Position numbers and translations under genes: made by a program. A stretch of 64,000 bases of DNA, taken from Halanaerobium hydrogeniformans. Its GTDB lineage: Bacteria; Bacillota; Halanaerobiia; Halanaerobiales; Halanaerobiaceae. This document shows positions 1 to 64,000 of the stretch, one piece after another. Under the pieces are notes generated by a model, which made no database searches, was not told where the DNA came from, and was given only the letters and a program-made list of their open reading frames with translations. The DNA lies in contig NC_014654.1 in the NCBI RefSeq assembly GCF_000166415.1, positions 434,001 through 498,000 of the forward strand, read 5' to 3'. The first letter of the stretch is position 1; the number at the start of each line of letters is the position of its first letter.

Positions 1-1
1 A

Positions 2-277
2 ATGTCAAATGGTGAAGAGATTGTGATCAGACTGGCCATGAAACCGATCCCAACCCTTGCTAAGGCTTTAGAAACAGCAGATTTGATCTCCAAAGAAAAA
101 CGCACAGCAGCCAAAGAGCGCTCTGATGTCTGTGCAGTACCAGCTGCCTCAATAGTTGGAGAAGCAATAACAGCTTCTGTGCTGGCTGAAAGCTGCAGCA
201 GCAAATTTGGAGGAGACAGTATGGAAGAAATCAGGCGCAATTATGAGAGCTATTTAGAATATCTAAGCAATTTCTAA
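2..277 (+). CDS. aroC: Chorismate synthase, C-terminal fragment (5' end outside window)
   Basis: Only the last 91 codons are present; the gene enters from the left edge of the window. The fragment carries the family's conserved C-terminal signatures: a GEEIVIR-like strand, MKPIPTLAK, and the ERSDVCAVPAAS block followed by VVGEA-like residues and FGGDSMEEIRRN. Chorismate synthase converts 5-enolpyruvylshikimate-3-phosphate to chorismate, the last step of the shikimate pathway, using reduced FMN. The reading frame is open to base 1, so the ATG at position 2 is internal and not a start. Identity is secure from the ERSDVCAVPAA motif; upstream neighbours cannot be seen. Confidence 0.93.
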   Translation: MSNGEEIVIRLAMKPIPTLAKALETADLISKEKRTAAKERSDVCAVPAASIVGEAITASVLAESCSSKFGGDSMEEIRRNYESYLEYLSNF

Positions 278-372
278 GCTTAAATATATAGTTTTTTAAA
301 CTTTCTCTCACATTTTCATCACATTCATCGATTATACTTTTATTTAAGAAATGAGAAAGGAAGTGGATAAAC

Positions 373-1128
373 ATGAAAAAAATATTAGTATCACTCTTAA
401 TTATAACTGTTCTGATCGTACCGACATCTGTTTTTGCTCAGGAAATGGATATGACTCCTGAGGAACCAGTAGACTCTAGTATAGAAGAAGATATCGGTGG
501 CAACATAGTAGCTGAGGTAAATGGTGAAGAGATTACAGATCAGGAGTTAGCCCAACAGGCTAATGTAAATCAACTGCTGCAGGAGATCGCGCAGATAGAT
601 CAGCAGTTAGCACAGGTTCTTGTTGACTCGGAAAGTGGTAATGAGGTTCTAGACGAATTTCAAAAACTTAAGCTCGATGCTTTAATCGATAATGTACTTC
701 TTTCACAACAGGCTGAGGAACTTGGTATAGAGTTAACTGACGAAGAAGTTGACGAAATTTATCAAGCTCAAAAAGAATCGATCAAACAGCAGAATGATTT
801 AAGTGAAGAAGATTTCTTAGCTGTACTTGAAAATCAGGGTTTCGAATCTGAAGAAGAATACAAGCAGGCTTTTGCAGATAATCCTAGTTTAAAAGTAAAT
901 AAACTGATCGAACAGGAAGTTCTGGGAGATTTCGAAATTTCTGAAGAAGAATTACTTGAAGAATATGAAGCTAATGAAGAACAATTTACCCAGGGTGGAG
1001 AGACTATTCCTTTTGAGCAGATTAAACCTCAGTTAGAACAAATGATGATGCAACAGAGACAAAATGATGTTATCAATGATTATATAGAAGGATTAAGAGA
1101 CGACGCAGAAATAGAGATAATGATTTAA
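373..1128 (+). CDS. SurA-like periplasmic chaperone (SurA N-terminal domain, no PPIase domain)
   Basis: A 251-residue exported protein. Residues 1-22 form a signal peptide (KK, a hydrophobic run, then VFA before Q23). The mature part starts with an acidic linker and then a SurA/PrsA N-domain pattern: VAEVNGEEIT, then a helical region with LDALIDNVLLSQQAEELGIELTDEEVD-type chaperone helices. No parvulin domain follows, so it should act as a chaperone rather than a prolyl isomerase. It ends with Gln-rich helices. It stands alone, with its own terminator downstream. In a diderm cell a role in escorting outer-membrane proteins is a reasonable inference; a lipoprotein box is absent. Start ATG 373 follows a GGAAGTGG site. 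Confidence 0.75.
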   Translation: MKKILVSLLIITVLIVPTSVFAQEMDMTPEEPVDSSIEEDIGGNIVAEVNGEEITDQELAQQANVNQLLQEIAQIDQQLAQVLVDSESGNEVLDEFQKLKLDALIDNVLLSQQAEELGIELTDEEVDEIYQAQKESIKQQNDLSEEDFLAVLENQGFESEEEYKQAFADNPSLKVNKLIEQEVLGDFEISEEELLEEYEANEEQFTQGGETIPFEQIKPQLEQMMMQQRQNDVINDYIEGLRDDAEIEIMI

Positions 1129-1161
1129 CTACTCCCTATAAATTTGTATATGAACTGAGAG

Positions 1162-1198
1162 CACCCTGCTGATTTTAGGCAGGGTGTTTTCTTTTTTT
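1162..1198 (+). terminator. Rho-independent terminator after the SurA-like gene
   Basis: An 8-bp perfect stem (CACCCTGC at 1162-1169 with GCAGGGTG at 1179-1186) with a 9-nt loop is followed by a T-rich tract to 1198. It separates the chaperone gene from the two-component genes. Confidence 0.9.
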
Positions 1199-1261
1199 CG
1201 GCTAAGGTGATAAAATATTACTTAGTAATTAAATTATATCCCTGGAGAGAGGTGGCTGCAG

Positions 1262-1957
1262 ATGAATAAAAAAAAGGTTTTAATCATAGATGATGATCCA
1301 CATATAAGAGAAATACTGGATGACTACTTAAATTTTGAGGGTTTTGATGCCTTTTTAGCAGAAGATACCGAAAAGGGATTGAAAATACTGCAGGAAGAAA
1401 AAGTAGATATTTTGATCCTCGATATAATGCTTCCTGATGAAGATGGCTGGGAGTTTTGTCAGAAGATAAGACCGGAATATGATCTGCCGATCATATTTTT
1501 AAGTGCCAAAGATAAATCGGTTGACAAAATAACCGGCTTAGAGCTGGGTGCAGATGATTATATAACCAAACCCTTTAGCCCCAGAGAGGTTGTTGCCAGA
1601 ATAAAAGCTGTTTTGAGAAGATATAATAAAGCAGCAGAAAATGCAAAGATCATTAAATATGGGGAACTGATAATTAACCGTGAACAGCATCTAGTGAGTT
1701 TTCAGGGAGAAAAGATAGAACTGACTCCTAAAGAGTTTTCACTACTCTGGCACCTGGCTGAAAACCCCAAAAAAGTTTTTAGAAGAGAAAGGCTGCTTAA
1801 AGCTGTCTGGGGTTATGATTATTATGGTGATGTTCGCACGGTAGATACCCATATCAAATCTCTGCGCAAAAAACTGGGTGATAAAGCAGCAGAGGCAGTT
1901 GAAACTGTCTGGGGGGTGGGATATAAATTTGATGATCAGAAACTGGAAGAGCAATAG
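1262..1957 (+). CDS. OmpR/PhoB-family response regulator
   Basis: A 231-residue DNA-binding response regulator. The receiver domain (about residues 4-116) has the acidic pair D11/D12, the phosphoacceptor D54 in LILDIMLP, and the conserved Lys in DDYITKPF. The C-terminal winged helix (about 135-225) has LTPKEFSLLWHLAENPKKVF and the RTVDTHIKSLRKKLG recognition helix typical of OmpR/PhoB proteins. The ATG follows GAGAGAGGTGG. Its 3' end overlaps the start of the sensor kinase, so the two are translationally coupled and form one signalling pair. The signal and target genes cannot be told from sequence; similarity to PhoP/WalR-type regulators is general. Confidence 0.92.
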   Translation: MNKKKVLIIDDDPHIREILDDYLNFEGFDAFLAEDTEKGLKILQEEKVDILILDIMLPDEDGWEFCQKIRPEYDLPIIFLSAKDKSVDKITGLELGADDYITKPFSPREVVARIKAVLRRYNKAAENAKIIKYGELIINREQHLVSFQGEKIELTPKEFSLLWHLAENPKKVFRRERLLKAVWGYDYYGDVRTVDTHIKSLRKKLGDKAAEAVETVWGVGYKFDDQKLEEQ

Positions 1958-3737
1958 TCTTTTTTCTAAATTGTTATTTAGATTTATAGTTTTAGGATTG
2001 ATTTTAATAGCTGTTTTCGGCTTTATAATGATCTATTATCTGGAGGATTTCTTTTTCAGCAGCAAAGAAAATGAGGTGTTATCTAATTTAAATGAGATAA
2101 AAGAAGATCTCGAAGAACCTCTACTCACAGAAAACGAGGCAGAGATCAACCAGATTTTGAGCCTGACCGCCAGGATGAACAGAGGCCAGATCTGGCTGTC
2201 AGATCGGGCAGGCAACATACTCTATTCTTATCCTTCCCGGGAGGATGAACAGGTTAATTTTGATGGTTTTGCCAATATTTTTGATAATAAGATGCTTTCC
2301 AGCCGGGTTGAGCCAGAGGGATTTGACAATCCGATGGTTTTAAATGCGATCTCCATGGAAGCTGGAGATGAACAGTATGGACTGCTGTTTTTCAGTTCTG
2401 TTGATGGGATCACCTCAACTATCAATCAGGTAAAACAGATTATGTTTTATCTGGCAGTTTTTTCAGCTTTTCTGGCCCTATTAATAGCTTATTTATGGTC
2501 TAAAAGTATAGCTAAACCCCTAAAAAATATCACCACAGCTGCCGAGGAGATAAGCAGGGGTAACTTTACAGAACTCCCGGTCGAACAGAACACGGCCGAA
2601 CTTAAAAATCTGGCTGTCAGTATCAATAATATGTCACGCAAGTTAAAAAAGAACCTCAATAATCTGCGGGAGGAAAAAAATAAGCTTAATCATATCTTAT
2701 CAGGTATGGATGAAGGTGTGCTGGCTTTAAATAAAGAAAGAGAAATCATCCTCATTAATGATGCCTTTAAAAAACTTTTTTCAATTAAGGTGGAGGGAAG
2801 CAATGAACTACTCGTTCAATACAGAACCGAAAGTGTTAATATAAATGAAGATAATTTAGAAAATATCCTTTATAATCAGGAAATAATAGATTTTATAGAA
2901 AGTACTATAGTTGAGCAAGAAAGCAAAATAATGGAATTAAAGCTGCAGCAGCCGGAAGAAAAATATCTTCTCATCCACAGTACGGCTATTTTTCGGGGAG
3001 ATGAGTTCTGGGGGGTAGTTTTAATATTCCAGGATATTAGTGAGAGATGGCGTTTCGAAAAACTTCAGAACGATTTTGTGGCAAATGTATCTCATGAATT
3101 AAAAACACCGCTTTCTTCTATCAGGGGGGCAGCTGAGGTTGTTTTTGATGGTGCGGTTAGCAGCGAAAAAGCTAAAAATAAATATTTAAATATGATAATA
3201 AAAGAAGCAAACCGTTTAGAAAAAATGGTCAATAATATTTTAAGCCTTTCTGAGCTTAAATCTGATTCACTTAACAAAACCGAAGTAGAGTTTTCTGATT
3301 TTGTTTACAATTTAAGTGAAAATTATCGAGAGGTAAATAATATCAAGCAAAACTTCGAATATCAAATAGAAAAAGATATAAAATTAAAACTGGACAGTGA
3401 CAAAATCAAAAGGGTGATAATCAACCTCCTTGATAATGCAGTTAAATATTCTCCTGCTGAGGGAGAAATCAAGTTGAAGCTTAAAGATCTAGGTTCTCAG
3501 GTTAAGTTTGCAATCGAGGATCAGGGTCCCGGGATTCCAGATGCAGAATCAAAAAACATCTGGGAGAGGTTTTATAAGATCAATAAGAAAAATTATAATA
3601 ATAAAAAGTCAGGCAGTGGTTTAGGTCTGGCAATCTCTAAAGATATAATAGAGCTTCATGATGGTGAGATCTATCACAAAAACACAGCAGAAGGTTCAGA
3701 ATTCGTCTTTCTACTTGCCAAAAATGAAAGAGAATAA
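1932..3737 (+). CDS. Membrane sensor histidine kinase (HAMP-PAS-HisKA-HATPase)
   Basis: Encodes the partner kinase of the preceding regulator. Start chosen at ATG 1932, after a G-rich site, giving 601 residues; an in-frame ATG at 1878 would lie deep in the regulator gene and add 18 non-membrane residues. Order: TM1 about 11-33, an extracytoplasmic sensor region of some 140 residues, TM2 about 172-192, HAMP, a PAS-like domain, the HisKA H-box with H388 in VSHELKTP, then the ATPase N-box (NLLDNAVKYS), G1 (DQGPGIP) and G2 (GSGLGLAIS). The layout is that of WalK/PhoR/ResE-type kinases. The stimulus is unknown. Confidence 0.92.
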   Translation: MIRNWKSNSLFSKLLFRFIVLGLILIAVFGFIMIYYLEDFFFSSKENEVLSNLNEIKEDLEEPLLTENEAEINQILSLTARMNRGQIWLSDRAGNILYSYPSREDEQVNFDGFANIFDNKMLSSRVEPEGFDNPMVLNAISMEAGDEQYGLLFFSSVDGITSTINQVKQIMFYLAVFSAFLALLIAYLWSKSIAKPLKNITTAAEEISRGNFTELPVEQNTAELKNLAVSINNMSRKLKKNLNNLREEKNKLNHILSGMDEGVLALNKEREIILINDAFKKLFSIKVEGSNELLVQYRTESVNINEDNLENILYNQEIIDFIESTIVEQESKIMELKLQQPEEKYLLIHSTAIFRGDEFWGVVLIFQDISERWRFEKLQNDFVANVSHELKTPLSSIRGAAEVVFDGAVSSEKAKNKYLNMIIKEANRLEKMVNNILSLSELKSDSLNKTEVEFSDFVYNLSENYREVNNIKQNFEYQIEKDIKLKLDSDKIKRVIINLLDNAVKYSPAEGEIKLKLKDLGSQVKFAIEDQGPGIPDAESKNIWERFYKINKKNYNNKKSGSGLGLAISKDIIELHDGEIYHKNTAEGSEFVFLLAKNERE

Positions 3738-3781
3738 TATTTGATTTTGTTAATAGTTTACTTCTAATTTTAAACTAAGCC

Positions 3782-3790
3782 TGCTATACT
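3782..3790 (+). promoter_or_regulatory. Putative extended -10 promoter for the aminopeptidase gene
   Basis: TGCTATACT matches an extended -10 (TGn plus TATACT); no convincing -35 at the normal spacing. It lies 37 nt before the chosen start codon. Confidence 0.4.
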
Positions 3791-3826
3791 GTTTAAGACA
3801 GGATGATTTTAAAAGGAGGTAGTTTA

Positions 3827-5233
3827 ATGTCAGAAGAAAAAAAGCAAAAAGATAAATTCAGCTATGAGGCCAAAAATGCCTGGCTGGAAATGGGAGAAGA
3901 CGAAAGGGAAGAGGTTTTTTCCTTTAATAAAGAGTATGCAGATTTTTTAACTGCCAATAAAACGGAAAGAGAATTCGTTAAAGCAGCAGTTAAGAAATTA
4001 GAGGCAGCCGGATTTAAAAATATAAAGCAGTATGAGGAGCTTAAAAAAGGTGATAAAATTTATGTTCTCAACCGCTCCCGGGCTTTAATGGCTGCCGTAA
4101 TTGGAGAAAAAGAACTAACAGATGGTTTAAAGATCGTGGGCAGCCACATCGATTCTCCACGACTGGATCTTAAACCAAATCCACTTTATGAAGCTGGGGA
4201 GCTGGGTCTTTTTAAAACCCATTATTATGGAGGGGTTAAAAAATATCAGTGGGTAACAATGCCCCTGGCCTTACATGGTATAGTTGTTAAAGATGATGGT
4301 ACAGAAGTAGAGATAAATATTGGTGAAAAGGAATCTGATCCGATATTTTTTATCAGTGATCTTTTACCCCATCTAGGTAAAAGCCAGATGAAAAAGTCAA
4401 TGAAAGAGGGAATAACCGGTGAAAAGCTTAACCTGGTTGTAGGAAGTATCCCTGTTGCTGATGAAGATGCAAAAGAAAAAATAAAAACTGCAATTTTAGA
4501 GCACCTTAATAAAGAATATGGAATAAAAGAAGAGGACTTTATGAGTGCTGATCTGCAGGCTGTACCAGCTTTTAAAACCCGTGATGCCGGTTTTGATAGG
4601 GGGCTTTTAGCAGGTTATGGTCATGATGACAGGGTTTGTAGTTTTACCGCTTTAGAAGCGATTTTAGATTTAGGCCAGCCCAAATACACTTCTATGATAC
4701 TGTTAATGGACAGAGAAGAAGTTGGCAGTATGGGTAGCACAGGTATGCAATCTCACTTTTTTGAAGATCAGCTTGCAAATTTAGTTGACCTTTATTATGA
4801 TTCTTACAGCGAACTTCTACTCCGCAGGGTGATGCAGAATTCCAAGGTTATTTCTGCTGATGTAAATGCAGCTTATGATCCCGATTTTGCTGAGCTATAT
4901 GCAAAATATAATTCAGCCTATCTGGGTAAGGGAATAGTAATTTCTAAATACACAGGAGCCCGTGGTAAGGCTGGAGCTTCAGAAGCCAGTGCAGAATTTA
5001 TGGCCGAGATCAGAGGGCTCTTCAACAATAAAGGTGTAATCTGGCAGACTGCAGAGCTGGGCAGAATAGATGAAGGTGGTGGAGGAACCATCGCCAAATT
5101 TCTGGCAAATTACAATATGGATGTAGTTGATTCCGGACCACCTGTGCTTTCGATGCACTCTCCCTATGAGGTTGTTAGCAAGGTTGATGTCTATAATAGT
5201 TATCTTGCCTATAATGTATTTTTAGAAAATTAA
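3827..5233 (+). CDS. M18-family metalloaminopeptidase
   Basis: A 468-residue cytosolic zinc aminopeptidase of the M18 (aspartyl aminopeptidase/ApeA-like) family. Metal-site motifs are visible in order: VGSHIDSPRLDLKPNPLYE (His and Asp ligands), YGHDDRVCSF, MDREEVGSMGSTG (catalytic Glu region) and a late SMHSPYE histidine. It would release N-terminal residues from peptides. The start is ATG 3827 because AAAGGAGG lies 7 nt upstream; an in-frame ATG at 3803 sits before that site. It appears monocistronic, with a putative promoter just upstream. M18 proteins form large dodecameric particles in known cases; that is family knowledge, not visible here. Confidence 0.92.
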   Translation: MSEEKKQKDKFSYEAKNAWLEMGEDEREEVFSFNKEYADFLTANKTEREFVKAAVKKLEAAGFKNIKQYEELKKGDKIYVLNRSRALMAAVIGEKELTDGLKIVGSHIDSPRLDLKPNPLYEAGELGLFKTHYYGGVKKYQWVTMPLALHGIVVKDDGTEVEINIGEKESDPIFFISDLLPHLGKSQMKKSMKEGITGEKLNLVVGSIPVADEDAKEKIKTAILEHLNKEYGIKEEDFMSADLQAVPAFKTRDAGFDRGLLAGYGHDDRVCSFTALEAILDLGQPKYTSMILLMDREEVGSMGSTGMQSHFFEDQLANLVDLYYDSYSELLLRRVMQNSKVISADVNAAYDPDFAELYAKYNSAYLGKGIVISKYTGARGKAGASEASAEFMAEIRGLFNNKGVIWQTAELGRIDEGGGGTIAKFLANYNMDVVDSGPPVLSMHSPYEVVSKVDVYNSYLAYNVFLEN

Positions 5234-5280
5234 TTTTGAGCTAATGTTAATTACTTTACTTTATTTATCAGTATATCTAG

Positions 5281-5311
5281 TATAATGAATATAGTGCGAA
5301 TTCGATGCACC
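5281..5311 (+). promoter_or_regulatory. Putative -10 box with a nearby imperfect palindrome
   Basis: A TATAAT hexamer at 5281-5286 precedes the redox gene pair by about 70 nt. Just downstream, around 5295-5311, GTGC and GCAC flank a CGAATTCG palindrome, a possible operator overlapping the transcription start region. No strong -35 is visible. Both assignments are tentative. Confidence 0.35.
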
Positions 5312-5353
5312 AAATCTTATAATATTTTAGCTTAAATTAAGGAGTGATTTTGG

Positions 5354-6025
5354 ATGGCAAAGATCGATCAAGAAGAAAAAGGAAAAATAAAAGATCTTTT
5401 TTCCGCAAACTTAAAGGATGATGTAAATCTTCTTTTCTTTGCAAAAGAAAATGATTGTGAATACTGTGAAGATACAGAAGAAATTTTATCGGAAGTAACA
5501 GCTCTTGATGAAAGAGTAAATTTTGAAAAACATTTTTTAGACAGTAAAAAAGCTGCCGAATTTAAGGTTGATAAAGCACCTGCAATCATATTTTTAGATG
5601 AAAATGATAAAGACCTGGGAGTTCATTTTTATGGTATCCCTTCTGGTTATGAATTTACCTCTTTAATAGAAGATATACTTGATGCTTCAGATAAAAGCAG
5701 GATTGATTTTTCTAAAAAGATAAAAGAAGCGGTGCAGGCGATAAATTTCGATGTTTCACTTCAGGTTTTTGTTACACCAACCTGTCCCTATTGTCCTAGA
5801 GCGGTAAGGGTTGCCCATCAAATGGCAATGCTTAATCCAAAGATCAAGGCAGCAATGATAGAGGCAGTGGAATTTGAAGAATTATCAGCCAGTTATGGTG
5901 TGTCTGGAGTACCAAAAACCGTGATCAACGATGGTGCAGCAGAACAGGTAGGGGCTGTTCCTGCAAAAACAATTCTCAAAAAGCTTCAAAGTTTAGCCGA
6001 AGATGCAGCAGTAGCTGCTGAATAA
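5354..6025 (+). CDS. Glutaredoxin-like protein disulfide oxidoreductase (two thioredoxin folds)
   Basis: A 223-residue protein built from two tandem thioredoxin-fold domains, the PDO/glutaredoxin-like arrangement known from thermophiles and anaerobes. The N-terminal half has the active-site pair C35-E-Y-C38; the C-terminal half has C144-P-Y-C147 in [11 protein letters not shown], a glutaredoxin/thioredoxin-like motif, followed by a [11 protein letters not shown] cis-proline strand. It should be a cytosolic dithiol-disulfide exchange protein. It is followed 23 nt later by thioredoxin, so the two likely share a transcript and an electron donor. The first CxxC is less canonical, so the second domain probably carries the main activity. 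Confidence 0.85.
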
Positions 6026-6048
6026 TTATAGATAAGGGGGAAATTCAA

Positions 6049-6369
6049 ATGACTAAAGCAATAGAAGTAACAGATGTGACATTTAAAGATGAAGTAATAG
6101 GTGCAGACAAACCTGTAGTTGTTGATTTTTGGGCAGAATGGTGTGGTCCCTGTAAGATGGTAGCACCTGTGGTAGAAGAGATCGCCCAGGAATATGACGA
6201 TACTATTAAAGTTGCCAAATTAAATGTTGATGAAAATCAAGCAGTAGCTTCTCAATATGGAATCATGAGTATTCCAACCATGCTGGTTTTTGAAAATGGA
6301 GAAGTTAAAGATAAACTGGTTGGCTATATGCCTAAAGATAAGCTTGTCAACAAATTGGGTTTAAAATAA
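6049..6369 (+). CDS. trxA: Thioredoxin
   Basis: A 106-residue classical thioredoxin. The active site WAEWCGPCK places the redox cysteines at C32 and C35, the buried Asp at D26 (VVVDFW), and the cis-proline in MSIPTMLVF. Length and motif order match the family exactly. It reduces protein disulfides in the cytoplasm after being reduced itself by thioredoxin reductase, which is not in this window. Directly downstream of the PDO-like gene and followed by a terminator, so these two genes form a redox operon. A GGGGG ribosome site precedes ATG 6049. Confidence 0.96.
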
Positions 6370-6382
6370 TTTAATATTTTTT

Positions 6383-6438
6383 AAAAAAGGCCCTCCTCTC
6401 TGCATAGATTTTTAATTAAATGAGTGGGGTCTTTTTTT
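6383..6438 (+). terminator. Rho-independent terminator after trxA
   Basis: A-rich 5' arm plus GGCCCTCCTC at 6383-6398 pairs with GAGTGGGGTC and the following T run (6422-6438), with GU pairs and one mismatch and a loop of about 23 nt. The A/T arms make it potentially bidirectional. Confidence 0.7.
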
Positions 6439-6470
6439 GTTTAATAATAATTTGATAAATAATTCTTAAA

Positions 6471-6500
6471 TTGCCCTGTAAAAAGATATTTTTTTATGAT
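6471..6500 (+). promoter_or_regulatory. Sigma-A type promoter for the flavodoxin-like gene
   Basis: TTGCCC (6471-6476), an 18-nt spacer and TATGAT (6495-6500). The in-frame ATG at 6496 falls inside this -10 box, which supports the downstream TTG at 6532 as the true start. Confidence 0.6.
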
Positions 6501-6531
6501 AGAATTAAGATTGAAAAAAGGAGGGCTTAAG

Positions 6532-6939
6532 TTGCAGAGGATATTAATTATTCATACACCTGATGATGATTTAAAAGAAATTGCAGAAGGTATAAAAGAA
6601 GGTGCAGAAAAACAGGGTTTTCGGGTAGAACTAAAAAACACAGCTGATGGAGCTGGAGGAGTCTCCTTTTATCCTTATGACCTCGTAATTGCTGGTAGTC
6701 CAACCCTGGGGATATTTAAAGGAAAGATCGATAATTCTTTAAGAAAATTTCTTAAGGATGTCAAAAGAACTACCGGCCAGAATGCCTATGCTTATGTTAA
6801 GCCCAGGTTTTTTGCAAGCAGAAAAGCACTTAAAGAGGTTATGGCTGCCCTTGAGGAACAGGGGTGTATAGTCAAGAATTTTAAAGCTATAAAAGACCAT
6901 CAATCTGCAGTAGAATTTGGAAAGAGTATTAAAATATAG
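6532..6939 (+). CDS. Flavodoxin-like fold protein
   Basis: A 135-residue protein when started at TTG 6532, which sits 6 nt after AAAGGAGG; an ATG at 6496 is inside the predicted promoter and is rejected. The pattern is that of a flavodoxin-like alpha/beta fold: an RILIIHTPDD strand-loop (phosphate-loop position), a VIAGSPTLG strand-turn typical of the FMN isoalloxazine loop, and a final strand carrying AYAYVKPRFF. The usual T/S-x-T-G-x-T phosphate loop is not well conserved, so FMN binding is uncertain. It lies between two terminators, as a single-gene unit after the thioredoxin operon. Function unknown beyond the fold. Confidence 0.65.
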   Translation: MQRILIIHTPDDDLKEIAEGIKEGAEKQGFRVELKNTADGAGGVSFYPYDLVIAGSPTLGIFKGKIDNSLRKFLKDVKRTTGQNAYAYVKPRFFASRKALKEVMAALEEQGCIVKNFKAIKDHQSAVEFGKSIKI

Positions 6940-6948
6940 CATTTTTGA

Positions 6949-6978
6949 AACCGCAGTTAATTATGGCTGTGGTTTTTT
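6949..6978 (+). terminator. Rho-independent terminator after the flavodoxin-like gene
   Basis: AACCGCAG (6949-6956) pairs with CTGTGGTT (6967-6974) with one GU pair, 10-nt loop, then T tract. Confidence 0.8.
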
Positions 6979-7031
6979 CAAGTTAAATCTTTTTGCCTGA
7001 AGCACATTCTATTATGGAGTGATCAACAGTT

Positions 7032-7460
7032 ATGAATAAAAAAGTTTTGATAAAATTAGAAAACAGGCAGGACTATGTTGGTGAACAAGCTGCCACAAAT
7101 ATCAAGAGTGAATTTAAAGGTGAGCTTTATATAAAGAAGGAAAAATATTATCTTAGCTATAATGATCATTCTGAAGGTTTAGATGGAGCCAGAACGATCT
7201 TGAAGATTGATCCTAAAACAGAAAGAGTTTTGCTCTTGAGGGAAGAACCTGCAGAGATGAAACAGACTTTTAAAAAGGCCCAAAAAATCAAGGGATATTT
7301 TAAAACAGCTTATGGCAAACTTGAGTTAGCTGTTAAAACCAGTCACTTAAAAATTGATATTGAGGATAGTAATGGTATAATAAAGATTGAGTATCAGCTT
7401 TTTTTGGGTGGTGAATTAAGTTCTCAGCACAAATTGAAGCTGAGTTATACTATATTATAG
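7032..7460 (+). CDS. DUF1934 (YwiB-like) beta-barrel protein
   Basis: A 142-residue protein matching the YwiB/DUF1934 pattern: an N-terminal VLIKLENRQD strand, FKGELYIKKEKYYLSY, a TILKIDPKTERVLLLRE segment, and a C-terminal YQLFLGGELSSQHKLKLSY block. Members are small calycin-like beta-barrels of unknown ligand. In Bacillus subtilis ywiB lies beside argS, as here, so the pairing with arginyl-tRNA synthetase is an old Firmicutes neighbourhood. No membrane segments or signal peptide. Nothing in the sequence indicates its biochemical role. Confidence 0.75.
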   Translation: MNKKVLIKLENRQDYVGEQAATNIKSEFKGELYIKKEKYYLSYNDHSEGLDGARTILKIDPKTERVLLLREEPAEMKQTFKKAQKIKGYFKTAYGKLELAVKTSHLKIDIEDSNGIIKIEYQLFLGGELSSQHKLKLSYTIL

Positions 7461-7531
7461 AATAAGTAAAAATTTAAAGTATTGCAGTGGCAATTAAAAT
7501 ATTGAAGAATAAATATAGGAGGTTAAGTGTT

Positions 7532-9193
7532 TTGTATAAAAATTTACAGGCTTTAGTAGAGGCTAAATTGATTAGTGCTCTGGCCGAAAGTCTAAAAAAA
7601 GCGATTTATGAAGGTGAACTCGAATTAGAAGGAGTACCGGAGATTTCTGTGGAACAGCCCCGGGAAAAAGAACACGGAGATTATGCTACTAACCTCGCGA
7701 TGGCAGCAGCTTCTCAGGCCGGGATGAACCCCCGTAAAATTGCTGAAATAATCGTGGATAACTTTGAGGGAGAAGGGGTAGAAGAGATTTCTATTGCTGG
7801 CCCAGGATTTATCAACTTTAAGTTAAAAAAGAACTGGCTTTATGAAAACCTGAAATTGATCAATAAACTAAAAGATGATTATGGTAAGATCGATACAGGT
7901 CAGGGTAAAAGGGTTCAAATAGAATTTGTATCTGCCAACCCAACCGGACCTCTTCATGTCGGCCACAGCAGAGGTGCGGTTGTTGGAGATGTATGTGCTT
8001 CGATAATGGAAGCTGCCGGTTATGATGTAGAAAGAGAATACTACATCAATGATGCCGGTAATCAGATGGATATTTTAGCTGAGTCAACCCTGCTTCGTTA
8101 CCGGGAAATCTGTGGTAAAGAAATCAAGCTGCCGGAAGATGTTTATGCAGGTGATTATGTAATAGAGATTGCTGAAGACCTTTATCAGGAATACGGTAGA
8201 GATATTCTAGAAGAGGAAGAGCAAAAACAGCTGGATATCTGTAGAGAATTTGCCTATCAGGATATGCTGCAAAAAATAAAGGAAGATTTAAATAAATTTG
8301 GGATAGAATTTGATAATTGGTTTAGCGAAAGAACCCTGCATCCAGCCAAGATAAATGAAGCTGTTGATGTTTTAAGAGATAAGGGCTATATTTATGAAGA
8401 AGAAGCAGCTCTCTGGTTTAAATCAAGTGAATTTGGGGATGATAAAGATAGGGTTGTGATCAAATCAGATGGTTCACCAACCTATTTAGCTGCAGATATA
8501 GCTTATCACCTGGATAAATTAGAAAGAGGTTTTGATAAGTTGATCAATGTCTGGGGTGCAGATCATCACGGATACATACCGAGGATGAAGGCGGTTATTG
8601 AAGCCTTTGGTTATGGGAGAGATACTTTAGAAATAATAGTAGTTCAGATGGTAAACCTGCTCAGAAACGGAGAAAAAATGCAGATGTCAAAAAGAGCAGG
8701 CAGTTTTGTAACCATGAATGAGGTTAATGAAGAAGTAGGTACAGATGCTGCCCGCTATTATTATATAATGAGGAGCACGGACAGTCACTTAGATTTTGAT
8801 CTGGAGCTTGCCAAAGAAGAGTCAAGTAATAACCCGGTATATTATGTTCAGTATGCCCATGCCAGGATTCACAGTATCATAGATAATGCGGAAATAGAGC
8901 CCGATTCCGAAAATCTTAAGCTGCTGAGTGATCCTGCCGAAGTAGATTTGATGAAAATGCTGGCCAGTTTCCCAGAAGAAATAAAATTAAGTGCAGAGTC
9001 AAGACAGCCCCATCACTTAACCGCTTATGCCTATGATCTGGCTACAGCATTTCATGCTTTTTATAATAACTGTCGGGTTAATACAGATAACAATGAACTT
9101 TCAGGGGCCAGATTATATCTTGTCGATGCAGCCCGTCAGGTGCTTAAAAATGTTTTAACATTGCTCGGGATTAGTGCCCCCGCAGAAATGTAA
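7532..9193 (+). CDS. argS: Arginyl-tRNA synthetase
   Basis: Charges tRNA-Arg with arginine. Start chosen at TTG 7532, which follows AGGAGG by 9 nt and yields 553 residues, the normal ArgS size; an upstream in-frame GTG at 7487 precedes the ribosome site. Domains: N-terminal Add1 tRNA-recognition domain (about 1-95), class I catalytic core with the HIGH-type HVGHSRGA motif (about residues 130-137), the KMSKS-type motif as KMQMSKRAG, and the C-terminal DALR anticodon-binding domain ending in LTLLGISAP. ArgS needs tRNA for adenylation, family knowledge. It sits after the DUF1934 gene and 27 nt before pyrG. Confidence 0.96.
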   Translation: MYKNLQALVEAKLISALAESLKKAIYEGELELEGVPEISVEQPREKEHGDYATNLAMAAASQAGMNPRKIAEIIVDNFEGEGVEEISIAGPGFINFKLKKNWLYENLKLINKLKDDYGKIDTGQGKRVQIEFVSANPTGPLHVGHSRGAVVGDVCASIMEAAGYDVEREYYINDAGNQMDILAESTLLRYREICGKEIKLPEDVYAGDYVIEIAEDLYQEYGRDILEEEEQKQLDICREFAYQDMLQKIKEDLNKFGIEFDNWFSERTLHPAKINEAVDVLRDKGYIYEEEAALWFKSSEFGDDKDRVVIKSDGSPTYLAADIAYHLDKLERGFDKLINVWGADHHGYIPRMKAVIEAFGYGRDTLEIIVVQMVNLLRNGEKMQMSKRAGSFVTMNEVNEEVGTDAARYYYIMRSTDSHLDFDLELAKEESSNNPVYYVQYAHARIHSIIDNAEIEPDSENLKLLSDPAEVDLMKMLASFPEEIKLSAESRQPHHLTAYAYDLATAFHAFYNNCRVNTDNNELSGARLYLVDAARQVLKNVLTLLGISAPAEM

Positions 9194-9202
9194 TCAATTT
9201 AA

Positions 9203-10831
<1,629 letters not shown>

Positions 10832-10841
10832 GGGGTAAATC

Positions 10842-11615
10842 ATGTCAGGACAATATATCACATCAAAGTATGAAGCTTCAATTGCAACAGTTACTTTTGA
10901 TAGAGCTGAGGTTTTAAATGCCTATAATGAAGAATTTTTAGATGAACTTCTTCAAACTTTAAAAGAGGTTTTTAGTCGAGATGAGCTTGGAGCTGTAATC
11001 CTTACAGCAAAAGGTAAAAAAGCATTTTCTGTAGGTGGTGATATAGACTATTTAGAAAAATTAAATAGTCAGGAGGCCAAAGAGCTTTCTCAAAAAGGTC
11101 ATCAGATCTGTAATTTGATCGAAGAAAGCTGTCCGGTTGTTATTGCTGCTGTGGATGGATATGCTTTAGGTGGGGGTATGGAAATTGCTCTGGCCTGTGA
11201 TATAAGGATCGCCTCTACCAGAGCTCGCTTCGGTCAACCTGAAGTTAAACTGGGTATTATACCTGCCTTTGGCGGCACCCAGCGCTTACCACGTTTGATC
11301 GGGGTTGGTGAGGCAAAAGAACTTCTTTATACAGGTGATATTATCGATGCCAATTTGGCTTATGAGCTTGGTATGATCAATAAGGTTGTTACTCCTCGTT
11401 CTTTATATACCTCAGCCCGGGAACTTGCTTTACAGATCACAGATCGTTCTGCCCAGGCTGTAACAATGATCAAAAGAGCTGTTAATAAAGGCTATAATGA
11501 GGGCATCAAGGCTGGTAGTGAATATGAAAGCAATGCATTTGCCGAGTGCTTTAAAAATGAAGAACACAGCAAAAGAATCAGAGAGATCAAAAGAATAGTT
11601 AAAGAAGATAACTAG
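10842..11615 (+). CDS. Enoyl-CoA hydratase/isomerase (crotonase) family protein
   Basis: A 257-residue crotonase-fold enzyme. The CoA-binding and oxyanion-hole strands are clear: [12 protein letters not shown], then [20 protein letters not shown] and [22 protein letters not shown], with a C-terminal helix containing the Lys/Arg that contacts CoA. The QPE glutamate expected for hydratases is present, so a 3-hydroxyacyl-CoA dehydratase activity (for example crotonyl-CoA hydration) is likely, but the substrate cannot be fixed. It begins 10 nt after pyrG behind a GGGGG site. No beta-oxidation or butyrate genes sit next to it, so its pathway is not indicated by context. Confidence 0.88.
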
Positions 11616-11626
11616 AATTATTACTT

Positions 11627-11732
11627 CCTTAATCTAATTTTGAATTTTAAAAAAGGATTTTGAATTCAAATGAAGAATAGTTAGATTAAGGAGGTGAAGA
11701 CCTGACCTTATACAGAACGGTCGGGCTCTGAT
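11627..11732 (+). promoter_or_regulatory. Structured leader: Shine-Dalgarno-sequestering stem and a bridging hairpin
   Basis: CCTTAATCTAA (11627-11637) is perfectly complementary to TTAGATTAAGG (11681-11691), which contains the first half of a strong AAGGAGG site (11689-11694); an inner 8-bp stem TTTGAATT (11639-11646) with AATTCAAA (11663-11670) extends it. Downstream, 11701-11707 pairs with 11719-11725 (7 bp, one GU) to form a hairpin between the AAGGAGG and the ATG at 11733. Without that hairpin the site is 38 nt from the ATG; with it folded the path is about 13 nt. This looks like a switchable ribosome binding site, but no ligand or trigger is visible. Confidence 0.5.
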
Positions 11733-12353
11733 ATGATTATAGATTATTCTACTACAATTGCTCTCAACTGCCCTGCTTGTGGCCGTCTGGAAAGAGATGA
11801 ATTAAATATCTTTGCTTTACCACTTGCAGAGATAAAAAAACTTCATTGCAGTTGTGGTGCTCTTAAATTAACTGTAAAAAGAAAAGAGAATTCACGAATC
11901 GAAATAGATTATTTCTGCCTGCACTGTGATACCAGCCATCAGATGCTGGTTTCTTCAGAATCTTTCTGGCATTCAGATTCGATCATTTCTCTTTCCTGTA
12001 AGGAGACAGGTCTTAATCCGGGCTTTTTTGGGCCTACAGAAAAGGTTAACCATGAAATCAAGGCCGAGAAAAGAGATTTAGATTTAATCGCTGCAGAACT
12101 TGGATTTGATGATTTCAAATCCCCAGAAATTATGCTGCAGGCTTTAGATATACTTGATGATATTGCTGCTGCAGGCTCACTAAGTTGTGAATGTGGTAGT
12201 CAGGATTTGAATATCAAATTGTTTTCTGATAAAATTCAGATTGTATGTAACAAATGTGGTACTCATCTGAACATTCCAGCTGCCAGAAATTCTGACTTAC
12301 ATACTTTAAGGCAGTTAAATGTGGTGAGACTGCATCATGTTCAGGGTAAATAA
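11733..12353 (+). CDS. Multi-zinc-ribbon protein of unknown function
   Basis: Not recognised as a named family. The 206-residue protein has CxxC or CxC pairs arranged as ribbon knuckles: CPAC near residue 14, CSC near 38, CLHC near 62, then after a helical middle (about 105-145) CEC near 152 and CNKC near 172. The two ends look like two metal-binding ribbons with similar layout, flanking the helices. No enzyme motif is evident; binding nucleic acid or acting as a regulator is possible but unproven. ATG 11733 is the only in-frame start after a stop at 11703, and lacks an adjacent ribosome site (see the leader). It precedes fba by 47 nt. Confidence 0.6.
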   Translation: MIIDYSTTIALNCPACGRLERDELNIFALPLAEIKKLHCSCGALKLTVKRKENSRIEIDYFCLHCDTSHQMLVSSESFWHSDSIISLSCKETGLNPGFFGPTEKVNHEIKAEKRDLDLIAAELGFDDFKSPEIMLQALDILDDIAAAGSLSCECGSQDLNIKLFSDKIQIVCNKCGTHLNIPAARNSDLHTLRQLNVVRLHHVQGK

Positions 12354-12367
12354 TATTTTTGCCCTGA

Positions 12368-13258
<891 letters not shown>

Positions 13259-13285
13259 TTTAGGTTAATCTGAGAAATATATCGA

Positions 13286-13320
13286 GGGGAAGTTACCTTT
13301 TGGTGATTTCTCCTTTTTTC
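13286..13320 (+). terminator. Rho-independent terminator after fba
   Basis: A 12-bp stem with GU pairs (13286-13297 with 13302-13313), TTTT loop, and a T tract to 13319. It lies inside the spurious upstream extension of the next reading frame, which argues for the later TTG start of that gene. Confidence 0.85.
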
Positions 13321-13341
13321 TTTTTCAGAAAGGAGTTTAAA

Positions 13342-14361
13342 TTGGCACAGATCTGGTTTACATTTATAGTTATGGCCTTTTTTATTATAGTGGCAGGCAG
13401 CTATATTTCTCTTTTTGGTGAAATCATCGCGGATAAAAGTGGTTTAGGTCAGGTCTTTATCGGTGTTGTTTTGATCTCTTTAGCAACCTCACTACCTGAG
13501 CTTGTTACCAGTATTACTTCTGCTGTTGTTGGTGCTCCCGATATAGCCGTTGGTAATGCTTTTGGTAGTAACACCTTTAACCTCGCTATGCTCTCTTTAG
13601 CTGATCTTCTGCAGGGACATGGTCCTCTATTACTTCGGGTTAACTACAGTCATATTATTACCGGCCTGCTGGGTGTTTTGCTCTCAGCCCTGGTGGTTTT
13701 CAGCTTAATTGTTTCCCACTTCATGAATATTCATCTCAGTATTTTCGGAATCGGTATCGATAGTATAGTTTTACTTTTAAGTTATTTAGGTGGGATGATT
13801 TTAATCTTCAAATATGACAAAAAAAATCCCCTTGATAAACAACATAAATCTAAAAAAGATAAAGTACATAAATATAGCTATAAAAATGCTCTAATCGGTT
13901 TTGCTGTAGCAGCTATAGTCATACTTTTTAGCGGAATTAGTTTGACAACCACTGCCGAGGAGATTGCCCTTTTGACAGGCATTGACCAGAGTTTTATCGG
14001 ATCAATCCTTGTTGCTGCTGCGACTTCTTTACCAGAACTGGTGGCAATTATTGCAGCTGTTAAAATAAATGCCTACAACCTTGCTGTTGGTAATGTATTT
14101 GGAAGCAATATTGTAAATATGGCCGTTATATTTTTTGCCGACCTTTTTTATCAGCAGGGAGTTTTGCTGGTAGATGCCAAAATTATTCATATTGTAACAG
14201 CGGTAGTAGGAATAATTATGTCAACCATTATCTTAATCGGACTTTTTTATCGATCCCGTCGTTCCTTTTTGTTTATGGGCTGGGATGCTATTTTAGCTGC
14301 TGTGGTTTATATTTTTGGTGTTTATATTTTGTTTAGACTTGGATTAAACGTTATTATTTAA
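13342..14361 (+). CDS. Ca2+/cation antiporter family (CaCA, YrbG-like) membrane protein
   Basis: A 339-residue inner-membrane exchanger with two homologous halves of about five membrane helices. Each half carries the alpha-repeat: ATSLPELVTSITS with GNAFGSNTFNLA in the first, and ATSLPELVAIIAA with GNVFGSNIVNMA in the second. The acidic residue in each SLPEL binds the cations in NCX proteins of known structure. A short Lys-rich cytoplasmic loop (KKNPLDKQHKSKKDK) separates the halves. Exchange of Ca2+ or Na+ for H+ or K+ is likely; ion choice is not readable. Start is TTG 13342, 6 nt after AAAGGAG; a frame extension to 13300 crosses the fba terminator. Confidence 0.9.
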   Translation: MAQIWFTFIVMAFFIIVAGSYISLFGEIIADKSGLGQVFIGVVLISLATSLPELVTSITSAVVGAPDIAVGNAFGSNTFNLAMLSLADLLQGHGPLLLRVNYSHIITGLLGVLLSALVVFSLIVSHFMNIHLSIFGIGIDSIVLLLSYLGGMILIFKYDKKNPLDKQHKSKKDKVHKYSYKNALIGFAVAAIVILFSGISLTTTAEEIALLTGIDQSFIGSILVAAATSLPELVAIIAAVKINAYNLAVGNVFGSNIVNMAVIFFADLFYQQGVLLVDAKIIHIVTAVVGIIMSTIILIGLFYRSRRSFLFMGWDAILAAVVYIFGVYILFRLGLNVII

Positions 14362-14697
14362 AATAATTTGTTAAAAGCTTCGTGACGTATTAACTTTATT
14401 ATTTAAAATAATTTGCAAAAACTACACAACGCATTATAAAGCCATTTAATTATTGCTTGTCCAAATGTGTCAGTGTTTCTTGGGTGAATGCGGACAAGCT
14501 TAAACATAATTAAACGGCTTTAAATACTGTTCCGTTTTAATTACAAATTATTTTAAATGAATAACTTAACGGTAGGGCAGGGCAAAGCTTAAACATAATT
14601 AAAACTGCTTTAAATACTACTCCGTTTTAATTACAAATTATTTTAAATGAATAACTTAACGGTAAGGCAGGATAAAGCTTGAAGATAATTAAAGATA
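14351..14697. repeat. Nested inverted and tandem repeat block upstream of rho
   Basis: A noncoding block. Two left copies of a 20-nt element (14351-14370 and 14396-14415) are inverted relative to two right copies (14544-14565 and 14634-14655). Inside, 14437-14462 and 14492-14521 form a second inverted repeat with AAAGCC/GGCTTT ends and GCTTGTCC/GGACAAGC. The right arm is duplicated in tandem: unit 1 14496-14584 (89 nt), unit 2 14585-14674 (90 nt), and a partial third copy from 14675. The whole can fold into one long imperfect hairpin. It could be a MITE-like relic, a structured RNA or a termination/regulatory region before rho; no coding potential is seen. Confidence 0.8.
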
Positions 14698-14716
14698 TTA
14701 GAAAGGTGGACTTGAT

Positions 14717-15976
14717 GTGCTTAACATCAGTGAACTAGAGAGAAAAACAATTACAGAATTACATGAAATAGCAAAGGAGATGGGGGTTTCCGGTTATTCT
14801 CAGATGAGAAAAAAAGATCTCATCTTTGCGATTTTAGAAAAAGGGACCGAGCAGGGAGGCCATATTTTTGCGGAGGGAGTTTTAGAGATCATCAACACCG
14901 AAGGTTATGGTTTTTTAAGGCCTTCTAAATATATTCCTTCCAGTGATGATATTTACATATCTTCATCCCAGATCAGGCGTTTTGATTTAAGAACAGGTGA
15001 TGTTGTCTCCGGCCAGGTTAGAGAGCCCAAAGATAGCGAAAAATATTTTGCCCTGCTGAGAATTGAAGCGGTTAACTATCAGGATCCAGAAAAGGCAAGA
15101 GAAAGAGCCTACTTTGAGGATCTAACTCCTCTTTACCCTGAAGAAAGATTTAAATTAGAGTATCATAAAAACGAAATTTCGACCCGTTTTATTGATCTGA
15201 TCGCTCCAATCGGTAAGGGGCAGCGGGGGCTGCTTGTTTCTCCTCCTAAAGCTGGTAAAACGGTGCTTTTAAAAAAGATAGCAAATAGTATCCGTCATAA
15301 TTATCCGGAAAGTAAGATGATGATCCTTTTAATTGATGAAAGACCGGAAGAAGTAACAGATATGAGACGTTCTGTTGATGCTGAGGTTATCAGTTCTACC
15401 TTTGATGAACCACCTGAAGAACATATACAGGTTGCCAAACTGGTTTTAGAAAAGGCAAAAAGACTGGTTGAACATAAAAATGATGTTGTTATTTTGCTGG
15501 ACAGTATTACCAGACTGGCCAGAGCATCAAATGTGACAATACCTCCCAGTGGGAGAACTCTTTCAGGAGGTCTTGATCCAACAGCTATGCATTTCCCCAA
15601 ACGATTTTTTGGGGCTGCTCGAAATATCGAAGAAGGTGGTAGTTTAACAATTATTGCAACTTCACTGGTAGATACAGGGAGCAGGATGGATGATGTTATC
15701 TACGAAGAATTTAAAGGTACAGGTAATATGGAACTTCATCTGAGCAGAAGACTGGCTGAAAAAAGGCTTTTCCCTGCGATCGATATCAACCGTTCTGGAA
15801 CGCGAAAAGAAGAAATGCTGTTAGGAAAAAAAGAGCTGGAAATAATCTGGAAGCTTCGCCAGCAAACTGCTGACTTAACGGACTATGAGCTGAGCCATAC
15901 CTTTTTAAAACAGCTTAAAAATACTCAGGATAATGAAGAGTTGCTTAAAACATTGGATAAGGTATTTAGCAATTGA
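14717..15976 (+). CDS. rho: Transcription termination factor Rho
   Basis: A 419-residue hexameric RNA helicase that ends transcripts at C-rich sites. GTG 14717 is used, 7 nt after AAAGGTGG. The N-terminal helical domain starts [19 protein letters not shown], followed by the cold-shock-like RNA-binding domain containing [11 protein letters not shown], then the RecA-type motor with P-loop SPPKAGKT (about residues 175-182), Walker [15 protein letters not shown] and the Q-loop/R-loop region [10 protein letters not shown]. Length is on the short side, as in Firmicutes Rho without insertion. Its neighbour rpmE is the conserved Firmicutes partner. The repeat block upstream may carry its autoregulatory leader; that is inference. 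Confidence 0.97.
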
Positions 15977-15982
15977 TTTTGC

Positions 15983-16011
15983 TTGCATAGCTAATAGTGC
16001 TGTGTTATAAT
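15983..16011 (+). promoter_or_regulatory. Strong sigma-A promoter for rpmE
   Basis: TTGCAT (15983-15988), 17-nt spacer, TATAAT (16006-16011). The roughly 85-nt leader that follows contains a CCGAT/ATCGG hairpin around 16043-16069; L31 genes often carry autoregulatory leaders, so this may be one, but the match to a known leader cannot be judged by eye. Confidence 0.75.
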
Positions 16012-16104
16012 ATACTCTAGCTTGAGAATTATGCCTTTACTCCGATTTAAATAGGATAATTTATCGGTTAAAAAATAATTATGTATGCAAGAGAGGTGAT
16101 ATAG

Positions 16105-16329
16105 ATGCGTGAAGGAATCCACCCAGATGTTAAAGAAACCACAGTAACCTGTGCCTGCGGCGAGGTTTATCATACTAAATCAACCAAGGAAGATATTAGA
16201 GTTGAGGTATGTTCCAGCTGTCATCCATTCTATACAGGAAAACAGCGTAAAGCTAAAAAAGGTGGTCGTGTTGAAAGATTTAATAAAAAATATGGGATTT
16301 CAGAAGAATCAGAAGAAGATTCTGAATAG
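16105..16329 (+). CDS. rpmE: 50S ribosomal protein L31 (zinc-binding type)
   Basis: A 74-residue ribosomal protein. It begins [16 protein letters not shown] and has the C+ form's ligands: CAC near residues 16-18 and CSSC near 36-39, with the [10 protein letters not shown] block that defines L31. An acidic tail (SEESEEDSE) follows. The zinc form is usually replaced by a cysteine-free paralogue under zinc starvation; no such paralogue is seen here. An AGAGAGGTGA ribosome site precedes ATG 16105. It has its own promoter and a terminator, so it can be expressed apart from rho and tdk. Confidence 0.96.
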
Positions 16330-16357
16330 AACGGAAGAGAAATCCTTTTTTTCTGCT

Positions 16358-16386
16358 GCAGGGCTTAATAGCTCTGCTTTTTTTTT
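16358..16386 (+). terminator. Rho-independent terminator after rpmE
   Basis: GCAGGGCT (16358-16365), TAAT loop, AGCTCTGC (16370-16377, one GU pair), then nine T residues. Confidence 0.9.
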
Positions 16387-16416
16387 AGAATTTTTTCAAA
16401 TAGATGGGGTGAGTTA

Positions 16417-17010
16417 ATGTACAAGATTACCAAAAGCGGCTGGATTGAAGTTATCACTGGACCTATGTACTGTGGTAAAAGTGAAGAATTGATCCGCAGA
16501 TTGCGTAGGGTTAAAATAGCCAAACAAAAAATAAAGGTTTTTAAAGCTTTAATAGATGATAGATATAATAAAAATGATGTAGTTTCCCATAGTGGAAACA
16601 GTTTAGAGGCAATTCCTATTGAAAAAGCAGATGAGATTTTAGAACAGATAGATGGAACGGTAAATGTAGTTGGAATCGATGAAGCTCAATTTTTTCATGA
16701 TGATTTGATCGAAATCTGTGAAAAGCTTGCTGATCGTGGAATTAGAGTTATCGTAGCCGGTTTAGATAGAAATTTTCGCAGTGAACCCTTTGGTCCGATG
16801 CCGGAATTGATGGCCCGGGCAGAATATGTAGATAAACTTCATGCTATCTGTATTCAGTGTGGAGAGCCAGCCAGTAGAACCCAGCGCTTAATAAATGGAG
16901 AGCCGGCCGCTTATGATGATCCGGTGATTTTAGTGGCTGCATCAGAAGTTTATGAAGCCCGCTGTAGAAGTTGTCACCAGGTTAAGGGCCAGGATAAAGA
17001 ACAGGATTAA
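16417..17010 (+). CDS. tdk: Thymidine kinase (type II)
   Basis: A 197-residue zinc-containing thymidine kinase that phosphorylates thymidine to dTMP in the salvage pathway. P-loop: [12 protein letters not shown] (about residues 11-22); Walker B-like GIDEAQFF; lasso region containing [15 protein letters not shown] and a second CRSCH pair, which together provide the four zinc cysteines. Length matches the family. ATG 16417 follows GGGGTGAG. It stands just before prfA, the same order as in B. subtilis. Confidence 0.95.
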
Positions 17011-17042
17011 AATTTTTTAAAGCAGAAGAGGTGAGATTATTA

Positions 17043-18116
17043 ATGTTTGATTTAGATGAAAAGCTGGATAAACTTGTGGATAAATATCAGGATTTAAATA
17101 AAAAGTTAAGTGATCCAGAAGTTATCAATGACAGCAGTAAATATCAAAAATTATTAAAAAAACATGCTAAGTTAAAGAAAATTGTAGATAAATATAAAGA
17201 GTATAAAGAAGCCAAACAGGGTATAGAAGATGCCGAAGAAATGATAGAAATGGAAGATGATCCGGAAATGCAGGAGCTGGCAGAATTAGAAATAGAAGAA
17301 CTGCAGCCTACCAAAGAAAAATTAGAAGAAGAACTACCGATCATGCTCCTACCTGATGATCCCAATGATGAGAAAAACGTAATAGTTGAGATCAGATCTG
17401 GAGCTGGTGGAGATGAAGCAGCTCTTTTTGCGGCAGATCTTTTCAGGATGTACAGCCGTTACTCTGAAAACCAGGGCTGGAAGGTAGAAGTGATGAATGC
17501 CAATCTTTCAGGTGTGGGTGGTTATAAAGAGATCATCTTTACAGTTGAAGGTTCTGAAGTATATAAGTATCTTAAATATGAAAGTGGAGTTCACAGGGTG
17601 CAGAGGGTCCCTTCTACAGAATCAAGTGGCAGGATCCATACCTCTACAGCAACAGTTGCCGTTTTACCTGAGGCAGAAGAAGTAGATATTGATATAGACC
17701 CCAATGATTTAAGGATCGATGTTTATCGCTCCAGTGGGCCAGGGGGACAGAGTGTAAACACAACCGATTCTGCGGTTAGAATTACCCATGAGCCTACTGA
17801 GATTACCGTTTCCTGTCAGGATGAAAAATCACAGCATAAAAATAAAGCTAAAGCTATGCGGATCTTAAGGGCCAGAGTTCAGGAAAAAATAGAGAGTGAA
17901 AAACAGGCCAAAAGAGCAGAAGCACGTAAATCACAGGTTGGTACAGGTGACCGCAGTGAAAAGATAAGAACCTATAACTTTCCCCAGGGAAGGGTCAGTG
18001 ACCACAGGATCAATTTAACGGTTCACCAGCTTGATAAAATACTCGATGGAGATTTAGCTCCGGTTATCGATGCCTTAATCGAGGAGGATAATATAAAGAG
18101 ATTGGAGAAGATATAA
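17043..18116 (+). CDS. prfA: Peptide chain release factor 1
   Basis: A 357-residue class I release factor reading UAA and UAG. ATG 17043 is chosen because GAGGTGAG precedes it; the in-frame GTG at 17031 is part of that site. The coiled N-terminal domain is rich in Lys/Glu, the decoding region contains [16 protein letters not shown], and the peptidyl-transferase GGQ motif is at residues 234-236 in [16 protein letters not shown]. The Gln of GGQ is methylated by PrmC, encoded immediately downstream, so enzyme and substrate are paired. Confidence 0.97.
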
Positions 18117-18118
18117 GG

Positions 18119-18979
18119 GTGAATATTAAAGAACTTCTCAATAAAACAGATAATTTTCTTGCCCAGCGGGGTATTGAAAGTTCTCGCCTTGATGCAGAAG
18201 TACTGATGGCAGAACTGCTTGATATGGAGCGGATCAACCTTTATGTTAAATATGATTATCCTTTAAAAGAAAAAGAAATTAAAAATTATAGAGAAATGGT
18301 AAAAAAGAGGGCCAAACGGATTCCCTTAGCCTATATTACAGGTAAAAAAGAATTTATGTCTTTAGAATTTGACCTATCAGAAGCGGTTTTAATTCCCAGA
18401 CCAGATACCGAAAATCTGGTTGAGGAAGTAATCTCTTACTGCAGGGAAAATGAGCTAGAAAAACCCCAGATTATCGATGTGGGTTGTGGAAGTGGAGCTA
18501 TTTCTGTCAGCCTCGGCTATTATCTAGAAGATGCTAGGGTCGTCGGTTCTGATATTTCAAAAGCTGCCCTTAAGATCGCCCGCCACAACCTAAAAAAGTT
18601 TGAACTTGAAGAACGAGTAAGTGTTGTTCAAAGTGATCTTTTGAGAGAATTTATAAAAAGGGATATTGCTGAAATTGATATAGTGGTTTCCAATCCTCCC
18701 TATATTTCTGAAAAAGAAATGGCAGAATTAGCACCTGAGGTAAAAAAAGAGCCCAGGACTGCTCTGGAAGCAGGTAAAAAGGGACTCGATTTTTATAAGA
18801 AGTTGATTCCTCAGGCAGAAAAAGTGCTTAAAAAAGAGGGTATGCTATTTTTAGAAATAGGTTCTCGACAGGCCGAGGCAGTACTAGATATTTTTGATGA
18901 AAATTGGAGTGAACTAGAAATAATTAAAGATTATGCAGATCATGACAGAATTGTTAGTGCTAAGTATGAGGGAGAATAG
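18119..18979 (+). CDS. prmC: Release factor glutamine methyltransferase
   Basis: A 286-residue SAM-dependent enzyme that methylates the GGQ glutamine of release factors. N-terminal helical domain (1-85), then the Rossmann methyltransferase with IDVGCGSGAISVSL (SAM loop), and the catalytic VVSNPPYIS motif that binds the glutamine side chain. Starts at GTG 18119 only 2 nt after prfA, so it is probably translationally coupled to its substrate gene. Formerly called HemK. Confidence 0.96.
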   Translation: MNIKELLNKTDNFLAQRGIESSRLDAEVLMAELLDMERINLYVKYDYPLKEKEIKNYREMVKKRAKRIPLAYITGKKEFMSLEFDLSEAVLIPRPDTENLVEEVISYCRENELEKPQIIDVGCGSGAISVSLGYYLEDARVVGSDISKAALKIARHNLKKFELEERVSVVQSDLLREFIKRDIAEIDIVVSNPPYISEKEMAELAPEVKKEPRTALEAGKKGLDFYKKLIPQAEKVLKKEGMLFLEIGSRQAEAVLDIFDENWSELEIIKDYADHDRIVSAKYEGE

Positions 18980-18986
18980 TTAAAAG

Positions 18987-20039
18987 ATGAACTATCAAAC
19001 AGAAATAATTAAAGCCAATAATGATGATCAGGCAGTAGAAAAAGCTGCTGAACTTCTGCATAAAGGAGAACTGGTAGCTATACCAACCGAAACGGTTTAT
19101 GGTCTGGCTGCTGATGCTTTAAACCCCGAAGCTGTTAAAAGGATCTTTGAGGCTAAGGGTAGACCCCAGGACAATCCTCTGATAATTCATATCGGAGCTC
19201 AAAAGGATTTAGAAAAATTAATAGCAGAAAAGGTTTCCAAAAGAGCTCAAAAGCTTATCGATAAATACTGGCCCGGGCCATTAACCCTGATTTTTAAAAA
19301 AAGTTCTCTGGTTCCAGCTGAGACTTCAGCCGGTCTGGATACAGTAGCAGTTAGAATGCCTTCTCATCCTGTAACCATTAAGCTTTTGCAAAAAAGTGGT
19401 CTGGTCTTAGCGGCTCCAAGTGCAAATACTTCAGGTTATCCAAGTCCAACCAGGGCAGAACATGTTTATGCTGATCTTAAAACAAAAATCCCTCTAATTT
19501 TAGATGGAGGCAGTTGTGAGGTAGGGGTTGAATCAACGGTAATCGACCTCAGTCAAAAAGAAGCAGTTGTTTTAAGACCTGGAGGTATCAGCCGGGAAGA
19601 GCTGGCCGAATTTTTAGGTGAAGAACTTAAATTAAACAATAATTTAGAAAAAAGTACTCAAGGAGTGATTTCACCGGGGATGAAATACAGGCATTATGCC
19701 CCCCAAAAGAATTTATATATTTTTGATCCAGTAAAAAAAGACTTGCTTTTTAAAAAGGCTGAGCAAAAAAAAATTGCTCTGATAATTTCTCGGCAAACAG
19801 AGCTGGGCCAGAAAGAAGATCAGCTCAAGGTCATCAGAGCCTTTGATAGAGAAAAGCCGGCCGAGCTGGCCCGAAAACTATTTGCTCTTTTGAGAGAGCT
19901 GGACAGTGATCCCGAGGTAGAAGAAATATATATTGAAGAACTTAAAGAGGAAGGTTTAGGAGAAACTTTGATGAACAGGATTTATAAGGCGGCAGCAGCA
20001 AAAGATGAAGCTCAACCAGGAGGTGGAGACAATTCATAG
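18987..20039 (+). CDS. Threonylcarbamoyl-AMP synthase (Sua5/YwlC type, with C-terminal domain)
   Basis: Makes threonylcarbamoyl-AMP from threonine, bicarbonate and ATP, the first step of t6A tRNA modification at position 37. The YrdC-like catalytic domain (about 1-210) shows IPTETVYGLAADA, KGRPQDNPLIIHI, KYWPGPLTLIF, VAVRMPSHP, and APSANTSGYPSPT. The remaining 140 residues form the Sua5 C-terminal domain, beginning with the SPGMKYRHYAPQ linker motif that closes the active site. 350 residues is a normal Sua5 length. It lies 7 nt after prmC and overlaps the next gene. The gene order prmC-ywlC-ywlE is conserved in Bacillus. Confidence 0.93.
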   Translation: MNYQTEIIKANNDDQAVEKAAELLHKGELVAIPTETVYGLAADALNPEAVKRIFEAKGRPQDNPLIIHIGAQKDLEKLIAEKVSKRAQKLIDKYWPGPLTLIFKKSSLVPAETSAGLDTVAVRMPSHPVTIKLLQKSGLVLAAPSANTSGYPSPTRAEHVYADLKTKIPLILDGGSCEVGVESTVIDLSQKEAVVLRPGGISREELAEFLGEELKLNNNLEKSTQGVISPGMKYRHYAPQKNLYIFDPVKKDLLFKKAEQKKIALIISRQTELGQKEDQLKVIRAFDREKPAELARKLFALLRELDSDPEVEEIYIEELKEEGLGETLMNRIYKAAAAKDEAQPGGGDNS

Positions 20040-20505
20040 AATTTTATTTGTCTGTACAGGAAATACCTGCCGAAGTCCGATGGCAGAATATATTTTAAAA
20101 GATATGATCAATAAATCTAATGAGGTTGATTTAGATAATTGGGAAATACTTTCAGCAGGGATTTCTGCGATAAAGGGTGTTGATGCAAACGAAAAAACCA
20201 CCCAGGTAATGTCAGAATTAGGGATAGATTTAGAAGAACACAGTTCTAAAAACATCAAGGATATTGACCTAAAAAAAGAAGATATCATCATCACGATGAG
20301 CCGCAAACACAGCCGCTTTTTACTCTTAGAATATCCAGATTTGGCCGATAAAATATTTACCCTTAAGGAATTTGCAGAGGAAGATGACAGAGATATAGAA
20401 GATCCCTTTGGACTTTCATTAGAAGTATACAGGGAGACCAGAGATGTATTAAAAAAAGAACTGGAAAAAATATTGCTTAAATTAAAGGATTTTAGTTCAG
20501 ATTAA
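20032..20505 (+). CDS. Low-molecular-weight phosphatase, probable protein-arginine phosphatase (YwlE-like)
   Basis: A small phosphatase with the P-loop CTGNTCRSP and the general-acid Asp in DPFGLSLEVYRE. In YwlE the Thr in this loop selects phosphoarginine, while tyrosine phosphatases have a bulky residue there; the Thr is present, so arginine phosphatase is favoured. Start is uncertain: ATG 20005 lies upstream of the ribosome site, GTG 20023 overlaps it, and ATT 20032 stands 8 nt after AGGAGG and gives an N-terminus (HRILFVCTGN) like YwlE. I use ATT 20032. The gene overlaps the end of the Sua5 gene. No McsB kinase is in the window. Confidence 0.85.
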   Translation: MHRILFVCTGNTCRSPMAEYILKDMINKSNEVDLDNWEILSAGISAIKGVDANEKTTQVMSELGIDLEEHSSKNIKDIDLKKEDIIITMSRKHSRFLLLEYPDLADKIFTLKEFAEEDDRDIEDPFGLSLEVYRETRDVLKKELEKILLKLKDFSSD

Positions 20506-20557
20506 AAGGTTTAAGAAGATTTAAGTAGAATAAATAATAATAAGAGACTTTTAATAA

Positions 20558-21262
<705 letters not shown>

Positions 21263-21308
21263 TTGGAAAATTAATTTTACTAACAATTATTCAGGGGAGG
21301 TAAGCTAA

Positions 21309-22355
21309 TTGCAATATCTGGCTGCGTTTTTAATCAGTTTAATAATTTCGCTTTTGAGCACACCGCTCATAATTAAATTTAGCAGCAGTCTGGCCATCGT
21401 GGATAAGCCAGGCCGAAGAAAGATCAATACAGAAGTAATACCAACTGCAGGCGGAATAGCAATTTACCTGGCCTTTGTCTTAACAGCTTTATTTTTAATG
21501 CCCCTCGGTCAGACCTTAAAGGGGATATTGATCGGAGGCAGTTTTATGCTTGGAGTAGGTCTGCTGGATGACAAATTTGTTATTTCAGCACCACTTAAAT
21601 TTTCTGCTCAGATTGTTGGAGCCTTAATCCTGATTTCTTTTGGGGTCAGAATCAATTTTGTGACCAACCCCTTTGGAGGACTGCTTTATCTGGGTGTATT
21701 TTCGCTTCCCTTTACGGTTTTTTGGATCGTCAGTATCATCAATACCATCAATCTAATCGATGGACTGGACGGTCTGGCAGCAGGGGTAGCAATAATTGCC
21801 GTTTCAACCCTTTTTGTGGTTGCTTTACAGCAGAACCAGACAACTGCAGCCCTCTTAGCTTTGATAACTGCCGGCAGCTGTTTGGGCTTTTTAAAATATA
21901 ATTTTAATCCAGCTCGTATATTTATGGGAGATACGGGTTCGATGTTTATCGGCTACATAATAGCGGCTGTTTCCATTACCGGTGCTTTAAAAAGTGCAGC
22001 TGCGGTTACCATCTTTGTTCCCATGCTTGCTTTAGCGGTACCAATATTAGATACAACCTTTGCCATAATCAGACGGCTTTTTAATGATAGGCCAATTGGA
22101 GAGGCAGACCAGGGCCATATCCATCACCGCCTGCTGGCGATTGGAATGTCCCAAAAACAGGCTGTAATCTCCGTTTATATTCTCAGCCTGGTTTTAGGTG
22201 CAGTTGCCATTATAATCAATGGTTTTCAATTTAATTCTGCGTTTTTAATTTTTTCAGCGGTTATTTTAATGATCATCTTAGGAGCCAAAAGATTGGGGCT
22301 TTTTTCGGTTAAAATCCCCAAAGACGGTCGTTCTCTCGAAGATAGCCAGCCATAG
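21309..22355 (+). CDS. Polyprenyl-phosphate sugar-1-phosphate transferase (WecA/TagO family)
   Basis: A 348-residue multi-spanning enzyme of the MraY/WecA family that transfers a sugar-1-phosphate (usually GlcNAc-1-P) from a UDP-sugar to undecaprenyl phosphate. About ten helices alternate with the signature cytosolic loops: DKPGRRKINTEVIPTAGG, LLDDKF (Asp pair), NLIDGLDGLAAG, FMGDTGSMFIG, and the histidine motif GHIHHRLL. The His motif and DGLDG loop favour WecA/TagO over MraY. TTG 21309 follows GGGGAGG. It would begin synthesis of an O-antigen-like or wall glycopolymer; in a diderm the former is attractive but unproven. Confidence 0.9.
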   Translation: MQYLAAFLISLIISLLSTPLIIKFSSSLAIVDKPGRRKINTEVIPTAGGIAIYLAFVLTALFLMPLGQTLKGILIGGSFMLGVGLLDDKFVISAPLKFSAQIVGALILISFGVRINFVTNPFGGLLYLGVFSLPFTVFWIVSIINTINLIDGLDGLAAGVAIIAVSTLFVVALQQNQTTAALLALITAGSCLGFLKYNFNPARIFMGDTGSMFIGYIIAAVSITGALKSAAAVTIFVPMLALAVPILDTTFAIIRRLFNDRPIGEADQGHIHHRLLAIGMSQKQAVISVYILSLVLGAVAIIINGFQFNSAFLIFSAVILMIILGAKRLGLFSVKIPKDGRSLEDSQP

Positions 22356-22406
22356 CATTTGCAAGAAAATTGCGAATTTATGGATATTGTTGTTTTTTTC
22401 ACAAAG

Positions 22407-22434
22407 TTACTTGCATATTTAATTAATCTATAAT
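22407..22434 (+). promoter_or_regulatory. Putative promoter of the atp operon
   Basis: TTACTT (22407-22412), 16-nt spacer, TATAAT (22429-22434), 25 nt before the first operon gene. The -35 is weak. Confidence 0.45.
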
Positions 22435-22458
22435 AAAATATTAAAAAGGTAAGATTAT

Positions 22459-22680
22459 ATGGATAATAAAAATTGGAATCAAATTTTAAGAGCTCTATCA
22501 CTTTTAAGCCAGGTAGGTCTGATTATCATAATATCTGGTGGGATTGGTTTTGCTTTTGGTTATTTTATCGATTACCTTTTAAATTTTGAATTATTATTTA
22601 AATTAACTGGACTTCTAGTTGGTTTAGGAGCCGGTTTTTATACTGTATATAAACTGCTTATTTCAACATTTGATGATTAA
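22459..22680 (+). CDS. AtpZ-like small membrane protein, first gene of atp operon
   Basis: A 73-residue protein with two membrane helices (about 17-36 and 45-66) linked by a short FGYFIDYLLNFEL segment. The pattern GGIGFAFGYFIDYLL and GLLVGLGAGFYTVYKLL matches the AtpZ/AtpI (F0F1-ATPase assembly, putative Mg2+/Ca2+ transport) family. These proteins are not part of the final enzyme but help c-ring assembly. It starts the operon, 42 nt before atpB. Confidence 0.75.
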   Translation: MDNKNWNQILRALSLLSQVGLIIIISGGIGFAFGYFIDYLLNFELLFKLTGLLVGLGAGFYTVYKLLISTFDD

Positions 22681-22722
22681 AAAAGTAATAACTAAATAAT
22701 TATTAGGAGAGGAGGAATTATA

Positions 22723-23382
22723 TTGAGTCCAGGTCCAGCGGTACAATTTTATATATTTGGCAATCAAAACCTTCCTGTAACTGATACTCTTTTAGTTGGT
22801 TGGTTAACGATGATAATTATTATAATTGGAGCTAAATACCTCACCTCTAAGTTGGAAATCAGACCGAATAAAAAACAAAATGTGGCTGAATTTTTGATTG
22901 AAGCTATTCACGGTCAGATTGAACCAATGTTGCCTGGAGAAGGATGGAAGTTTATGCCCTTTATCGCCACGATATTTATCTACATTACCCTCAGTAATAT
23001 TATACTTGTAATCCCTGGCTTAACAAGCCCTTCAGCAGATTTAAATTTAACTTTAGGTCTAGCTTTAGTGGTCTTTATAGTAGTTCAGCAGCAGGGAATC
23101 AAAGAATATGGGTTTTTGGGTTATCTAAAAAGTTATGCTGAGCCGGTAATCTTTTTGCTGCCTATAAATGTAATTGGTGAACTGGCAAAACCTATTTCTC
23201 ATTCTTTTCGTCTATTTGGTAATATTATAGGTGGTTTGATTATTGTGACTTTGATTTATCAGGCTGCACCACCGATTATTCCGATTCCACTGCATTTGTG
23301 GTTTGATTTATTTGTTGGTTTAATTCAGGGCTTTATCTATGGTATGGTTGCCATAGCATATATCTCAGTGGCCAAAACATAA
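22723..23382 (+). CDS. atpB: ATP synthase F0 subunit a
   Basis: A 219-residue membrane stator subunit forming the two ion half-channels against the c-ring. TTG 22723 follows GAGAGGAGG. The essential Arg lies in the GELAKPISHSFRLFGNIIGG helix, and the last helix holds the usual QGFIYGMVAIAYIS pattern. Five to six helices are visible. The length is at the short end for the family, as in many anaerobic Firmicutes. Ion choice (Na+ or H+) is judged better from the c subunits that follow. Confidence 0.95.
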   Translation: MSPGPAVQFYIFGNQNLPVTDTLLVGWLTMIIIIIGAKYLTSKLEIRPNKKQNVAEFLIEAIHGQIEPMLPGEGWKFMPFIATIFIYITLSNIILVIPGLTSPSADLNLTLGLALVVFIVVQQQGIKEYGFLGYLKSYAEPVIFLLPINVIGELAKPISHSFRLFGNIIGGLIIVTLIYQAAPPIIPIPLHLWFDLFVGLIQGFIYGMVAIAYISVAKT

Positions 23383-23387
23383 TTTGA

Positions 23388-23675
<288 letters not shown>

Positions 23676-23760
23676 GACATATAAATTAATTGCTTAAATT
23701 TAAGTTTTTAATCCTTAAAAGAAGTGCAAAATTATTTGAGTATTATTGAGGAGATTATAA

Positions 23761-24168
23761 ATGAAGGATATTAAAGATCCAAAAAAACTGCAGAAGAAGA
23801 TTTTAAAAACTACTTATTTGATCGCTCTTTTGCCGATTCTTTCAGCCTTAGTGGCTGGGGATATGGAGTCTTTACTTGGTTTTGTTTTTGGTCTCGTAGT
23901 TGCAACCCTTCTTTTAAGATTAAAATATAATAACATATTAAGGGCACTTAACATGGATATGGAAAGTGCGGAGAAGTTTATTAGGAACAGATATTTTGCA
24001 GAATATGGACTTTATTTTCTTGTTTTATTCACGGCGGCTAGAAATCCAAATTTAAATTTCATAGCTGCAGCAGTGGGTTTATTTATGATTAAATTTACTG
24101 TTTTGCTTTTGTCGGTAAAGGATTTATTAGAGGATACTTTTCAAGATCAATTTGATAAGTATAAATAA
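23761..24168 (+). CDS. atpI: ATP synthase subunit I (AtpI)
   Basis: A 135-residue protein with four predicted helices (about 19-34, 36-52, 80-93 and 97-117) and charged ends, matching the ATP synthase I chain family. Such proteins help assemble the c-ring, especially in Na+-dependent enzymes. Here it lies between the two c-subunit genes, an unusual place since atpI normally opens the operon. The ATG follows GAGGAG. The placement suggests a past duplication or insertion in the operon, and a possible role in ring assembly with two c types; the role is inference. Confidence 0.75.
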   Translation: MKDIKDPKKLQKKILKTTYLIALLPILSALVAGDMESLLGFVFGLVVATLLLRLKYNNILRALNMDMESAEKFIRNRYFAEYGLYFLVLFTAARNPNLNFIAAAVGLFMIKFTVLLLSVKDLLEDTFQDQFDKYK

Positions 24169-24191
24169 GCTTTTTGTTTTTTTATTACTGA

Positions 24192-24464
<273 letters not shown>

Positions 24465-24728
24465 TATCAAGTAGATCATTAAGTCGGGAGAGTATTCTCC
24501 TGACTTAATATTGCTTTGCTGTATTGAGGAATTATCTTTATTATTTATCACGGCCTATCAAAATTGATGGGCTGGAGAAAATTATCTGGTCTGTAGTCAA
24601 CTTGAACTGCGGCCGATTTTAGAAATATAAATTAATTTCTGATTAAAGAAAAGACAATTTAAAGATTTTGAGAAATGATTGTCAGCACAGTTTATAGCCA
24701 AATTATCTTTCAGGAGGTGAATGTTCTC
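24465..24728 (+). promoter_or_regulatory. 264-nt intra-operon gap with two hairpins between atpE and atpF
   Basis: No gene is seen. A 12-bp stem near 24479-24508 (TTAAGTCGGGAG with CTCCTGACTTAA, one GU pair) directly follows the c-subunit gene but lacks a T tract, so it fits an mRNA-stabilising or processing hairpin that could raise c-subunit yield. A second, shorter stem (CCTATCA with TGATGGG) lies near 24553-24571, flanked by GGCC and GGCCG segments. Confidence 0.55.
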
Positions 24729-25229
24729 TTGGTTAATATTAATACTACGATGTTATGGCAGATATTTAACTTCTTTGTTTTAATGTATCTATTAAAAAGA
24801 TATCTTTATTCTCCAATCAAAGATATTCTTGAAAAAAGAGCGGCTCATGTAAATACTGAGATCGATGATGCCGAAAAGATGCGCGAAGAAGCTAAAAAAC
24901 TGAAAGAGAAATATCAAGCAAAATTAAGAGATGCCCGCGGTGAAGCCCAAAATATAATTGATAAAGCAGAAGACAGGGCTAACGTAAAGGCTAAAAATAT
25001 CATTAAAGAAGCCGAAGAAAAAGCAGAAAATATCAAAGCTAAAAAGATGGAAGAAATAGAAAAAGCCAAAAAAGAAACTATGGCTGAATTAAGAAATAAG
25101 GTGGCATCTATGACCATTTTAGCTACCAATAGATTAATCCAGGAGCAATTAGATGAAGACAAGCACCAGGTGATGATAAATCAATTTATCGATCAGCTTG
25201 ATGCTGAGAAACTGGGTGAAATACAATGA
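24729..25229 (+). CDS. atpF: ATP synthase F0 subunit b
   Basis: A 166-residue peripheral-stalk subunit. Start TTG 24729, 8 nt after AGGAGGT; an in-frame ATG at 24675 lies upstream of this site. One N-terminal helix (MLWQIFNFFVLMYLLKRY) anchors it, then RYLYSPIKDILEKRA and a long charged coiled coil with Lys/Glu/Ala repeats to residue 140. It links subunit a to delta and alpha and stops F1 rotating. The last bases overlap the start of atpH (ATGA). Confidence 0.95.
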   Translation: MVNINTTMLWQIFNFFVLMYLLKRYLYSPIKDILEKRAAHVNTEIDDAEKMREEAKKLKEKYQAKLRDARGEAQNIIDKAEDRANVKAKNIIKEAEEKAENIKAKKMEEIEKAKKETMAELRNKVASMTILATNRLIQEQLDEDKHQVMINQFIDQLDAEKLGEIQ

Positions 25230-25786
25230 TAAACGAAGTCTCTAATCGATACAGCCGTGGTCTTTTTGCCCTGGGTAAAGAAAAGGGCAATCTTTTGGAA
25301 CTTAAAGCAAGTTTAGAAGAATTCTGGCAGGTTCTGGAGGAAAATGAAGATCTAAAAAATGTTCTATTTCACCAGAGGATACTGCCCAAAGAAAAAAAGA
25401 GGGTCATGGATAAGATTTTTAGTGATGAATTAAATCAGGATGTTCTCAACTTTCTCTATATTTTAATCGAAAAGAGAAGAGAGTATCATTTGAAGTCAAT
25501 AATTAATGAATTTAAACAACTCGTTGATCAGGCAGAAAAGATTTTAGATGTAGAAGTAAGATCTGCTGTAGAATTAAACGAACAGACCAAAGATAAACTG
25601 CGGTCAAAACTTGATCAGATACTCGATTATAATATTCGGATCTTTAATATAGTTGATAAGGATATTATAGCCGGTCTTAAGATCAAAGTTGGAGATTACA
25701 TATTAGATGGCAGTTTGTTCAATGATCTCAAAAGATTACAGCAGAAAATTGAATCAATTCCAGTAAGTAAGCTAGGGGTGAATTAA
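25226..25786 (+). CDS. atpH: ATP synthase F1 subunit delta
   Basis: A 186-residue connector between the b stalk and the alpha subunits. N-terminal helical bundle starting [17 protein letters not shown], and a C-terminal domain with the family signature [22 protein letters not shown]. The length and signature match the OSCP/delta family. It overlaps atpF by 4 nt and is followed 1 nt later by the TTG start of atpA, indicating tight translational coupling. Confidence 0.95.
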
Positions 25787-25787
25787 T

Positions 25788-27374
25788 TTGAAACTAAGAC
25801 CTGAAGAAATTAGTTCCATTATAAAAAAAGAAATAGAAAATTATGGACAAAAAATAGAGTCCGTGGGTGTTGGTACCATTCTCGATGTTGGAGATGGTAT
25901 TGCCCATGTTTATGGACTTAAAGATGCCATGGCAGGTGAGCTGCTAGAATTCCCCAATGGAGTTTTTGGGATGGCATTGAACTTAGAGGAAGATAATATT
26001 GGGGTAGTTTTACTTGGTGATGAAACCAAGGTACAGGAAGGTGATGATGTAAAAAGAACCGGAAGAGTTGTTGAGGTTCCGGTTGGTGATGCACTTTTAG
26101 GTAGAGTGGTTAATCCACTTGGCCAGCCACTTGATGGCAAAGGTGCTATCGAAAGTGATACATATCGTCCTGTAGAATCAGAAGCACCAGGGGTTGTTGA
26201 CCGTCAGCCTGTTGAGGTTCCACTGCAGACGGGATTAAAGTCAATTGACTCGATGACACCGATCGGTAGAGGTCAGCGTGAATTAATTATCGGTGACCGC
26301 CAGACAGGTAAGACCGCGATCGGTATTGATACCATTATTAACCAGAAAGATAATGATGTAATCTGTATTTATGTGGCCATTGGTCAGAAAAACTCAACGG
26401 TGGCCCAACTTACCAAAAGATTAGAAGAAGAAGGAGCGATGGACTACACTATAGTAGTTTCTGCTACTGCAAGTGAGCCGGCTCCAATCAGATATATTGC
26501 TCCCTATGCAGGTTGTGCAATGGGTGAGCACTTTATGTATGAAGATGACAGAGATGTACTGGTTGTTTATGATGACCTTTCCAAACATGCTGTTGCCTAC
26601 CGGGCGATGTCACTTCTCTTAAGAAGACCACCTGGACGTGAAGCTTATCCAGGGGATGTATTTTATTTACACTCCCGTCTTTTAGAGAGAGCGGCTAAAT
26701 TGAATGATGAAAGAGGTGGAGGTTCACTTACAGCCCTACCTATCGTTGAAACACAGGCCGGAGATGTTTCCGCCTATATTCCTACCAACGTAATTTCTAT
26801 CACCGATGGACAGATTTATCTTGAGAGTGAGCTTTTCTTCTCAGGTGTAAGACCGGCTGTTAATGTTGGTATTTCTGTGTCCAGAGTTGGTGGTAATGCT
26901 CAGATAAAAGCGATGAAAGAAGTTGCCGGTACTTTAAGACTTGACCTTTCACAGTACCGTGAATTAGAGGCATTTTCCCAGTTCGGATCTGACCTTGATA
27001 AAGCAACCCAGCAGAAACTGGCTCGCGGAGAAAGAATAGTTGAGATCTTAAAACAGGATCAGTATTCTCCAATGGATGTAGAAGATCAGGTTATAATTAT
27101 CTATACTGTTGTAAACGGATTTTTAGATGATCTACCTGTTGATAATCTACAGCGCTTTGAAGCTGAGTTCTTGGATTATCTAGATAGTACTCATCCTGAA
27201 CTTGGTCAGGAAATCAAAGAAGAAGGTAAGTTAACTGATGAACTTAAAGAAAATATTAAAAAGGCAATTAATGAGTTTAAAGATATGTTCGAAGTTAAAA
27301 AGAAAACAATTGTTGACATGGATGATTCTTTAAGCGAATCTGATACCGAAGCAGAGGAAGCTGAGGTGAAATAA
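25788..27374 (+). CDS. atpA: ATP synthase F1 subunit alpha
   Basis: A 528-residue noncatalytic nucleotide-binding subunit. TTG 25788 follows GGGGTG. Order: N-terminal beta-barrel (to about 95), nucleotide domain with P-loop [11 protein letters not shown] (about 169-178), the arginine-finger region [14 protein letters not shown], and the C-terminal helical bundle. The C-terminal 25 residues are strongly acidic ([19 protein letters not shown]), a tail longer than in B. subtilis and in keeping with halophile proteins. Partners are beta (atpD) and gamma (atpG) downstream. Confidence 0.97.
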
Positions 27375-27376
27375 CA

Positions 27377-28279
27377 ATGCAGAATATGAAAGATATTCAG
27401 CGGAGGATAAGCAGTGTAAAAAACACCCAGAAGATCACAAGGGCCATGAAAATGGTTGCTGCAGCCAAGCTGAAAAATGCTCAGGATAGAGCAGAAGATG
27501 CAAGGCCCTTTTTTAATAAAACGGTTGAGGTTCTTAGAGGAGTATTTACCAGGACCTCAGAAGAAATACATCCACTTTTAGAAGAAAGTGAAGAGGGCAG
27601 TCATCTGCTGATTGTTATTACTGGTGATAGAGGACTATGTGGAGCCTATAATAATAAGGTGATTAATGAAGCTGAAAAGATTTTAGAAGAGGAAGAAGAT
27701 GTTTCATTGATCTTAATGGGGCGTAAAGCCAGAGATTATTTCCGGAGAATAAATGCAGATATAGTTGCCGAATATGTACAGCTTGATGATTATCCAGGTT
27801 ATGGCTTTTCTAATAATATTGCCGAAGAGATAATGCATTACTTTTTAGCAGGTGATGTAAGGAAGGTATCTTTGATCTATACCCACTTCAATTCGGCGAT
27901 CAGCCAGAAAGTAAAGACAATGCAGCTTTTACCGGTTGAAAAGTTTAGTGATGCAGAAATGGATTCACAAAAAGAAGCTACAGGTGATGAACAGGCAGAA
28001 GATGATATAGCTAAAAAATATGTTGACTATATCTTTGAGCCCACTCCAGCTGAGGTATTTGATAATATTTTACCCCAGTACCTGATTAATGTAATCTATT
28101 CTGCCCTTTTAGAATCAAAGGCCAGTGAATTTGGGGCCCGGATGACTGCAATGGATTCTGCAACGGAAAATGCCAGCGAAATGATAGATAAATTAACATT
28201 GAAATATAATAGAGCTCGCCAGGCAGAAATCACCAAAGAAATTACTGAAATTGTCGGTGGAGCAGAGGCGCTTAAATAA
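27377..28279 (+). CDS. atpG: ATP synthase F1 subunit gamma
   Basis: A 300-residue central-shaft subunit. The N-terminal helix MKDIQRRISSVKNTQKITRAMKMVAAAKL and the C-terminal helix KLTLKYNRARQAEITKEI form the rotor coiled coil; the central DRGLCGAYNNKV block is a family hallmark. Length is slightly above typical, with an acidic stretch near residues 200-215 (EATGDEQAEDD). ATG 27377 sits 2 nt after atpA. Confidence 0.96.
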   Translation: MQNMKDIQRRISSVKNTQKITRAMKMVAAAKLKNAQDRAEDARPFFNKTVEVLRGVFTRTSEEIHPLLEESEEGSHLLIVITGDRGLCGAYNNKVINEAEKILEEEEDVSLILMGRKARDYFRRINADIVAEYVQLDDYPGYGFSNNIAEEIMHYFLAGDVRKVSLIYTHFNSAISQKVKTMQLLPVEKFSDAEMDSQKEATGDEQAEDDIAKKYVDYIFEPTPAEVFDNILPQYLINVIYSALLESKASEFGARMTAMDSATENASEMIDKLTLKYNRARQAEITKEITEIVGGAEALK

Positions 28280-28303
28280 AGTTTTAATAAAGGAGGAATT
28301 TGA

Positions 28304-29716
<1,413 letters not shown>

Positions 29717-29718
29717 AA

Positions 29719-30150
29719 ATGGCTGAAGCTCCTAAAATTCAACTTGATGTAGTTACACCACAGAAACTGATCTTCAGTGGTAAGATCGATAAGCTAGAGG
29801 GTCCAGCGATCGATGGTTTAATCGGTATTTTACCAAGACATGCACCTTTAGTAACTGCAATGAAAATTGGAGTTGTTAGAATCTCTAAAGATGAAGAAGA
29901 AACCCAGATTGCAATCAGTGATGGGTTTATGGAAGTACAGCCAGATCAGATCAACCTGGTTGTTAGAACCGCCGAAACTCCCGATCAGATCGATGTTGAA
30001 AGGGCAAAAAGAGCTAAAGAAAGGGCAGAAGAAAAACTGGAAAAAGATGAAGAAAAAATAGATTTTGCCAGAGCTGAAGCAGCCTATGAAAGAGCTGTTG
30101 CCAGATTAAAGGCTGCCGGTCATCATGACCATGGCTATTCAGGCATTTAA
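29719..30150 (+). CDS. atpC: ATP synthase F1 subunit epsilon
   Basis: A 143-residue subunit with an N-terminal beta-sandwich ([37 protein letters not shown]) and a C-terminal two-helix domain rich in Lys/Glu. It joins gamma to the c-ring and can inhibit ATP hydrolysis. A short His-rich end (HHDHGYSGI) is unusual. It is the last gene of the operon; a strong terminator follows. Confidence 0.95.
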
Positions 30151-30192
30151 ATCTCAGATTATTTTCTGCTTTAAATAGTGATTATTTTTATC

Positions 30193-30220
30193 AACTCCCC
30201 TGCCTGCAGGGGAGTTTTTT
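30193..30220 (+). terminator. Rho-independent terminator of the atp operon
   Basis: AACTCCCCTGC/GCAGGGGAGTT (30193-30216) forms a near-perfect GC-rich palindrome, followed by a T tract to 30220. Confidence 0.95.
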
Positions 30221-30297
30221 ACTCAAAGGTCGATTTTATTCAAAAAAATTTTGAATTAAAAAATATAAATGATAAAATAAAGCAAGGAGGTATAGAT

Positions 30298-30858
30298 ATG
30301 CAGAACAATAATGGAGAAAGTAAATTAGAAAAAACTGCCCGGGAAGGTGCTTTTGGTGCCCCTGAAATAAAAAAGGGAGAAAAAAATCGCTTTTTAGGAG
30401 AGTTTGAAGAACGGATACTCGGCTATTTAGTTGAAGAACAGCTTAAAGAAAATGCAGTTTATCCTGAAATAAAGGAGCTCTTAGAAAAAGATGAGGCCAA
30501 AAAGCTTATCATCCGGGGAGATATGGACAAAGATCAGATAGAAAAATACCTTGAATGGGCAAGAGAACTGGGAGTTAGATTTACCCGTAAAAATTCCCCA
30601 GATTTCCGGGGAAATGTAGCTCTAGCAGTTGCTGGAAATGATGCAGTAAAATACCAGGTAGCTAAGATTGAAGATCGACAAGAAAAGTTGCAAAACAAAG
30701 GCGTATCTGATAATATTATAAAGAATGCAGGAACAACATTGTGTAAGGACTGCTGGGAGCAATTGATGAAAAAAGCACCAGAAGAAAAGGTCAACTATAA
30801 TAAACCCAGCATATTTGATAAATTAACAGGTACAGGCTGTACAGGCTGCAGTAAATAA
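30298..30858 (+). CDS. YueI-like (DUF1694) protein with C-terminal cysteine cluster
   Basis: A 186-residue protein. Start ATG 30298 follows AAGGAGG; an upstream in-frame ATG at 30178 would read through the atp terminator. The body resembles the DUF1694/YueI family: FGAPEIKKGEKNRFLGEFEERIL near the N-terminus and YPEIKELLEKDEAKKLIIRGDMD in the middle, a fold related to ribosomal L30e-like RNA-binding proteins. The C-terminal 50 residues add CKDCWEQL and GCTGC pairs, which could bind metal and are not, to my knowledge, part of the basic family. Function unknown. It has an isolated position before murA. Confidence 0.7.
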   Translation: MQNNNGESKLEKTAREGAFGAPEIKKGEKNRFLGEFEERILGYLVEEQLKENAVYPEIKELLEKDEAKKLIIRGDMDKDQIEKYLEWARELGVRFTRKNSPDFRGNVALAVAGNDAVKYQVAKIEDRQEKLQNKGVSDNIIKNAGTTLCKDCWEQLMKKAPEEKVNYNKPSIFDKLTGTGCTGCSK

Positions 30859-30932
30859 TAGAAATCAGATAGAGTATAGATGATTTTTTGAGGCGGCCTT
30901 TAAAGGCAAAATTCAGAAAGGAGCTTTTAGAG

Positions 30933-32183
30933 GTGGGAAAATATTTAATAACAGGAGAGAAAGCACTAAAAGGTGAGGTCAAAGTTGGTGGAGCAAAAAA
31001 TGCTGCTTTACCGATTATAGCATCTGCCTTACTTGCAGATTCACCGGGGGTTTTAGAGGATATACCCAGATTGAGAGATGTAACAAACCTCTGTCGAATT
31101 ATAGAAGACATGGGAGCTAAGGTAGAAAGAAACGAACATCAGATAAAGATTGATCCAACCACGGTTTATAAGAGTGAGGCAGATCATGAACTGGCAAGAA
31201 CATTGAGGGCCTCATATTACATACTTGGGGTGATGCTGGCCAAAGAAGGCCATGCCAGAACAACCCTGCCGGGTGGCTGCAATATCGGTAATAGACCGAT
31301 CGACCTACACTTAAAAGGTTTTAGAGCCCTGGGGGCAGATGTCAGACTGGATCATGGGGTTGTAGAGGTTAAAGCAGATCACTTAACAGGAGCAGATATT
31401 TATCTTGATTATCCAAGTGTGGGGGCTACGATAAATATCATGATAGCTGCCAGCAGAGCTGATGGTAAAACAATTATCGAAAATGCTGCGAGAGAACCAG
31501 AAATAGTAGATCTGGCTAACTTTTTAACAGTAATGGGCGCTAATATAAAAGGTGTAGGTACAGATGTAATAAAAATAGAAGGTGTAGATAAAATGCACGG
31601 GGTTGAACACAGGATTATTCCCGACCGCATCGAAGCAGGCACCTATATGATAGCTTCTGCAATTACCAGAGGCGATATTTTTGTCCGCAATGTTTTAACA
31701 GAACATGTTAAACCGGTTATTGCTAAAATGTATGAGATGGGTATTACAGTTGAGGAAGATATAGCAGGAGTAAGGGTCAAGGCTGATGGTAATTTGAAGT
31801 CAGTGGATGTTAAAACCCTGCCCTATCCGGGTTTTCCAACCGATATGCAATCCCAGATGATGGCTCTATTAACCCAGGCAGATGAGACAAGTATGATCAT
31901 AGAAACGGTCTGGGAAAACCGTTTTATGCATGTAGATGAGTTAAAAAGGATGGGAGCCAGGATTAAAATCGATGGACACAGTGCAATAATAAAACCAGGT
32001 CGTCTGACCGGAGCTGAGGTTAAAGCTACAGATCTTAGGGCAGGAGCTGCACTTATTCTGGCCGGACTGGCTGCTGAAGGAAAAACTAAAGTGAGCAATA
32101 TTTACCATGTAGAACGTGGTTATGAAAATATAGAAAAAAAGCTTAGTTCAGTTGGAGCTGAAATAAAAAAAATATCTGAGTAA
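30933..32183 (+). CDS. murA: UDP-N-acetylglucosamine 1-carboxyvinyltransferase
   Basis: Catalyses the first committed step of peptidoglycan synthesis, adding enolpyruvate from PEP to UDP-GlcNAc. Start GTG 30933, 9 nt after AAAGGAG, gives 416 residues, the usual size; the frame extends upstream to 30888 without a ribosome site. Visible: VGGAKNAALPIIASALLA N-terminus, the active-site loop PGGCNIGNRPIDLHLKG with the catalytic Cys (fosfomycin target), and the C-terminal DLRAGAALILAGLAAEG. The murA-mbl neighbourhood after atpC matches Firmicutes murAA order. A terminator follows. Confidence 0.96.
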   Translation: MGKYLITGEKALKGEVKVGGAKNAALPIIASALLADSPGVLEDIPRLRDVTNLCRIIEDMGAKVERNEHQIKIDPTTVYKSEADHELARTLRASYYILGVMLAKEGHARTTLPGGCNIGNRPIDLHLKGFRALGADVRLDHGVVEVKADHLTGADIYLDYPSVGATINIMIAASRADGKTIIENAAREPEIVDLANFLTVMGANIKGVGTDVIKIEGVDKMHGVEHRIIPDRIEAGTYMIASAITRGDIFVRNVLTEHVKPVIAKMYEMGITVEEDIAGVRVKADGNLKSVDVKTLPYPGFPTDMQSQMMALLTQADETSMIIETVWENRFMHVDELKRMGARIKIDGHSAIIKPGRLTGAEVKATDLRAGAALILAGLAAEGKTKVSNIYHVERGYENIEKKLSSVGAEIKKISE

Positions 32184-32192
32184 TATAACCTG

Positions 32193-32220
32193 CCGCTGAT
32201 ATTTCAGCGGTTTTCTGTTT
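32193..32220 (+). terminator. Rho-independent terminator after murA
   Basis: CCGCTGA (32193-32199), TATT loop, TCAGCGG (32204-32210), then a T-rich tail. Confidence 0.85.
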
Positions 32221-32250
32221 AATATGAAAAAAATAGAGGTGGTGAGAATT

Positions 32251-33201
32251 TTGATTACAACCGTGACCTTAAATCCTGCCATAGATAGAGAATACTTTGT
32301 CGATAAACATGAGGTAATGCAGAATAAATTCATTTATGATTCAAAAGACCTCAAAATATATCCGGGTGGTAAGGGTTTGATAAGTGCTGTAAATTTTAAA
32401 GCACTTGGCTATCAGGATGTACAAAATATCGGCTTTATCGGGGGTAAACAGGGCTTATTTTTCGAAAAGATGGTACAGAAATACAATGTTATCAGCAACT
32501 ATATCCATACAGATAGTGAGATCAGAAATAATGTCAAAATTATCGGCAAAGATCCTGCAACATATACCCAGTTTAATGATTATACCTTTCATGTAGAAAA
32601 AGAAGAGGTAAAAGAACTTTTGATTCGCTTTGAAAGATCTATATCAGAAAGCAATTATATATTGATTTCTGGTTCACTACCAGATGGGGTTGATTTTGAC
32701 ATTTATCGGCGTTTAATAAAGATCGCCAAAGAAAAAGATAAAACAGTAATGCTGCAGGCAAGTGGAGAAGCACTTAAACTGGCTTTAGAAGCAGAGCCCG
32801 ATATAGTGGCTCCCTATTTTAAACACCATAAAAGTCTGCTTGATGTTGAAATAGAGAGTAGAGAAGAATACATTAAAATGGGCAGAGAGATCCAAAAAAG
32901 AGGGGCCAAATATGTGATGATCCCCTTCCACTGTGATAGGCTGCTTTTTGATGCCGAGGGAGATGTTTATCAGCTTAGCCCCAAAGAATACTGTATAGTA
33001 AACTGGCTTGGGGCAAGTGATGCCTATAACACAGCCTTTTTGGATTATATATTCAAAAATGGTTTTGATTTTCTTGAGGCCAACTTACATGCGGGAGCTG
33101 CAGCCCTCTGGATATCTGAAAACAGAGAAATATATTTAGAAAGCCGTGATGATTATCGTCACTGTCTGGATAGGCTGAAGCTAGAAAAACTGGAGGTGTA
33201 G
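32251..33201 (+). CDS. Divergent PfkB-family (1-phosphofructokinase-like) kinase
   Basis: A 316-residue ribokinase-fold protein starting TTG 32251 behind AGGTGGTGA. The N-terminus (ITTVTLNPAIDREYFV) is that of 1-phosphofructokinase/tagatose-6-phosphate kinases. Two signature sites are altered: GGKGLISAVNFKALG lacks the Asn of GGKGxNxA, and the anion-hole/catalytic motif reads LGASDAYNT in place of GAGD, although the catalytic Asp is kept. It may phosphorylate a sugar phosphate other than fructose-1-phosphate, or have a regulatory role. The following CBS-domain gene begins 3 nt later, so the two are coupled. Confidence 0.8.
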   Translation: MITTVTLNPAIDREYFVDKHEVMQNKFIYDSKDLKIYPGGKGLISAVNFKALGYQDVQNIGFIGGKQGLFFEKMVQKYNVISNYIHTDSEIRNNVKIIGKDPATYTQFNDYTFHVEKEEVKELLIRFERSISESNYILISGSLPDGVDFDIYRRLIKIAKEKDKTVMLQASGEALKLALEAEPDIVAPYFKHHKSLLDVEIESREEYIKMGREIQKRGAKYVMIPFHCDRLLFDAEGDVYQLSPKEYCIVNWLGASDAYNTAFLDYIFKNGFDFLEANLHAGAAALWISENREIYLESRDDYRHCLDRLKLEKLEV

Positions 33202-33204
33202 AGA

Positions 33205-33663
33205 TTGAGCAGGGTTAGAAAATATATGATCAGAACCATGAATTCTGTTTCACCTGATGACAGTATAGACAAAGTCATAAAAATAATGTATAAATCAGAG
33301 CTGTCAGTACTACCGGTGGTTGACCATCAGAACATCTTTATAGGCACCATTTACAGCAATAACATTTTAAAGAATATTATCCCCGAAAGTTTTGGTTTTA
33401 TAGATAGTTCCAGACTTTTTTATGAGGTCAATGAAGCTGTAGAAAACCTTAAATATGTTAAAGACGAAAAGGTTGAAAAATATATGTCCAAAAACAGGGA
33501 TGCTGTTAGAGAATCGAGTAATATGAAAAAAATAGCGGAAATGATGCTTGAGAACAAGGAATCTCTGCTCTTTGTGGTCAATGATAAGGGGTATTTAAGG
33601 GGTTTTATCGAACGATCTCAGCTGCTCCACTATCTGCTTGATGAAGCAAGTAAGGATGAGTAG
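33205..33663 (+). CDS. CBS-domain pair protein
   Basis: A 152-residue protein made of two CBS motifs: residues 1-60 (MIRTMNSVSPDDSIDKVIKI, LPVVDHQNIFIGTIYSN) and about 95-150 (KYMSKNRDAVRESSNMKKI, LLFVVNDKGYLRGFIER). Such Bateman modules bind adenosine nucleotides and sense energy state. No other domain is attached. It is coupled to the PfkB-like kinase (3-nt gap, TTG start after GGAGGTG), so it may regulate that enzyme; this is inference from position only. Confidence 0.85.
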   Translation: MSRVRKYMIRTMNSVSPDDSIDKVIKIMYKSELSVLPVVDHQNIFIGTIYSNNILKNIIPESFGFIDSSRLFYEVNEAVENLKYVKDEKVEKYMSKNRDAVRESSNMKKIAEMMLENKESLLFVVNDKGYLRGFIERSQLLHYLLDEASKDE

Positions 33664-33754
33664 CAAAAAAATAATAATTATTTTCAGAATTGCTGACTAA
33701 AAAGCATAATTTTAATCTTTTTTTAAGATTCATAGTATATAATGAGGTGTGAAA

Positions 33755-35044
33755 ATGGAAAATATAATAGTAAGCTCTTCTGAACTCTATCAACTTGAAC
33801 AATGGTTACAGTTAAATGATCTTCAGACAAGGGCAATATATCTGCTGGCATTCTTTTTACTTTTATCACTACTGGCGGTTGTTATATCAAAAAAATACAG
33901 TTTACCAATTGTGGTTGGGTATGTTTTATTTGGTATATTAATTTCACCGGATATTCTAGGGCTTCTACCATTTTTAGAAAGTGAGTTTCATCACTGGTAT
34001 GAGTTTTTAGTTTTTAACCTGGATTATATAACCCAGATAGCTCTGGCCTTTATCGTTTTTACCATCGGAAGCGAATTATCGATTCGAACCTTTAAACGAC
34101 TTGGTAAAAACATTTATTTAATTGCGTTATTTGAGGCCCTGGCCGCGGTAATCTTTACCGCTCTGGCAGTTTATCTGATCGGAGTTCCAGCTTATGCAGC
34201 AGTCCTGCTTGGAGCAATAGCAGCAGCTTCGGCACCTGCTTCAACTGTAATGGTGCTTAAAGAATACAATGCAGAAGGACCTTTAAGTTCTACCCTAATG
34301 GCCGTTGTTGGTTTAGATAATACCTTAGCTTTGATTATCTTTGGACTTTTAAGTCCACTTTCTATACTGATGATCGAGGGTGGAGGAGCATTTTTATCGA
34401 TAGATGTTTTGCTAGTTCCGTTTTTAAATATTATTGCTGCTGTAGTACTTGGTCTGGGAATAGGTTATGCTGCCCAGCATTATATTAGCTATGTAGATGA
34501 TAAAACAAAAAAGGTTATCAGTATCATCACAGCAGTTGTTTTGAGTTCAGCTTTAAGCCTCTTTTTTGGGCTTTCTTCTTTGATTACCAACCTGGCGGTC
34601 GGTTTTTCGATCCGTAATTTTGCCGAAAAAAATCTCCAGATATCTGAGTATCTTGATACTCTTACAATTCCATTATATGCGATGTTCTTTATTTTCGCAG
34701 GTGCAGAAATTCGTTTCAGTCAAATGGCATCTTCTACCTTTATCTATACTGCTTTAGTTTTCCTTACTGTCAGAATTATTGCCAAAGTTGGCGGAGCATT
34801 TATTGCAGGCAGGATTTCAGATGCTCACATAAATGTTAAAAAATATATTGGAATGGGATTGATACCCCAGGGAGGGGTAGCAATAGCACTTGCATTTTCG
34901 GTACAGAAACAGTTTTCCCAGGTTCCCGAAACAGCTTTGTTGATTTTTAATTTAATCATTTTAACAGCTGCCATAACAGAAATTTTTGGTCCGCTTCTAA
35001 CCAAAGAAGCTCTTATTCGTTCTGGAGAAGCAGAACATGATTAG
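33755..35044 (+). CDS. CPA2-family cation:proton antiporter
   Basis: A 429-residue membrane protein with about 12-13 helices. The pattern of the Na+/H+ exchanger CPA2 family is clear: LPIVVGYVLFGILISPDILG near the N-terminus, FTIGSELSIRTFKRLG, the AAASAPASTVMVLKEY discontinuous helix, VVGLDNTLALIIFGLL with the transport Asp, and GLIPQGGVAIALAFSVQ. It should exchange Na+ or K+ for protons, useful for a halophile. ATG 33755 after GAGGTG is chosen over a GTG at 33749. No KTN/RCK domain is attached. Confidence 0.9.
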   Translation: MENIIVSSSELYQLEQWLQLNDLQTRAIYLLAFFLLLSLLAVVISKKYSLPIVVGYVLFGILISPDILGLLPFLESEFHHWYEFLVFNLDYITQIALAFIVFTIGSELSIRTFKRLGKNIYLIALFEALAAVIFTALAVYLIGVPAYAAVLLGAIAAASAPASTVMVLKEYNAEGPLSSTLMAVVGLDNTLALIIFGLLSPLSILMIEGGGAFLSIDVLLVPFLNIIAAVVLGLGIGYAAQHYISYVDDKTKKVISIITAVVLSSALSLFFGLSSLITNLAVGFSIRNFAEKNLQISEYLDTLTIPLYAMFFIFAGAEIRFSQMASSTFIYTALVFLTVRIIAKVGGAFIAGRISDAHINVKKYIGMGLIPQGGVAIALAFSVQKQFSQVPETALLIFNLIILTAAITEIFGPLLTKEALIRSGEAEHD

Positions 35045-35141
35045 CAGGAATTCGCTCTTTTTTAGAGAAATTAAATACAATAGACATCTAAATAAATCTA
35101 AGATAATTTTAAGCAATTTATAGTAGTGAAAGGGGTAATAT

Positions 35142-36182
35142 ATGTTTACAAAACTTTTGAATAAATTTAGCAAAAAAATTGCGATCGATCTCGGAACAGC
35201 TACAGTAATTATATATGAACAAAACAAAGGAATAGTACTTCAGGAACCTTCTTTTGTTGCTATTAACACTAATAGTAATAGTGTTATTGCAGTAGGAGAA
35301 GAAGCAAGAAGAATGTTAGGAAGAACACCAGATCATATTAAAGTGGTTAGACCATTAAAAGATGGTGTTATAGCAAATTTTGAAGTGGCAGAATTAATGT
35401 TGAAAAGTTTTTTGAAAAAAGTCGGGGTAAAAAGCCGTTTTATAAAGCCGCTGATCATGGTTTGTATCCCGGTTGGTGTTACAGGAGTTGAAAGTAGGGC
35501 AGTGCTGGAAGCTGCACTTCAGGTTGGGGCCAGACAGGCCTTTTTGATCGAAGAGCCAATTGCTGCAGCAATCGGATCCGGGCTGCAGATCGAAAAAGCA
35601 GAAGGCAATATGATAATCGATATTGGAGGAGGAACAACAGAGATTGCAGTTTTATCACTGGGAGGAATAGTTACCGGAGAATCGATCAGGGTAGGTGGAG
35701 ATAAATTTAATGAAGCTTTAGTTCGTTTTGTTAGAGAACACTACAACCTGGTGATCGGTGAATCTACCGCTGAGGAGATAAAGATCAATATCGGAACCGC
35801 AAATCCAGAGCTTGAACTAAGTTATGAAGTTAAGGGAAGAGATCTGATGACCGGTTTACCAAGACATATAGAGATCACCAGTGCAGAAACCCAGAAAGCT
35901 TTTAAAGAACTGCTCGATAATATTGCCCATGCTGCAAGAAGGGTTTTAGAGAAAACACCCCCGGAACTTTCTGGTGATATAGTTGAAAAGGGAATAATAT
36001 TAACAGGTGGGGGAGCACTTTTAAAAGGGATAGATAAATTTATTTCAGCTAACACAGAAGTTAGTGCTTTTGTAACAGATGACCCCCTTATCTGTGTTGC
36101 AGAAGGAACAGGCCATGCATTATCGGAACTTGATAATATATCCAATGTTTTAAGTACGGGAGAGAAAGGAAGTTCTTCTTAA
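35142..36182 (+). CDS. Rod-shape protein MreB/Mbl (bacterial actin)
   Basis: A 346-residue actin-fold protein that polymerises under the membrane and guides lateral wall synthesis. Phosphate 1: AIDLGTATVIIY; connect 1; phosphate 2: NMIIDIGGGTTEIAVLSLGG; adenosine loop: IILTGGGALLKGID. It also shows IEEPIAAAIGSGL. The neighbourhood (murA upstream) resembles the mbl locus of Bacillus, so it may be an Mbl orthologue rather than the mreBCD-linked MreB; no mreC/mreD follow. Ribosome site GAAAGGGG precedes ATG 35142. Confidence 0.93.
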   Translation: MFTKLLNKFSKKIAIDLGTATVIIYEQNKGIVLQEPSFVAINTNSNSVIAVGEEARRMLGRTPDHIKVVRPLKDGVIANFEVAELMLKSFLKKVGVKSRFIKPLIMVCIPVGVTGVESRAVLEAALQVGARQAFLIEEPIAAAIGSGLQIEKAEGNMIIDIGGGTTEIAVLSLGGIVTGESIRVGGDKFNEALVRFVREHYNLVIGESTAEEIKINIGTANPELELSYEVKGRDLMTGLPRHIEITSAETQKAFKELLDNIAHAARRVLEKTPPELSGDIVEKGIILTGGGALLKGIDKFISANTEVSAFVTDDPLICVAEGTGHALSELDNISNVLSTGEKGSSS

Positions 36183-36206
36183 ATTTATCTGGAGAGGAAT
36201 GATAAT

Positions 36207-38186
36207 TTGAAAAATAAAAAAGTTTTATTTGTATTTTTGTTGACCATTATAATGATTTTAAGCCTATCGCTGGCCATTTCGGCAGCTGAAAATATAATGC
36301 CTTTAGAAGATATAGAGGCAGGTATGAGCGGTTATGGGAGAACGGTTTTTAGGGGGACGGAGATAGAGGAGTTTCCGGTCGAGATTATAAGTGTCACCAG
36401 AAACAGGAATTTTGACCACAATTTAATCCTGATTAAGGTAAGCGGAGACAAAATTGAAGCTGCCGGTGGAGTTGCTTCCGGGATGAGTGGTAGTCCAATC
36501 TATGTTGATGATAAATTGATCGGTGCTATAGGTTATGGCTGGAATTTTAGTGACCACCGCTATGGTCTGGTAACTCCAATCGAGAGAATGCTGGATCTTT
36601 TAGAAGACAAAGAATTGGATGAAGATGAATTTTTCGATGAAGAATTTGAAGGTGAGGTTGAAGATCAATTTGAAGATGAGATAGAAAGTGAATCACTTTC
36701 TTTAAGTGAAAATCTGGCCAGAACAAATACTCCATTGATGGTCAGTGGAATGAGCGGTAGGGCCCTAAAAAGATTAGAAGAAGATATGGAAGAATTAGAT
36801 TTAGAGGTTGTTGTAAGCCCTGGTGTTATGGAAGAAGAAGAGGACCTTGGTGATCTACAGGCAGGAGATGCGGTAGCGGTTCAGCTTGTAAGAGGAGATA
36901 TTAATGTAGGCTCAACTGGTACGGTCAGCTATGTTGATGATAATCAAATTATAGCATTTGCTCATCAGTTTACAAATCGAGGTGAGGTAAATTATCTTTT
37001 AAGCAGGGCTTTTGTGCATGAGATCATTCCAAGTCTACAGGCACCTTTTAAGATGAGCTCTCCCTATCAGACTTTAATCGGCTCAATTACCCAGGATAGA
37101 AATGCTGGTATTGCCGGTCAGGTAGGACAATTCCCCCGGATAATTCCCCTCTATGTTTCAATTTCAGAGGATGGGGTCGAGAAAAAAGAAGTTAGTTTAC
37201 AGATCATAAATGATGAAACTCTTTTTCCAGGACTAGCCAATAGTGCTGCCCTGCAGTCTATCGATGCAGCACTGGACAGAATCGGTTCCGGAACTGCGCG
37301 TTCTAGATTAAAAGTAATGGGAAGAGGTCTGCCCGGCTTACAGGTAGAGTCAACTGATATGTATTACAGCCGGAATGATATTGCGATGGTTTCTCTGAAT
37401 GATTTTGCAGGACTTATTAATTTAATTACTACAAATCCATTTAAAGAAATTAATTTAATAGATGTTAGATTAGAGATTGATATAGATAAATCAGATAGTG
37501 TTGCTTTGATTCAGGAAGCTGAGGTTTTAAATGACGAAATATATCCAGGTGATGAGCTTGAGGTAGAGGTAACCCTGCACCGTTATCGAGATGGGACCGA
37601 AACAAAAATTGTCAAACTACAGCTGCCGGATGATGTTGAGCCAGGACTGGCCACACTTTTTGTAGATGGAGGCTTTACTGGAGAAACTGCCAGGCTCGAA
37701 GACAGCAATCAGCTGCAGAGCAGCTCAAATGGAAGGGCAGAAATTTCTGGCCACACAAGTTTTGAGTCGATGCTGCAGAGCTATCTTGATAGCCCGGATA
37801 ACAATGATTTAATCTTACAGCTTTATCCAGCTTTTTCCCGCTCAGAATATCTAGAAAGCAGTGATCAAGCACCTGGTGAAGCTGAAGAGATAGATGAGGA
37901 AGAGATTCCTGAACCGGAGCGTGAACCTGAAAATGATGAGGAAGTCGAAAAACCTCAAGAAATCAGTGAGGAAGATGAAATTAAACAAAGGTATCCAACC
38001 GACTATGTACTGGAAGGAAGCCTTAATTTAGATATAGAAATTCTGGCGCTTGATGAGGATACAGAAACAGATGATTCAGAGATAACTGTTGAAGAGGAAA
38101 CTGAGGTAGAAGTTGAGGACGAAATTTCTCCAGAAAACGAAGAAGATAATGATCTAGAAGATGAAGAAACTGAAGGCGATAACTAG
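36207..38186 (+). CDS. SpoIVB-type (S55) serine peptidase-like envelope protein
   Basis: A 659-residue exported protein. Signal peptide 1-27, then an S55/SpoIVB-like domain: MPLEDIEAGMSGYGRTVFRG, VTRNRNFDHNLILIK and the nucleophile region GGVASGMSGSPIY with a later HQFTNRGEVNYLL. SpoIVB itself cleaves a sporulation target, but this protein has a long C-terminal extension ending in a 90-residue Glu/Asp-rich tail, without PDZ domain visible. It opens the outer-membrane gene cluster, 39 nt before tamB, so an envelope-assembly job is more likely than sporulation. TTG 36207 follows GGAGAGG. Whether the peptidase is active cannot be told; the Ser is present. Confidence 0.75.
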   Translation: MKNKKVLFVFLLTIIMILSLSLAISAAENIMPLEDIEAGMSGYGRTVFRGTEIEEFPVEIISVTRNRNFDHNLILIKVSGDKIEAAGGVASGMSGSPIYVDDKLIGAIGYGWNFSDHRYGLVTPIERMLDLLEDKELDEDEFFDEEFEGEVEDQFEDEIESESLSLSENLARTNTPLMVSGMSGRALKRLEEDMEELDLEVVVSPGVMEEEEDLGDLQAGDAVAVQLVRGDINVGSTGTVSYVDDNQIIAFAHQFTNRGEVNYLLSRAFVHEIIPSLQAPFKMSSPYQTLIGSITQDRNAGIAGQVGQFPRIIPLYVSISEDGVEKKEVSLQIINDETLFPGLANSAALQSIDAALDRIGSGTARSRLKVMGRGLPGLQVESTDMYYSRNDIAMVSLNDFAGLINLITTNPFKEINLIDVRLEIDIDKSDSVALIQEAEVLNDEIYPGDELEVEVTLHRYRDGTETKIVKLQLPDDVEPGLATLFVDGGFTGETARLEDSNQLQSSSNGRAEISGHTSFESMLQSYLDSPDNNDLILQLYPAFSRSEYLESSDQAPGEAEEIDEEEIPEPEREPENDEEVEKPQEISEEDEIKQRYPTDYVLEGSLNLDIEILALDEDTETDDSEITVEEETEVEVEDEISPENEEDNDLEDEETEGDN

Positions 38187-38225
38187 CCGAAAAGGAAGGG
38201 TATCCTGATTAGTGGAGGTTTTTAA

Positions 38226-41200
38226 ATGGATAAGCAAATTAAATATCTAATTGGTGTTCTGATATTCTTGATTCTTGCTGCTTATGTACTAAGCTTATTA
38301 TCAGGCCTTCCAAGATTTTTTGAAGATGACATTATTGCCCTGCTGGAAAGAGAAATCGGGGGCGATATTGCCTTTGAATCCATTTCACTATGGCCTCTCA
38401 ACAGAATAAATATTGAAGAATTTGAGTACAGTGATGAACTTGGTAATTCCTTTAGGGCCGAAGAGTTTGAGCTTGATTATAGTTTTAACTTCAGGGCTGA
38501 TAATGGTTTTATCGGGATAGAATTTATCGGCTTAAAAAATGCTGTTATAGAGATCGAAGAACTTGATATTGAGCTGCCCGGTGCTGGCCCGGATCTTGAG
38601 GAAACAACCGAAGAAGAACTGGAAAAAGAGTTGGCAGATAGGGCAGCAGAACTAGAGTTGCCGGCATTTTTGGCCAATTTTGATCTAAATATAGAAGATT
38701 CAGTGCTGTATTCACGTCTGGAAGATTATAGTTTTAGATTAGATTCTTTAAATTTAGGTTTAAGAGCAAGGTCTGTTAAAGATTTTGATTTTAACTTCAG
38801 TTCTGAAGTTGAGATATCCCAAATTCTACTACCTGATGGTCAGTATTTAAGTGATTTCAATTTAGATAAATTGGAGCTCAACTTAAAGCAATCAGAGCAG
38901 CAGACAGATTTATATTTAAATACTTCTAAAATAGATTTAGCTAGTTTGGGACAGCTGCTTGAGGTAGAAAGCTATAATTTAGCTGAGTTCACACTTGATC
39001 TGGATGAAATTGAGGGTCTGGCAGCTTTTAAAGGGCAGATCAATTTTGGTGAAGGTAAAATCGAAAGTTATCAGGCAGAAATCGGGCTGGAGAATATTAA
39101 GCTACCAGCTAATTATCAATTTGAAAACGAAGCAGGTCAACAGCGAGAAGAGTTTGAGTTCAGTCTGGCTGAAGGAGATTTGTTGATAGATGGCCCCGAA
39201 TTGAGGGCTGCCTTTGCTAAGAGTTTGATCGATATCGATAACAATATTATAGAGCTTGCATTTAAATACAGTGTAGATGGTGATTTTGAAATTCAAGCTG
39301 CAGCTGATGCCTTAAGACTTGACTATGAATTTTTAGAAGAATATCTCAGCTCAGGAATCTTCGATTTCAAACTATTTGCTGAAGGTGAGGATGATAACTT
39401 TAAAAAGGGTAGTCTGGAACTTAGTGCTCAAAATCTGTCAACAGCACTTGATTTTGAAATCGAGCAGAGCAGCTTTGAGTTGAGACTTTTAGATGAAGAT
39501 ATTTTTCTTGATAGAGGAGAATTAAATTTCGCTGATGGTGGAGAGCTTAATCTGAAAGGAAACTATAATTATCAGAACAATAACTATCTTTTAAATGCAG
39601 AAGCTACCGAACTTAAATTAAATCAACAGCTGCAGAACTTAATTGAAGAGTTTGAATTAGATAATCCTACTTTAGATCTACTGCTGGCAAATGAAGCTAA
39701 AGAGCTTGATTTTTTAATAGATACTGCCGGTATTTATACAGGGGATAGAGACCTTTCATCTACCGGAGAGTTAAGCCTTGACCTCAGATTGTCTGAAGAC
39801 AGAGAGTTTTCTTTTCTTTCTTCTTTCTGGTATTATGAAGAAATTTTAAATTTAAGCAGCTTTAAAATGGAATCAGACCATGGCAGGTTAGATTTAAGTG
39901 GAGAAATCAATTTTGCCGATCAGAGCCTTGATTTAAGTTATGCTGGCCGGGATATTGATCCAACTTTGATCGCCAGTTTAAATGGTTTTGAAGAAGAATT
40001 TTTAGCAGATTTGAATACAGTGTTTGACCATCTTGAGGGTTCTGTTAGCAGCAGTTTTAATAATCCAAGGGCTACTTTAACCGCTGAGATGTCTCATCTC
40101 AGTTATCAGAATTATAATTTAGAAAATTTAACTTTAAGAGCTGTTTATGAAGAGCACAATCTGGATCTGCAGAGATTTTCAGCTGATTTAAATCAGGGAG
40201 AACTACTGGGTTCAGGTAGAATTGATAACCTGAATCGGCCTTCAGAAGCAGAGCTTGCTTTAAACTTTAACACAGATAATTTTTATTATAATGATATTTC
40301 TGAGATAATTAATAGAGAACTACCCTTAAATGGAGCTGTAAACATCGAAGTTGCTCTAGGTGGTACCCTCTTTGATCCAGATATTAATCTTCATCTGGAA
40401 GCAGATAATACTATATTTCTTTCTGCAGGCCAGGAATTTGAATTTTCAACTTTAAATGCCAGACTGTCTAGAGAAAATTCTCGTTTTGAACTGGAAGAAT
40501 TACGAGCGGTTCACCAGGATCTGGAGTTCAATGCTGCTGGCAGCTATGATCAGCAGGATGGTTTTGAAATCGACTATCAGCTTCAAAACTTTGAGCTTAG
40601 TCAGTACTTAGGGGAGTTTATTCCTCGTTCTGATACTTTAAGTGGGATTGTAGATCTTGAAGGAGAATTAAGGGGCGATATCTTCGCACCTCAATTAGAT
40701 TTTAATATTATCTCTAATTCTTTAAGTTATCAAAATTTAGAGATAGAATTTTTAGAAAACAGCTTTAGCTACCTGGTTTTAGAAGATCGTTTAATCCTTG
40801 AGCAATTTGATTTCATGGTTGATCAGGGTAGCTATGATCTCAGTGGAGAACTGTCAGAGCTTAGAACTGTACAGCGAGCTGATTTAGAATTAGCAATTAA
40901 AGAGGTTCCGCTAAAAAATACTGTAGAAAAATTTGCTAATTTTTACCCATTAGCAGAAGATATGATCCTAAATGGTCGGGCTGAAATAAGTGGAGAAGGA
41001 AGAGATGTTGCAGCTCAACTTGATATCAGTGGGAACTTTATGGAACATCAGAATTCTAGTTTTGAAATCAGTGGTAAAGCAGGTAGAGAATTAGATATAG
41101 ATTTTAGTTCATCTGATATCCCGATAGATTTTGTCTACAGGCAGTTCGATTACAATTTGAGTTTGATCAGTAATTTTGCCTGTGAGGGTAGTATCAGCGG

Positions 41201-42665
41201 TAGTATAGATGCTCCACTGCTTGAGCTTGAACACAGTTTAACAGAGATCACCCTTAATGAGATCGCAATAGAATCTTTAGAAGGTGAATTTACCTTTGAA
41301 GACGGTAACTTTATTTCTGTTCAGGAAAGAATAGAGTTTCAACAGGGTGGTAATCTTGAACTTGAAGGCAGTTATTCGATTTTAGAAGATCAGCTTGATC
41401 TTGATTCTGAGATCAATTCACTACCTATAGCCTTTTTGCTGTCCTTTTTCTCTGAAGATATGACAGCTGATGGGCAGATAGATGGTAATGTTAGTGTTAC
41501 TGGTAGTATAGAAGAAGCTATTTTAGGTGGAGAACTAAGGATCGCCGGTCGTTCACTAGAGCTCGGCTTATCCCATCCGATCAGAGATTTTAAGGGGGTA
41601 ATCGAACTAAGCCGTTCTAATATTATTGTACAGAGACTGGATGGTTTGTTTGCAGATGGTAATTTTGATGTCAGTGGAAATATAGATCTTTTTGCTGAAG
41701 AAAATGCCTGGAACCTGGATTTAAAAGGAGAAAGACTCTACTTTTTAAGGGGTTCTGTTGATGGAGAGTTCAATCTCGATGGTAAATTTACTGGGGCCCT
41801 GCTTGATCCGGTTTTAACAGGTGACTTAGAAGCCTATAATATGAAAATTGGTATACCATTTGAATGGCCTGAACCACAGTTTGATGAAGATGATTTTGTG
41901 CCTAGAGTTGATATAGATATAGTACCTTTAGATGAAGTAAGGGTTCGTAACCCTAATATGAATGTTCTCGTTGAAAGTGGCAGTTTAAATATTAATTTTG
42001 ACAATACAAGAGAAGATGTGCTGGAAATGGAAGGCCGCTTACGCAGTAACCAGGGGGTATTTAATTATTATAATTCTCGTTTTACCCTGGTTAATGGTCA
42101 GGCCATCTTTACCCCGGTTGATGAGGATAATATACCATCTCTAAGAGTTAATGCGGTTACCTATGCCGGTGGTAGGGAGATAAATATCAATTTAACAGGA
42201 CCGGCAGATGATATGCGGATAACCCTGACTTCTACTCCTGAGATGACTGAAGAAGAAATACTTCACCTGCTGACAACAAGAGGTGCTTTGGGTACAGCGA
42301 TTTTAGGTGATGAAGAAGTAGGGATAGAAAGTATCATTTTGCAGGAACTGACCAGATTATTAAATGTTTTTTTCCAGGAAGATGTGATCAGTAAAATAGA
42401 AAGTGGTTTTCAGAGGGCATTAGACCTCGACAGATTAGAGATTGATGCTTTTCAGTATGGATTAGAAAGAGAATTTGCAATTTATCTTGGTAAAGATCTT
42501 AGTGATAAGCTTTATCTAGAATATGCAAGCTTTTTTGCTGAGGGTGAAGAGAGAGAAGGAGAACTTTCCTTCCAGTATCGTTTAACAGATATAACATCTC
42601 TTAAAGGAAGCTATTTTGGAGATGATGAATATCAAATTAGTATAGAAACAGAGTTTGGATTTTAA
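38226..42665 (+). CDS. TamB-like translocation and assembly protein (AsmA/DUF490 family)
   Basis: A very large, 1479-residue inner-membrane-anchored periplasmic protein. One helix (about 7-25) is followed by more than 1000 residues of repetitive beta-strand pattern (alternating LDLxGxxxF and INxxLxG stretches), the rod-like hydrophobic groove fold of TamB/VPS13-like proteins. The C-terminal DUF490 signature is intact: MNVLVESGSLNINFDNTREDV..., EMTEEEILHLLTTRG, and the terminal YRLTDITSLKGSYFGDDEYQISIETEFGF, ending in Phe. Such proteins bridge the two membranes and move lipids or assist BamA/TamA. It lies directly before the Omp85 gene, the expected partner. Confidence 0.92.
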   Translation: MDKQIKYLIGVLIFLILAAYVLSLLSGLPRFFEDDIIALLEREIGGDIAFESISLWPLNRINIEEFEYSDELGNSFRAEEFELDYSFNFRADNGFIGIEFIGLKNAVIEIEELDIELPGAGPDLEETTEEELEKELADRAAELELPAFLANFDLNIEDSVLYSRLEDYSFRLDSLNLGLRARSVKDFDFNFSSEVEISQILLPDGQYLSDFNLDKLELNLKQSEQQTDLYLNTSKIDLASLGQLLEVESYNLAEFTLDLDEIEGLAAFKGQINFGEGKIESYQAEIGLENIKLPANYQFENEAGQQREEFEFSLAEGDLLIDGPELRAAFAKSLIDIDNNIIELAFKYSVDGDFEIQAAADALRLDYEFLEEYLSSGIFDFKLFAEGEDDNFKKGSLELSAQNLSTALDFEIEQSSFELRLLDEDIFLDRGELNFADGGELNLKGNYNYQNNNYLLNAEATELKLNQQLQNLIEEFELDNPTLDLLLANEAKELDFLIDTAGIYTGDRDLSSTGELSLDLRLSEDREFSFLSSFWYYEEILNLSSFKMESDHGRLDLSGEINFADQSLDLSYAGRDIDPTLIASLNGFEEEFLADLNTVFDHLEGSVSSSFNNPRATLTAEMSHLSYQNYNLENLTLRAVYEEHNLDLQRFSADLNQGELLGSGRIDNLNRPSEAELALNFNTDNFYYNDISEIINRELPLNGAVNIEVALGGTLFDPDINLHLEADNTIFLSAGQEFEFSTLNARLSRENSRFELEELRAVHQDLEFNAAGSYDQQDGFEIDYQLQNFELSQYLGEFIPRSDTLSGIVDLEGELRGDIFAPQLDFNIISNSLSYQNLEIEFLENSFSYLVLEDRLILEQFDFMVDQGSYDLSGELSELRTVQRADLELAIKEVPLKNTVEKFANFYPLAEDMILNGRAEISGEGRDVAAQLDISGNFMEHQNSSFEISGKAGRELDIDFSSSDIPIDFVYRQFDYNLSLISNFACEGSISGSIDAPLLELEHSLTEITLNEIAIESLEGEFTFEDGNFISVQERIEFQQGGNLELEGSYSILEDQLDLDSEINSLPIAFLLSFFSEDMTADGQIDGNVSVTGSIEEAILGGELRIAGRSLELGLSHPIRDFKGVIELSRSNIIVQRLDGLFADGNFDVSGNIDLFAEENAWNLDLKGERLYFLRGSVDGEFNLDGKFTGALLDPVLTGDLEAYNMKIGIPFEWPEPQFDEDDFVPRVDIDIVPLDEVRVRNPNMNVLVESGSLNINFDNTREDVLEMEGRLRSNQGVFNYYNSRFTLVNGQAIFTPVDEDNIPSLRVNAVTYAGGREININLTGPADDMRITLTSTPEMTEEEILHLLTTRGALGTAILGDEEVGIESIILQELTRLLNVFFQEDVISKIESGFQRALDLDRLEIDAFQYGLEREFAIYLGKDLSDKLYLEYASFFAEGEEREGELSFQYRLTDITSLKGSYFGDDEYQISIETEFGF

Positions 42666-42711
42666 TGATCAAAAGTTTAACAAATAAAGATATAATTTTA
42701 GGAGGAGTATA

Positions 42712-44418
42712 ATGAAAGTAAAATTTCTGTCGATAAAGACAATTTTAATCTTGAGCTTAATCTTATTTGCCTTTGTAACAGTTTCTGCCTCTGCCCAGCA
42801 GATACCGATCGATGAGATTACAAGAATTTCGGTTGAGGGCAATGAACATATAAGCGAATCTGAGATTTTAGATCAGGTTGAAACAGAGGTTGGCGAACAG
42901 ACTGATCAGGATGCTTTGAGAGCCGATATGCAGGCTGTGTATGATCTCGGCTATTTTGCAGATGTAAATATAGTTTTTGAAAATTATGAGGATGGACTCC
43001 ATGTTATCTTTGAAGTAGTGGAAAATCCGATAATAAACGAGATAAATATCAGTGGTTATGAAGAAATCTACAGTGAAGAACGGGTTTTAGAGATCCTGGA
43101 TATTGAAATAGATAAGGTTTTAAATGCCAGAAAGATGAACGAAAATCTGAGAAGTCTTCAGGAAAAAATTCAGGATGACGGCTATATTTTAGCCCGTTAT
43201 ACAGATGTCAGCGTTTCTGAAGAGGGAGTACTCAATATTGAGATCAATCCAGGTTATCTGGTTGGAATAGAGATCGAGGGTAATGACAAAACCCAGGATA
43301 AGGTTATTTTAAGAGAAATGCCCATTTCAGAGGGTGATGTTGTTAATATCAGAAATATTCAGCAGGGTTATCAGAACCTGGTAAGACTGCAGTATTTCGA
43401 AAATATCAGCCCGGAATTAGAAAGGGTAGATCCTGATGAAAACACGGCTAAACTTGTTATCTCACTTGATGAAGCTCAAACTGGAAGACTTAATTTCGGT
43501 GGAGGTTATAGTTCCAAAGATGGCTGGCTTGGTTTCGTTGATGTAAGTGAAGAAAACCTCTTTGGTAGAGGTCAGCGCATTGCTGCTAAATGGCAGTTTG
43601 GTGATACAACAACCTATTCACTTAACTTTAATGAGCCATATCTCTGGGATACAAATTATTCCTTCGGTTTCAGTCTTTATGATACAACAACCGAGAGAAC
43701 AAATATCGATGATGAAAGATATGAGGAATCAAAACGTGGTGGTAGTGTTACCCTGGGTCGTCCCCTGCCCCGCAACTGGAGAACCTCACTCAGATACAGA
43801 CTGGAAGACTCGGATATTGAGTGGCTGGATGATGTTGATGATGATGATACATCAACAAGTCTGCGCTCATTGACCTTAGGTTTTAATAGAAATACTGCTG
43901 ACAGCACCTTCCATCCCCGCAGTGGTTCTCACAATAACTTTAATATAGAACATGCCGGAGATTTTATCGGTGGAGATGTGGACTTTACCAAATTTAATAT
44001 AGACAGCAGAAAGTACTTGCCTGGTTTCAGTGACCATGCGATTGCTTTAAGAGCAAAGGCGGGGATTACCTATCCAAGAACCGACCTACCACGTTCAGAA
44101 CAGTATAATCTAGGTGGGTCAGACACCCTGCGCGGTTATGAACGCAGTGACTTCGATTTTAGGGATAAAGATAACAATAATCTCTTGCTCTTTAATGTAG
44201 AATACCGGATTCCATTTAATGAAAGTTTTAGTGGAGTATTATTTACAGATGCCGGTAATGTCTGGGATGAAAGAGGAAAGATCTCGATCAGCGATCTTAA
44301 TTATGGTTATGGACTTGGGGCCAGGATGAACACTCCTGTAGGCCAGTTAAGACTTGATTATGGTTGGAATGAAGATGGCGATGGTCAGCTGCACTTCAGT
44401 ATTGGCAGTACATTTTAA
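42712..44418 (+). CDS. bamA: Outer-membrane assembly factor BamA/TamA (Omp85)
   Basis: A 568-residue Omp85 protein. Signal peptide 1-28 (SASA before QQ), three POTRA domains (about 32-103, 104-180, 181-255; each with a GN-type turn such as ISVEGNEHI and EIEGNDKTQ), then a 16-stranded barrel. The lid-loop motif LGGSDTLRGYERSDF contains the conserved RGY, and the protein ends in a barrel strand QLHFSIGSTF with C-terminal Phe. Three POTRAs are fewer than the five of proteobacterial BamA and equal TamA, and it follows tamB, so it may combine both roles. No other Omp85 is in the window. Confidence 0.93.
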   Translation: MKVKFLSIKTILILSLILFAFVTVSASAQQIPIDEITRISVEGNEHISESEILDQVETEVGEQTDQDALRADMQAVYDLGYFADVNIVFENYEDGLHVIFEVVENPIINEINISGYEEIYSEERVLEILDIEIDKVLNARKMNENLRSLQEKIQDDGYILARYTDVSVSEEGVLNIEINPGYLVGIEIEGNDKTQDKVILREMPISEGDVVNIRNIQQGYQNLVRLQYFENISPELERVDPDENTAKLVISLDEAQTGRLNFGGGYSSKDGWLGFVDVSEENLFGRGQRIAAKWQFGDTTTYSLNFNEPYLWDTNYSFGFSLYDTTTERTNIDDERYEESKRGGSVTLGRPLPRNWRTSLRYRLEDSDIEWLDDVDDDDTSTSLRSLTLGFNRNTADSTFHPRSGSHNNFNIEHAGDFIGGDVDFTKFNIDSRKYLPGFSDHAIALRAKAGITYPRTDLPRSEQYNLGGSDTLRGYERSDFDFRDKDNNNLLLFNVEYRIPFNESFSGVLFTDAGNVWDERGKISISDLNYGYGLGARMNTPVGQLRLDYGWNEDGDGQLHFSIGSTF

Positions 44419-44475
44419 TAGAGGATTAAAAAAGCATAGAAAAAATAGAGAATACAGTTGATCTGGAGGCAAATA

Positions 44476-44931
44476 ATGATGAATTGGAAAAATAGCAAAT
44501 TTCAAATAGCAGTTCTTTTGCTGTTATTGGCCATCCTGGCAGCTCTTTTAGCGCTGGGCATCTTCAGTGATGATCAAAGTGTTGATAGTGTAGCCTATGT
44601 TAACCTGGAACGGATATTTGAAAAACATCCGGCCAGGCTGGCAGCAGAAAATACCTTAAATCAAAAAGCCGCTGAATACCAGCAGGAGATCGAAACTCAA
44701 TATGCTGATGCCGGTGGTAGTGAGCAAAAAGAGATTATTAGAAAACACCAGGCACAGCTTCAGGAGCTGGAAGCAGAACTTTTAGATGGAGTAATTGCTG
44801 AATTATTGACGGTAATAGAAGAAACCGCAGCAGAAAAGAATGTTAAATTTGTTCTGGAAGAAGAATATATACTCTATGGAGGCTATAATTTAACCGAAAG
44901 TGTTTTAGAGAAAATAGAGGCTAAGTGGTAA
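44476..44931 (+). CDS. Skp/OmpH-family periplasmic chaperone, first of three related genes
   Basis: A 151-residue protein. ATG 44476 follows CTGGAGG; an upstream in-frame ATG at 44458 precedes that site. N-terminal membrane/signal segment (about 9-29, ending at ALGIFS), then the OmpH hallmark VAYVNLERIFEKHPA, a 70-residue charged coiled-coil arm, and the closing strand KNVKFVLEEEYILYGGYNLTE. Skp trimers hold unfolded barrel proteins for BamA, whose gene is just upstream. The N-terminal segment is not followed by an obvious cleavage site, so it may stay anchored. Confidence 0.85.
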   Translation: MMNWKNSKFQIAVLLLLLAILAALLALGIFSDDQSVDSVAYVNLERIFEKHPARLAAENTLNQKAAEYQQEIETQYADAGGSEQKEIIRKHQAQLQELEAELLDGVIAELLTVIEETAAEKNVKFVLEEEYILYGGYNLTESVLEKIEAKW

Positions 44932-44971
44932 GCCATAATTAAGAAATTCAAAACAAGGGGAGGTGCCAGCA

Positions 44972-45859
44972 GTGGAAGGTCCTGATGAACATCAAATATC
45001 TATTAAATTTTTGTCAGCTTTGATCATGGGTCTGCTGTTTGCATTTCTGCTTGTTTATGTTTTTATACCTCATCCTAGAGAATATTATCCTGCCTATGAA
45101 GTGGAGAGAGAAAATATCGCTTCAGCCGGTGAGGTTCAGGTGCTCGAAAAAGATTTGGAAGCTCTGCTGGCAGAGCAGGAACAGGAACATCAGCGTTTCC
45201 GGGAAGATTTTAGAAATAGGAGCCTTCAGCTTATGGAGTCTGCAAAAGAAAGCTCTCTGGCAGTAATAACCAGCCGTGGTCTGGAAAGAATGGATGGTTT
45301 AAGAGAAGAAATGCTAAGAGATTTAGATCAGCTGCAGGCTGAGCTTGAAGCCAGAGAAAGCAGCTTGATGAGGGAAAAAAGACGGGAACTCGAAGCAAAT
45401 TTAAGTTCAGAGCTGCAGGCAATGAGGCGGGAGATTAGAGAAAAATATTCCGATTATAATCAGCGGCAGATAAAAAATAATTATCTGCGGATCTTAAATC
45501 TGCGTCTGGCCATTGATAAGGTTGCAGAAAGTGATTCAGAAAGAAGGCCTCATCAGGAAGAACTTGAACAGGTTTTAGCAGAACAGCAAGAGCTGATGTC
45601 AGAACGAAGTCAACAGGAAAACATGGATATTTCTGCCCGAACCCAGACCCTGATATTAGAGTTCAACCAGGAATACTATTCTTTCAGGCAGGAAATTAGA
45701 GATGAGCACAATGAAATACTGGCCGAGGAAGAAGAGGAAATGCTGGCCGAATTAGAAAGGATCAGAGCAGAAATCAGGGCTGAGATGGAGAGGGAAAGAG
45801 AAGATAAGGCAGCTAGAATTGAAGCATTGATCGAAGAAAGTCTGGAAAAATATTATTGA
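44972..45859 (+). CDS. Membrane-anchored coiled-coil protein in the Skp cluster
   Basis: Not a named family to me. The 295-residue protein (GTG 44972, 8 nt after AGGGGAGG) has one N-terminal membrane helix (about 11-31) with the sequence FLLVYVFIP, then about 250 residues of charged coiled coil rich in Glu, Arg and Gln, with no catalytic motif. The position between two Skp-like genes, and the same anchor-plus-coil design, suggest a chaperone or a strut of the periplasm. It may be an overgrown Skp relative, but the OmpH N-terminal strand motif is not visible. Frame extends 3 codons upstream to GTG 44963, which abuts the ribosome site. Confidence 0.65.
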   Translation: MEGPDEHQISIKFLSALIMGLLFAFLLVYVFIPHPREYYPAYEVERENIASAGEVQVLEKDLEALLAEQEQEHQRFREDFRNRSLQLMESAKESSLAVITSRGLERMDGLREEMLRDLDQLQAELEARESSLMREKRRELEANLSSELQAMRREIREKYSDYNQRQIKNNYLRILNLRLAIDKVAESDSERRPHQEELEQVLAEQQELMSERSQQENMDISARTQTLILEFNQEYYSFRQEIRDEHNEILAEEEEEMLAELERIRAEIRAEMEREREDKAARIEALIEESLEKYY

Positions 45860-45879
45860 TCTGGAGGCTTTGACCTAAG

Positions 45880-46218
45880 ATGGAATATTACCGTAAAGCT
45901 GCAGCAGTGCTGATAGTTGTGCTGGCATTAATACTGCCTTTTGTTTTAAAACAAGCACAAATAACGGCTGTTGTGGATTTAGATCAGTTAACTGCAGAAA
46001 GCAGCTATATAAATAATTTAAAAGAGAATGTGGAGGCTAATCCCCGGCCAAATGCTGAACTTGAGGCAGAGATCATGCAGCTTCTTAAAGAAACTACAGC
46101 AGAGCTGGCCGCAAAAGAAAATTATCAAACAGTAGTTTTAAAACATCCTATCTACAAAGGTGGAGAAGATATCACAGAGACTGTTATCAGGGAAATAGAT
46201 AACAATAATGGTTTTTAA
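45880..46218 (+). CDS. Short Skp/OmpH-like protein
   Basis: A 112-residue protein with an N-terminal hydrophobic segment (about 7-24), then ITAVVDLDQLTAES, a match in position to the Skp strand, a short helical stretch of only 40 residues, and an ending KENYQTVVLKHPIYKGGEDITE that mirrors the first Skp-like protein (NVKFVLEEEYILYGGYNLTE). It looks like a Skp with its arms cut down. ATG 45880 is behind GATCTGGAGG, the same site as the first Skp-like gene. It lies 18 nt before lpxD. Confidence 0.7.
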   Translation: MEYYRKAAAVLIVVLALILPFVLKQAQITAVVDLDQLTAESSYINNLKENVEANPRPNAELEAEIMQLLKETTAELAAKENYQTVVLKHPIYKGGEDITETVIREIDNNNGF

Positions 46219-46236
46219 GCAGGGAGGCAGATTTAA

Positions 46237-47301
46237 TTGCAGACAGAAAAAGAAAAAGATTCTAAAATAAAGGCTGCTGTACTGGCTGAGTATACCGATT
46301 CTGAGCTGAAGGGAGATCCCGAACTTTTAATCGATTCTGCTCGGGGGATCAATGAAAGCAAGAAGTTTTCTGCAACCTTTGCTGACAGCAGAGAATTTTT
46401 ATCTAAAGCCTTAAACTCAGCAGCTTCTTTAATAATTACCAAAAAAGGACTTTTAGATGAGCTGGAATTAGAAAGTTTTGAAAAAACATTTTTGCTGAGC
46501 GATAACCCGCGTCGGGTTTTTGCCCAGACAGCCCAACTTTTAACAGACAGACCCTATTTTACAGCTAATATCTCGGCTGAGGCTGTTATAGCAGATTCGG
46601 CAGAACTTGGTAAAAATCTATCGATCCATCCCGGGGTTATTATCTCCGAAAATGCAGAAATTGGTGATAATACGATTTTAGCTCCAGGGGTGATTATCGG
46701 ACCTGATGTAAAGATCGGAAACGACTGCCTTTTCCATCCCGGTGTCATAATCGAGCGGGAAAGTGAGATCGCCGATCAGGTGATAATCCAGTCAGGGGCG
46801 GTTATAGGCTCAGATGGTTTTGGTTATGCAAGTGATAAAAGGGGTCATCACAAAATACCCCAGCAGGGAAATGTAGTTATCGAATCTGAGGTAGAAATAG
46901 GAGCCAATACTACAATCGACAGGGGTGCCAGTGGTTCAACGGTGATCAAAAAAGGTGCCAAGCTGGATAATCTGGTCATGATAGCTCACAATGTAGAGGT
47001 CGGTGAGCAATCCATGTTGGTCGGTCAGGTGGGAATTGCAGGCAGCACAACCTTAGAAAAAAGGGTAACCCTTGGTGGTCAGGCAGGTGTGGTTGGTCAT
47101 ATCAATCTGGCCGAAAATACTACCGGTGCTGCTAGAGCGATGATCACCTCTAAAACCAATCAGGGAGATTTTATCTCAGGTGCACCGGCCCATGATCATA
47201 AAGATGCTTTAAAAGAACAGGCATATCTGCGCCGTCTGCCCAAATATATTAAGAAAATTAAGCAGCTTGAAAAGAGAATAGCCGAGCTGGAAGACAAATA
47301 A
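46237..47301 (+). CDS. lpxD: UDP-3-O-acylglucosamine N-acyltransferase
   Basis: A 354-residue lipid A enzyme that adds the N-linked hydroxyacyl chain. TTG 46237 follows GGGAGG. N-terminal uridine-binding domain (about 1-105), then a left-handed beta-helix of hexapeptide repeats (IGDNTILAPGVIIGPDVKIGND and so on), the LpxD signature GSDGFGYASDKRGHHKIPQ, and the catalytic His in NLVMIAHNVEVGE. The C-terminal helix carries LRRLPKYIKKIKQLEKRIAEL. It ends the first half of the lpx set; an IS30-type element separates it from lpxC. Confidence 0.95.
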   Translation: MQTEKEKDSKIKAAVLAEYTDSELKGDPELLIDSARGINESKKFSATFADSREFLSKALNSAASLIITKKGLLDELELESFEKTFLLSDNPRRVFAQTAQLLTDRPYFTANISAEAVIADSAELGKNLSIHPGVIISENAEIGDNTILAPGVIIGPDVKIGNDCLFHPGVIIERESEIADQVIIQSGAVIGSDGFGYASDKRGHHKIPQQGNVVIESEVEIGANTTIDRGASGSTVIKKGAKLDNLVMIAHNVEVGEQSMLVGQVGIAGSTTLEKRVTLGGQAGVVGHINLAENTTGAARAMITSKTNQGDFISGAPAHDHKDALKEQAYLRRLPKYIKKIKQLEKRIAELEDK

Positions 47302-47322
47302 CAAATATTTTTAATTTTAGCT

Positions 47323-47337
47323 ATTCTGCCTATTTTT
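47323..47337 (+). repeat. Left 15-bp direct repeat flanking the IS30-type element
   Basis: ATTCTGCCTATTTTT here recurs at 48580-48594, just outside the element's terminal inverted repeats, so it reads as a target duplication. Confidence 0.6.
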
Positions 47338-48577
47338 TGAATTGTATAATTAAATGCACGCGGTGATTAGATAAAAAATAGACACATACCTGTACCTTTT
47401 GTATAATGTTAATAGCGACAAAAACATTAGGAGGTACAGAATATGTGTCAAAGTAATTGTAACACAAAACGAAGCAAAGGAAAACACCTGAATTTTGATG
47501 ATCGCAAATTAATTAAACATTTATATAATGTCCAAGAAAAAAATTATACTGAAATAGGCGAAGAATTAAACTGCCATAGAACAACAATCAGTCGAGAAAT
47601 AAAAAAGGTGAGGTAGAACTTGATAATGGTGATGGAACAACCAGAAAAGAATATGTACCAGAGATAGCACAGAAAGTATATGAATTTAATAATTCGAATA
47701 AAGGCCCTGATTTAAAAATCGATAAAAATAAAGAGTTAGCAGAATTTATAGAAGAAAAAATCAAGGAATTAAGATCTCCTGCAGCAGTGGCAAAAGACAT
47801 TGAAGAATCAGATAAATTTGAAATTCAATTACACTGGAAAACAATCTATAATTACATAGATAAAGGTGTTTTGAATATAGACAGAAGCGATCTCCCACAT
47901 GGTAATTATAAAACTGGGAAAGACAGACCAAAAGAAAGTGAAAGCACTACGAGGCGTAAGGAAGGTCGTACAATTAGAGATAGGCCTGAAGGAGCTGATA
48001 CCAGGGAGGAATTTGGGCATTGGGAGATGGACTTAGTAGAAGGGTTAAAACAAAAAGATGAACCTGCCTTACTAGTGCTGACAGAAAGACAAACTAGGCA
48101 GGAAATCATAGAAAAAATACCAAACAAAAAAGCAAAGTCAGTGGTAAAAGGACTTGATCGTATAGAAAGACGATTTGGGGTTGTTAATTTTAGGGAAACA
48201 TTTAAATCGATTACTACAGACAACGGTTCAGAATTTGCAGATTATGAAGGTATAGAACAATCATATACAGGTAGCAGTATACCTAGAACTAGTTTGTATT
48301 ATTGTGATGCATACTGTAGCTGGCAAAGGGGATCAAATGAAGTAGCTAATAAGTTTATCAGAAGATTTTTACCTAAAGGCACAAGTTTTAAAGGTATTAA
48401 GAGAAAACTGATAAAAAAGATTCAGGATTTTATAAATACTTATCCTAGAAAAATGTTTAACTATGAAAACTCAGATAAATTATTTAAAGAGAAATTAAGC
48501 TTTAGTGTCTAGAAGTAATGAAGGTACAGGTGATTTTAAGAAAGATTAAAAAAGCGTGCATTGCATGTTGCAATTCA
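47338..48577 (+). mobile_element. IS30-family insertion sequence between lpxD and lpxC
   Basis: About 1.24 kb. Ends are imperfect inverted repeats: outer TGAATTG (47338-47344) with CAATTCA (48571-48577), ATGCACGC with GCGTGCAT about 16 nt further in, and a core ACCTGTACCTT shared by both ends near the transposase gene. The element is flanked by ATTCTGCCTATTTTT direct repeats. It carries one transposase in two frames. It splits the lpx/lpt operon, but a strong promoter on its right side can drive lpxC onward. Confidence 0.75.
47443..48512 (+). CDS. IS30-family transposase, read through a -1 frameshift
   Basis: Frame 0 starts at ATG 47443 (AGGAGG upstream) and stops at TAG 47614-47616 after 57 codons, encoding the N-terminal helix-turn-helix (YTEIGEELNCHRTTISREIKK). 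The rest is in the -1 frame to TAG 48512. The frames join at A_AAA_AAG (47601-47607), a classic slippery heptamer; slipping gives REIKKGEVELDNGDG, as in intact IS30 proteins. The DDE core is whole: HWEMDLVEG, TTDNGSEF and the WQRGSNEVANKFIRRFLPKGT signature with Glu. So either programmed frameshifting or a recent single-base loss in a poly-A run. Confidence 0.8.
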
Positions 48578-48579
48578 CC

Positions 48580-48594
48580 ATTCTGCCTATTTTT
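48580..48594 (+). repeat. Right 15-bp direct repeat flanking the IS30-type element
   Basis: Second copy of ATTCTGCCTATTTTT, 2 nt outside the right inverted repeat. Confidence 0.6.
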
Positions 48595-48603
48595 GCTTTT
48601 TGC

Positions 48604-48632
48604 TTGAATTCTTGAGTTAATAAATATATAAT
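48604..48632 (+). promoter_or_regulatory. Strong sigma-A promoter for the lpxC operon
   Basis: TTGAAT (48604-48609), 17-nt spacer, TATAAT (48627-48632). It lies outside the IS and about 38 nt before lpxC, so the downstream lpx/lpt genes keep expression despite the insertion. Confidence 0.75.
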
Positions 48633-48669
48633 ATACTATTGAAAGGCTTTAAGCGAGAGGATGAAAGAG

Positions 48670-49527
48670 TTGTTTATAAAAAAAGGCAGGCAGCAGACAC
48701 TTAATAAAGAAATTAAGTTAAAAGGTATAGCACTTCATACAGGTGAAGAAGCAGAGATAACGATCAAATCTGCAGCTTCTGACAGGGGAATAGTTTTATT
48801 CAGAGCTGACCTGGAGTCGAAAGAACTGATAAAAGCTCGACCGGAATCGGTTGTTAACCTAAAGCGGAACACAAGTATCGGCAGCAGGGAAAATAAAAAA
48901 GCAAATATAAGCACCATCGAACATCTTATGGCAGCACTCTGGGGAGCCGGGATTGATAATGCAGAGATTGCAGTATCTGGTCCCGAAATACCGGTTATCG
49001 ATGGTAGTGCTTACCCCTATTATCGAAAGATAAAAGAAGTGGGAATCAAAAAACAGGAGCAAAAACGAAGCTATTATGTAGTGGAGAAAACACTTTCTGT
49101 ACGTGATAATTCAGCTTCGATCAGCATTTCACCCTATACAGGCTTTAAGATTTCTTATACACTTGATTATGACCATCCTGTAGTTGGGAAGAGTTTTTTC
49201 GAATTTGATGTTTCAAAAGATGATTTTGCAGCAGAAATTGCACAGGCTCGGACCTTTGGTTTTGCAGAAGAGATAGAAAAACTGCATCAACAGGGGCTGG
49301 CCCTTGGTGGAAGTTTAGATAATGCTGTTTTAATAGATAAAGAGGGAACAGTTAATCCACTCAGATTTGAAAATGAATTTGTCAGACATAAAATTCTTGA
49401 TGTTATTGGTGATATGGCCTTAAACGGCAGAATAATGGGTCATATTAAAGCAGTAAAGTCAGGTCACAAATTACATGTCGAACTGGCTAAAAAAATAAGG
49501 GAAAATATGATTGAGGAGGAAAATTAA
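48670..49527 (+). CDS. lpxC: UDP-3-O-acyl-N-acetylglucosamine deacetylase
   Basis: The committed step of lipid A synthesis, a zinc deacetylase. TTG 48670 is 9 nt after GAGAGG and gives 285 residues; ATG 48661 in the same frame directly abuts the site. Motifs: KGIALHTGEEAEITI N-terminus, zinc His in TIEHLMAALWGAGIDN, second zinc His and Asp in FVRHKILDVIGDMALNG, and the catalytic His in VKSGHKLHVELAKKI. It stands alone rather than fused to FabZ, which follows as a separate gene. Confidence 0.95.
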   Translation: MFIKKGRQQTLNKEIKLKGIALHTGEEAEITIKSAASDRGIVLFRADLESKELIKARPESVVNLKRNTSIGSRENKKANISTIEHLMAALWGAGIDNAEIAVSGPEIPVIDGSAYPYYRKIKEVGIKKQEQKRSYYVVEKTLSVRDNSASISISPYTGFKISYTLDYDHPVVGKSFFEFDVSKDDFAAEIAQARTFGFAEEIEKLHQQGLALGGSLDNAVLIDKEGTVNPLRFENEFVRHKILDVIGDMALNGRIMGHIKAVKSGHKLHVELAKKIRENMIEEEN

Positions 49528-49528
49528 T

Positions 49529-49978
49529 TTGAGTGAGTTAAATGATATAATTGATATTAATACAATAAGGTCGATTCTACCTCACCGCTATCCTTTGCTT
49601 CTGGTAGATAAGATTGAAGAGATGACAAAGGGCGAGTCAATACTGGGGATAAAGAATGTTACGATAAATGAGGAATTTTTTCTGGGTCACTACCCGGAGC
49701 GTCCCATCATGCCTGGAGTTTTAATAATCGAGGCGATGGCCCAGGTAGCAGGTATCTTGATCTATTATAGTTTTGATGATATGGAAGATAAGCTGCCCAT
49801 TTTTACAAGTATAGATAAAGCTAAATTTAGAAATCCAGTTGTACCTGGAGATCAATTGAATATAAAGGTAGAAATAGTAAGACTTAGAAAAAGAATATCG
49901 AAGGTTAAAGCAGCAGCTTATGTTGATGATCAAATTGCTGCAGAAGCCCAGATGATGTTCACATTTGAGGACAAATAG
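49529..49978 (+). CDS. fabZ: 3-hydroxyacyl-ACP dehydratase FabZ
   Basis: A 149-residue hot-dog-fold enzyme of fatty acid synthesis. TTG 49529 follows GAGGAGG (within the end of lpxC). Signatures: ILPHRYPLLLVDKIEEM, the catalytic His in FLGHYPERPIMPGVLIIEAMAQ and the catalytic Glu in the same block, VPGDQLNIKVEI. The placement between lpxC and lpxA is the rule in Negativicutes and Proteobacteria, where it balances hydroxyacyl-ACP use between fatty acids and lipid A. Confidence 0.95.
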   Translation: MSELNDIIDINTIRSILPHRYPLLLVDKIEEMTKGESILGIKNVTINEEFFLGHYPERPIMPGVLIIEAMAQVAGILIYYSFDDMEDKLPIFTSIDKAKFRNPVVPGDQLNIKVEIVRLRKRISKVKAAAYVDDQIAAEAQMMFTFEDK

Positions 49979-50032
49979 GGAAGGGGAATGATCGTTTTGG
50001 CAGCAGAAAAGAAAAAGGGAAAAGTGCTTCAT

Positions 50033-50812
50033 ATGAATCAAAACATTCATGAAACAGCAATTGTGGCTGATGGAGCCAAACTAGCGAAAGATGTAAAAAT
50101 AGGACCTTATTCTATTATCGGCGAAAATGTTGAAATAGGAGAAGGTTCAGTTATTGGACCCCATGTAGTTATTAAAGGCTGGACTACAATCGGGAAAAAT
50201 AATGAGATATCACATGGGGCTTCAATTGGTTTTGAACCTCAAGATTTAAAATTCAATGGAGAAAAGACTTATCTATTTATTGGTGATAATAATATTATCA
50301 GAGAATATGTAACAATTCACCGGGGGACCGCTGATGGCGGAGCGGAGACAAGAATTGGTAACGATAATTTAATCATGGCCTACTGTCATGTAGCACATGA
50401 CTGTCATCTTGGCTCTAATATAGTGATGTCAAATGGCACAAATCTAGCAGGACATGTAACAATAGAAGATAGTGCGGTTGTATCCGGAATGACCGGAATC
50501 CACCAGTTCGTTAGGGTTGGTAAGATGAGTATGGTAGGTGCCCATTCTAAGGTAGTTAAAGATGTACCACCATATATTCTGGTAGATGGCCATCCAGCTG
50601 GAGTCAATGGGATCAATGTAGTTGGCTTAAGAAGGAATGGTATTTCTCCAGAGCTGAGAAAAGAAATCAAAAGAGCCTATAAGATCCTCTATAGATCTAA
50701 ATTAAATATTGCTGATGCAATAGAAAAAATGGATCAGGAACTTGATGCAAGTCAAGAGATAGAACATTTTCTGCGCTTTTTAAGAAATGCAAGCCGCGGA
50801 ATTTGCAGGTAG
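50033..50812 (+). CDS. lpxA: UDP-N-acetylglucosamine O-acyltransferase
   Basis: First enzyme of lipid A synthesis, a left-handed beta-helix trimer. From ATG 50033 it is 259 residues and begins NIHETAIVADGAKLAKDV, aligned with known LpxA starts; upstream in-frame TTG 49997 (after AAGGGG) and ATG 49988 would add 12-15 Lys-rich residues. Helix repeats run to about residue 185, with YCHVAHDCHLGSN (catalytic His), GMTGIHQFVRVGK and the C-terminal helical domain containing GLRRNGISPELRKEIKRAY, the LpxA hallmark. Confidence 0.94.
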   Translation: MNQNIHETAIVADGAKLAKDVKIGPYSIIGENVEIGEGSVIGPHVVIKGWTTIGKNNEISHGASIGFEPQDLKFNGEKTYLFIGDNNIIREYVTIHRGTADGGAETRIGNDNLIMAYCHVAHDCHLGSNIVMSNGTNLAGHVTIEDSAVVSGMTGIHQFVRVGKMSMVGAHSKVVKDVPPYILVDGHPAGVNGINVVGLRRNGISPELRKEIKRAYKILYRSKLNIADAIEKMDQELDASQEIEHFLRFLRNASRGICR

Positions 50813-50823
50813 GTTGATTTAAG

Positions 50824-51654
50824 ATGGCAAAAACAGCACTGCTGGCAGGCTGGGGAGATATGCCCCGCCTCTGGGCCGAAAGAGCAGAAGCCCGGGGAGA
50901 AGATTTTATAGTAATCAAAATAGCAGAAGAAATAACCGCTCAGTTCTCTGATCTGGATTGCAAGGAGCAGACAGTTAACCTGGCAGATTTTAATCTGCTG
51001 CTCGAGCTTTTAAAAAAAGAAGGGATAAGCCGGTTGATCCTTTTGGGCAAGATCCATAAAGAAAAGCTTTTTAAAGATTTTGAAGCTGATCTTAAGCTGA
51101 AAATGCTTTTAGCTTCACTACCCAACTTCAATGATGATACCATTTTAAAAGCTCTGGTTGATCAGTTTATAGAATTGGGGATAGATGTCTTAGCTCAGCA
51201 CTATTTGCTGGAAGATATTTTAGCGAAAAGAGGTATTTTAGCAGGTGATCCTTCAGCCAAGCTGAAAAAAGAACTGGCTTATGGTTTTAAAACAGCCTAT
51301 AATCTGGGTCGTTTTGATATCGGGCAAACCGCTCTGGTTAAAGATGGAGCTGTTATGGCCCTTGAGGCAGTTGAAGGTACAGATGAGGCGATCAAAAGGG
51401 CTGCTAAATTTGGTGGTCCTGGTTTTGTGATGGCCAAATGCAGTAAAAAGGAACAGGATTTCCGCTTTGATATTCCCACAGTTGGCCTTAATACTTTAGA
51501 ACTGCTTTTAGAACATCAGGCAGCAGGGTTGGTAATCGAAGCCGAAAAAACTTTTATGCTTGATCAGGCAGAATTCTGCCGGAGAGCAGAAAAAGAAGGG
51601 CTGGTTGTTGCAGCTGCTTCTTTTGATAAAGGAGAAATGATCTTAAATTGTTAA
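50824..51654 (+). CDS. lpxI: UDP-2,3-diacylglucosamine pyrophosphatase LpxI
   Basis: A 276-residue enzyme that makes lipid X from UDP-diacylglucosamine. It is of the LpxI (DUF1009) type, not LpxH. N-terminal domain starts TALLAGWGDMPRLWAERA; the centre has KIHKEKLFKDF and the C-terminal domain the ALEAVEGTDEAIKRA block, GPGFVMAKCSKKEQDFRFDIPTVG with the catalytic Asp, and GLVIEAEKTFMLD. Sits between lpxA and lpxB, overlapping lpxB by 7 nt, as in other LpxI users. Confidence 0.93.
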   Translation: MAKTALLAGWGDMPRLWAERAEARGEDFIVIKIAEEITAQFSDLDCKEQTVNLADFNLLLELLKKEGISRLILLGKIHKEKLFKDFEADLKLKMLLASLPNFNDDTILKALVDQFIELGIDVLAQHYLLEDILAKRGILAGDPSAKLKKELAYGFKTAYNLGRFDIGQTALVKDGAVMALEAVEGTDEAIKRAAKFGGPGFVMAKCSKKEQDFRFDIPTVGLNTLELLLEHQAAGLVIEAEKTFMLDQAEFCRRAEKEGLVVAAASFDKGEMILNC

Positions 51655-52805
51655 ATATAATGGTTTCTGCAGGAGAAGTGTCTGGAGACATGCATGCTGC
51701 TGCAGTTATAAAAGAATTAAAAGAAAAAACTAAAGCTTTAGATATAGAGGTTAATGTGTTCGGGATGGGCTCAACTGCTTTAAAAAAAGCAGGGGCCGAG
51801 ATAATCATCGATCCCACAGAGATCAGTACCATCGGTTATCTGGAAGCCTTTAAAAATCTCAGAACCCATTTTAAGCATTTAAAAAAGCTGAAAGAACTTT
51901 TAAAAGAGAGAAAACCAGACCTGGTTTTTCTGGTTGATTATTCTGCTTTTAATATGAAGCTGGCTAAAGCCTGTGCTAAAGAGGGCATTAAGGCTGTTAA
52001 CTATTTTCCACCAACCGCCTGGATCTATAATAAGGGGCGGGCCAAAAAACTGGCTGATTATGGAACCCATATTGCAGCTGTTTTACCGATGGAAAGGGAT
52101 GTTTATCGGCAAGCAGGGGCAGAGGTTACATTTGTTGGTCATCCACTCTTAGATCTGGTAAAGGTCGAGGGTGACAAAAACTCTATTAAAGCAGATTTTA
52201 AGATCAGAAAAAAGAAAAAGGTAATCGGGCTTTTTCCCGGCAGCCGCAGGGGAGAGATCAAGGCTCTTTTACCGGAGATCTTAAAAGCAGCCCAGAGATT
52301 GGATGAAAATTTCGATCACCTTAGTTTTGTTCTGGCTGCAGCAGAAGGGGTAAAAGATGAATTTTTAAAAGAATTTACTGATGATTTTAAGCTAGACCTA
52401 AAAATAGTGCGTGATAATAACTACAGGCTGATGGAAGCAGCCGAATTTTTAATTACTGCCTCAGGTACAACGACTTTAGAGGCAGCTATTTTAACTACAC
52501 CCCATATAATAGTCTATAAATCCAGTTTAAGCACCTATCTTCTGGCCAAATATTTTTTCAAGATAGAATTTATCGGTAAACCTAATATCATCGCCGGTAA
52601 GCAAATACTGCCAGAACTTTTGCAGCAGGAATGTACGGCAGAAAATATCTATGTTCAGGCAGAAGAGTGGCTTAATTATAAGGGGCTTTTGGTTGAAGCA
52701 GAAAGAAAACTCCGGGAGGTAAAAGAAAAACTCGGAGGTGGAGGTGCGGTTAAAAAGACAGCAGAATTATTGTTAGCAGAGGGAGGGCTCAAAGGAAATG
52801 GATAA
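51648..52805 (+). CDS. lpxB: Lipid-A-disaccharide synthase
   Basis: A 385-residue GT-B glycosyltransferase (GT19) that joins lipid X with UDP-diacylglucosamine. TTG 51648 lies in the lpxI end. Signatures: IMVSAGEVSGDMHAAAVI, VDYSAFNMKLAK, PPTAWIYNKGRAKKLADY, FVGHPLLD, LFPGSRRGEIKALLP, and the sugar-nucleotide site TASGTTTLEAAI. Ends by overlapping lptC. Following enzymes LpxK and KdtA are not in the window. Confidence 0.95.
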   Translation: MLNIMVSAGEVSGDMHAAAVIKELKEKTKALDIEVNVFGMGSTALKKAGAEIIIDPTEISTIGYLEAFKNLRTHFKHLKKLKELLKERKPDLVFLVDYSAFNMKLAKACAKEGIKAVNYFPPTAWIYNKGRAKKLADYGTHIAAVLPMERDVYRQAGAEVTFVGHPLLDLVKVEGDKNSIKADFKIRKKKKVIGLFPGSRRGEIKALLPEILKAAQRLDENFDHLSFVLAAAEGVKDEFLKEFTDDFKLDLKIVRDNNYRLMEAAEFLITASGTTTLEAAILTTPHIIVYKSSLSTYLLAKYFFKIEFIGKPNIIAGKQILPELLQQECTAENIYVQAEEWLNYKGLLVEAERKLREVKEKLGGGGAVKKTAELLLAEGGLKGNG

Positions 52806-53376
52806 AAAACATATTTTTCTGGGGCTCTTTATTTTTATGATAATAGTAATTTCTCTCTTTTTAACCCTTGATGATCCCCCTTTTATAGAACCGAATGATC
52901 TAAATGAGGTCGAAGAGGGGGCAGAAGAAGAATTAGAAGATGTCAGGTTCAGCATCATCAACAGAAATCAAAACCATGAACTGAAGTTGATCAGTGAGCG
53001 GGTAGATAACTACCAGTCTGAAAATAGGATGGAGCTATACCCGGTTGAAATCGAGGTCTATGACCGTGAAGATGGAGAATTACTCTATACCTTAAAGGGA
53101 GATTTCGGTCAGTATTTTACCCGGGAAGACTATATTGAACTCAGGGGTAATGTGGAAATAGAAAGTGACCGCTATTTTATCGAGGCTGATGAACTTGACT
53201 ACTTTTTAAATGAAGATTTTTTAGAGGGAAGAGATTCTGTGCAGATCAGAGGGGCTGATTTCACTTCTACAGCTAAAAGATTTGATTCTGATTTAAATTT
53301 AAGGAATTTAAGACTCTATGCCGAAGAAAATCAAACAAGGGCAGGAGTATATTTTGAGGAGCAGAATGATGAATAA
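52798..53376 (+). CDS. lptC: LptC-like lipopolysaccharide export bridge protein
   Basis: A 192-residue protein: an N-terminal membrane helix (about 5-23), then a single jellyroll of beta-strands with the LptC pattern (YTLKGDFGQYFTREDYIELRGNVEIES, IEADELDYFLNEDFLEG). It links the LptB-permease complex to LptA in the periplasm. It overlaps lpxB by 8 nt and lptA by 8 nt, so translation is coupled. The assignment rests on position and on the D-Y-I-E-L-R-G-N-V strand pattern; sequence identity of LptC is low in general. Confidence 0.85.
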   Translation: MDKKHIFLGLFIFMIIVISLFLTLDDPPFIEPNDLNEVEEGAEEELEDVRFSIINRNQNHELKLISERVDNYQSENRMELYPVEIEVYDREDGELLYTLKGDFGQYFTREDYIELRGNVEIESDRYFIEADELDYFLNEDFLEGRDSVQIRGADFTSTAKRFDSDLNLRNLRLYAEENQTRAGVYFEEQNDE

Positions 53377-53995
53377 AAAATTTATTACAATTTTATTAAT
53401 TTTAATAATGATTTTTACGGTCGGAAGTGTAAGTGCAGCCAGGCAGTTAACCGGTGATGAGCTAGATTTTTTAGATAGTGAGGCCGGTCAGATCATCGAG
53501 GCCCGCAGAGATGTGGAGCTGCTGTATGATGAGCTGAGAATTACTGCTGAAGATGAGGGTATTTACCACCGCTACAGTGGAGAAATAGAGTTCAGATATA
53601 ATGTAGAACTTTTTTATCAGGACTATCAGGGTAGAGCCCATGAATTAACCGGTAATATAGAATCAGAGGTTTTTTATCTAGAACAGGATGCTGTTTTAGA
53701 AGCTGCTGACAGCTATCTTGAGGCTGATAGGATAGAAATCTATCAGGCTGAAGAAAGGATAGAAGCTTTTGGCAATGCCTATCTAGAATATGAGGATTTC
53801 TGGGCAGAGGCAGATGAGATCATCAGTTATCTGGACCGGGAAGTAACCCATTTAAGTGGTAATGTCCGGGGAGAAAGAAATGGAGAAAGATTTTCAGCTA
53901 ATTCTGCAGAGATAAATCAGGCTGAAAATGAGATAAGACTGAGGGGACAGGCTAAACTGAGTCTACCCGAGGGGGAAGCAAACGATGACAATTAA
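53369..53995 (+). CDS. lptA: LptA/OstA-like periplasmic LPS carrier
   Basis: A 208-residue protein. Start ATG 53369, 7 nt after GAGGAG (ATG 53366 also possible; a longer frame reaches 53318). Signal peptide 1-24 (SVSA before A), then an OstA beta-jellyroll with repeats of RAHELTGNIESEVFYL, ADRIEIYQAEERIEAFGN and VTHLSGNVRGERNGERF. It forms the bridge that shields LPS as it crosses the periplasm. Acidic, as expected of a halophile. No lptD for the outer-membrane end is in the window. Confidence 0.85.
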   Translation: MNKKFITILLILIMIFTVGSVSAARQLTGDELDFLDSEAGQIIEARRDVELLYDELRITAEDEGIYHRYSGEIEFRYNVELFYQDYQGRAHELTGNIESEVFYLEQDAVLEAADSYLEADRIEIYQAEERIEAFGNAYLEYEDFWAEADEIISYLDREVTHLSGNVRGERNGERFSANSAEINQAENEIRLRGQAKLSLPEGEANDDN

Positions 53996-54704
53996 GGCAG
54001 AAGGCCTGGTTAAAGTATATAATAAACTGAGGGTTGTAGATGAGGTTGACATTAAGGTAGAAAGGGGCCAGATAGTGGGTCTTTTAGGTCCCAATGGGGC
54101 CGGGAAAACCACCACCTTTTATATGATCCTCGGTTTGATCAACCCCGATGGGGGTAAGATCTTTTTTGATGAACACGATATTTCTGAGCTACCCGTTTTT
54201 AAAAGGGCAAGGCTTGGAGTAGGCTATTTACCTCAGGAGGCCTCTATTTTTCGCAAGCTGACGGTTGCCGATAACCTGAGAGCTATTTTAGAACACAAAG
54301 ATTACAGTAAAGAGAAAATAGAACAGATTACTACAGATCTTTTAGAAGAATTTCATATAGAGGGGCTTAGAGACCGCAAGGGCTTTCAGCTTTCCGGGGG
54401 AGAAAGACGTCGGGTGGAGATCGCCCGTTCTCTGGCAGCAGATCCAGATTTTATCCTGCTTGATGAACCCTTTGCCGGGGTAGACCCGATCGCTGTTAAC
54501 GATATTCAGGATATTATCCGCTATCTTAAAAAAAGAGGGCTGGGTGTATTGATCACAGATCACAGTGTTAGGGAAACCCTTTCTATCACAGATAGAGCCT
54601 ATATCATGCATGAAGGTAAGATCCTCTTTTCCGGAACCTCTGAGGAGATCTCAGAAAATGAGCTGGCCCGCAAATTCTATTTAGGAGATAAATTTAAAAT
54701 TTAG
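53985..54704 (+). CDS. lptB: LPS export ABC transporter ATPase LptB
   Basis: A 239-residue ABC ATPase powering LPS extraction. Walker A GPNGAGKTT (about 34-42), Q-loop GYLPQEASIFR, signature LSGGERRRVEIARS, Walker B FILLDEPFAGVDPIAV, switch His in ITDHSVRETL. The PQEASIFRKLTV and FAGVDPIAV blocks are LptB-specific. It overlaps lptA by 11 nt and is followed by its permease. Confidence 0.96.
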   Translation: MTIKAEGLVKVYNKLRVVDEVDIKVERGQIVGLLGPNGAGKTTTFYMILGLINPDGGKIFFDEHDISELPVFKRARLGVGYLPQEASIFRKLTVADNLRAILEHKDYSKEKIEQITTDLLEEFHIEGLRDRKGFQLSGGERRRVEIARSLAADPDFILLDEPFAGVDPIAVNDIQDIIRYLKKRGLGVLITDHSVRETLSITDRAYIMHEGKILFSGTSEEISENELARKFYLGDKFKI

Positions 54705-54719
54705 TGAGGTGCATCTTTT

Positions 54720-55820
54720 TTGAAAACAGTTGATAAATACATCTACAAAGAATTGATAGCACCTTTTTTATTCGGGGTGGCAGCTTTTACCGGTATCTTT
54801 ATCGGTACAGATCTGATCTTTGAGGTGACAGAATATTATATAGAATGGGGAGTAGATGTTTTAACCCTGCTCAGGCTTTTCTTTTTAAGTTTGCCGGAGA
54901 TAATTATTTTGACCTTCCCGATGGCAGCACTTTTAGGAACCATTATGGCCTATAACAGGCTGTCCGGTGATAGTGAGATAACAGCCATGCGGGCGGGAGG
55001 AATCAGTATTATGGCTATAGTCTTACCTGCCCTGATTATGGGACTTGTAACAAGTGGGATTACAATCGCTATCACAGAATTTATTGTACCTGGTGCAAAT
55101 TATCAGGCAGAACAGATAATCCATCAATTTAAACACGGGGAGCGAAGACCGGATACCCAGTATGACCTCTTTTTAACCCCTTTAGACAGCAGGACGAGCA
55201 GACCTGACTATATGCTTTATGCAAAAAGTTTTAATGCCGAAAACGGCAGGATGACAGATGTGGTATTACAGAGCTTTGAAGATGGTAGACCCAGAAGCGT
55301 ACTTGAAGCAGAGGAAGCCCTCTGGCTGAGAGATGGCTGGAGCTTTTTTAATGGCACAGTCTATTTTCTGGACAGAGAGGACCGTTCACCATCTTTAGAG
55401 TTCAGCCAGTACCGTTCTCGGGAGGATATCCATTCTCCAGCCCAGGCTGGTAAGCTTGGTAAGGATATAGATGAGATGAATATCAGAGAATTAAATGAAC
55501 ACATCGCACTTTTAGAACAGCAGGGCAGGGCAGCATATGAAGAGCGGGTTGAGTTCCACCACCGCTTTTCGGTTCCGATGGCAAGCTTTATCTTTGCCCT
55601 CCTGGCAGCTCCACTGGGGATCAAACCACAGCGTTCTGCCGGTTCGGCAACAGGTTTTGGGATCAGTATCATAATCATCTTTATCTATTATGTGCTGATG
55701 ACCATCGGAGATGCTTTAGGCAGTCAGGGTACGATAGAACCATGGCTTGGAGCCTGGCTGCAGAATATAATAATCTTTTTAGTTGGTTCAGGACTTTTAT
55801 ATAAAACGGCAAAACAATAA
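54720..55820 (+). CDS. LptF/LptG-family LPS export permease
   Basis: A 366-residue permease of the YjgP/YjgQ family. TTG 54720. Three N-terminal helices (about 11-31, 45-77, 95-125), a periplasmic beta-jellyroll (about 130-260, with YMLYAKSFNAENGRMTDV and EEALWLRDGWSFFNG), and three C-terminal helices starting FHHRFSVPMASFIFALLAAPLGIKPQ, the hallmark. Only one permease gene is present, so the transporter would be a homodimer or use a second copy elsewhere. It follows lptB by 15 nt. Confidence 0.92.
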   Translation: MKTVDKYIYKELIAPFLFGVAAFTGIFIGTDLIFEVTEYYIEWGVDVLTLLRLFFLSLPEIIILTFPMAALLGTIMAYNRLSGDSEITAMRAGGISIMAIVLPALIMGLVTSGITIAITEFIVPGANYQAEQIIHQFKHGERRPDTQYDLFLTPLDSRTSRPDYMLYAKSFNAENGRMTDVVLQSFEDGRPRSVLEAEEALWLRDGWSFFNGTVYFLDREDRSPSLEFSQYRSREDIHSPAQAGKLGKDIDEMNIRELNEHIALLEQQGRAAYEERVEFHHRFSVPMASFIFALLAAPLGIKPQRSAGSATGFGISIIIIFIYYVLMTIGDALGSQGTIEPWLGAWLQNIIIFLVGSGLLYKTAKQ

Positions 55821-55844
55821 TTTAAATTTTAGGAGGTGGAGATT

Positions 55845-57116
55845 ATTAACGCTTTTGTAATTATCTTTTCAGTAGTATTTTTAAGTGGTTTAATAGCTTA
55901 TCTTGGTGACAAGATAGGGATGAAGATGGGTAAAAAACGAGTCTCTTTATTTGGTCTCCGCCCCCGTTATTCTTCTGTAATAATTACCATTATTACCGGT
56001 GTTTTAATCGCCGTACTTTCAATAACAGTATTATTAGGGGTTTACTCTGAGTTGAGAAATGCCCTCTTTAATATTAATGAGGTATTAACTAGATTAGAAT
56101 ATCTAAATGAACAATTAGAAGAAAGGGACCAGGAGCTGGCAACTAGAGATCAGATGCTGGCCGAAAGAGATGAAGAATTAAGTGATTTACAGCAGACAAT
56201 AGAGGCCAGGGAAGAAGAAATAACAGACAGGGAAGCTGAGATCTTAGATAAAGAAAGAGAAATTGCAGCCAGAGATCAGGAGATTGCAGAAACAGAACAG
56301 GAACTGGCTGATTTAACAGAAAACAGAGATCAACTTTTAGCCCGGGTAGATGAGTTAAGTGCCCAGCGGGATGATTTAGAAGCTCAGATAGATGATCTGG
56401 ATGAAGAAATTGCTGCCCTAGAGGCTGACTATGATCAGTTAAGGGATCTGGCAAACCAGCTCCAGGCAGGAGTTATCTATTACATGGGTGAAGATATGGT
56501 CTACCAGAGAGGTGAAGTAATCTATAGTGATGTTATAGAGGGTGGACGCAGTGAACAGGAAACAATTTCTGAACTGAATCGCTATCTACAGTCAGCAAAT
56601 GAGGTTGCCAAAGAAAGAGAAATAGAGGTCAATGAAGAAACAGGTATGGCCTTAAGACTGCAGACAGAAGATATCTTAAATGCCGCCCGCGTAATCTATA
56701 ATATGGATCCAGGCTCCAAGGTTATAGTAAGTCTTGTTGCCAGGGTAAATGTTCCCAAAAATGACTGGCTTTATGCAAACTTCCAGCTTAATCAGGATTT
56801 TATAGTCTTTGAAGAAGGTGAACTGATAAATTCCAGGGTCATAGATTCAGACCAGAGCAGTGAAGAAATCGAGGCAGAATTAGAAACCCTGCTTAGATCT
56901 GTCAACCAGAGAGCGATCAACAAGGGTCTTTTACCTGATGATTCCGGTCAGGTGGGCAGCATCAACTTCAGCATGTTCTATGATATTGTAAATCAGGTTA
57001 GAGATTCGAGTGGTAGGATTGAACTTAAAGTATATGCAGCTTCAGATATCTGGCGTGAAGATAGACTGACAAATAATCTGGAGTTCGAATTAGAGGAGAT
57101 AAATGACAATGACTGA
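55845..57116 (+). CDS. DUF3084-type membrane coiled-coil protein
   Basis: About 423 residues. Two membrane helices (about 2-20 and 45-65) frame a short loop with KRVSLFGLRPRYSSVI, then a coiled coil of 130 residues (ERDEELSDLQQ, REAEILDKEREIAARDQ type heptads) and a C-terminal domain matching DUF3084 (YYMGEDMVYQRGEVIY, VIDSDQSSEEIEAELE, VNQRAINKGLLPDDSGQVG). Function unknown; often near outer-membrane or cell-division genes. The start is unclear: GTG 55836 overlaps AGGAGG, while ATT 55845 is 8 nt after it, exactly as in the ywlE-like gene; I use ATT 55845. Confidence 0.8.
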   Translation: MNAFVIIFSVVFLSGLIAYLGDKIGMKMGKKRVSLFGLRPRYSSVIITIITGVLIAVLSITVLLGVYSELRNALFNINEVLTRLEYLNEQLEERDQELATRDQMLAERDEELSDLQQTIEAREEEITDREAEILDKEREIAARDQEIAETEQELADLTENRDQLLARVDELSAQRDDLEAQIDDLDEEIAALEADYDQLRDLANQLQAGVIYYMGEDMVYQRGEVIYSDVIEGGRSEQETISELNRYLQSANEVAKEREIEVNEETGMALRLQTEDILNAARVIYNMDPGSKVIVSLVARVNVPKNDWLYANFQLNQDFIVFEEGELINSRVIDSDQSSEEIEAELETLLRSVNQRAINKGLLPDDSGQVGSINFSMFYDIVNQVRDSSGRIELKVYAASDIWREDRLTNNLEFELEEINDND

Positions 57117-57528
57117 GGAACTATTATCTTTGGATCCGGGTAGAAATAAAATTGGAACCGCTGTTATAAGCAGAGATAAAGAGGAAAGAGAAAAGACGAT
57201 AGTAAGCCTAACTGAATTTGAAGATCATTTAAATGAGATATTTGATAAATATCAAATAAACGAAATCATCGTCGGTAATGGTACAGGAGCAGAAAAAATT
57301 ATAAAAAAGATTGAAAAATTAAAAATAAATAAAAAAATAACGGTGGTTGATGAAAAATTCAGCACAGAAGAAGCTCAGGCCCGCTATCTAAGGGAAAAGC
57401 CGATGTCTAGATATGAAAAACTTTTGAGGAAATTCATCTCATGGAAGGTAAAAAAGCCCTTAGATGACTATGCAGCCCTGATTATTGCCGAAAAATACCT
57501 TGAAAAACTTGACAAAGAGCTTAAATAA
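57103..57528 (+). CDS. RuvX/YqgF-like RNase H-fold protein
   Basis: A 141-residue protein overlapping the DUF3084 gene by 14 nt. It resembles the YqgF/RuvX RNase H-like family: LLSLDPGRNKIGTAVISRD (first catalytic Asp), INEIIVGNGTGAEKI, VVDEKFSTEEAQARY (Glu) and KPLDDYAALIIAEKYL (Asp). It lacks the standard RuvX G-T-R-R-I-G form, so it is a divergent relative, as seen in diderm Firmicutes envelope clusters. A nuclease role in DNA or pre-rRNA is possible; its position after DUF3084 is unexplained. Confidence 0.7.
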   Translation: MTMTEELLSLDPGRNKIGTAVISRDKEEREKTIVSLTEFEDHLNEIFDKYQINEIIVGNGTGAEKIIKKIEKLKINKKITVVDEKFSTEEAQARYLREKPMSRYEKLLRKFISWKVKKPLDDYAALIIAEKYLEKLDKELK

Positions 57529-57654
57529 CCTTAAAATAGACAGTAGGATAGCCAGAATTTGAAGTTTTTGTGAAATATCTTTGAATTAATTCTTCGATTT
57601 TGGATTATCTGTGTTTATTAACTTATGCTTATAATCTCGAAGCTAAAATGCGGT
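57529..57654 (+). promoter_or_regulatory. Intergenic region with the porin promoter
   Basis: No gene seen. A TATAAT box at 57630-57635 would start transcription near 57642, in line with the start of the conserved leader. A clear -35 is missing at normal spacing; a TG dinucleotide four bases upstream may help. Confidence 0.45.
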
Positions 57655-57838
57655 GGAAAGGAGGTGCCCCCCGAAGCTGCGGAGTGGTAGAGATATAAGA
57701 GTTCTAAAACTTATACTTAAATCGATTGGACAGATGAAGAGGAAACTAGGCAACTCGCTCGGATGTCCTCTGAGATTATATAGGTCACTTAGAACTTATA
57801 TAAATTAGATCGAAAACAATCAAGGGGGATAAATAATA
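57655..57838 (+). ncRNA. Conserved structured leader RNA, copy 1 (upstream of SLH porin)
   Basis: This 184-nt leader is nearly the same as 62181-62356 before the second porin gene. Pairings: P1 AGTTCTAA 57700-57707 with TTAGAACT 57789-57796; P2 57709-57715 with 57779-57785, 7 bp with changes that keep pairing between copies (U-G to U-A, U-A to G-U); and two competing inner pairings, GGACA 57728-57732 with TGTCC 57764-57768, or AGAGGA 57738-57743 with TCCTCT 57766-57771. A C-tract (57667-57672) can pair with the GGGGG ribosome site (57824-57828). No known riboswitch recognised. Confidence 0.8.
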
Positions 57839-59647
57839 ATGAGAAAACTTACAATAACAATAGCTTTAATGCTAGTCGTTGCATTAGCTGTTCCAGCATT
57901 AGGTGCAGGACATGGTTCATTTTCTGACGTACCTAGTGATCACTGGGCATATGATGCTATCAATTCACTTGTCGCTGCTGGTGTAGTAGAAGGATATCCA
58001 GATGGCGAATACAAAGGTCAAGAATCAATGACACGTTACGAAATGGCTGTTATGGTTAGCCGTGCATTAGATAACATCATGGCTGAACAAGAAGCAATGG
58101 CTGAAGGTCTAACTGAAGGTCAAGCTGATGACGTAACTGCTATCGTTGAGTCTTTAATGGAAAGAAACATGCCTGAAAGTCTTACAGATCAACAGGCAGA
58201 AGAAGTAGCAGATATCGTAGAAGCTCTTACTTTTGAATTAAGAGCAGAATTAGAAGTACTTGGTGCAGATGTAGACGCTCTGTATGAAGACTTTGAAGCT
58301 TTAGAAGCTAAAGTAGACGCTATGGACGTACCAGAAGATAACATTGAATTTGGTGTAACAGTAGAAACCATCTTTGAGGTTGCAGATTATGGTGACAATG
58401 TAAAAGAAGCTGGTCGCTTATGGGCTGATGGAGATGCATTAGATCTTGATTTAGCTGAGGATTTTGGTGATTGGGAAGATGCAAATGTAGATGAAGCAGA
58501 CCTTCCTTCTGAGAAGAGATTCTGGCAGGAAATTGGATTCGATGTATATGGTAACGTTGGCGACGCTGACTTCCACTTAGAAGTAGATACTTTAGTTAAT
58601 GTATTTACCGAAGAAAAATCTGCTTTTGGATATGCAGAAGATGATGAAAGTAACTTCGCAATGGATACAGCTCTTTTAACTGTTGACTATGCTGATACCA
58701 CTTTCTTAGTTGGAGATCATGTAGATGCTAGTATAGCTCGCTACTTCGTTGATGAAGAAGATCTACAGGGGTTAGCAGTTGTTAAGAACTATCTAGATAT
58801 TGACTGGACATTCTTAGTAGCCGGTTACGGTGAAGGTGACGAAGAGGTAGGAGATACTGGTATCATATTAAATGATATCGATATTTATGGTGTAACTGCT
58901 TCAACCGATATGGACTTCGGTACAGTTACAGGTAGAGCTTATCAGGCTAGACTTCCTGAAGATCAGTTAAATGTACTTGGTTTAGCTGTTTCTAATGTAG
59001 CTTTAACAGATGTTGTAACAGTTGGTGGAGAAGTTGCATTTACTGATAGTACAGTTGGATTTAATGAAGAAAGTGACTTCCTATTTGCTGTAGACGGAGA
59101 GTTCGTAGTTAGTGATGAATTAACTCTTACTGCTATGTTCGAAACTGTTGGTGAAGACTTCAATAACTGGCAAGGCGACTTAGAAGAAGATAATAATTAT
59201 GATCTCTTCAATGTAGCTGCGGCATTTGACTTAGATGAAAATAATACAGTTAGTGGATCATATACATGGGTAGATGCTAATCAAGACGAAGATAAGCACA
59301 CTGTTGAAGTTATGTTAGATAATGTTTATGGTGATTTCACAAACTATGCATCTGTAGAATATACAATGGATGATGATTTTGCAGAAGATCGTGATGTTAG
59401 AGTAATCGAACTTGGTACTGAGTATGCATTAGATGATGTAACTACTCTTGGTGCAGCTTGGGTTAACAAAGACATAGACGATGCTGGTACAACTGAAATT
59501 AACTATAACTATCTGAAAGGTCATATGAACAGAGAACTTTCAGAAAATACCGTTTGGAATGTAGAAGCTAAATGGATCGATGGAGAATATGAGGGTGATG
59601 ATGCAGATTCAAGTGCTTTAACTACTTCTCTAACAGTAAGCTTCTAA
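57839..59647 (+). CDS. SLH-domain outer-membrane porin (OmpM-like), copy 1
   Basis: A 602-residue major envelope protein candidate. Signal peptide 1-23, one SLH domain (about 26-75: FSDVPSDHWAYDAINSLVAAG, EGYPDGEYKGQESMTRYEMAVMVSRAL), a helical coiled-coil linker (about 80-165), and a large acidic beta-barrel (about 170-602) that ends in the strand LTTSLTVSF with C-terminal Phe, the BamA signal. The design equals OmpM of Negativicutes, in which SLH binds the wall and the barrel is a pore. ATG 57839 follows GGGGGAT. Acidic surface suits a halophile. Codon use is unlike its neighbours (more GTA, GAC, GGT), as expected of a highly expressed gene. Confidence 0.9.
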   Translation: MRKLTITIALMLVVALAVPALGAGHGSFSDVPSDHWAYDAINSLVAAGVVEGYPDGEYKGQESMTRYEMAVMVSRALDNIMAEQEAMAEGLTEGQADDVTAIVESLMERNMPESLTDQQAEEVADIVEALTFELRAELEVLGADVDALYEDFEALEAKVDAMDVPEDNIEFGVTVETIFEVADYGDNVKEAGRLWADGDALDLDLAEDFGDWEDANVDEADLPSEKRFWQEIGFDVYGNVGDADFHLEVDTLVNVFTEEKSAFGYAEDDESNFAMDTALLTVDYADTTFLVGDHVDASIARYFVDEEDLQGLAVVKNYLDIDWTFLVAGYGEGDEEVGDTGIILNDIDIYGVTASTDMDFGTVTGRAYQARLPEDQLNVLGLAVSNVALTDVVTVGGEVAFTDSTVGFNEESDFLFAVDGEFVVSDELTLTAMFETVGEDFNNWQGDLEEDNNYDLFNVAAAFDLDENNTVSGSYTWVDANQDEDKHTVEVMLDNVYGDFTNYASVEYTMDDDFAEDRDVRVIELGTEYALDDVTTLGAAWVNKDIDDAGTTEINYNYLKGHMNRELSENTVWNVEAKWIDGEYEGDDADSSALTTSLTVSF

Positions 59648-59673
59648 ATAGACACATATAAAGAAATATAATG

Positions 59674-59702
59674 ACCCGGGGGATTTTCCCTCGGGTTTTT
59701 TA
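59674..59702 (+). terminator. Rho-independent terminator after the first SLH porin
   Basis: 9-bp stem ACCCGGGGG (59674-59682) with CCCTCGGGT (59688-59696), one GU pair, ATTTT loop, T tract. Confidence 0.92.
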
Positions 59703-59744
59703 TTTGCAGGAAAATATTGTTATTTATTATGAGGAGGATTAGAA

Positions 59745-60485
59745 TTGAAAACAAAAATATCTTTATTGGTTTTGGTTTTAGTAATGGTTGCTTTATTGTC
59801 GGGCAGTGCAGCTGCTTCTGATTGGCAGCTTATCGGTGGTTTTAATATTACTAATGTTACTTTAGATACTTATAATGAGACGATTCGTGATTTGAATAAT
59901 ATTGCAGAAACAGGTGTTTTAGGAGGAAATCAGTTATTCACCCCATCTAATGTGGAAAAGATGGATGAAATTGATAGGGTTCCATTAATTTATTTAGGTG
60001 TTAAAAGACCGATTAATGATAACTGGGATTTAAATATTCGATATGAATATATTTTTGGTGAAGTAGAGCAGAGTTATGATGCTGAGGAAGTTAATAATAG
60101 TGGCATTCAAGGACCACATGAAGGCTCAATAGCTGTGGATCTTCATGGATTAACTTTTTTAGCAGATTATAATATTGATGAAAACTGGTATCTTAGTGGG
60201 GGGATTGGTTATCATTGGGGTACTAAAACCACTGATTTAGAAGGTGCTGTTTACCAGACATTAGATGCTTCTCCTGACAGCAAATTAGAGGCAGGGAAAA
60301 ATGATTATGATCTCAGCAATGGTATCAGTGTTAGAGCTGGGGTTGGTTATGTGAGAGATTTTGCTGATAACTGGGATATAAATGCTAAAATCGATTACCT
60401 ATATATTGAGCTTGAGGATGAACAGCAGGGTAATATCTACAGTCGCGGCTTTTCTTATACTATCGGTTTAGGATACGATTTTTAA
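59745..60485 (+). CDS. Small outer-membrane beta-barrel protein
   Basis: A 246-residue exported protein, TTG 59745 after GAGGAGG. Signal peptide 1-24 (SAAAS before DW), then alternating strands with aromatic ends (WDLNIRYEYIFGEV, LTFLADYNIDENWYLSGGIGYHWG, VRAGVGYVRDFADNWDINAKIDYLYIEL) and a terminal YTIGLGYDF ending in Phe. This is the pattern of an eight-stranded OmpW/OmpA-like barrel. No SLH domain. Located between two SLH porins, with its own terminator. Specific role unknown; a small channel or a structural protein is possible. Confidence 0.8.
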   Translation: MKTKISLLVLVLVMVALLSGSAAASDWQLIGGFNITNVTLDTYNETIRDLNNIAETGVLGGNQLFTPSNVEKMDEIDRVPLIYLGVKRPINDNWDLNIRYEYIFGEVEQSYDAEEVNNSGIQGPHEGSIAVDLHGLTFLADYNIDENWYLSGGIGYHWGTKTTDLEGAVYQTLDASPDSKLEAGKNDYDLSNGISVRAGVGYVRDFADNWDINAKIDYLYIELEDEQQGNIYSRGFSYTIGLGYDF

Positions 60486-60514
60486 ATTAAATATAAAGAC
60501 AAATATTTTCTACT

Positions 60515-60560
60515 AGACTCCCTCTATGCCAGTCATAAGAAGGAGTCTTTTTTTATTTTT
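60515..60560 (+). terminator. Rho-independent terminator after the small barrel gene
   Basis: AGACTCC (60515-60521) pairs with GGAGTCT (60542-60548), 20-nt loop, followed by a long T tract. Confidence 0.8.
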
Positions 60561-60561
60561 C

Positions 60562-60578
60562 TGGACAAAAAAATCCTA
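60562..60578 (+). repeat. Left 17-bp target site duplication of the ISNCY/IS1202-like element
   Basis: TGGACAAAAAAATCCTA, identical to 62076-62092 (18 bp if the shared next T is counted). Confidence 0.9.
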
Positions 60579-62075
60579 TGTCAATAACTTTTGAAAATGT
60601 CACTTTTTTATACCAATTTTATCTTGAGAAAATGTCACCCCCAAAGGGGAGATATGTTTGGGGTTTAAACCAAACATATCAGGCAATTTGAGTGAGAAAT
60701 ATTTTTTCCAGCATTTTCAGTATATCGTGATCACTGTCTTCAAAAGTTACTTTTTGCCAGGCTTGATGTCCATATTTATAATAATGCCCATCGTCTGGTC
60801 TGTATTTGTTATTAGAATTAGTTTTACTCTTTTTAACTTTTGATTTTTTATGTTCAGTCCAATGGATAACATCATAAATTTTTTCACCATATTGTGCTTT
60901 CACACCGAATTTAGGACTAAGAAGAACTTTGATTTTCGATTTTGGATAGACTGACATACTATTAGTAACGACCTTGAAGCGCTGATTATAAAAAGAAAAA
61001 GTTAAACCATTATCAAGTATTCTTTCTTCCTTAACGCAAAGTATATTATCTAGACAAATTTTTTCAGGAAGAGTTCTAAAAGCGCAAATGGTGTCTTCAG
61101 GTGCTACAGCAAATTTTTCATTAAATTTGATTAAGTAGCCAGCAAAAAACTCATTAGCCTGCTCGATAGTGGATATACCTGCTATCTTAAATTCAACAGG
61201 CAGTCTGCTTTGAAGAGTATCCCATAATCTTTCAATACGTCCTTTAGCTTGCGGTGAGCGTGCAGGAATCATAGTAATTCCAAGTTCTTTCATGGCTCTT
61301 CCAAACTGAGTATCTTTAACAGTTTTACCAGCAAGTTGTTCTTCAATTGTAAGTTTGTCTGCCTTAGGTGAACGGAAGATAGTATGTCTATCAGTATAAA
61401 TACTGACGGGTATACCATAATTTAAGACCACAGATCTTAAAGTTTCAAAATATCCCTGTCGGCACTCGTTTTTAGTCATGTAAAGGCCCATTATTTTACC
61501 GGTGGAATCATCTATGGCACCATGAATGTCATATTTTTCTCCCGTACCAAACCAATCGTGTGGACTGGCATCAATTTGGATTAATTGGCCTTCTTTTGCT
61601 TTGCGTTTACGACGGTTATGAACTTTCTTTTTGCGATGCTTTTTGGGACTTTTGACACCATTGCTGCTTAAAATAGTATGAAGTGCGTTGTAACTAATGG
61701 TGATGTTTTCATGTTTTTCTAGTAATTCTTGAAAATGCAGGAAGTTAGCACCTTGATACAAGTCGGATTTTTTCAGGGCAACAATTTTACTGATGAAATC
61801 CTCAGAAAAAGCATGAATAGGTTTACGACCTTTATTTTTATGAACTAAAAATGATGGACCTTCTTTTTTCACACCTTTCTTCAAACGAATTATTTGGCGA
61901 ACACTAAGGTCTAAAGCCTGTGCAGCTTCTGAGTTGGTCATACTTTTATCAATGACCATAGAAATGACATGATACCTATTCAATTGTGTTTGGGACATAA
62001 GATAATATTTTTCTCCTCTCATAGTGACATTTTATCAAGATAATTTCACTATGACATTATCACAAGATAATCACA
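60579..62075 (-). mobile_element. ISNCY/IS1202-like insertion sequence
   Basis: A complete 1497-bp element. Its ends are inverted: TGTCAATAAC at 60579 against TGTGATTATC (reverse strand from 62075), and a sub-terminal repeat TATCTTGAGAAAATGTCAC near 60622-60640 against TATCTTGATAAAATGTCAC on the reverse strand near 62026-62044. It is bracketed by a perfect 17-bp direct repeat. One transposase gene on the minus strand. It sits between the small barrel gene's terminator and the second porin leader, and looks recent. Confidence 0.9.
60679..62022 (-). CDS. DDE transposase of the ISNCY/IS1202-like group
   Basis: A 447-residue intact transposase. N-terminal helix-turn-helix (MTNSEAAQALDLSVRQIIRLKKG), a second HTH-like region, a basic linker (KKHRKKKVHNRRKRKAK), and the integrase core: QIDASPHDWFG (first Asp), SIYTDRHTIFRS (second Asp), ARSPQAKGRIERLWDTLQ (Glu). 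The C-terminal domain has YNQRFKVV and a Lys-rich stretch. Size and the long target duplication match IS1202-type elements. Start is ATG at 62022 (reverse); ATG at 61998 is an alternative. Confidence 0.88.
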   Translation of the reverse strand: MRGEKYYLMSQTQLNRYHVISMVIDKSMTNSEAAQALDLSVRQIIRLKKGVKKEGPSFLVHKNKGRKPIHAFSEDFISKIVALKKSDLYQGANFLHFQELLEKHENITISYNALHTILSSNGVKSPKKHRKKKVHNRRKRKAKEGQLIQIDASPHDWFGTGEKYDIHGAIDDSTGKIMGLYMTKNECRQGYFETLRSVVLNYGIPVSIYTDRHTIFRSPKADKLTIEEQLAGKTVKDTQFGRAMKELGITMIPARSPQAKGRIERLWDTLQSRLPVEFKIAGISTIEQANEFFAGYLIKFNEKFAVAPEDTICAFRTLPEKICLDNILCVKEERILDNGLTFSFYNQRFKVVTNSMSVYPKSKIKVLLSPKFGVKAQYGEKIYDVIHWTEHKKSKVKKSKTNSNNKYRPDDGHYYKYGHQAWQKVTFEDSDHDILKMLEKIFLTQIA

Positions 62076-62092
62076 TGGACAAAAAAATCCTA
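62076..62092 (+). repeat. Right 17-bp target site duplication
   Basis: Second perfect copy of TGGACAAAAAAATCCTA, directly after the right end of the element. Confidence 0.9.
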
Positions 62093-62180
62093 TTGCCAAA
62101 TATTTTAAACGGTGATATAATTTCGAATCATGGAGTTAAATTTTTAAAACTGGATTATATTCTCTTGGCTAGTTTACGTA
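62093..62180 (+). promoter_or_regulatory. Upstream region of the second porin leader
   Basis: No gene seen. A TATATT box at 62156-62161 with a weak upstream region may start the leader transcript. The insertion sequence ends 80 nt before it. Confidence 0.35.
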
Positions 62181-62356
62181 GGAAAGGAGGTGCCCCCGAT
62201 ACGTCTGCTGAGAGTTATAGTAGTTCTAAAACTTAGATTTGAATATTGGACAGATGAAGAGGAAACTAGGTTACTCGCTCTGATGTCCTCTGAGATTATT
62301 TAAGTATTTTAGAACTTAAATAGATCAATTAGAAAAATCAAGGGGGATAAATAATA
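62181..62356 (+). ncRNA. Conserved structured leader RNA, copy 2 (upstream of second SLH porin)
   Basis: Aligns over its whole length with 57655-57838. P1: AGTTCTAA 62222-62229 with TTAGAACT 62309-62316. P2: ACTTAGA 62231-62237 with TTTAAGT 62299-62305. Inner alternatives: GGACA 62248-62252 with TGTCC 62284-62288, or AGAGGA with TCCTCT. C-tract 62193-62197 against GGGGG 62342-62346. Differences fall in loops or keep pairing. The block GGAAAGGAGGTGCCCCC and the core from GGACAGATG to GAGATTAT are nearly invariant. Confidence 0.8.
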
Positions 62357-64000
62357 ATGAAAAAATTAATAATAACAATCGCTTTAATCCTGGTAGTTGC
62401 ATTGGCGGTTCCAGCATTTGCTTCTTTTTCTGATGTACCTGCAAATCACTGGGCATATGATGCAATTAACTCACTTGTTGCTGCTGGTGTAATTGAAGGT
62501 TACCCAGATGGAGAGTACAAAGGTCAGCAGTCAATGACACGTTATGAAATGGCTGTAATGGTTAGTCGTGCTTTAGACAATATTATTGCAGAACAGGAAG
62601 CAATGGCTGAAGGTCTAACTGAAGGTCAGGCAGCAGATGTAACAGCAATAGTTGAGTCTTTAATGGCAAGAAATATGGCTGATAGTTTAACAGAACAACA
62701 GGCTTCAGAAGTTGCTGATATCGTAGAAGCTCTTACATTCGAATTAAGAGCAGAGTTAAGAGTTCTTGGTGCAGACCTGGATGCTCTTTTTGAAGATGTA
62801 GAGGTTTTAGCGGCTAAAGTAGATGCTATGGATGTTCCAGAAGATAACATCGAATTTGCAGTAACAGTAAAAACTATCTTCGAAGTTGCAGACTATGGTG
62901 ACAATGTAGGAGCAGCTATGAGATTATGGGCTGATGGAGATGCTTTAGATTTAGATCTTCCAACATGGGATCCAGCAGCTTCATTAGAAGATGCATTAGA
63001 TGCAACAAATAATGATTTATCTGAAGAAAGTATTGCAAATGCACTTGGAATAACTCCTGAAGAAGTTAATTTAGACTGGGAAGATGCAGATGACCTTCCT
63101 TCTGAAAAGAGATTCTGGCAGGAAATCGGTTTCGATGTCTATGGTAATGTTGGAGATGCTAACTTCCATCTAGAAATGGATACCTTAGTTAATGTCTTTA
63201 CTGCAGAGAAAAGTGCTTTTGGTTATACAGAAAATGATGATAATAATTTTGTGATGGATACCGCACTTTTAACTGTTGAATATGCTGATACCACAATCAA
63301 ATTAGGTGACTTATTGGATTATGGTATAGCTAGATATTTTGTAGATGAAGAAGATCTTCAGGGTTTAGTAGTTCATAAAGATTATTTGGATATAGACTGG
63401 ATATTCTTAGTTGCTGGTTATGGTGATGATAGTGAGATAGATCTTTATGGAGTAACAGCAGCAAAAGACATGGATTTCGGTACTGTTACCGGTAGAGCTT
63501 ATCAGGCTCGATTAGCTGATGACCAACTAAATGTACTTGGTTTAGCGGTTTCTGATATTGCTTTAACAGATACTGTAGTACTTGGTGGAGAAGTTGCATT
63601 TACCGATAGTACAGATGCTCCATTTAACAATGATAGTGACTTCCTGTTTGCTGTAGATGGTAAATTTATGGCTAGTGATGATCTAACAGTAACAGCTATG
63701 TTCGAAATGGTTGGCGAAGACTTCTCTTTCTGGCAGGATGATCTAGAAACTGATCAAGAATACTACAAAGTTGAAGTTGGAGCTGTATTTGCTTTAGATG
63801 CAAATAATAGTATCAGTGGTTCCTACAAATTTGTAGATGCAGATGTACAGCCTGAAGACGAAATGACAGCAAAAGTAAGATTAGATAACCTCTATGGTGA
63901 TTTCAATAACTATGCTTCAATCGAGTATGTTATGAATGATGGTTTTACTGCAGATAGAGATGTTAGAGTAATCGAACTTGGTACAGAATATGCCTGGGAT
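62357..64000 (+). CDS. SLH-domain outer-membrane porin (OmpM-like), copy 2, 3' end outside window
   Basis: Open from ATG 62357 to the window edge: 548 codons without a stop. Signal peptide 1-22, SLH domain (about 23-72: FSDVPANHWAYDAINSLV, EGYPDGEYKGQQSMTRYEMAV), coiled-coil linker, and barrel strands up to the edge (RVIELGTEYAWD). A close paralogue of the 57839 gene: the first 165 residues and strands such as EKRFWQEIGFDVYGNVGDA are nearly the same, while an approximately 30-residue insertion (about 196-230) and a loop deletion distinguish the barrels. Start after GGGGGAT, as in copy 1. The last roughly 55 residues should lie beyond the edge. Confidence 0.9.
   Translation, partial: MKKLIITIALILVVALAVPAFASFSDVPANHWAYDAINSLVAAGVIEGYPDGEYKGQQSMTRYEMAVMVSRALDNIIAEQEAMAEGLTEGQAADVTAIVESLMARNMADSLTEQQASEVADIVEALTFELRAELRVLGADLDALFEDVEVLAAKVDAMDVPEDNIEFAVTVKTIFEVADYGDNVGAAMRLWADGDALDLDLPTWDPAASLEDALDATNNDLSEESIANALGITPEEVNLDWEDADDLPSEKRFWQEIGFDVYGNVGDANFHLEMDTLVNVFTAEKSAFGYTENDDNNFVMDTALLTVEYADTTIKLGDLLDYGIARYFVDEEDLQGLVVHKDYLDIDWIFLVAGYGDDSEIDLYGVTAAKDMDFGTVTGRAYQARLADDQLNVLGLAVSDIALTDTVVLGGEVAFTDSTDAPFNNDSDFLFAVDGKFMASDDLTVTAMFEMVGEDFSFWQDDLETDQEYYKVEVGAVFALDANNSISGSYKFVDADVQPEDEMTAKVRLDNLYGDFNNYASIEYVMNDGFTADRDVRVIELGTEYAWD

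Follow-up and report, generated by a model that had tools for sequence, protein, structure and literature searches.

The window analysed here, a 64-kb stretch of the complete 2.61-Mb genome of Halanaerobium hydrogeniformans, carries towards its end two genes for SLH-domain outer-membrane porins of the OmpM/SlpA type, both recovered with the Pfam SLH model: the first at 57839-59647 (+), and the second at 62357-64000 (+), from where it extends beyond the window edge. The N-terminus of the porin is similar to those of Veillonella OmpM (8bys/8bym) and Deinococcus SlpA (7zgx). To our knowledge, the control of porin levels in diderm Bacillota and Deinococcota is unstudied, and the literature searched yielded no paper on slpA leaders of Thermus or Deinococcus or on the 5' UTRs of OmpM. 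In these bacteria porins of the OmpM/SlpA type are described as both tethering and perforating the outer membrane, the E. coli-type systems being absent (PMC10628300). Upstream of the first porin gene lies an LPS-transport-like cluster (51648-57528, +; lpxB-, lptC-, lptA-, lptB- and lptF/G-like genes, followed by genes for a coiled-coil protein and a RuvX-like protein), and behind it is a gene for a small outer-membrane beta-barrel protein (OMP_b-brl; 59745-60485, +) that has no leader of the kind described below. A transposase-like gene with rve and HTH domains (60679-62022, -) separates the two leader-porin units, with the second leader beginning shortly past it.

The two porin genes are preceded by paralogous leaders with 82% identity over their matched part. 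In the first, the segment GAAAGGAGGTG (57656-57666) is followed by six C (57667-57672), and the leader ends in CAAGGGGGATAAATAATAATG, with a run of five G (57824-57828) ahead of the ATG at 57839. In the second, the same segment (62182-62192) is followed by five C (62193-62197), with the G-run at 62342-62346 and the ATG at 62357. Thus, the C-tract and the GGGGG ribosome site of the original prediction are indeed present in both leaders, and minimum-energy folding pairs the two tracts in each of them; beyond CCCCC/GGGGG the extension of this pairing does not exceed two or three weak pairs. The same prediction had let the leaders begin with AGGAGGTG, which cannot be upheld, since a strand further upstream (57628-57638) covaries with a partner inside the leader and sister species possess consensus promoters (TTGACA-17-TATAAT) upstream of that strand. 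For the same two reasons CTTATAATCTC, considered as a -10 box, was rejected: it covaries as part of this helix, and the consensus promoters of the sister species lie further upstream.

The upstream strand belongs to a hairpin of two elements, P1 and P2. The P1 5' strand, CUUAUAAUCUC in the window (57628-57638, +) and CUUAUCAUCUC in most relatives, pairs with one bulged A to the 3' strand GAGAUAUAAG (57690-57699, +), the partner past the loop being GAGAUGAUA, with covariation across the order. Inside it, the P2 strands UGCGG (57649-57653, +) and CUGCG (57677-57681, +) likewise covary, the variants seen being UGUGG/CCACG, UGCGG/CUGCG and ACGUA/UACGU. The last of these is found in the second leader (ACGUA at 62176-62180, UACGU at 62200-62204), whose P1/P2 domain spans 62150-62220 (+). 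In 13 sequences of the order, 7 of 16 P1/P2 pairs exhibit two-sided change, as against 2.7 in shuffled alignments, and 90% of the cells pair, as against 41-56% when the strands are slid relative to each other. The hairpin is thereby established by covariation. Its loop contains AAAGGAGGUG together with the C-run. Refolding of 52 diverse leaders with the loop held open recovered a P1/P2-like hairpin with a 17-30-nt loop in nearly all of them, although the sequences of the stems differ. Downstream of this domain follow an arm with a second hairpin at its tip, a linker and finally the Shine-Dalgarno sequence. The base of the arm is formed by the helix P3, in which AGUUCUAA (57700-57707, +) is predicted by folding to pair with UUAGAACU (57789-57796, +); both strands are conserved in Halanaerobiales.

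The leader is retained in all 12 Halanaerobium genomes, and R1, a covariance model built from the 5' domain, detected it at E<=1e-9 in 30 of the order's 38 genomes; the sister order(s) and a single genome from another class gave further matches. As this model favours Halanaerobiales and overlooks remote leaders, sequence patterns were used beyond them, with the Shine-Dalgarno side absent from every pattern. A scan of 84,980 species genomes yielded 58 loci, including digester Bacillota. The matches in Deinococcota come from five Trueperaceae and one Deinococcales genome, which are six independent assemblies, all of them metagenome-assembled. A looser pattern requiring only CCC matched 35 of the 398 phylum genomes, with 47 matches as against 2 for the reversed control; one match (L138 in G303), in which the hairpin is missing, was discarded as chance. 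All 34 genuine positives, drawn from 17 families, encode Omp85, as against 102 of the 398 genomes overall (hypergeometric 7e-23). Several Omp85-positive genomes missed by the patterns, when examined via their SLH genes, proved to carry diverged leaders (L206, L207, L208, L211, L212, L216, L217 and L220). Overall, the leader occurs in Halanaerobiia, in some 17 families of Bacillota and in Deinococcota, and the gene behind it encodes a porin, either of the SLH (OmpM/SlpA) type or of another. A typical Halanaerobiales leader with its porin was also encountered in L123, labelled Candidatus Nealsonbacteria, which is probably a mis-binned contig from Halanaerobiales. The 18 pattern matches in viral contigs are all chance, none of them having the GAAA prefix or the hairpin.

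The leader is associated with outer-membrane porins well beyond the SLH proteins of the window. An SLH signature is present in 35 of the 64 dereplicated downstream proteins, and the others are other secreted proteins, several of which match the Pfam Porin_4 or SlpA_C models; every downstream gene checked encodes a secreted protein. For one non-SLH porin (L091) an AlphaFold model with a mean pLDDT of 45 was set aside and the Pfam Porin_4 match used instead. Separately, a curlin-like, amyloid-like repeat protein was noted in L016 (1501-2500, G024), linked to the present set only by a AAAGGGGGATT Shine-Dalgarno in its start region.

The second hairpin, GAG-GAAACUAGGCAA-CUC at 57739-57756 (+) and its counterpart at 62259-62276 (+), has a near-invariant 12-nt loop. 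It reads GAAACNNGGNNA in nearly all of the 64 leaders, an invariance that is in part due to how the leaders were selected, because the search patterns fixed part of the loop. The stem, which was left free in the last search pattern, shows 77 two-sided compensatory cells in 39 sequences, as against 32.1 in shuffles, with GAG/CUC enclosing the loop as the universal inner pairing. The original prediction had instead proposed a two-state core, in which GGACA/TGTCC and AGAGGA/TCCTCT compete for a shared TCC. Comparison lends no support to such a core, AGGA/TCCT included; AGAGGA/TCCTCT is confined to Halanaerobium and is invariant there, and what is seen throughout is the single invariant GAG-GAAACNNGGNNA-CUC hairpin. 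A family that is probably Negativicutes, judging from its protein sequences (f39), has this hairpin directly before ompM, with the 16S-complement/C-tract loop of the 5' domain absent and a GGAGG Shine-Dalgarno in most members, implying that the loop and its long-range pairing are dispensable there. Five such ompM upstream regions of probable Negativicutes (L215, L221, L224, L231 and L232) display only the hairpin, as AGGAAACAUGGAYACU, before a GGAGG or GGGGG Shine-Dalgarno; in several of them AGAA/UUCU flanks the Shine-Dalgarno and could form a small hairpin of its own. The second hairpin is likely to be where a further signal, or a protein, is recognised. Given the GGA motifs in both loops and overlapping the Shine-Dalgarno, CsrA might come to mind as such a partner. 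However, the second GGA of the hairpin is not conserved, and leader-carrying genomes with no CsrA match, namely the complete genome of the window (G000), G033 and G034, exclude it as a general partner, so that a CsrA-controlled leader is very improbable. As regards its genus, nearly all congeners of the Halanaerobium of the window do possess CsrA.

The C-tract lies in the apical loop of the covarying P1/P2 hairpin, and hence its pairing with the G-run would constitute a loop-to-Shine-Dalgarno pseudoknot rather than the simple closure of the whole leader into a loop that had been envisaged in the original prediction. The pairing itself, in contrast to that geometry, is borne out by compensatory changes in homologues. 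The order of Halanaerobium is uninformative in this respect because both the C-run and the G-run are invariant there, and the evidence comes from more distant leaders. In one clade (leaders L068, L073 and L074), CCCCC/GGGGG is replaced by a perfect 9-bp complement, CCUUGAUUG/CAAUCAAGG, with the loop reading CCC-UUGAUUG and the Shine-Dalgarno region CAAUCAAGG-AGGA. Trueperaceae have the compensated pair CCCCUUGA/UCAAGGGG, and in two sister species (G190 and G376, with leaders L206 and L207) AGGUU/AACCU stands against CGGUU/AACCG, amounting to the replacement of an A-U by a C-G pair. Another 20 or so complements, each particular to a lineage, were checked for standard pairs; as these had been picked by eye, a permutation served as the formal test. 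In this permutation the C and G core was fixed at three, and the flanks beside the C-run were scored against those before the G-run. With leaders clustered at 80% (64 leaders) none of 50,000 permutations reached the pairing of the cognate flanks, while at 65% (34 leaders) 46 and at 58% (19 leaders) 297 of 50,000 did so; smaller earlier sets of leaders had given 212/20,000 and 65/20,000 by the same kind of permutation. The length of the C-run also follows that of the G-run (odds ratio 12, Fisher p 4e-4, with relatedness not removed), runs of at least five C being matched by GGGGG and runs of four by either GGGG or GGGGG. Variation of the C-tract without a matching change in the ribosome site is rare among the homologues, the exceptions being L087, where C7 stands against GGAGG and a second copy has no C-run, and L208, which is likewise without one. 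The second copy (L087 7669, -) is leader-like, contains a GGGAAC hairpin and is possibly degenerate or diverged.

The G-run (57824-57828, + and 62342-62346, +) is situated 5-11 nt before the start codon in nearly all leaders, and this ordinary spacing marks it as the true Shine-Dalgarno. The comparative data support the C-tract as its predicted partner, in an arrangement with a Shine-Dalgarno paired to an upstream loop, backed by covariation, as in other sequestering pseudoknots. Since the whole G-run would be inside the helix, we infer that this pairing represses translation, though a constitutively folded, non-switching element would give the same covariation.

The remainder of the apical loop offers a clue as to how the site might be released. 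The 16S rRNA of this genome ends in GGAUCACCUCCUUUCU, whose complement is AGAAAGGAGGUGAUCC; the loop segments GAAAGGAGGUG (57656-57666, +) and 62182-62192 (+) match it over 11 contiguous nucleotides, or 12 with one G-U, which is the longest such match on either strand of the 64 kb. The calculated duplexes with the 16S tail reach -19.9 kcal/mol for the first leader and -20.0 kcal/mol for the second. By comparison, the Shine-Dalgarno sequences of the 57 predicted genes of the 64-kb window have a median of -11.4 and a best value of -15.4 kcal/mol, and those of the porins themselves come to only -10.3 kcal/mol. The match to the 16S tail continues outside the search patterns, with G at -1 in 55 of the 64 leaders and a purine at -2 in 52. 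A leader peptide is not conserved: a start codon follows at 4-14 nt downstream in only 21 of the 64 leaders, and the peptides are unrelated. A leader-peptide attenuator was therefore rejected, no conserved short ORF being found behind the upstream site in these leaders, and so was transcription attenuation, because a terminator is absent from the leader; together these two results favour control at the level of translation. The strength of the complement, its extension into the flanks and the missing peptide provide good grounds for the view that the 30S subunit would bind the loop.

This complement also bears on three other explanations of the leader. In one, it would be a classical riboswitch or protein-binding leader, in which the second hairpin, alone or together with P1/P2, binds a metabolite or a regulatory protein, the pseudoknot acts as expression platform and AAAGGAGGUG is part of the pocket, without pairing to 16S rRNA. 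The nearly invariant loop of the second hairpin across phyla, its persistence as the sole part kept in the probable Negativicutes and the riboswitch proposed by Stav et al. for the related SLH motif (PMC6429828) are all in keeping with this. Yet a binding pocket would not explain why the apical loop is matched to the 16S tail nucleotide by nucleotide, the unsearched flanks included, and a gene context that is always a porin suggests no ligand, making this explanation rather unlikely on balance. In another, a 30S subunit sitting on the upstream complement would shield the porin mRNA, an abundant transcript, from degradation by a 5' exonuclease, as at a STAB-SD, and the pairing of the C-tract would be secondary. 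It would account for a strong Shine-Dalgarno far upstream of the coding sequence without a start codon; however, neither the conserved hairpin loop nor a covarying pseudoknot with the true Shine-Dalgarno is needed for stability alone, and such a role is improbable. Finally, the pseudoknot could be the ON state, placing the strong Shine-Dalgarno of the loop beside the start codon in trans, with the G-run unused as such. Here the far greater strength of the loop site is suggestive, as is the geometry, and only the geometry, by which the 3' ends of the loop site and the G-run come to lie at the same end of the helix. Against it stand the ordinary spacing of the G-run and its reversion to GGAGG in some clades, as is expected of a real Shine-Dalgarno, so that this is still less probable than shielding.

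The interpretation that we favour, with a probability of roughly 60%, is that a conserved RNA element acting in cis controls translation of the major outer-membrane porin, in which the pseudoknot hides the Shine-Dalgarno and the loop acts as a standby site for the 30S subunit. In this arrangement P1/P2 presents an apical loop of 17-30 nt with the 11-12-nt complement of the 16S tail beside the C-run. The C-run and the nucleotides following it pair with the G-run and the nucleotides preceding it, which would hide the weak ribosome site. Both hairpins, the covarying pairing of the loop with the Shine-Dalgarno, the unusual strength of the 16S complement and the tie to porins are established by the sequence comparisons. 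Most likely, the 30S subunit would first dock on the strong loop site, as a standby or relay, and this docking would compete with or displace the pseudoknot and free the true Shine-Dalgarno. Porin synthesis would consequently follow the availability of 30S subunits and whatever binds the second hairpin. The translational switch of the original prediction is a reasonable reading of these sequences, though for regulation, its direction and its signal alike, we infer them. Beyond that prediction, the present analysis adds the complement of the 16S tail, a second hairpin that is invariant and the broad range of carriers of the leader. A more far-reaching proposal, which we regard as possible but doubtful, is that the leader is a ribosome-availability switch conserved across phyla, the loop, as the mimic of a perfect Shine-Dalgarno, capturing the 30S subunit via its full 16S 3' tail in competition with the adjacent anti-Shine-Dalgarno strand and thereby freeing the porin site. 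If true, such a switch would couple the building of the outer membrane to free ribosomes without a protein factor, and would have been inherited or exchanged among outer-membrane Bacillota and Deinococcota.

These features can be set against several known systems. Rfam 15 has no match in the window leader at gathering thresholds or at E<=5, and among 12 diverse relatives the leader is likewise unmatched, the sole match, to a group II intron in L099, being unrelated to it. In SAM-II and preQ1 riboswitches the Shine-Dalgarno forms one strand of a pseudoknot, as it would here; the pairing of the present leader differs in being long-range (about 150 nt, from a hairpin loop to the Shine-Dalgarno), in the additional 16S complement and in having no known ligand. 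STAB-SD elements are short single-stranded sites near the 5' end, and those of the cry mRNAs of Bacillus thuringiensis are reportedly strong Shine-Dalgarno sequences far upstream without a start codon. They resemble the leader in placing a strong Shine-Dalgarno-like sequence at a long distance before the start codon, whereas the site described here is in a structured loop with a covarying link to the true Shine-Dalgarno. The Halanaerobiales were formerly classified in the Clostridia, one of the groups that recur in the following comparison. The SLH motif of Stav et al. (2019; PMC6429828, Fig. 3e) is a candidate cis-regulatory RNA and proposed riboswitch with 80 examples from Synergistaceae, Clostridia and Negativicutes, about 60% of them before SLH genes and the rest before genes of unknown function. 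Both porin genes of the window encode SLH proteins, so that the leader shares the setting upstream of SLH-domain genes. As judged from the text description of the motif, its consensus being in Fig. 3e, the leader quite probably overlaps it; that description includes no Shine-Dalgarno pseudoknot, 16S complement, generalisation to porins or Deinococcota, unlike the leader here (PMC6429828). The present observations would therefore supply a mechanism and a wider range for a probably published, unexplained riboswitch candidate. A precedent is the tisB mRNA of E. coli, which combines a sequestered ribosome-binding site with ribosome standby 100 nt further upstream and with a 5' pseudoknot that translation requires (PMC7708055). 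The leader would have in common with it the hidden ribosome-binding site, a contact of the ribosome some 100-180 nt before that site and the pseudoknot at the 5' side. Their sequences are unrelated. Where tisB uses a single-stranded region and S1, the leader displays its complement of the 16S tail within a hairpin loop, and its pseudoknot directly includes the Shine-Dalgarno of the gene. An anti-Shine-Dalgarno strand beside a complement of the 16S tail, in a leader common to all 34 positive genomes, offers a concrete and testable mechanism, which, if the loop captures the 30S subunit, would constitute an RNA-only link from ribosome supply to envelope synthesis.
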